Source: a virus
DNA length: 22,842 bases
Reading direction: 5' to 3' (one strand)
Virus record (IMG/VR): IMGVR_UViG_3300027822_000038
Coordinates: 1-22,842 of that record
Part shown: positions 1-22,842 of the stretch, piece by piece
How the letters are laid out: each line of letters begins with the position of its first letter
Position numbering within the stretch: position 1 is the first letter of the stretch
Position numbers and translations under genes: made by a program
Notes under the pieces: model-generated
Database searches by the model: none
Seen by the model: the letters and a program-made list of their open reading frames with translations, nothing else
Told to the model about the DNA's origin: nothing

Positions 1-10
1 AAACCAAAAC

Positions 11-36
11 GCCCGTAATGCGGATATATAACGGGC
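11..36. other. Small inverted repeat before the holin-like gene
   Basis: GCCCGT at 11-16 is exactly complementary to ACGGGC at 31-36, with a 14-nt AT-rich loop. No T-run follows, so it is not a classical terminator. It may belong to the 3' end of an upstream transcript cut off by the window edge. Function unknown. Confidence 0.3.
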
Positions 37-61
37 AGTTCCGTATTAAACATTTTGCAGT

Positions 62-88
62 CCGGAGGGACTTAAGCTCTCCCTCCGG
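62..88 (+). promoter_or_regulatory. GC-rich hairpin in the leader of the holin-like gene
   Basis: CCGGAGGGA (62-70) pairs perfectly with TCCCTCCGG (80-88) around a 9-nt loop, giving a strong 9-bp stem. It lacks a downstream T-run. It lies 26 nt upstream of the start at 115, whose own Shine-Dalgarno (GGGAGGA, about 103-109) is outside the stem. The left arm itself resembles a Shine-Dalgarno. It may act in mRNA processing or stability, or be a relic terminator. The pairing is seen; the role is inference. Confidence 0.4.
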
Positions 89-114
89 GCATTTAGAAAT
101 CAAGGGAGGAAGGC

Positions 115-360
115 ATGAAAAAAATACCAAATTTCTTAGACGGTAAAAAAACTTACATATGTATCGGCCTTTTGCTTGTGCTCTTTGTCCTGGACTCTGG
201 AGGATTGATCCCCCCGGATTTTCAGAAATACAAGTCTGAGCTTTACGGTCTCCTATTCGCGGGAGCTGGTGTATCTCTCCGGCTTGGAATGAAAAGCGAT
301 ACAGAGAAAGTTAAAAAAGAGATTGAAGCAGTTAAAAAACAAAACGGAGGTAAGCAGTAA
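115..360 (+). CDS. Holin-like small membrane protein
   Basis: An 81-residue protein with a short N-terminus ending in the segment LDGKKTYI, a hydrophobic stretch at about residues 15-34, a second weaker one at about 44-57, and a lysine-rich helical tail (about 60-81). Small proteins beginning with a similar LDGKKTYI segment and ending in a charged tail are common in phages of Gram-negative bacteria and are often labelled putative holins; this is from memory of the family, not a search. The start has a good Shine-Dalgarno (GGGAGGA) about 6 nt upstream. The stop overlaps the next start (TAATG), suggesting translational coupling. Holin-like position and topology fit the endolysin encoded about 3 kb downstream, but a simple membrane protein of other function is not excluded. 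Confidence 0.6.
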   Translation: MKKIPNFLDGKKTYICIGLLLVLFVLDSGGLIPPDFQKYKSELYGLLFAGAGVSLRLGMKSDTEKVKKEIEAVKKQNGGKQ

Positions 361-839
361 TGATATTCAAATCAATTTTAGTGGCGTTGATATTTGCTCC
401 TTTGTTCTGGTTCGGTGGTTGTGCCGATAACCCAGATTCCGATATACGCAACGCTCAAACCGTAACAACAATTGCTGATATTGTTGTAAGTGAAGGGCTT
501 GAATTTTTGGAGAAAGAATCTCCGGATCTCGTCTCGGATGTTCAAAGCGGACTCCAGCTCGTTGTTTCCCAGATTGCGCTTTACAACGACGGCGTTGCTT
601 CTCCCGAAGATTTTCTGATAACGATTACTTCTATCCTTGAGGAGATAAACCGAATAGCAGACAGTGTTGACGACGATCTGGCAAAACGGATTTTAAAGAA
701 TGTTGCTAAATTAGACGGATTGATCGAGCTTTATATAGATCCGGTGGAACTTCCGGATCAGGTCCCTCTATACGCGAATGCACTTGGAGCCGGAATCTCT
801 CAAGGTCTAGCCGACTATATGTCAGGAGGTAATTTGTAA
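360..839 (+). CDS. Putative lipoprotein, unknown function
   Basis: A 159-residue protein whose N-terminus has a Lys at position 4, a hydrophobic core (about 5-19) and FGGC at about residues 18-21, which resembles a lipobox with Phe at -3. It is followed by Asp/Asn-rich sequence typical of mature lipoproteins. The remainder is acidic and predicted mostly helical by eye, without Cys or recognisable motifs. It starts at the TAATG overlap with the holin-like gene and ends in the same type of overlap with the next gene, with GGAGG sites in front of both, so the three genes form one translationally coupled unit. Possible roles are lysis accessory or envelope-associated exclusion factor. I do not recognise the family. 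Confidence 0.6.
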   Translation: MIFKSILVALIFAPLFWFGGCADNPDSDIRNAQTVTTIADIVVSEGLEFLEKESPDLVSDVQSGLQLVVSQIALYNDGVASPEDFLITITSILEEINRIADSVDDDLAKRILKNVAKLDGLIELYIDPVELPDQVPLYANALGAGISQGLADYMSGGNL

Positions 840-1246
840 TGATAAGTGGACCTCTTGTCATATTTTTTCTAAGCATGATCCCCTGGACTGAAATCTTAAG
901 ATTTGTATTCAAGGCCATTAAAAAACGTTACGGATCAGGATTTGCGGATTTTGCCCTTGAACTCATAGAGGACAGGGATAAGGAGATTGACGAAGGAATA
1001 ACAGACGGATTAGGAAAACTTGTAAAGAACGTGCGGATCCTGAAAACAGCTTCACAGTCCAGCCCAGGCATATCAACAACAATGGCAATAATTGTCAATG
1101 TAAGTGCCTATGCTGAATATGTGCATAGGAAAGATCCAGCAAAATATGATTGGTGGAACCGAGTTTCAGAACAAGTTTTCAGGACCAAAAAGAAAAAATG
1201 GACTGCAACAGATTATGCGAATCATTTAAAAAAAATAGGCATGTAA
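839..1246 (+). CDS. Hypothetical protein with N-terminal hydrophobic segment
   Basis: A 135-residue protein. Residues about 4-16 are hydrophobic and short for a membrane span, then the chain is charged (a Lys/Arg patch at about 25-31, an Asp/Glu-rich part at about 40-56) and ends basic, with four consecutive Lys. It begins at a TAATG overlap with the lipoprotein-like gene after AGGAGG at about 823-828 and is the last gene before an intrinsic terminator. Location suggests a lysis-module or envelope role with its two upstream partners. No family recognised. Confidence 0.55.
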   Translation: MISGPLVIFFLSMIPWTEILRFVFKAIKKRYGSGFADFALELIEDRDKEIDEGITDGLGKLVKNVRILKTASQSSPGISTTMAIIVNVSAYAEYVHRKDPAKYDWWNRVSEQVFRTKKKKWTATDYANHLKKIGM

Positions 1247-1256
1247 AAAAGTTGTT

Positions 1257-1304
1257 AAAGGGCCTCGGTCGGAACGAGCTTGGCCTTTTCTTTTTCTTTT
1301 GCAT
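1257..1304 (+). terminator. Probable Rho-independent terminator after the first three genes
   Basis: GGCC at 1261-1264 pairs with GGCC at 1282-1285. The stem extends outward by a G:U pair and A:T pairs (AAAG against TTTT) and inward by CTCG/CGAG with a small bulge. It is followed at once by TTTTCTTTTTCTTTT. It would end a transcript covering the holin-like unit, unless late antitermination overrides it. Confidence 0.6.
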
Positions 1305-1344
1305 GAGGGGCCTCTTCGGAGCTCAAACTCTTTTGAGGTCCCTC
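1305..1344 (+). other. 10-bp inverted repeat upstream of a spanin-like gene
   Basis: GAGGGGCCTC (1305-1314) pairs with GAGGTCCCTC (1335-1344) over 10 positions, one of them G:U, around a 20-nt loop. No T-run follows. It sits 24 nt before the start at 1369, directly after the terminator-like element. It may be an mRNA 5' structure left by processing, or an operator-like repeat. Confidence 0.4.
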
Positions 1345-1368
1345 TATGCAATAGGGAGATAAAACAAA

Positions 1369-1605
1369 ATGGATCCATTTAGCATAATTTTAAAAATTAT
1401 AGGAATGATATTCGGGCCGATAATTGGCAAGATCCCGTGGTTCAAAAAGAAATCTCAGGTTAAAGAGGCTCATGAGAAAGCGGACAAGGCGGAGGCGAAA
1501 CAAGCCGAGGCGGAGGAGGAGCTCGCAAACATGAAAAGGGAAGAGGCTATCGAGGACGATATGGAAAAGCCGGACGACGAGTTCTGGCAGGGAGGAAAAT
1601 TGTAA
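1369..1605 (+). CDS. Small membrane-anchored coiled-coil protein (inner-spanin-like candidate)
   Basis: A 78-residue protein. Residues 4-20 are strongly hydrophobic (Ile/Phe/Met/Gly), followed by Lys-rich sequence and a helical stretch at about 30-60 with repeated Ala/Lys/Glu heptad-like spacing, ending in an acidic tail. One N-terminal membrane anchor plus a periplasmic coiled coil is the architecture of inner-membrane spanins (Rz type), though this is short for that class. Start supported by GGGAG about 12 nt upstream. The stop overlaps the next gene (TAATG), whose product carries a lipobox-like segment, which strengthens a spanin-pair reading. No sequence family recognised; the role is inference. 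Confidence 0.5.
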   Translation: MDPFSIILKIIGMIFGPIIGKIPWFKKKSQVKEAHEKADKAEAKQAEAEEELANMKREEAIEDDMEKPDDEFWQGGKL

Positions 1606-2042
1606 TGTCAAACATCATAATATTAAGCTTGTTGTTTTTGTTTCTCTTCGTTTTATTTTTGTATGAAAGGAGCGAATGGAAAAAATTAGAAAAGCGATTA
1701 GGCCAAGTAAAAAGAAACGTAAATCGCGAGAGATTGAAGTCTGTAAAAATTCCAAGAGAACCACCCTTTTTTGCCACGATCCTTATAACGATATCAATTT
1801 TCAGTGCAGGATGTTTAGGGTTTCAAGCTCCTCCTCCGGAAGTGATAGAGCGTCATTGTGCGCTCGAGGATCTAAGAGAAACGCCGTATATTCCGACCGT
1901 TGAATGGATACACAAAGACGGCCTTCATTGTACGGACGATGCAAGTTATTACAATGCAAAACTTGGAAAGTCCCGTTGTGAAAACTTTGTCAAATACTGT
2001 GTTGAGGTATACCAGGGAGCTCAAGAGAGGTGCGAGGAATGA
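1605..2042 (+). CDS. Membrane protein with internal lipobox-like segment (spanin-like candidate)
   Basis: A 145-residue protein with two hydrophobic segments: residues 3-19 (almost pure Ile/Leu/Phe/Val) and residues 55-69, which ends in SAGC with Cys70 and is followed by a Pro triplet at 76-78. Between them lies a strongly basic linker. Residues 71-145 contain five more Cys. The second half looks like a lipoprotein: a basic start, a hydrophobic core, a lipobox-like end and Pro-rich mature sequence, as in outer spanins (Rz1). An in-frame TTG at 1734-1736 (codon 44) could start such a product of 102 residues, but it has no good Shine-Dalgarno. The ATG at 1605 has GGGAGG and overlaps the previous stop. 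Alternatives: a single bitopic membrane protein, or a fused spanin. Confidence 0.5.
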   Translation: MSNIIILSLLFLFLFVLFLYERSEWKKLEKRLGQVKRNVNRERLKSVKIPREPPFFATILITISIFSAGCLGFQAPPPEVIERHCALEDLRETPYIPTVEWIHKDGLHCTDDASYYNAKLGKSRCENFVKYCVEVYQGAQERCEE

Positions 2043-2374
2043 ATGTGTTTTGTTTTGAAACAGAATATTCGTCAATTATAGCTGGTTGCTGTAATCGAGA
2101 ATTTTTTGTAACGACTGCTTTTAGAAATGCTCGCTTAAAAGATAAGAATGGATTTTATTGTCCTTATTGCGGGAACTCGAGAGTATTCACAAACAAAACA
2201 GAAGAAGAAATATTAAGGGAGAAATTACAGGAAAAAGAGGAGCAATTAAAAAGAGCAATGACTTGTAGTCGAATTCACTACAGCGAGAGACGTAAGCTCG
2301 AGAAAGCTCTTTCCGCACAAAAAGGTGTAAGTACCAGGCTTAGAAAAAAACTAATCCCGGAGGTTAATAAATGA
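2039..2374 (+). CDS. Conserved phage-type CPYCG zinc-ribbon/coiled-coil protein
   Basis: About 111 residues from the ATG at 2039, chosen because ATGA overlaps the previous stop and GAGAGG lies about 8 nt upstream; a GTG at 2030 is an alternative. The N-terminal third has a CC pair and a CPYCG motif, suggesting a small zinc-binding ribbon. The rest is a charged helix rich in Glu/Lys/Arg, ending in a basic segment (VSTRLRKKL). Small proteins with a C-P-x-C-G motif followed by a long charged helix and a VTRLRKR-like end are recurrent in phage genomes. Their function is unknown to me. The stop overlaps the next start (ATGA). Confidence 0.6.
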   Translation: MNVFCFETEYSSIIAGCCNREFFVTTAFRNARLKDKNGFYCPYCGNSRVFTNKTEEEILREKLQEKEEQLKRAMTCSRIHYSERRKLEKALSAQKGVSTRLRKKLIPEVNK

Positions 2375-3009
2375 AATGTCCATCGTCTGAATTACCTCCG
2401 CGAATATCCAGACTTCCAGTAGATAGGAGGGGTTATCCGGTCCCCTGGTTCGTTGCTTGGATTGACGGAGATCCGGATTTTAGAGTTATAGGCGAGGGAA
2501 AGATAATTGATGCAATACGTTTTCAAAAGTGTTGGGTATGCGGTCAGAAATTAGGAGCTTATAAAGCTTTTGTTATAGGTCCTATGTGCTCGATTAATCG
2601 TATTAGTAGCGAGCCTCCAAGTCACAAAGACTGTGCTATTTATGCCAGTACGCATTGCCCGTTTTTAACTGAACCGAGAGAAAAGCGAAACGAAAAAGGC
2701 TTAGGAGAGTTAGAAGCTCAAGAGCCGGCGGGAGTTATGCTCAAACACAATCCCGGAGTTGCTTTAGTGTGGATTACTAAAAAGCACAGAAATCTCCGCT
2801 TTAAAAAGGGCATTCTTTTTGACGTAGGAAATCCCGTCGAGGTTCTTTGGTATTGCAAAGGACGCCCAGCTAAGCGCGTCGAGGTATTGGAATCAATAGA
2901 AAAAGGTTATCCGATTTTACAACAATCCGCCGAGAAAGATGGTCCTAAAGCACTTGAAGAATTAGTAAAGCGTCGGGCTATTGCGGAGAAACTTATTCCG
3001 GAGGTATAA
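2371..3009 (+). CDS. Conserved hypothetical Cys/His-rich protein
   Basis: A 212-residue protein. The segment at about 48-95 contains CWVCG, then GPMC, then HKDC and THC, a Cys/His spacing suited to binding zinc. The surrounding pattern (FxKCWVCGxxLG, FVIGPMC, EPPSHxxCAxYA, CPFL) resembles a conserved hypothetical family I associate with phages and prophages of Proteobacteria. The C-terminal half holds a mixed alpha/beta part with no recognised motif. It begins at an ATGA overlap with the previous gene behind CGGAGG. Possible nucleic-acid-binding accessory protein; no activity can be assigned. Confidence 0.6.
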   Translation: MKCPSSELPPRISRLPVDRRGYPVPWFVAWIDGDPDFRVIGEGKIIDAIRFQKCWVCGQKLGAYKAFVIGPMCSINRISSEPPSHKDCAIYASTHCPFLTEPREKRNEKGLGELEAQEPAGVMLKHNPGVALVWITKKHRNLRFKKGILFDVGNPVEVLWYCKGRPAKRVEVLESIEKGYPILQQSAEKDGPKALEELVKRRAIAEKLIPEV

Positions 3010-3015
3010 AAAATT

Positions 3016-3393
3016 ATGGGATTTAAAAATTGGTATAAAAAGGGAACTAAGACTTTCCATCATTTAACAACTCCCGAGGTGAGAATAGACAATTTTACTA
3101 TCGGCATAAACAGTTATTTAGAGGATCGGTATTTCAAAAATAAAGATTATGCCTTGATAGGGTTCGATCCTGAAACAAAAAATCTTTATATCAAACCTAC
3201 CGATAACGAGAAAGAAGGATTCAAACTTCAAAGCACATCCGGGAATTTTAGGAAAATATCTTGCAACAAATTCATTGCAAAGTACAGGCTAAACAACCCA
3301 ATAGAGAAATTCGTCGCATATCAAGAAATGGTCTTTAGTACCGAGGATTATCTAATCGTTCAAAAAGTACAAGAGTTTCCGCTTTTCATGTGA
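3016..3393 (+). CDS. Hypothetical protein
   Basis: A 125-residue soluble protein with alternating hydrophobic/charged residues suggesting beta strands, one Cys and no signal peptide. Start follows CGGAGG at about 2999-3004 after a 7-nt gap from the previous stop. Base use is more AT-rich than in the structural genes, and the GAGCTC, CTCGAG and GGATCC hexamers common elsewhere are absent. Not recognised. Confidence 0.5.
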   Translation: MGFKNWYKKGTKTFHHLTTPEVRIDNFTIGINSYLEDRYFKNKDYALIGFDPETKNLYIKPTDNEKEGFKLQSTSGNFRKISCNKFIAKYRLNNPIEKFVAYQEMVFSTEDYLIVQKVQEFPLFM

Positions 3394-3433
3394 GGTAAGT
3401 CTATGATAAATCAAGGAAGACAGGAGGGGTATT

Positions 3434-4039
3434 ATGACTGGCACATTCTTAGAAGCTTATGAGTATGCAAGAAAGTTCGAGGGTGGTTACAGCAATCATT
3501 CAAAAGATCCTGGAGGGGAAACTTGGAAAGGGATTGCTCGCAAAAAGCATCCTTCCTGGGAAGGCTGGCCCTCAATAGATAAGGCTAAGGCTGACGGCTA
3601 CAGGGGTAAAGGATTAGAACCGGTCTTGTCTGAAAATGTTTTTCTCCAGGATCAGGTACTAACATTTTACCGGCGAATGTTTTGGGAGCCTATTTGGGGA
3701 GATACGATCGCCGTTGCAAGTCAGAGAATGGCAAACGATATGTTTGATATGTCTATAAACCTCGGTATTGGAAGGGCAAGCGAATTTATGCAAAGGAGCT
3801 TGAATTTGCTAAACAGCAACGGCCAAAGTTGGGGAGAAATTGCCGTTGACGGAGATATAGGACCAGAAACAATGAAAGCCTTTCAGTCTTGCGTAAACGA
3901 TAAGCGCACCGGGGCGAGGCAATTATATAAGCAATTAAATCTATTTCAAGGCAGTTGGTATCAACATTTGATGGAGACTAACCCTAGCAGATTTGAGACA
4001 TTCATTGGCTGGTTTGCTCGGGTCGATTTTATTCAATGA
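3434..4039 (+). CDS. Endolysin: GH108-family N-acetylmuramidase with C-terminal peptidoglycan-binding domain
   Basis: A 201-residue protein. The N-terminus carries FEGGYSN...DPGGETWKGI (Glu16, then DPGG at 25-28), the signature of glycoside hydrolase family 108, whose Glu in the EGGY motif is catalytic. The C-terminal region from about residue 100 includes DMSINLG and VDGDIGPETMKAF, matching the peptidoglycan-binding domain usually paired with GH108. The enzyme cuts the glycan backbone of peptidoglycan at lysis. No signal sequence is seen, so export would depend on a holin, for which the gene at 115 is a candidate. Shine-Dalgarno AGGAGG lies about 9 nt upstream of the ATG. Length is normal for the family. 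Confidence 0.88.
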   Translation: MTGTFLEAYEYARKFEGGYSNHSKDPGGETWKGIARKKHPSWEGWPSIDKAKADGYRGKGLEPVLSENVFLQDQVLTFYRRMFWEPIWGDTIAVASQRMANDMFDMSINLGIGRASEFMQRSLNLLNSNGQSWGEIAVDGDIGPETMKAFQSCVNDKRTGARQLYKQLNLFQGSWYQHLMETNPSRFETFIGWFARVDFIQ

Positions 4040-4061
4040 GCAATAAGGATGGTGGCGAGTG

Positions 4062-4304
4062 ATGGAATTAATAGAAGAAAAAACTGTTAAAGCACGAAAA
4101 AATCATAGATGTGATGGAATAGAACAGATACTTGAATATGGCAATACAGAAAAAGAATTTGGAGAAAAGCACACCTGTAAAGGAATAATTAAAGGCAGTA
4201 ATTATTTTTATCAAAAAACTAGAGACGGTGGAGATATTTTAACTTGGAAGTCATGTATGCCATGTACCGAATTTATCAAAAAACATGATTTATATGCTGA
4301 ATAA
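4062..4304 (+). CDS. Small Cys/His protein, putative zinc-binding
   Basis: About 80 residues from the ATG at 4062 (a GTG at 4059 is immediately in front). It contains HRC near residue 15, HTC near 37 and C-x2-C near 65-68, plus a glycine-then-Tyr segment (IKGSNYFY). This resembles small phage proteins with an H-C...C...I-x2-G-x2-Y pattern whose function is unknown. It is AT-rich and uses GAA rather than GAG, unlike the structural genes, suggesting separate origin. The ribosome site is weak (AAGGAT about 11 nt upstream). Confidence 0.5.
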   Translation: MELIEEKTVKARKNHRCDGIEQILEYGNTEKEFGEKHTCKGIIKGSNYFYQKTRDGGDILTWKSCMPCTEFIKKHDLYAE

Positions 4305-4322
4305 AAAGGAGCATAGATAATT

Positions 4323-4343
4323 ATGGGTGAGAAGAAAATATAA
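4323..4343 (+). other. Six-codon ORF in frame with, and directly before, a 59-residue gene
   Basis: ATG GGT GAG AAG AAA ATA TAA reads MGEKKI-stop and is preceded by AAGGAG about 10 nt upstream, a better Shine-Dalgarno than the following gene has. The stop TAA abuts the ATG at 4344 in the same frame. It may be a coupling leader peptide, or the lost N-terminus of the next protein separated by a single sense-to-stop change. Confidence 0.35.
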
Positions 4344-4523
4344 ATGGAATATGCTTTGATAATATTAGTATTTTCTGGTGCCTGGGGCGGTGGTGCGGAA
4401 CTGGATAAATACACAATCCCCTCTTTGCCAAGCAAGGAAATATGTATTGAAATGAAAGACAAGTTTAACAAAGAATTGAGAGACTTGTCATTTGCCTATT
4501 GTATCCCACAAATTGAATACTGA
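4344..4523 (+). CDS. Small secreted-type protein, 59 residues
   Basis: ATG at 4344 to TGA at 4521-4523. Residues 1-18 look like a short signal or membrane segment (Tyr-Ala-Leu-Ile-Ile-Leu-Val-Phe then Gly-rich), followed by a region with two Cys (about residues 34 and 53) that could form a disulfide. Small phage proteins with a hydrophobic start and two Cys are common in lysis/accessory regions. The in-frame hexapeptide immediately upstream may provide translational coupling. Only a GAGAAG-like ribosome site is available for this ATG itself. Function unknown. Confidence 0.45.
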   Translation: MEYALIILVFSGAWGGGAELDKYTIPSLPSKEICIEMKDKFNKELRDLSFAYCIPQIEY

Positions 4524-4550
4524 ATCGCACCGCTATAAAAAAGACAGAGA

Positions 4551-4910
4551 ATGCAACTCAAAGACGAGCTCAAACTACGAATACATCTAAAGATCCGAGA
4601 ACGTTTTCCCCTGGAGGAACAAAAGAAGCTCGCAAAGAATTACTATTCTCTATTTCGCGACGAGCTTATTAATATGGCAATAGATACATTCGTCGATTAC
4701 TCAAACGGCGTTGATATGAAAACTGGTCTCAAGAAACGAAGTCCAGGCCCTAAGCCTGTATATAAAGACGACGACTTCCTCTCCAAGCTCAAAATGTTAA
4801 TTATTAAAGGAAAAACAATCGAAGAAATGAAAGAGGCTCTAAAAGTCTCACAGCCGACAATATCGAAGGCTAAGAAGTTTTTAAGAACTATGGATACAAA
4901 AGACGGTTGA
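4551..4910 (+). CDS. Helix-turn-helix protein, putative regulator
   Basis: A 119-residue protein. The N-terminal half is helical and charged. The C-terminal segment at about residues 76-112 reads as a helix-turn-helix: a first helix (FLSKLKMLII), GKTIEEMKEAL, and the recognition-type stretch VSQPTISKAKKFL. That layout is typical of sigma-region-4 or resolvase-like HTH domains. The context, just before the terminase block, is where late regulators or DNA-binding packaging accessories occur. The start has only a weak purine-rich site (AGACAGAGA). GAG/CTC codons return here, as in the structural genes. The DNA-binding call is by eye; regulator versus packaging factor cannot be decided. Confidence 0.55.
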   Translation: MQLKDELKLRIHLKIRERFPLEEQKKLAKNYYSLFRDELINMAIDTFVDYSNGVDMKTGLKKRSPGPKPVYKDDDFLSKLKMLIIKGKTIEEMKEALKVSQPTISKAKKFLRTMDTKDG

Positions 4911-4952
4911 GAGTGTATATAATATGATTATCAAACTTTCGGAGGATAATTT

Positions 4953-5165
4953 ATGGATATAAGCCAATTAAGAGACATAAGAATGCATCTCACTAACGAA
5001 ATTGGAAAGATTCAAAAGGATCGCGAAAACCTTTTACCGGCTAAAGAAGAGAATATGCCTCTTTTGCGATCTTCTCAAATTGAAGAACTATTATTTGTTA
5101 GTAGAGCGATACTCGCCGAGCTTACATATATGAACGATAAAGAAGGCGAGGTCAATAATGGCTGA
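4953..5165 (+). CDS. Small helical hypothetical protein
   Basis: A 70-residue protein, almost entirely charged and helical by appearance, with no Cys and no membrane segment. A strong Shine-Dalgarno (CGGAGGA) lies about 9 nt before the ATG, which supports it as a real gene. Not recognised. Confidence 0.5.
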   Translation: MDISQLRDIRMHLTNEIGKIQKDRENLLPAKEENMPLLRSSQIEELLFVSRAILAELTYMNDKEGEVNNG

Positions 5166-5218
5166 GGAAATAGTTGCAATAGGGGATTTAGAGCAACAGA
5201 ATCTATAGGCTTTAATTT

Positions 5219-5773
5219 ATGGAAAGCGATCCTAACTGGTTAAATGTCGCCTGGACATTCTTCCAAAACCTAAATGTACAACAGGGTCTAGTAATTGCCA
5301 ACTTTATTCTCGTGGGCGTCACTATAGTATTAGTTTTTATTACCCGGCGGTATGCGAATCACACTCAAAGAATGGCCGACATTATGCTTAAGGATTATCA
5401 ACTCCGGATTACACCCCAGTATGAAATAAATACACAATTAATCATAGAAGAATTGAAGTATATCGTTGCAGGTATAATAATTAGAAATGTCGGATTAACC
5501 CCCATTTTTATAAGAAATTTCACTGTTAAGGCTGTACCTATTGTAAGATTTGAGGTAAAAAAAGAAGTTTTATATCAAGTAAAAAGACAGATTAGAATAG
5601 ATCCGGGCGATGATGGGGATTACACCGAATTGACAGTCGGGGTTAGTGAAATAGTCGTAAACCCGCCTAAAGAAGGTGAAAAGTTCTTTGGTAAAGATTG
5701 TAATATAATCTTAACTTGTGAGATCTCTGGACCTACCCAGGATTTTAAACAGGAAAGAAGAGTTATTATTTAA
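5219..5773 (+). CDS. Membrane-anchored hypothetical protein
   Basis: A 184-residue protein with one clear membrane segment at about residues 21-41 (Leu/Val/Ile/Phe-rich), followed by basic residues and a helical linker. From about residue 62 onward the chain alternates hydrophobic and polar residues like a beta-sandwich, with a segment (IIRNVGLTPIFIRNF) similar to the asparagine-glycine strands of many bacterial membrane-anchored beta-domain proteins. The positive-inside rule puts the C-terminal domain in the cytoplasm. The ribosome site is weak. Base use is AT-rich and lacks the hexamers frequent elsewhere. No function assigned; an exclusion-type accessory gene is possible. Confidence 0.5.
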   Translation: MESDPNWLNVAWTFFQNLNVQQGLVIANFILVGVTIVLVFITRRYANHTQRMADIMLKDYQLRITPQYEINTQLIIEELKYIVAGIIIRNVGLTPIFIRNFTVKAVPIVRFEVKKEVLYQVKRQIRIDPGDDGDYTELTVGVSEIVVNPPKEGEKFFGKDCNIILTCEISGPTQDFKQERRVII

Positions 5774-5863
5774 ACTCTCGAGGACTAACCGCCTCTATTA
5801 AACACTCTCCCTCCCTTTTGCAGTTAATTTACTTCTCAAACCCTCCGGTATATCTTTGGAAAA

Positions 5864-6316
5864 ATGCCGGCGAAAACGAAATATACTCCGGAGCTCTTAA
5901 AGAAATTCAGATCTCTTGTCGATAAATGGGACCCTTTCAGGTTTAGAGGAAAGGACAAAGATACTAAAACCGTAGACGAGTTTTTCGACAAGGCTTATGT
6001 CGTATCGCTTGCCGTCCATCTTGGAGTATATCGAGCCCGGATCCGGGAATATAGAGAGAAGCACGAAGATTTCAAAGAGATTTATAACAAGTGGATTGAT
6101 AAGCGGGACCATTACTTTCACAAAATAGCAAGACTCTACTCGGACAGACCCGCTCAATGGATCTACATTTCAAAGAATATCCTCGGATGGAGTGACAACC
6201 CTTCTCATACCGAAGAAGACGACAACACTTTACCGCTACTTATCAGGGCGATTGAGGCCTCAGCTGACAAGATAAAAACCCAGAAAAAGAAACCTGCGTC
6301 GAGGAGAAAGAAGTAA
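5864..6316 (+). CDS. terS: Terminase small subunit (putative)
   Basis: A 150-residue basic protein immediately before the large terminase subunit (stop TAA at 6314-6316, next ATG at 6317). Residues about 40-70 form a helix-turn-helix-like unit (DEFFDKAYVVSLAVHLGV...YREKH), as expected for a DNA-recognising TerS. The middle contains WIYISKNILGW, a pattern seen in small-terminase-like proteins. The C-terminus is very Lys/Arg-rich. TerS recognises the packaging site and recruits TerL. The start has no Shine-Dalgarno; TATATCTT at 5849-5856 lies 7 nt upstream, as also found before the portal gene. The call rests on position and the HTH; family membership was not searched. Confidence 0.72.
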   Translation: MPAKTKYTPELLKKFRSLVDKWDPFRFRGKDKDTKTVDEFFDKAYVVSLAVHLGVYRARIREYREKHEDFKEIYNKWIDKRDHYFHKIARLYSDRPAQWIYISKNILGWSDNPSHTEEDDNTLPLLIRAIEASADKIKTQKKKPASRRKK

Positions 6317-7525
6317 ATGTTTGAGTGGGGAGAGTTCTCCGAGAAAGGCCTCTTATCTATAGCCAATTCAAACGCCCGAATAAATATATGGGAAGGGGCC
6401 GTCAGGTCCTCAAAGACTATATGCTCACTTGTTAGATGGATCTCTTTTGTAGCCTCAGCTCCGCCCGGAGATCTCCTAATGTTCGGGAAAACCGAGAGGA
6501 CTTTAAAGCGCAACATATTAAACCCTCTTAAAGATATGTTAGGAAAGCAGTTTGATTTTAAGCTCGGCCAGGGCGAGGCTTGGATGTTCGGTAGAAAGAT
6601 TCTCATTGTCGGAGCTAACGACGAGAGAGCTGAGTCAAAGATCAGGGGCGGTACTCTCGCCGGCGCGTATGGAGACGAGCTCTCACTTACTCCCGAATCA
6701 TTTATCAAGATGTTGTTTTCAAGACTATCTGTCCCAGGGGCAAAGCTTTTCGGAACCACAAACCCAGACAGTCCATATCACTATATCAAGACCGAAATTA
6801 TCGACAATCCCAATATAGATAAAGCCGTATTTCATTTTGTATTAGAGGATAATCCGAATCTCTCTCAAGTCTTTATTGATGCACTCAAAAAAGAATATAT
6901 CGGCCTTTGGTATAAGCGTTTCATTCTGGGCCTTTGGGTTATGGCCGAAGGCGCGATATATGACATGTGGGATGATAAAACGCACCTAATCACGGCCCCG
7001 ACGGATATCGACGATTATTTAAAGATCTGGGTCTCAGTAGATTACGGGACCTCTAATCCTTGCACCTTCGGAATTTATGGAAAGCACAAAGACGGGAATA
7101 GGTACAAACTCGCCGAGTATTGGTTTGATTCTAAAGAGAGGGGATACCAAAAGACCGACTCAGACTATGGCGAGGATTTTGAGGAGTTTGTCGAGCCATT
7201 TAATAGCCGTCTTAAGGAGGTCTATGTTGACCCGTCCGCTTTATCGTTTAAAACAGAGCTCGAGCGTAGAGGTTTTGATGTACAGGACGCCATAAACGAC
7301 GTCTTAGACGGGATAAGAATTGTCTCGACTGAACTCGGTCAAGGTCGCTACTTTGTAGATCCGAGTTGTACTAACACAGCAAAAGAATATGTTTCATATG
7401 CCTGGGACTCCAAAGCCCAAAAACGCGGAGAGGATAAGCCTCTAAAACAAAACGATCACGCTATGGATTGCGACCGGTACGCTTTAGCATCTGAGTTATT
7501 AATTCCGGATTTTTATATCAAATAG
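6317..7525 (+). CDS. terL: Terminase large subunit (ATPase/nuclease)
   Basis: A 402-residue packaging motor of the PBSX-like type. Residues 26-34 (EGAVRSSKT) form the variant Walker A with Lys33. LAGAYGDE places Walker B Asp120 and catalytic Glu121. GTTNP at 146-150 is the coupling motif. The C-terminal RNase H-like nuclease has acidic residues in VSVDYGTSNP (Asp242), VYVDPSA (Asp305) and NDHAMD (Asp380, Asp384). The length is close to normal for compact TerL proteins. GAGGAG about 11 nt upstream supports the start. The last codons (DFYIK-stop) lie in an 18-bp sequence repeated downstream of the inserted cassette. Confidence 0.95.
   Translation: MFEWGEFSEKGLLSIANSNARINIWEGAVRSSKTICSLVRWISFVASAPPGDLLMFGKTERTLKRNILNPLKDMLGKQFDFKLGQGEAWMFGRKILIVGANDERAESKIRGGTLAGAYGDELSLTPESFIKMLFSRLSVPGAKLFGTTNPDSPYHYIKTEIIDNPNIDKAVFHFVLEDNPNLSQVFIDALKKEYIGLWYKRFILGLWVMAEGAIYDMWDDKTHLITAPTDIDDYLKIWVSVDYGTSNPCTFGIYGKHKDGNRYKLAEYWFDSKERGYQKTDSDYGEDFEEFVEPFNSRLKEVYVDPSALSFKTELERRGFDVQDAINDVLDGIRIVSTELGQGRYFVDPSCTNTAKEYVSYAWDSKAQKRGEDKPLKQNDHAMDCDRYALASELLIPDFYIK
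7508..7525 (+). repeat. Direct repeat, upstream copy (terL 3' end)
   Basis: GATTTTTATATCAAATAG is identical to 8231-8248, 723 bp away. This copy is the functional end of terL (codons for DFYIK and the stop). Similarity continues upstream in both copies (ATTCC), interrupted by a 3-nt length difference. Confidence 0.9.
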
Positions 7526-7560
7526 CTTTGTGAAACAAACATTCTAATTACTAAATATAT

Positions 7561-7590
7561 TTGACAATTGATTACAGGAATTGCTATAGT
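7561..7590 (+). promoter_or_regulatory. Sigma-70-type promoter of the IPTL-CTERM gene
   Basis: A perfect -35 TTGACA at 7561-7566 and -10 TATAGT at 7585-7590 are separated by 18 bp, and a TG at 7582-7583 gives an extended -10. Expected transcription start is near 7597, with the AAGGGGGA ribosome site at 7606-7613 and ATG at 7621. It is the only intergenic near-consensus promoter I find in the window, which suggests expression from the prophage or outside the phage programme. Confidence 0.82.
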
Positions 7591-7620
7591 ATCATACGTA
7601 AACTTAAGGGGGATTGTCTC

Positions 7621-8154
7621 ATGAAAAAGTTAATATTGGGTTTGTTAGTAACATTCTTCTTAGTACCAGCTATTCAAGGTGTTCCTCAAGCACAAGAAGA
7701 CATCACATTAGATGAATTTTTACAAATCTGTGAAGAGGATTTTTTTAGTTGTTATGATGACGCTCCAGAAGGCAAGGCGAAAGCTGAAGAAGCTATAGCA
7801 ACTGCTCAAAGTGTACCACCTCACCTAGTGGCCCCCGCTTGTGCAGACTTTTGTAATTCAGACCCTATAGATGGACAGGGAGCCCTTCGAAATACAATAA
7901 ACTGCACAGATGAACAATGCGAGAACCGCTGTACTGCTTTAAGCGGTATATTAGACGACGAAATCATGCAACTTATAGATATGATGGACTTTGAAGCTTT
8001 AAACGCTTTGTGCCCCTTGCCTGAACCTACACCGGAACCTGTAGTATCCCCAATTCCCACCTTTAACCAATGGGGCTTCATATCTTTAGCTGTAGTGCTC
8101 GCTCTTGTGGGATTAGGGGCTATTCTGGTAAGAAGAAGGAAAGTTAGGGCTTAA
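7621..8154 (+). CDS. Secreted Cys-rich protein with IPTL-CTERM exosortase-sorting tail (phage moron)
   Basis: A 177-residue protein. The ATG at 7621 is chosen over an upstream TTG at 7561 that is really the -35 box; AAGGGGGA lies 7 nt before. Residues 1-25 form a signal peptide (two Lys, hydrophobic core, probable cleavage before the acidic mature region). The mature part is acidic with eight Cys, compatible with four disulfides, then a Pro-rich linker (PEPTPEPVVSP). The C-terminus has IPTFNQWG, a hydrophobic helix and RRRK: the tripartite IPTL-CTERM signal (IPTLxxWG, here with Phe), known to co-occur with exosortase H (XrtH). The host would process and anchor or export the product. It has its own promoter and terminator, prefers GAA over GAG, and interrupts terL-portal. 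The role of the mature domain is unknown: adhesion, exclusion or conversion are inferences. Confidence 0.85.
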   Translation: MKKLILGLLVTFFLVPAIQGVPQAQEDITLDEFLQICEEDFFSCYDDAPEGKAKAEEAIATAQSVPPHLVAPACADFCNSDPIDGQGALRNTINCTDEQCENRCTALSGILDDEIMQLIDMMDFEALNALCPLPEPTPEPVVSPIPTFNQWGFISLAVVLALVGLGAILVRRRKVRA

Positions 8155-8187
8155 AGTCTAACAACACTTAAATTTAAATACTTCAAG

Positions 8188-8209
8188 GGGAGCTTCGGCT
8201 CCCTTTTTT
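8188..8209 (+). terminator. Intrinsic terminator of the IPTL-CTERM cassette
   Basis: GGGAGC (8188-8193), TTCG loop, GCTCCC (8198-8203), then six T. A C(UUCG)G tetraloop hairpin with a U-run is a textbook Rho-independent terminator. It faces the late genes, so transcription of portal onward needs antitermination or another promoter. Confidence 0.92.
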
Positions 8210-8218
8210 GTTTGTCCA

Positions 8219-8248
8219 CTCATTCCATCCGATTTTTATATCAAATAG
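8219..8248 (+). pseudogene. Remnant of a diverged terL 3' end (downstream direct repeat)
   Basis: Read in frame, 8219-8248 encodes LIPSDFYIK-stop; the real terL ends LIPDFYIK-stop. The last 18 bp (8231-8248) are identical to 7508-7525, and the upstream part differs by an in-frame 3-nt addition. No start codon or further terL similarity is seen upstream, where the terminator lies. It is therefore a leftover of a second terL allele at the right edge of the cassette. Confidence 0.75.
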
Positions 8249-8263
8249 ACCTATAAAGGTTAG

Positions 8264-8300
8264 TTGCATTCATAAACATTGAGATATATCTTCAAAAAAA
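8264..8300 (+). promoter_or_regulatory. Possible weak promoter / SD-less start region of the portal gene
   Basis: The leader has no Shine-Dalgarno. TTGCAT (8264-8269) and TATATC (8285-8290) are 15 bp apart and could be a weak promoter giving a nearly leaderless mRNA. The octamer TATATCTT (8285-8292) stands 8 nt before the ATG, and the same octamer stands 7 nt before the equally SD-less terS start. Confidence 0.3.
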
Positions 8301-10361
8301 ATGCGGATATCTCAATCGCTTAAATCATTTCTGACAGATTTCGACCGCGCTCCCTTGCCCTGGGAGGAGAAAGCGGTCGCCCAGATCCTAACCAGTTTTC
8401 AAGCCGGATCCCCTACTTATCCCAAAGCCGACTTTCTCCCTTTTGTGAGAGAGGGCTACAAGAAAAACATCCCCGTCTATGCTTGCATCAATGAAATTGC
8501 GAGCTCCTTTAACGAGCCCGATCTTGAAGTTGTGGACGGATCCAAGTCTCCTATTCCTAATCATCCTTTTAATATTTTGCTCAATAAGCCTAACCCCTTC
8601 TATTCGACATTTGAATTTATAGAGAGATACGTCCTCCATTTGTTATTAGCCGGAAATGCTTATATCGAGAAAGTCAGATCCGGATCCGACCGAGTTGTCG
8701 AATTGTGGTTATTACGTCCGGACAGAATAAAGATTGCTCTCGATAATGAGAACTTTATTAGAGGATATGTATATACGATCGAGGGGAGAGAAACTTTTCT
8801 CGAGTCAAGAGACATTATTCATTTAAAACTCCCGGATCCGGAGGACGAGTTTTTTGGCATGTCGCCACTTAGGACCGGAAACCGAGATATTGCAACCGAC
8901 AACGAGGCGACTGATTATACAAAAGTATTGCTCGAGAATATGGCCGTTACAGGAACCATAATTCAAACGCAAAAGTCACTTGACGACGCTGAGACTGAGA
9001 AATACGAAAGAGCCTGGATTAAAAAATTTGGCAAGGGGGGAAGGGGCCGGCCGGCGTTCATGCCAAAAGGGGCCGAGGTAAAAACGATCGGTCAAAGTGT
9101 AAGAGATCTCATGCTCCCGGATCTGTCCGGAATGACCGAGACCCGTATTTGTTCATTGCTCCAGGTCCCGCCGATCCTAATTCATATCAAAGCAGGGCTT
9201 GACGCCTCGACTTATTCTAATTACGGAACTGCAAAGCTTTCTTTCTGGGACGAGACAATGATCCCTCACTTGGAGAGATTAGTTCAAAAGCTTAATGCTG
9301 AATTGCTTCCGGACCTAGAGACCAGGGCGGACCGCAAGATTGTTGCAAATACTAAAAATGTAAAAGCATTTCAGGAACGCGAGTCTAAACGGAAAGCTCA
9401 GATTACAGCCTCTTATACTTCCGGACTTGCTACTTTAAACGAAGCAAGGGCGGAAATAGGTCTCCCGAGAGTAGTCGGCGGAGACGTCTTTGTCAGAGGC
9501 CTTGCACAAGTAACGGTCGACGCTACGTTTGAGAGATCCCCTTCTAAAACTTTAAAGCTTCTATCTCCGGAGAAGAAAGGCGCGCTCGACGGCTTGAGAA
9601 TAGCTCTCGGCCGAAACGCATTCGCTGATCTATTCCTCGAGAAGCTCGAGAAGTGGGCGAAAAAAGAATTTAAAGCCCAGGCCAAAGACATATTAAACGA
9701 ATTAGACACTCTTGGAAAAGCAATATCACCATCTCAATTAGAGAAGATGATTAATTCGTTCGGAGCTTTTAGGACCTTATGGGAGGCCCGCATTAAAGAC
9801 GGAGCTGGTCCTATTTTATTTGAGCTAATATCCGGAGCCGGTGAATTTGCCGGCGCGGATCTCGGAGTCCAGTTTGACCAGGCGAGCGAGCAGGTCCTTA
9901 AGTTTGTCGACGAGTATTCGATTAAATTTGCAAAGCGCGTTAATAAAACGACTGAGGATTCAGTTCGCAAGGTCCTATTAAACGGACAAGCCGAGGGTCA
10001 ATCAATAGCAGAGATAAGGAAAGCATTACAAGGCGAGTTTAAGACCTGGGACACGGTTCGAGCTGATAGAGTTGCAAGATCTGAAACAATACGCTCGGCA
10101 AACATGGGAGCGAAAATGTCCTATAAACAAGCCGGCGTTTTGAAGATTAAATGGACTGATTCAAACGACGACAGTGTGTGTCCTTATTGCGAAGGTCTTG
10201 ACGGTACAGTCGTCGGAGTAGATGACAATTTTGTAAATCAAGGGGATTCGTTTCAACCCGAGGGCGCGAGCTCGCCACTAGCTACAGAGTACGGAGCGGT
10301 CGAAGTCCCTCCAGCTCACCCGGCTTGCAGGTGCTCGATAGTCCCGGAGTTTGACGATTAA
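8301..10361 (+). CDS. Portal protein fused to a Mu F-like minor head domain
   Basis: A 686-residue protein. Residues about 1-410 resemble HK97-family portals: a Pro-rich stretch of the N-domain, NKPNPFYSTFEF, LLAGNAYIEK, WLLRPDRI, IIHLKLPDPED and FGMSPL, then the stem/clip region and LLQVPPILI. Residues about 440-686 are a Mu gpF-like domain, with ARSET at 592-596, then C627-P-Y-C630 and H673-P-A-C676-R-C678, a zinc-type signature at the C-terminus. Portal forms the dodecameric DNA channel; MuF proteins are minor capsid components sometimes ejected with DNA. Usually these are separate genes, so each portal subunit here would carry one MuF domain. The start lacks a Shine-Dalgarno. The next gene follows after 18 nt. 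Confidence 0.9.
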   Translation: MRISQSLKSFLTDFDRAPLPWEEKAVAQILTSFQAGSPTYPKADFLPFVREGYKKNIPVYACINEIASSFNEPDLEVVDGSKSPIPNHPFNILLNKPNPFYSTFEFIERYVLHLLLAGNAYIEKVRSGSDRVVELWLLRPDRIKIALDNENFIRGYVYTIEGRETFLESRDIIHLKLPDPEDEFFGMSPLRTGNRDIATDNEATDYTKVLLENMAVTGTIIQTQKSLDDAETEKYERAWIKKFGKGGRGRPAFMPKGAEVKTIGQSVRDLMLPDLSGMTETRICSLLQVPPILIHIKAGLDASTYSNYGTAKLSFWDETMIPHLERLVQKLNAELLPDLETRADRKIVANTKNVKAFQERESKRKAQITASYTSGLATLNEARAEIGLPRVVGGDVFVRGLAQVTVDATFERSPSKTLKLLSPEKKGALDGLRIALGRNAFADLFLEKLEKWAKKEFKAQAKDILNELDTLGKAISPSQLEKMINSFGAFRTLWEARIKDGAGPILFELISGAGEFAGADLGVQFDQASEQVLKFVDEYSIKFAKRVNKTTEDSVRKVLLNGQAEGQSIAEIRKALQGEFKTWDTVRADRVARSETIRSANMGAKMSYKQAGVLKIKWTDSNDDSVCPYCEGLDGTVVGVDDNFVNQGDSFQPEGASSPLATEYGAVEVPPAHPACRCSIVPEFDD

Positions 10362-10379
10362 AGACGATAGGAGGTAGTT

Positions 10380-11462
10380 ATGAATATAAATCAATCATAT
10401 TATGGCTTTCAGAGCATGTCTAAGGAGCGCAAAGACGCGAACGTCGAGCCTGATTACGTTAGATGCTCAATCGAGGTAAAAGCAGTAGGAGACCCAGAGG
10501 ACGGAATTATCGAGGGATACGCTTCGATCTTTTCCGTTAAGGACCTACACGACGACATAATTGATCCAGGGGCTTTTGCTAAAACTATCAGCGAAAGAGT
10601 CCCGGCCGGTAAAGTGAAATTATTCGATACGCACCAATGGGACTCCCAACATATGCTCGGAACTGTGATCGAGGCAAAAGAAGATTCACGGGGTCTATGG
10701 TTCAAAGGACAATTATCTAACGCTCCGAGCGTTCAAGATATAAGACTAAAAATGTTGGAAGGCCATATAACCGAAGCATCAATCGGTTTTGATTCTATCC
10801 GGGAAAGGTTCGAGGACGTCGAGGGGAGATCAATCCGCCATATTGAGGAGCTCAAACTTTGGGAGGTTTCAGTCGTTCCATTCGGAGCGAATGAGCATAC
10901 TCGAATAAGCGCAAAGTCAGTACCTAATTTTAAGGACCTTGAGCTCGTCGAAATAGATCATAAACCGACGGAACTAAAAGGCGTAGAAAGATGGAATCCG
11001 GCCCGAATTAAAAAAGCTTATCTCTGGTACAACAAAAAGGATCCGGGAAATAGCGATTATCAAATTGCCTCTATAGTAGGCGATCAATTAAAAGCAGTGC
11101 CGGAGCTCGTTATTAAATCGGCGGAGAAATTACACGCCGGCGATTCAAGATTGAGTGAGATCGAGAGCGACGAGATTAAAAAACATATAAGCAAGTATTA
11201 CAAGAAAATGAGAGCTCAGTTCAAAGACGAGACTATTCTCGAGCCCTGGGACCAGCACGAAAATTACGACGAGCAAAAAGAAGTCGAGGAGCTCGTTAAA
11301 TCTTTTAAAGAATTGCCCGACGATATTCAAGCAAAAGTGTTGAAAGAACTAACGGCCGAGCCGGACATGGATCCACTCACCGGGACGGATATCAACATGC
11401 TTGAGCTCAAAGCTCGGGAATTGGAAGTATCAATGAATCTAATCAATACGGAGGTTAATTAA
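10380..11462 (+). CDS. HK97-type prohead protease with an extra C-terminal domain
   Basis: A 360-residue protein. Residues about 30-180 are the prohead protease (U35-like): IIEGYASIFSVKDLHDDIIDPGAF, LFDTHQW (His85, probable catalytic), EASIGFD (Ser134, probable nucleophile) and LWEVSVVPFGANEH. From about residue 200 comes a further segment with RIKKAYLWYNKK, YQIASIVGDQLKAVPELV and IKKHISKYYKKM, a pattern I recall as a separate domain found attached to phage proteases and other phage proteins, followed by an acidic helical tail. The protease removes scaffold/delta regions during head maturation. AGGAGG lies about 6 nt before the ATG. It directly precedes the capsid gene. Confidence 0.88.
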   Translation: MNINQSYYGFQSMSKERKDANVEPDYVRCSIEVKAVGDPEDGIIEGYASIFSVKDLHDDIIDPGAFAKTISERVPAGKVKLFDTHQWDSQHMLGTVIEAKEDSRGLWFKGQLSNAPSVQDIRLKMLEGHITEASIGFDSIRERFEDVEGRSIRHIEELKLWEVSVVPFGANEHTRISAKSVPNFKDLELVEIDHKPTELKGVERWNPARIKKAYLWYNKKDPGNSDYQIASIVGDQLKAVPELVIKSAEKLHAGDSRLSEIESDEIKKHISKYYKKMRAQFKDETILEPWDQHENYDEQKEVEELVKSFKELPDDIQAKVLKELTAEPDMDPLTGTDINMLELKARELEVSMNLINTEVN

Positions 11463-11464
11463 TT

Positions 11465-12703
11465 ATGAGTTTAGCAGACATTCAAAGAGAAATGGACAGC
11501 GCGAAAAACGCGTTTCAGATCGGACGTGATTTACTAAAAAAGCATAAAGACAATATGACAAACGAGATAAAAGCTCGAGTCGACCAGGCTTTTGACGATG
11601 CTGAAACATACAAGGCAAACGCCGACCGTTTCAAAAGAGAACAGGATCTCAAGAAATGGGAAGAGGATCCTATCAGGAAACACGGCCAGTCCGGACCAAG
11701 TGACGACGGCAAGGTAAGTCAAGCTGAGTATGCAAAGAGTCTCGGACTTAAAAAGGCGAAGCTGACACCGGAACAATCTCAGATGTCTTATGAGTATATA
11801 GAGAAAGGCAAAATGGCCCTTTCTCCCGAGACGCAAAAAGGGCTTTCCACTATCTCAGATCCGGACGGAGGATTTATTTCTCCCGAGGAAATGAGGGCCG
11901 AGATGATTACGAAGAGAAGGAACTTAAGCTTTATTCGCTCAAGAGCTACAGTCTTTGAGACCTCGAGCGGAATAGTGACTTTCCCTTCTTTTGATTTTGA
12001 CGGAGTGGTTTCTAAACCTAAGCAAAACGAGACGATACCCGAAACCGGGATTGACAACATCTTCGACAAACAACAGTTTATGGCTCACAAGTATGCTGTC
12101 ATTTTCCCTATCCCTATGGAGCTTTTAGAGGACGGCGTTCCTAACATCCAGGATGTAATGACAACTCATTTTGCAACCAGATTCGGAGAAGTTGAGGAGC
12201 AAGACTTTTTAAATGGAGACGGCAACGGAGAGCCTTTAGGGTTGCTTCAAGCCTCTTTGCCTACAGTATCCGCAGGGACCGCCGATCAGTTCAATCCGGA
12301 CGATATTCATGAGACCGTTTACTCGATCAAAGCTCAATACAGAGCCGGTTCAGCATGGATGATGCACCGTGACAATGTAAAGCGTGTTCGTCAAATGAAA
12401 GGGTCAGACAATAACTACTTATGGCAAATAGGACTCCAGGCGGGAGAACCCGCTACATTGGACGGGTATCCAATTCTTGAATCTGAATGGTTTCCAAATA
12501 CCGCGCCTAATGCTGATCCCGGAACCGATCTCGCTTTATTCGGAGATTTTCGCTGGTATTGGATTGTCGACCGAATTGGATTCATGGTTCAAAGGCTCGA
12601 CGAGTTATATGCCGCTAAGGACCAGATCGGATTAAAAATGAGACAAAGAACCGACGGAGCTCCAGTATTAAGAGAGCCGTTCATAAGACTCGTTACTAAG
12701 TAA
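11465..12703 (+). CDS. Major capsid protein, HK97 fold with N-terminal delta domain
   Basis: A 412-residue protein. Residues 1-65 are a charged coiled-coil delta (scaffolding) region. The mature HK97 fold probably begins after about residue 95-115; the DPDGGFISPEEM segment at about 132-143 is typical of its N-arm. Later features include FPIPMELLEDGVPNIQDVMTTHF (spine-helix region), DFLNGDGNGEPLGLL and a C-terminal block ending in PFIRLV. Likely matured by the protease encoded just upstream. Start behind CGGAGG, 2 nt after the protease stop. Confidence 0.93.
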   Translation: MSLADIQREMDSAKNAFQIGRDLLKKHKDNMTNEIKARVDQAFDDAETYKANADRFKREQDLKKWEEDPIRKHGQSGPSDDGKVSQAEYAKSLGLKKAKLTPEQSQMSYEYIEKGKMALSPETQKGLSTISDPDGGFISPEEMRAEMITKRRNLSFIRSRATVFETSSGIVTFPSFDFDGVVSKPKQNETIPETGIDNIFDKQQFMAHKYAVIFPIPMELLEDGVPNIQDVMTTHFATRFGEVEEQDFLNGDGNGEPLGLLQASLPTVSAGTADQFNPDDIHETVYSIKAQYRAGSAWMMHRDNVKRVRQMKGSDNNYLWQIGLQAGEPATLDGYPILESEWFPNTAPNADPGTDLALFGDFRWYWIVDRIGFMVQRLDELYAAKDQIGLKMRQRTDGAPVLREPFIRLVTK

Positions 12704-12716
12704 GAGTCTTTGTTTC
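12685..12716 (+). terminator. Weak hairpin at the end of the capsid gene
   Basis: AAGACTC (12685-12691) pairs with GAGTCTT (12704-12710) around a 12-nt loop that contains the capsid stop codon, followed by TGTTTCT. It could be a leaky terminator that lowers downstream expression relative to capsid. The stem is only 7 bp, so confidence is limited. Confidence 0.35.
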
Positions 12717-12778
12717 TCAGGTTGTAACGAAAAGGATTTATCCGGTAGTTGAAATAAAGAAATTTACGGAGGTTTAAC

Positions 12779-13228
12779 ATGAGTCAAGATGTTTTAGCAA
12801 ACACACAAAACGAATTAAGCATAGCCCCTGTAACACTTGCTGACGACGGGGGCGGAGGTTCAGACGGAATACTCGACGGCTCGGTTGTCGATAGGCAAAA
12901 CTCGCATGTCGGAGGCGTTGTATTGGAAGCTCAATTCGACGTCCTGGACGCTGACATAACCGGCGGAGTATTAGAGCTGATTCCACTCGAGGGCGATCTT
13001 GCCAACGGATCGGATCAAGCACAAGTCGGGACAGACAAAGTTACTCATACATTTGTCGCTATAACTGACAAAGGGATCCTGAGATATCACTACACAGGAA
13101 ACAAGAGATATGTCTCTTGCCGTATCAGTAATCAGCTAACCGGCGGGGCCGCGAACAATAAAGCAGTTGTCGGCGGAAATGTCCTAATGGGAAAACTTAG
13201 ATACGCGAAGGGTTCCCCAATAGCATAG
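12779..13228 (+). CDS. Putative capsid decoration / head-associated protein
   Basis: A 149-residue, Gly/Asp/Val-rich, probably all-beta protein directly after the capsid gene. It has VVDRQNSHVGGVVLEAQFDV and, further on, GILRYHYTGNKRYVSCRI. Small proteins after HK97 capsid genes with a DRxGxxxV start and a GxKRYVRV-type strand are frequent in phages and are thought to be head decoration or fibre-base proteins; this is recalled, not searched. A Gly run (GGGG) near residue 24 could be a flexible arm. Good ribosome site CGGAGG about 8 nt upstream. Confidence 0.55.
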   Translation: MSQDVLANTQNELSIAPVTLADDGGGGSDGILDGSVVDRQNSHVGGVVLEAQFDVLDADITGGVLELIPLEGDLANGSDQAQVGTDKVTHTFVAITDKGILRYHYTGNKRYVSCRISNQLTGGAANNKAVVGGNVLMGKLRYAKGSPIA

Positions 13229-13273
13229 AGGTATTAAATTAAGTTGAAGAAACCGAAAGAAAATAAAAAAGTG

Positions 13274-13305
13274 GAGCCTGGGGAAAATAAAAATCCCCGG
13301 GCCTC
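13274..13305 (+). promoter_or_regulatory. Strong intergenic hairpin without a T-run
   Basis: GAGCCTGGGGA (13274-13284) pairs with TCCCCGGGC-CTC (13294-13305), with one G:U and one bulged C, around a 9-nt loop of A and T. No U-tract follows, so termination is unlikely. It lies between the decoration and connector genes and could mark an mRNA processing or stability site. Pairing is seen; role is inference. Confidence 0.45.
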
Positions 13306-13331
13306 GCTCGGTATAAGGAGACGCTTGAAAA

Positions 13332-13910
13332 ATGGCCGTGGTACTGGCGACAAATGCGATAATCGCACTCAACGATCTAAAGGTCGACTTTCTAAAGATT
13401 GACGACCTTGAGACCGAACATGATGATCTGTTAACGATAGCGATTAATTCCGCAAGTCAGAAAATAGAGGATTACACTCGTCGCATATTTAAAGCCCGTT
13501 CAATAACTCAAAATATTGACGGAGAGGGCAACGATTGTCTGAATCTATATCATTGGCCTATAGTTTCCTTAACTTCTTTGACTAATCTCGATACTTCGAT
13601 CGCTATTGATACAACCGGTTTTTTTATAGACCTCGAGAAAGGAATAATCTTTGCAAAGGGAAAGTCGTCTTTCCCTGAGCTCGGTTATCCCTGGATCCAG
13701 GTCATATATCAAGCCGGTTTCTCAACGATCCCCTGGAACATTCAAGAGGCTTGCATAAAAATGAGCGCGATTGAATGGGCGGGGAGGGATACGAAACGTC
13801 TCGGGATTATCTCAAAGAATCTCGCGGACGGATCGACCCTTACATATGACAAGTCGGATATACCGGCGGACATAAAGGTTGTCTTAGATCTATACGCGAG
13901 GGTTATTTAA
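13332..13910 (+). CDS. Head-tail connector protein (gp6/gp15-like adaptor)
   Basis: A 192-residue protein. The first ~50 residues are helical with DLKVDFLKI...INSASQKIEDYTRRIF, typical of the phage head-tail connector (gp6-like) family. Then come beta-rich sequence (YHWPIVSLTSL) and a pattern common in these adaptors (YPWIQVIYQAGF...IPWNIQEACIKMSAIEW). These proteins form a ring beneath the portal. Position after capsid/decoration and before the gp10-like gene fits. AAGGAG lies about 11 nt before the ATG. The stop overlaps the next start (TAATG). Confidence 0.78.
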   Translation: MAVVLATNAIIALNDLKVDFLKIDDLETEHDDLLTIAINSASQKIEDYTRRIFKARSITQNIDGEGNDCLNLYHWPIVSLTSLTNLDTSIAIDTTGFFIDLEKGIIFAKGKSSFPELGYPWIQVIYQAGFSTIPWNIQEACIKMSAIEWAGRDTKRLGIISKNLADGSTLTYDKSDIPADIKVVLDLYARVI

Positions 13911-14365
13911 TGGCCGTCTCTCTTAAGTTCAGACTAAAAAACATCGAGAACCTTACTAAGAAATTCAACTCTAAAACTGTCACTAAAGCAGTTAAAGAGG
14001 GAATAACTAAGGGAATGCTCAGAATCGAAGCGCACGCAAAGGACCCGATCCTTTCAGGTGAGATTCTAAAAGTTCGGACCGGCACTCTTAAGGCCCGGAC
14101 ACATTCCGAGGTACAGACTAGAGGCTCTCGAATAGTTGGGATCCTGAAAAACAATACGAAATATGCTCGGATCCATGAGTTCGGCGGGACCATAAAGCCG
14201 AAGCGGGGAGAGTTCCTTGTCTTTCAACCGGCGGGAGCTGGTCATTTGGTTATGGTCAGAGAGGTTAAGATCCCGGCGAGAAAACCTTTCCGGACCGCTA
14301 TCCTCGCAAAGAGAAAAGAAGTCATTGGAGATATTGAAACGGCTCTCAAAAGGAGGCTCGGATAA
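13910..14365 (+). CDS. HK97 gp10-like head-tail joining protein
   Basis: A 151-residue basic protein. It shows the family's hallmark order: an N-terminal helical part (KAVKEGITKGMLRIEAHAKD), VRTGTLKAR, NTKYARIHEFGGTI, then FLVFQP, MVREVKIPARKPFRTAI and a C-terminal helix. These match the HK97 gp10 family of head-closure/connector proteins. Overlaps both neighbours by one base, implying coupled translation and matched stoichiometry. Confidence 0.85.
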   Translation: MAVSLKFRLKNIENLTKKFNSKTVTKAVKEGITKGMLRIEAHAKDPILSGEILKVRTGTLKARTHSEVQTRGSRIVGILKNNTKYARIHEFGGTIKPKRGEFLVFQPAGAGHLVMVREVKIPARKPFRTAILAKRKEVIGDIETALKRRLG

Positions 14366-14805
14366 TGTCCCTAATTGACTATAACCAAACGCTCGAAGAT
14401 CTAAGGACGGTCCTTAAAAAAAATCTTGTGGCGAACGGTTTTAATTTCGACGTCAAGATTGTATCCAGAACGGAGAAGACTCAAGACGAGATAAATGACG
14501 ACGAAGGTTTTGTCATTATCCCCTCGACTGACACGCTCATAGAAAGCTACGCGTCCAGGGACGAGCTCCGCGATTGGGAGGTCCTTATTGTCGCTTATAT
14601 ATCGAGACACGATGTCGAGATCCAAGTTGAGAAATATAAACAAGACCTTGTCAGAAACTTAAACAAAGAATACGCATTCCCGCCGGAGCCTGTAAATAGT
14701 GTTGAGGTTTCGACGGTTACACAGTCTGCGTTGTTAGACGAATTTCATGAAGCGTCGTTAGTTTTGACGGCGAAATTTGAATACATCCTAGAAAGGGAGG
14801 TTTAA
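14365..14805 (+). CDS. Putative tail terminator / head-tail completion protein
   Basis: A 146-residue acidic alpha/beta protein starting after AGGAGG at about 14351 and overlapping the gp10-like gene at TAATG. No strong motif is visible. In HK97-like phages the gene between the gp10-like protein and the tail tube is usually the tail terminator or a minor tail component, and the size fits. The internal pattern (long helix, strand WEVLIVAYISR, helix, C-terminal strand) is compatible with a tail-terminator fold. The call is mainly synteny. Confidence 0.5.
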   Translation: MSLIDYNQTLEDLRTVLKKNLVANGFNFDVKIVSRTEKTQDEINDDEGFVIIPSTDTLIESYASRDELRDWEVLIVAYISRHDVEIQVEKYKQDLVRNLNKEYAFPPEPVNSVEVSTVTQSALLDEFHEASLVLTAKFEYILEREV

Positions 14806-14810
14806 AATAA

Positions 14811-16016
14811 ATGGCTACAACAAAAGATTTCGGAGCAATGAGGGTTGTCGAGGATAATTCTCATTCAGCATTAAAAGCATTCGGCGACGCCGGTTGGAAA
14901 GTGTTCGCCGTTGAGCAAGGCTCGAGGTTGTTTCAGAAACCGGAGTTTGAGTTCTTAGATCCTTTGACTCAGGATCTCGAGCAATTCTCGGCCGAGTGTA
15001 TCAAAAGTCCTTTGACCGGGACTATTAACGCATGGCTCCAGGCCCCGGCAACTAGAGGGGACAAGCCGACAATAGATCTATTACTCAAGGCCTTATTCGG
15101 TCGGGTAATTACAACCGCTTCTATGGCCGGCGTTGCGGAGCCTACAGTCGCCGACGGAAACACAGTTGAAGTAACAACGGTTGATGTGAACTTACAAGCA
15201 GGTATGGCGATATTGTTATCAGTTAGCGGGGTCGACCAGGTCGCCTTTGTGACTTCTATTTCTACTGGAACCGGCGCGGGCGGTATAGACCAGATTTTTA
15301 TTACTCCAGCTTATTCCGAGGGCAACCTAGACGCGACAGCTATTCCGGCCGGAGTTCATTATGTACCAAAGACCGGCGGAAACGCGGGTGAATATCCGAT
15401 CATACAGGTTGACCAGTTGGACGATCCTAACGACGAGCGTTACGGATGGATCGGTCTTAAGATCGCCTCGGCTCAATGGAGCTCCGGAGCTGGTCAAATT
15501 ATCAAACCGGCTTTTGAGATCCTCGGAATAAAAGAGCTCAAAGAAACCGGTGAGGCTGGAACTATAACGGATCCGACAATCAGCAATGTATTTGTCGGGA
15601 AAAATATTTTTATTCAAAAAGACGGTGGAGCTCTCACCTGGGTATCGACTCTAGATATTAATTACAACAATTCTCTCTCCGAAGTTCCTGGAGCTGAGGC
15701 TGTTGACGGTATCGCCGGCTATGCCGAGGATCGAAGAGTAATAACAATCGGTCTCGATTATAAGTATGAGAACTCGACAGACCGCGACAACTATAAGAAC
15801 GGAACTAAGTTCGCCCTGGGCTCTTATGCCAGGCGGAACGTCGGGACTTTGGCGTCTCCGGATTATAGATATTGCGCTATGTATTGCCCGGACATGCTCG
15901 CCGAGGATTTCAATATAACAACTCCGCAAGGAAAGATCCTCAAATACGATCTGACGGCAAGAGCTTTTCCAAAGACAAGAGCGAACGAAGATTCTTTCAC
16001 CTTGTCATTGATATAA
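14811..16016 (+). CDS. Major tail tube protein (putative)
   Basis: A 401-residue, beta-rich, Gly/Thr/Ala-rich protein that lies just upstream of the tail chaperone pair and tape measure, the usual place for the tube protein. It is longer than many tube proteins; residues about 105-175 (Val/Thr/Gly-rich, GGIDQIFITPAYSEG) look like an added beta domain. The C-terminal half has WVSTLDINYNN...RRVITIGLDYKYENSTDRDNY and TPQGKILKYDLTARAF, resembling tail-tube-like strands. It has a Shine-Dalgarno AGGGAGG and starts 5 nt after the preceding stop. No sheath gene is visible downstream, so a flexible, non-contractile tail is implied. Confidence 0.7.
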   Translation: MATTKDFGAMRVVEDNSHSALKAFGDAGWKVFAVEQGSRLFQKPEFEFLDPLTQDLEQFSAECIKSPLTGTINAWLQAPATRGDKPTIDLLLKALFGRVITTASMAGVAEPTVADGNTVEVTTVDVNLQAGMAILLSVSGVDQVAFVTSISTGTGAGGIDQIFITPAYSEGNLDATAIPAGVHYVPKTGGNAGEYPIIQVDQLDDPNDERYGWIGLKIASAQWSSGAGQIIKPAFEILGIKELKETGEAGTITDPTISNVFVGKNIFIQKDGGALTWVSTLDINYNNSLSEVPGAEAVDGIAGYAEDRRVITIGLDYKYENSTDRDNYKNGTKFALGSYARRNVGTLASPDYRYCAMYCPDMLAEDFNITTPQGKILKYDLTARAFPKTRANEDSFTLSLI

Positions 16017-16070
16017 AAGTAAATCTAAAAGAGGCCCTGCAGAAAGGGTTTCAATAAGGAGGTATTAATC

Positions 16071-16379
16071 ATGTCAGAAGCCAAGAAAAAGGCTAACCAG
16101 GCCGAGATTAAGAAGCTTCAGCAAGAGGAAAAGAAGGCCCTGGGAGCTGTAAGGGTAGGCAAGGTATTTGCCCTTTTAACGGTTCTAAGGTCCAGACAGT
16201 CCGACATTTCAAAAATTAAGAAATGGGACAACTTCATTGAGGCAACAAAGGATCCCGTCACAAGGGACATATACATGCGGACCTATGACGAAATAAAAGG
16301 GGATCCCGAGAAAGCTTACGGCGAAGAAAAGGAGATCCACGCCCAGGCGGTCAAGATCGCCGACAGTTGCAAGATTTAG
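16071..16379 (+). CDS. Hypothetical small tail-region protein
   Basis: A 102-residue, Lys/Glu-rich helical protein between the tail tube and chaperone genes, with AAGGAGG about 8 nt upstream. Lys/Ala-rich N-terminus, one Cys near the end, no membrane segment. Its place suggests a tail-assembly accessory role, but I do not recognise it. Confidence 0.5.
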   Translation: MSEAKKKANQAEIKKLQQEEKKALGAVRVGKVFALLTVLRSRQSDISKIKKWDNFIEATKDPVTRDIYMRTYDEIKGDPEKAYGEEKEIHAQAVKIADSCKI

Positions 16380-16424
16380 CTTTTAGAGAAGCAAAGGGGT
16401 AATCCCTAATAATTGGAGGTTTTT

Positions 16425-16967
16425 ATGTCTTTAGAGTTTTTGGAAAACGACGGTTTTAAGTTTATGGCCGAAGACGAAGAGGGAGCTCTCACCGAAGAGA
16501 GAAAAGGATCATGCCGAAAAATGAGCATGAAGACTCAGCGTCGCATTAACGAATGGCTTTCTAAAAAGTACGACCAGAAAGTCGAGATAATGGGAACCCT
16601 CTTCGCAAAGAAAAACCAGGCCGTGAATGAAGAGAACGGAGAGCCGAAGAAAGACGAGGAGGGAAACCAGGTTTATGACACGCTTTGGAATACCCTCTCT
16701 CAAGACGAGAGATTTGAGATATACGCTCGGACGATAAAAGCTCAGAACCCTCACCTGGAGCTTGACGATATTTATTCTATGGCCTTTGTAGACGCTGACT
16801 CGATTGTTACCAGAATGTTCGGAATAGAAAAGGATGCAATCGAGCAAGCCCTACAAGGGAGGGATCTTGATTTTTTGTCAGAATCCGAGAAAGCGAATAC
16901 GGAGACTGGAACTGCGGAGAATGCCGAGAGCTCGGACTCTGCGAAGAGCGAAACTGCGGAGGCGTAA
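16425..16967 (+). CDS. Tail assembly chaperone G-like protein
   Basis: A 180-residue protein from the ATG at 16425 (TTGGAGG lies just before; the in-frame TTG at 16413 is part of that site's leader). Residues 1-145 are acidic and alpha-helical; the C-terminal 30 residues are a disordered Glu/Ser/Ala/Thr tail. Position between tail tube and tape measure, and the frameshift signal at codons 149-151, define it as the shorter product of a lambda G/GT-type pair. The chaperone coats the tape measure so that tube protein can assemble. Confidence 0.75.
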   Translation: MSLEFLENDGFKFMAEDEEGALTEERKGSCRKMSMKTQRRINEWLSKKYDQKVEIMGTLFAKKNQAVNEENGEPKKDEEGNQVYDTLWNTLSQDERFEIYARTIKAQNPHLELDDIYSMAFVDADSIVTRMFGIEKDAIEQALQGRDLDFLSESEKANTETGTAENAESSDSAKSETAEA

Positions 16968-17218
16968 TTTATGATCCGAAAACGACATACGTTTTCGGAG
17001 ATCTCGAGATTCAGCATTGTCCGATCTGGTTTCTCGATAACGAGATCTCCAGCTCCGCGATCGAGGATTTTAAATTATGGCAATGGCATAAAGGCGGAGG
17101 TCTTGTAATCAGCCTAACCGAATATTGGGACGCCGATTATGACCAGATGAAAGCTTTTGATATTTTGAACGCGGTAAGTGCTGAGGTTAATAAAAATAAA
17201 GAGGGCAATAAAGACTAA
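16425..17218 (+). CDS. Tail assembly chaperone GT, -1 frameshift fusion
   Basis: Translation to codon 150-151 of G, then a -1 slip on T TTT TTG (16871-16877), continues to TAA at 17216-17218 for about 264 residues. The T part is in the frame expected for a -1 shift; that frame is closed by a TGA at 16868-16870, just before the slip site, and open afterwards. It has no sensible start of its own. The T segment begins with a Cys motif (NCGECRELGLCEERNCGG), then YDPKTTYVFGDLEIQHCPIW and an acidic/basic helical end. This Cys cluster is encoded upstream of the G stop, so the slip must occur before it. GT would bridge tube protein and tape measure. The TAATG overlap couples to the tape measure gene. 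Confidence 0.82.
16855..16877 (+). promoter_or_regulatory. Programmed -1 frameshift signal (SD stimulator plus T TTT TTG)
   Basis: The slippery heptamer T TTT TTG at 16871-16877 is in the correct register with the G frame (GAT TTT TTG). AAGGGAGGG at 16855-16863 is a Shine-Dalgarno-like sequence whose GGAGG core ends 8 nt before the heptamer, close to the distance at which such sites stimulate -1 frameshifting in E. coli dnaX. No start codon sits at an initiating distance that would otherwise explain this SD. Confidence 0.78.
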
Positions 17219-20200
17219 TGGCCGAAGTCGTACAATATGAAGTCCAAGCCAAATTACAGGATGCTATTAAGCAGACTGATAAGTTTGAAAAGGCTGTAAA
17301 AGAACTAGGGGACCAGGGGACTAAAACTTCGGGCAAGTTTGCCAAGCTCGAGAAAAATGCGGGATCCCTCGGAAACAAGTTCTCGGCAATAGCTAAATCG
17401 GCCGGCTCTATAGCGAAAGGAGTTGGAGTCGCAAGCGTCGCCGTGTTAGGCCTGGGGACCGCCCTCTTTGCTATTGCTAAATCGACTGCTAATTTCGGAG
17501 ACGAGTTACAGAAAGCAAGCATCCGGACCGGCGTCGCCGTTGAAACCCTCTCGCTCTTAAAAGCTACAGCCGAAGAGAACGACGCTACATTCGCCCAGGT
17601 CTCAACCTCTTTAAAGTTTTTAAATAAAGGGATAGACGAATTTAAGCTAGGAGCTGGACCAGGGGCTATAGCGTTTGAGAGACTCGGGATCACGGCGGAG
17701 GATTTCAAAAAAGCCGGCGGAGATATTACGGGGATCCTTCCCGTACTTATAGATCGAATCGGAAACCTGGGTAGTCAGAGCGCAAAGACTCGAATCTTAA
17801 TGGACCTATTCGGTCGGTCCGGAGTCGATCTCATTCCTACAATTCAAGCCCTTGCGGACAATGGAGACGAGCTCGCAAAGCGTTTTGAGAAAGCTGGTCT
17901 CATAGTAGGAAAGCAATTCGCCGACGATAGCGCACGTTTTAACGATTCGATTAAACGAGTTCAAGACAGTCTTTCCGGTCTCAAGACGACAATAGGAGCT
18001 GATTTGCTTCCGGTCTTTGCGGACATGCTCGAGGATCTCAGCGATTGGATTGCGGATAATAGAACCATTGTCGCTCAAAAAGTACAGGACACTTTTACCA
18101 AGATCGCCGACGCCCTCCCTAAGTTGGCTAATTTCGCGGGACAGACCGCCGAGGCTGTAGGCCGGCTTGTCGGAGCATTTGAGGAAGTAAATGCAAAAGG
18201 TCAACCGGTTGCAGACTTTCTTAATGATATCCAGTCTAAATTAAATGATCCTAAACTCGGTGAATTTATTAGAGAGAATTTTCTCGGAGGATTTAATTTT
18301 AAAGAGAAATTCTTTCCGACTGAGGAAATAGACGAGCTCGGATCCACAGCTTTATTCACGGCCGGAAGCATCGGGCAATTAGGGAGTCAACTTACAGATC
18401 TGGACGGCAATATGCAATTAGTGGCTAAGTCCACTAAGGAGGTAGAGAAAGAAAACAAGAATTTGAAAGATCTTTATCCTCCACTCACTACAAAAACGAA
18501 AGCCCAGAAAACGGAACTCGAAAAACTAAACGAAGCGATCACAAAAGAAAATGAAAAATTAATCGAGCAAAACAGATTAGTCGCTCTCGAGGGAGAGACC
18601 AGGATCAAGGTTGAATCAGCAATCCTGAGAGAGAAAGGAGTTAAAGAAGATCTAGTACAAATCAATCAGGACCTAAAGCTCGAGCAGATAGAAATCAATA
18701 AACGCATGGAGGATTTTTCGGATCTGATCGATAAATTTCCGCTCGTTAGATTCAACCAGAATCTTGATACTACGTTTGAAAAGTTGAGCAAAATCGAAAG
18801 TATAGAGTTTAAGAATATAGGCGGATTAGTTGTTCCATTCGTTAATTTTGAGAAAGGGGCTGGAGAGGCGGTCGAAGAGGTCAAGGGATCTCTCACGGCC
18901 GTTGACGTTTTCGCCTCCGATATAGCGTCAAATATAAACGACGCCTTTTCCAATACTCTAAACGAGCTCGTCTTTGATTTTGAAAATGTTGGCAAGTCAA
19001 TTAAAGACATCCTTAAGGGAATCGGAAATTCTTTCTTTCAGCTTATTTCTACTATCGCCACTAATCCAATTAGAATCGCCCTATCCGGAGGCGGAGGGCC
19101 TGGAGGTCAATCCCTTGATATAGGGGCCGGCATTGGAAGTCTATTCGGAGGTATAAAAAACTCGTTTAATGCTTTGGGAAACCTGGTCGGATTAGGCGGT
19201 GGCATCAATCCAGCAGTAGGATTTTTGAGCACTCTTGGAGGAGCGATTCCCGCAATAGGAATTATCGCCGGAGCCGTCGCCGGCTTTGCTTCGCTTATTT
19301 CAGGCTTATTCAAGAAAACCCCTAGGCTCGATATAGACTTTGACAAATTAAGAAACGACTTTGGAAAAAAGATTGGTCAAGTCGCCAAGATAGGAGATTT
19401 CTTCGATGAAGAGCTTGTCGACAATATTATCAATATCAGCGTCAAAAGAAAAGTTGGTCTCGGCTTAGGCAGAGATAAAATCAAGGAATTAATAGCCGAT
19501 AGAATTACTGGAATTGCCGGCGGATTACAAGATCTGATTAATACACTTCCTCAAGAAATAGCCGGATCACTTAACGAATTATTACTAAACGCCGAGCTTG
19601 ATACAGATACCGTAATAGGCGGAGAGAGGTTCTTTGAGTTTGATGCTAAAGGGAAGAAAGTCGGCAAGAAGTTCCAGACATTTATTGAAAGTGAATTGCC
19701 CGCTAAATTCTTCGGAGCCATTCGAGAGAGCTTTTTTGAACCGGCTCTCCAAGCCCTCGGCGTGAGTAGCGAGGGAACTCAAAACTTGATTGATGATTTC
19801 CTTGATAAGCTTAAAAATGCCGGCAGTCGAGAGGCTAGAGGACAAGTCGGTCAAGAGTTCCTCGGAGATGTCGCGGCATTTTTTGAAGCCTTCAATTTCG
19901 TAACCGGCAATTTTGAGGGCTCTACACGGCGAGTTTTGTCAGGACTGGAGTCTTTGTCCGCAAAATTAGGTTTCGAGACTGTACCGTCCATAGACAAGCT
20001 CACAGGCGGTTTGTCGAGGTTAATCGAGAATGCAGAATTAGACCCTGAGACAATCCAGGACTTTAAAACTTTAAGAACTGCAATCATCCAAGCCGGTCAA
20101 TCGGCGAGCTCCTCAGCTTTGAGCTGGATTGATTTCATAGAGTCGCTTAATCAAAAAGCTTTACAGTTAGGCGGTACGGCGATTGACACTTCCGGGCAAT

Positions 20201-21390
20201 TAAACTTGACGATTGATTCTCTTAGAGCGTTGCTGGATCAAGAAAATTTAAGCGCACAAGAGAGAGAGGCACTATTAAGGCAACTCGACTCGGCCGTCGG
20301 AACATTATTCGATCAGGAATTGAAAGCTCAGCAAGCAAAAATACAGGCTCAGAATCAGGCCTTGCAGAATCAATTAACCGCCGAGATCTCAGCAAACAAT
20401 CAAAAGATCCAATTAATAACCCAGAGAACAAACGCTGATATCGCGTCCCTTACTCAGTTGAGAGACTTTGCTCTCGAATTTCAAAATGTATCCGATTCTT
20501 TAAAAGGAGATCTTCAAGGATTATTTACCGGACCGTCTTCTATACTGAGCTCGTTTGAAAAGCTTAATTTTATACAGGGCGAGATTGCAAGCGCGCAACA
20601 AAAGTTAAGTCAAGCCCAGGGTCCGGAGGAAAGACTAGAGGCTATACAAAAACTCCAGGCTCTCCAGGGCGATCTTATCTCTCTCGGAGCCTCGGCTTTT
20701 GGAACCGCCTCTCCGGAATTTCAAGCAATATTTAGAACGGTAGCCGACGAGCTCCAGAGTCTAGTTGATAAGGCCGATGCTGAGGGATTAAAGGCTGATG
20801 ATCTAAACGATAAAATAAATATTCTTACTGCAACCCTCGAGTCCCAGGTCTCAGCACTAAGGGCCGAGAACGAAAGGAATCAAGGTCAATTATCAAACCT
20901 CGGATCTCAGCAAGTACAGCAACAAACGATTATGTCCTCCCGGCTCCTCGAGCTCGTTGAATTTATGCAGGGCCAAGCAAAGAGCTTACTGGACGAGCAA
21001 GTCGCCTTTCTCCAAGAGATCGGAGTCGATACTTCCAAGCTCGCCCCTCTTGAGGCATTGGGCGCGGAGCAATTAATAACTCTCAGATCTATAGAAAACC
21101 TTCTCCAAAGCCTCCAGGGATTTAGAGGAGGGTCTAACGGCGTTCGGGACTTCGGATCCGGGACGGCCGTCGTTCTGCATGGACGCGAGGAAGTCTTGAA
21201 AGAAGGTCAAAGGAGCTCGGCCGGAGGATCCTCGAGAGTTGACATACACCACATAATAGAATTTGTCGGCGACGTTACCGAACAATCGGCAAGCTTACAG
21301 AGTCACGCAATAATGAGAGACATAGCCAACTCCGCCAGGGACGGTGAGATCCATTTCGCCATTATGGAAGGCGGACAAAGGAGGCGTTAA
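17218..21390 (+). CDS. Tail tape measure protein
   Basis: A 1390-residue protein, by far the largest in the window, mostly helical. Features: N-terminal coiled coil (1-60); hydrophobic Gly/Ala segment (about 65-88); FGDELQKASIRTGVAVETL, seen in tape measure proteins; LMDLFGRSGVDLIPT; Lys/Glu coiled coil at about 425-515; Gly-rich hydrophobic stretch at about 620-700; Gln-rich coiled coil at about 1020-1060 and later; and a C-terminal RDFGSGTAVVLHGREEVL motif (about 1310) that recurs near the end of many tape measures. It sets tail length: with the usual ~0.15 nm per residue, about 200 nm. Start at the TAATG overlap with GT; only a weak GAGGG precedes it, in line with coupled translation. Confidence 0.92.
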   Translation: MAEVVQYEVQAKLQDAIKQTDKFEKAVKELGDQGTKTSGKFAKLEKNAGSLGNKFSAIAKSAGSIAKGVGVASVAVLGLGTALFAIAKSTANFGDELQKASIRTGVAVETLSLLKATAEENDATFAQVSTSLKFLNKGIDEFKLGAGPGAIAFERLGITAEDFKKAGGDITGILPVLIDRIGNLGSQSAKTRILMDLFGRSGVDLIPTIQALADNGDELAKRFEKAGLIVGKQFADDSARFNDSIKRVQDSLSGLKTTIGADLLPVFADMLEDLSDWIADNRTIVAQKVQDTFTKIADALPKLANFAGQTAEAVGRLVGAFEEVNAKGQPVADFLNDIQSKLNDPKLGEFIRENFLGGFNFKEKFFPTEEIDELGSTALFTAGSIGQLGSQLTDLDGNMQLVAKSTKEVEKENKNLKDLYPPLTTKTKAQKTELEKLNEAITKENEKLIEQNRLVALEGETRIKVESAILREKGVKEDLVQINQDLKLEQIEINKRMEDFSDLIDKFPLVRFNQNLDTTFEKLSKIESIEFKNIGGLVVPFVNFEKGAGEAVEEVKGSLTAVDVFASDIASNINDAFSNTLNELVFDFENVGKSIKDILKGIGNSFFQLISTIATNPIRIALSGGGGPGGQSLDIGAGIGSLFGGIKNSFNALGNLVGLGGGINPAVGFLSTLGGAIPAIGIIAGAVAGFASLISGLFKKTPRLDIDFDKLRNDFGKKIGQVAKIGDFFDEELVDNIINISVKRKVGLGLGRDKIKELIADRITGIAGGLQDLINTLPQEIAGSLNELLLNAELDTDTVIGGERFFEFDAKGKKVGKKFQTFIESELPAKFFGAIRESFFEPALQALGVSSEGTQNLIDDFLDKLKNAGSREARGQVGQEFLGDVAAFFEAFNFVTGNFEGSTRRVLSGLESLSAKLGFETVPSIDKLTGGLSRLIENAELDPETIQDFKTLRTAIIQAGQSASSSALSWIDFIESLNQKALQLGGTAIDTSGQLNLTIDSLRALLDQENLSAQEREALLRQLDSAVGTLFDQELKAQQAKIQAQNQALQNQLTAEISANNQKIQLITQRTNADIASLTQLRDFALEFQNVSDSLKGDLQGLFTGPSSILSSFEKLNFIQGEIASAQQKLSQAQGPEERLEAIQKLQALQGDLISLGASAFGTASPEFQAIFRTVADELQSLVDKADAEGLKADDLNDKINILTATLESQVSALRAENERNQGQLSNLGSQQVQQQTIMSSRLLELVEFMQGQAKSLLDEQVAFLQEIGVDTSKLAPLEALGAEQLITLRSIENLLQSLQGFRGGSNGVRDFGSGTAVVLHGREEVLKEGQRSSAGGSSRVDIHHIIEFVGDVTEQSASLQSHAIMRDIANSARDGEIHFAIMEGGQRRR

Positions 21391-22169
21391 TGAAAGGCTC
21401 GTCAATATATCTCAATTATACGATTTTAAGCTCCGACGAAAACTCCAACTGGCCCGCGTCTAACCTTAAGATTATCAGCTCTTCGACTCAGGCCTGGAGG
21501 TCTCCGGATACAACGGAATCTGAAATTATTATTGATCTCGGAGGAGCAAAGCAGGATCCGACAATCGGAATATACAGGGCGAACTTTGATTCGGTAACGA
21601 TACAGGGAAACACTTCGGACGCCTGGGGATCTCCAGCCTTTAGTCAGGTGTATTCAACAAGTTACGATCCTGAGCACTTTATTTATAAATTGAGAAAAGC
21701 TCTCGGAGCATCTTTTAATTATAGATATTTGAGGGTCCTCGTTACCGCTCAAACTCCTAACGACCAGGCGAGTTATTTTGAGGCCGGCGTCATATTTATA
21801 GCTGAAAGTGGCAACCTCGAGGACTTCAACGCGGAGCCCCTTAGCACATTTCAACATCCTTTGGGAATGACGACGAAACCACAAGAAACCATAGAACCTT
21901 ATGAAACCGGCCGATTCGATATCTTTCCCGATCACGACATACCTACAAGCGAGCTCTCTTTGCCGGGACATTTCTTAAACAATGAGGCAAATAGAACAAA
22001 AGTCCCAAAGGTTTTTAATCATCCTTTGAGGTCAATTATTTATCTTGACTTTGAAACTGAGTTTGAATGGGAGTGGTATTTATTACAAAGAACCGGTGCG
22101 GGATTAAGAAACGATAAATCGAGCCCGAGGTCTCGATTAATAAACCTGAATTTAAGAACAATTTTATAA
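21390..22169 (+). CDS. Putative distal tail / minor tail protein
   Basis: A 259-residue beta-rich protein. Residues 1-135 resemble a jelly-roll/discoidin-like domain (NWPASNLKI, AWRSPD, IIIDLGG, IYRANFDSVTIQGNTSDAW, YLRVLV), and the rest is a second domain ending in RSRLINLNLRTIL. The overlap with the tape measure stop (TAATG, AGGAGG 8 nt before) puts it where the distal tail protein or a minor tail protein lies in siphoviruses. A sugar- or tip-binding role for the N-terminal domain is inference from its pattern only. Confidence 0.55.
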   Translation: MKGSSIYLNYTILSSDENSNWPASNLKIISSSTQAWRSPDTTESEIIIDLGGAKQDPTIGIYRANFDSVTIQGNTSDAWGSPAFSQVYSTSYDPEHFIYKLRKALGASFNYRYLRVLVTAQTPNDQASYFEAGVIFIAESGNLEDFNAEPLSTFQHPLGMTTKPQETIEPYETGRFDIFPDHDIPTSELSLPGHFLNNEANRTKVPKVFNHPLRSIIYLDFETEFEWEWYLLQRTGAGLRNDKSSPRSRLINLNLRTIL

Positions 22170-22179
22170 GGAGGTCTTT

Positions 22180-22572
22180 ATGAAAAACATGTCAGCTATA
22201 GACAACGCGATCGAGCGTAAGCGTAAAATGACCATTAAAGAGTTCAAAAAAAAAGGTTATTTGCAAGAGCTCAATCGTAATTATTTGCATCCTCGAGGCT
22301 TGCACCTGAGAACCGAGAATCTGGAAGGTGAAGGCTTAATACTGGTTCCATACGATTATACGGACGATCCGGACGGACTTTTGTATAAACAAGAGTTATC
22401 CAAAGAAGCCGAGGAGAAATGTAATCAGTTGCTAGAGGGCAAAGCACAAAATCGGCTTGATAAATTCCAGTTTGTTATACAGCCGATTGATTACGAAAAG
22501 CTCCCAGGCCATAGATATAAAAAGTTTTTCTATAATAATTCCCGCACGGCCAACGATCCAGAGGACAAATAA
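22180..22572 (+). CDS. Conserved hypothetical tail-region protein
   Basis: A 130-residue protein with TIKEFKKKGYLQELNRNYLHPRGLHL and YDYTDDPDGLLY. The combination 'GYLQExNRxxLHPxGLxL ... D-x-DDPDG' recurs in conserved hypothetical phage proteins, often by tail genes; function not known to me. Shine-Dalgarno AAGGAGG about 7 nt upstream. Ends directly at the next ATG. Confidence 0.6.
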   Translation: MKNMSAIDNAIERKRKMTIKEFKKKGYLQELNRNYLHPRGLHLRTENLEGEGLILVPYDYTDDPDGLLYKQELSKEAEEKCNQLLEGKAQNRLDKFQFVIQPIDYEKLPGHRYKKFFYNNSRTANDPEDK

Positions 22573-22842
22573 ATGAAAATACAAAAGCAAACCGGGGGAA
22601 AGTCAAGCTCCCAGGGAGGTATAAGCATGGCGAATAAAATCGTTAATAAAAAGCTCGGAGGAGAATCCGGATATGTGAGCTCGGTCGAGCCTGGTCCTCT
22701 TATAGAACCAACTATCAAGGAAATTCTCGCAATCGAAAAGGCCCTTAAAGGAGAGAGCAAGGAACTTTTTCAAGAGAATACAAGCTTTCTCGAGAGGGCT
22801 CCTCAAGACGATTATGCGGACCAGTACAAAAGAAAGAACCTC
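22573..22842 (+). CDS. Partial ORF at the window end
   Basis: An open frame runs from the ATG at 22573 to the last base (90 codons, no stop). A second in-frame ATG at 22627 has the better ribosome site (GGGAGG about 9 nt upstream), so the real product may lack the first 18 residues, which are Lys/Ser/Gly/Gln-rich. The visible part is charged and helical after a Gly-rich start. It continues beyond the window. Probably another tail-associated gene by position only. Confidence 0.5.
   Translation, partial: MKIQKQTGGKSSSQGGISMANKIVNKKLGGESGYVSSVEPGPLIEPTIKEILAIEKALKGESKELFQENTSFLERAPQDDYADQYKRKNL

What the first reader, a model, noticed from the sequence alone, without database searches (positions are those of the whole stretch)
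7561..8209. Autonomous cassette for an IPTL-CTERM (exosortase-sorted) Cys-rich protein inside the phage late operon
Seen: extended -10 promoter with perfect TTGACA, strong SD, signal peptide, acidic region with eight Cys, Pro linker, IPTFNQWG + hydrophobic helix + RRRK, UUCG terminator. Established: IPTL-CTERM tails are sorting signals associated with exosortase H in Gram-negative bacteria with extracellular polysaccharide systems. Inference: a phage-borne moron hijacks the host surface-sorting machinery, either for lysogenic conversion (biofilm/adhesion) or for surface exclusion of other phages. I know of no standard phage module of this kind.
Basis: partly seen in the sequence, partly recalled or inferred. 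Interest (0 to 1): 0.85.

Follow-up and report, generated by a model that had tools for sequence, protein, structure and literature searches.

The report
Phage moron with exosortase-type surface tag
A phage genome fragment carries, wedged between two packaging genes, a self-contained one-gene cassette for a secreted cysteine-rich protein whose tail looks like the IPTL surface-sorting tag that some bacteria process with exosortase H, so the phage probably uses its host's own machinery to change the host's surface.

Summary
ORF 7621-8154 (177 aa) has a signal-peptide-like start, eight Cys, a Pro-rich linker and IPTFNQWG + hydrophobic helix + RRRK. It has its own promoter (best in the window) and terminator (best in the 6 kb scanned). 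The tail is a divergent but real IPTL-CTERM: just under the curated HMM cut-offs, yet it beats 4,000 shuffled decoys and every unrelated ORF tested. New here: the cassette is flanked by an exact 18-bp repeat of the terL 3' end. The downstream copy reads in frame as a second terL C-terminus (LIPSDFYIK-stop versus LIPDFYIK-stop), a recombination scar that marks the cassette as an inserted moron. The terL relatives inspected lack it. Two other IMG/VR records, both prophage-like with integrase and repressor, carry canonical IPTL-CTERM genes inside the phage, one just downstream of cI, so phage-borne IPTL proteins recur. In Desulfobacterota the tag tracks exosortase H (10 of 11 versus 11 of 187 genomes). 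The host, its XrtH, lysogeny and function remain untested. Best reading: moron-encoded, exosortase-H-type surface protein, most likely for superinfection exclusion or surface modification. New variant of a known kind.

The parts
7499..7525 (+). terL 3' end (LLIPDFYIK-stop); 7508-7525 is the upstream copy of the 18-bp direct repeat
7526..8218 (+). inserted cassette (moron), GC 0.40; boundaries approximate at the right end
   Evidence: terL relatives inspected have no such gene between terL and portal
7561..7590 (+). sigma-70-type extended -10 promoter TTGACA-18-TATAGT
7604..7612 (+). Shine-Dalgarno-like AAGGGGG
   Evidence: read from sequence
7621..8154 (+). cassette gene, 177 aa: signal-peptide-like N-terminus, acidic 8-Cys domain, Pro-rich linker, IPTL-CTERM-like tail
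8053..8151 (+). IPTL-CTERM-like tail IPTFNQWGFISLAVVLALVGLGAILVRRRKVRA
8185..8206 (+). intrinsic terminator, UUCG loop and T-run
8219..8248 (+). relic of a second terL 3' end: CTCATTCCATCC + exact 18-bp repeat (8231-8248), in-frame LIPSDFYIK-stop
6317..7525 (+). terL, Terminase_6N (left neighbour)
8301..10361 (+). portal fused to a Mu F-like domain (right neighbour)

Best explanation
A transcriptionally autonomous moron was inserted by recombination at the 3' end of terL, leaving the last codons of a second terL allele downstream. It encodes a small secreted Cys-rich protein. The IPTL-CTERM-like tail would hold the protein in the inner membrane until host exosortase H cleaves it at the motif and passes the mature domain on to the outer surface. 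There it would alter the lysogen's or infected cell's surface; exclusion of competing phages is my first choice and adhesion or biofilm the second. Shown by sequence: cassette architecture, insertion scar, tail. Inferred: processing, surface location, expression in lysogens, function.
For: Promoter and terminator flank one gene. Exact 18-bp repeat whose downstream copy reads as a variant TerL C-terminus in frame; 1 of 3,000 Markov-resampled versions of the spacer matched terL anywhere as well as this. In the terL relatives inspected, terL is followed by portal or small phage genes and never by a secreted protein of this type. Cassette-gene GC3 is 0.315, against about 0.45-0.50 in most head and tail genes. 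The tail beats all decoys. Two prophage-like records, G210 and G211, carry canonical IPTL-CTERM genes between repressor, terminase and portal on one side and integrase on the other; in G210 the gene follows a CI-like repressor in the same direction. In 198 Desulfobacterota genomes IPTL tails co-occur with XrtH matches, 10/11 versus 11/187, Fisher p about 2e-10. An IPTL-CTERM protein has been located at the cell surface as the S-layer of a diderm bacterium (PMC8671808).
Against: The tail is under the curated cut-offs by hmmscan and its hydrophobic segment is two residues longer than the model. Host unknown, so XrtH cannot be checked; none in the fragment. No homologue of the mature domain was found and the structure model is unusable. 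No lysogeny gene was recognised in the window. Function rests on analogy only.
Confidence: 0.62

Rival explanations
1. An ordinary type I inner-membrane moron protein. The C-terminal helix is a permanent anchor, no exosortase is involved, and the Cys-rich domain acts in the periplasm, for example by blocking DNA injection as described for HK97 gp15 or T4 Imm.
For: Signal peptide plus one C-terminal helix plus basic tail is the minimum for such a protein. The tail is below the curated cut-offs. No exosortase is known for the host.
Against: The 8-residue motif itself carries much of the score: shuffling only those residues drops it from 26.6 to at most 18.5 bits in 2,000 trials. The order motif-helix-Arg cluster and the Pro-rich linker match sorted proteins.
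Confidence: 0.25
2. A host surface protein gene caught in the viral contig by misassembly or by a very recent, non-functional insertion.
For: IPTL-CTERM proteins are normally chromosomal. Most IPTL tails in IMG/VR lie in large host-like proteins. The 18-bp repeat could be a join point. Reads are not available.
Against: The 18-bp repeat is shorter than usual assembly k-mers and its flank differs by an in-frame codon, which points to two terL alleles rather than one duplicated read. The gene order terS-terL-[cassette]-portal-protease-capsid is otherwise intact. Promoter, SD, ORF and terminator are all intact.
Confidence: 0.08
3. A lytic-phase protein that sits in the late operon by chance and serves lysis or virion release, with no role in lysogens.
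For: It lies among late genes. No integrase or repressor was recognised in the 22.8-kb fragment.
Against: It has its own strong vegetative promoter and its own terminator, which an operon gene would not need. Lysis genes lie elsewhere (GH108 endolysin 3434-4039).
Confidence: 0.05

Closest known systems
IPTL-CTERM / exosortase H system (TIGR04174, PF18203, TIGR04177)
   Same: Signal peptide, C-terminal IPTxxxWG motif, hydrophobic helix, Arg cluster; 26.6 bits against a model of 19 genuine tails
   Different: F at position 4 (L in 51 of 56 tails collected); longer helix; below curated cut-offs by hmmscan; carried by a phage; host and its XrtH unknown
Phage morons (autonomous accessory genes with own promoter and terminator)
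   Same: Single gene with own promoter and terminator, between genes adjacent in relatives, deviating composition, junction scar
   Different: Expression in a lysogen not shown; product carries an exosortase-type tag, for which I found no description in phages in the literature searched
HK97 gp15 and other membrane superinfection-exclusion proteins (named in PMC4737114)
   Same: Small phage-encoded envelope protein
   Different: No sequence relation tested; gp15 is a membrane protein, not a sorted surface protein
IPTL-CTERM genes in IMG/VR records G210 and G211 (loci L163, L167)
   Same: Short secreted protein with IPTL tail encoded inside a phage among accessory genes
   Different: Canonical tails over the cut-off (PF18203 42-43 bits); different mature domain; near the repressor, not between terL and portal; paired with an NS-type endonuclease

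Membership tests
IPTL-CTERM sorted proteins | C-terminal IPTxxxWG motif, helix and basic cluster | tested here: met
   IPTFNQWG-(hydrophobic)-RRRK; beats all shuffles
IPTL-CTERM sorted proteins | Score above curated HMM cut-off | tested here: inconclusive
   16.3 of 20.5 and 18.3 of 20.8 bits by hmmscan; 21.4 and called over the cut-off in the frame search
IPTL-CTERM sorted proteins | N-terminal signal peptide | tested here: inconclusive
   MKKLILGLLVTFFLVPAIQG by eye; helix 3-18 in a poor model; no SignalP
IPTL-CTERM sorted proteins | Exosortase H in the same cell | not testable with these tools
   Host unknown; none in the 22.8-kb fragment
Phage moron | Own promoter and terminator around the gene | tested here: met
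   (consensus matches, not transcripts)
Phage moron | Inserted between genes adjacent in relatives | tested here: met
   No comparable gene after terL in the relatives listed; nearest relative 63% identical; portal family often differs
Phage moron | Junction or compositional sign of acquisition | tested here: met
   18-bp repeat with variant TerL C-terminus; GC3 0.315
Phage moron | Expressed in the lysogen | not testable with these tools
   No transcript data
Superinfection exclusion protein | Blocks infection by related phages | not testable with these tools
   No assay; no homologue

The most novel reading that the evidence does not exclude
Temperate phages of exosortase-H bacteria carry, as a recurring class, moron genes for IPTL-tagged proteins that the host's exosortase installs on the cell surface to exclude other phages, i.e. 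phage hijacking of a Gram-negative protein-sorting system.
Probability: 0.3. Interest if true: 0.75.

Novelty: new variant of a known kind. Interest (0 to 1): 0.52.

Why it matters
Exosortase targets are known as bacterial surface proteins. If phages carry such targets as morons, exosortase-dependent surfaces (S-layers, biofilm matrix) become a stage for phage-phage competition and lysogenic conversion, and the phage genes give small natural substrates with which to test what exosortase H does. The duplicated, diverged terL end is also a readable record of how a moron entered a packaging module.

Tried and rejected
Homologues of the cassette protein: none in viral contigs, phages, plasmids, GTDB contigs or PHROGs. 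Relatives by portal: no viral contig match; by capsid: one distant match. Structure: pLDDT 51, so no fold search was run. Host by terL: hits spread over Bacillota, Actinomycetota, Acidobacteriota, archaea and others, so no host call. Host by endolysin, by ORF 2371-3009 and by ORF 21390-22169: not decisive or no match. Host by tail mimicry: N at position 5 is common in Desulfobacterota, F at position 4 was seen once, in Acidobacteriota; too weak. 18-mer search of viral contigs: one chance match with no terL. GenBank phages: no match to an IPTL tail or to the L163 protein; BLAST low-complexity filtering limits this.

Full report
What the window is. It is a complete IMG/VR virus record of 22,842 bases classed as a linear fragment. 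It runs from lysis-region genes through terminase, portal, prohead protease, capsid and tail genes. No tRNA was found.

Observation. The gap between terL (6317-7525) and portal (8301-10361) holds one gene, 7621-8154. Upstream lies TTGACA-18-TATAGT with TG before the -10, the only site with at least 11 of 12 matches and TG in the window; the expected number of sites with at least 11 matches, TG or not, is 0.44 and no shuffle gave one with TG. Downstream lies a 9-pair UUCG hairpin with a T-run, the strongest terminator-like site in the 6 kb scanned. The product has a hydrophobic start (MKKLILGLLVTFFLVPAIQG), an acidic stretch with eight Cys, a Pro-rich linker, and IPTFNQWG-helix-RRRKVRA.

Is the tail a real IPTL-CTERM? 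By curated models it is borderline. I therefore collected genuine tails from viral contigs and 198 Desulfobacterota genomes, built a model from 19 of them and scored the protein: 26.6 bits. The best of 2,000 whole-tail shuffles was 9.9, the best of 2,000 shuffles of the motif alone was 18.5, and among 18,094 ORFs only genuine IPTL tails scored higher. The tail is real but divergent (F at position 4, two extra helix residues).

Insertion scar. An exact 18-bp repeat, GATTTTTATATCAAATAG, ends terL (7508-7525) and recurs after the terminator (8231-8248); no other copy exists within three mismatches. The downstream copy is preceded by CTC ATT CCA TCC, so it reads in frame as L-I-P-S-D-F-Y-I-K-stop, against L-I-P-D-F-Y-I-K-stop in terL. 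Synonymous changes and a one-codon insertion suggest the 3' remnant of a second terL allele. Inference: a recombination event brought in terL's end together with the cassette (or the cassette with a terL-end arm) and left the old terL terminus in front of portal. Among the terL relatives inspected, 45-63% identical, terL is followed by portal or small phage genes and no comparable secreted gene. This is a textbook moron layout.

Other phages with IPTL proteins. Three degenerate DNA scans of IMG/VR gave ten records with full IPTL tails and one truncated tail. Most are large host-like proteins. Two records from one metagenome are different. In G210 the order is portal (P22 type) ... CI-like repressor, IPTL-CTERM protein, NS-type endonuclease, deaminase-like protein ... 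methylase, integrase, then a host-like HAD gene. In G211 it is integrase, methylase ... IPTL protein, ImmA/IrrE-type HTH protein, endonuclease, IPTL protein, CI-like repressor ... terminase gpA, lambda-type portal. The main IPTL proteins of the two are 88% identical and the endonucleases 85%. So IPTL-tagged genes sit inside prophage-like records, in one case just downstream of the repressor and in the same direction, where lysogeny genes lie.

Sorting. In the same 198 Desulfobacterota genomes, XrtH matches (E <= 0.001, most below the curated cut-off) occur in 10 of 11 genomes with IPTL tails and 11 of 187 without, Fisher p about 2e-10. An IPTL-CTERM protein was located by immunogold at the S-layer of Methylomirabilis lanthanidiphila (PMC8671808). 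Motif-helix-basic tags read by exosortases are described in PMC3237569. So the tag predicts surface delivery if the host has XrtH. The host is unknown and could not be inferred.

Function. No homologue of the mature domain and no usable model exist. From the anatomy, a vegetative promoter, insulation by a terminator and surface targeting point to a surface change in the infected or lysogenic cell. I rank superinfection exclusion first, since small envelope proteins of phages commonly do this (PMC4737114), and adhesion or biofilm second. That choice is inference.

Verdict. I found no description of phage-borne exosortase targets in the papers searched (titles and abstracts only), but the library is partial.

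Noticed in passing
16871-16877 and 16413-17218: Slippery TTTTTTG in the gene before the tape measure; a -1 shift opens a frame running to about 17217, as in tail-assembly chaperone G/GT frameshifting.
   Followed up: partly
L163 2578-4134; L167 9728-13706: Two phages of one metagenome share an IPTL-CTERM protein (88%) and an NS-type endonuclease with a lipobox-like VSSC near its N-terminus (85%): possibly a pair of exported proteins acting on incoming DNA at the envelope.
   Followed up: partly
L221 9304-10551: An integrase-like gene ends next to a truncated VPTLNEWG tail on the other strand, as if a prophage had integrated at the end of a host IPTL-CTERM gene; integrase assigned by eye.
   Followed up: no
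1605-2042: 145-aa ORF with an N-terminal helix and an internal helix ending in a lipobox-like SAGC; could be spanin-like, which would fit a Gram-negative host.
   Followed up: no
8249-8301: Portal start ATG 8301 has no visible Shine-Dalgarno sequence, unlike most genes in the window; the cassette's terminator also lies upstream of it, so late transcription must read through or restart.
   Followed up: no
5219-5773: 184-aa orphan protein with an N-terminal membrane helix between small genes upstream of terS; another possible accessory gene.
   Followed up: no
G054 C321 5584-6380 and C191 3928-4608: In one Desulfobacterota genome XrtH lies directly beside IPTL-CTERM genes, twice.
   Followed up: no
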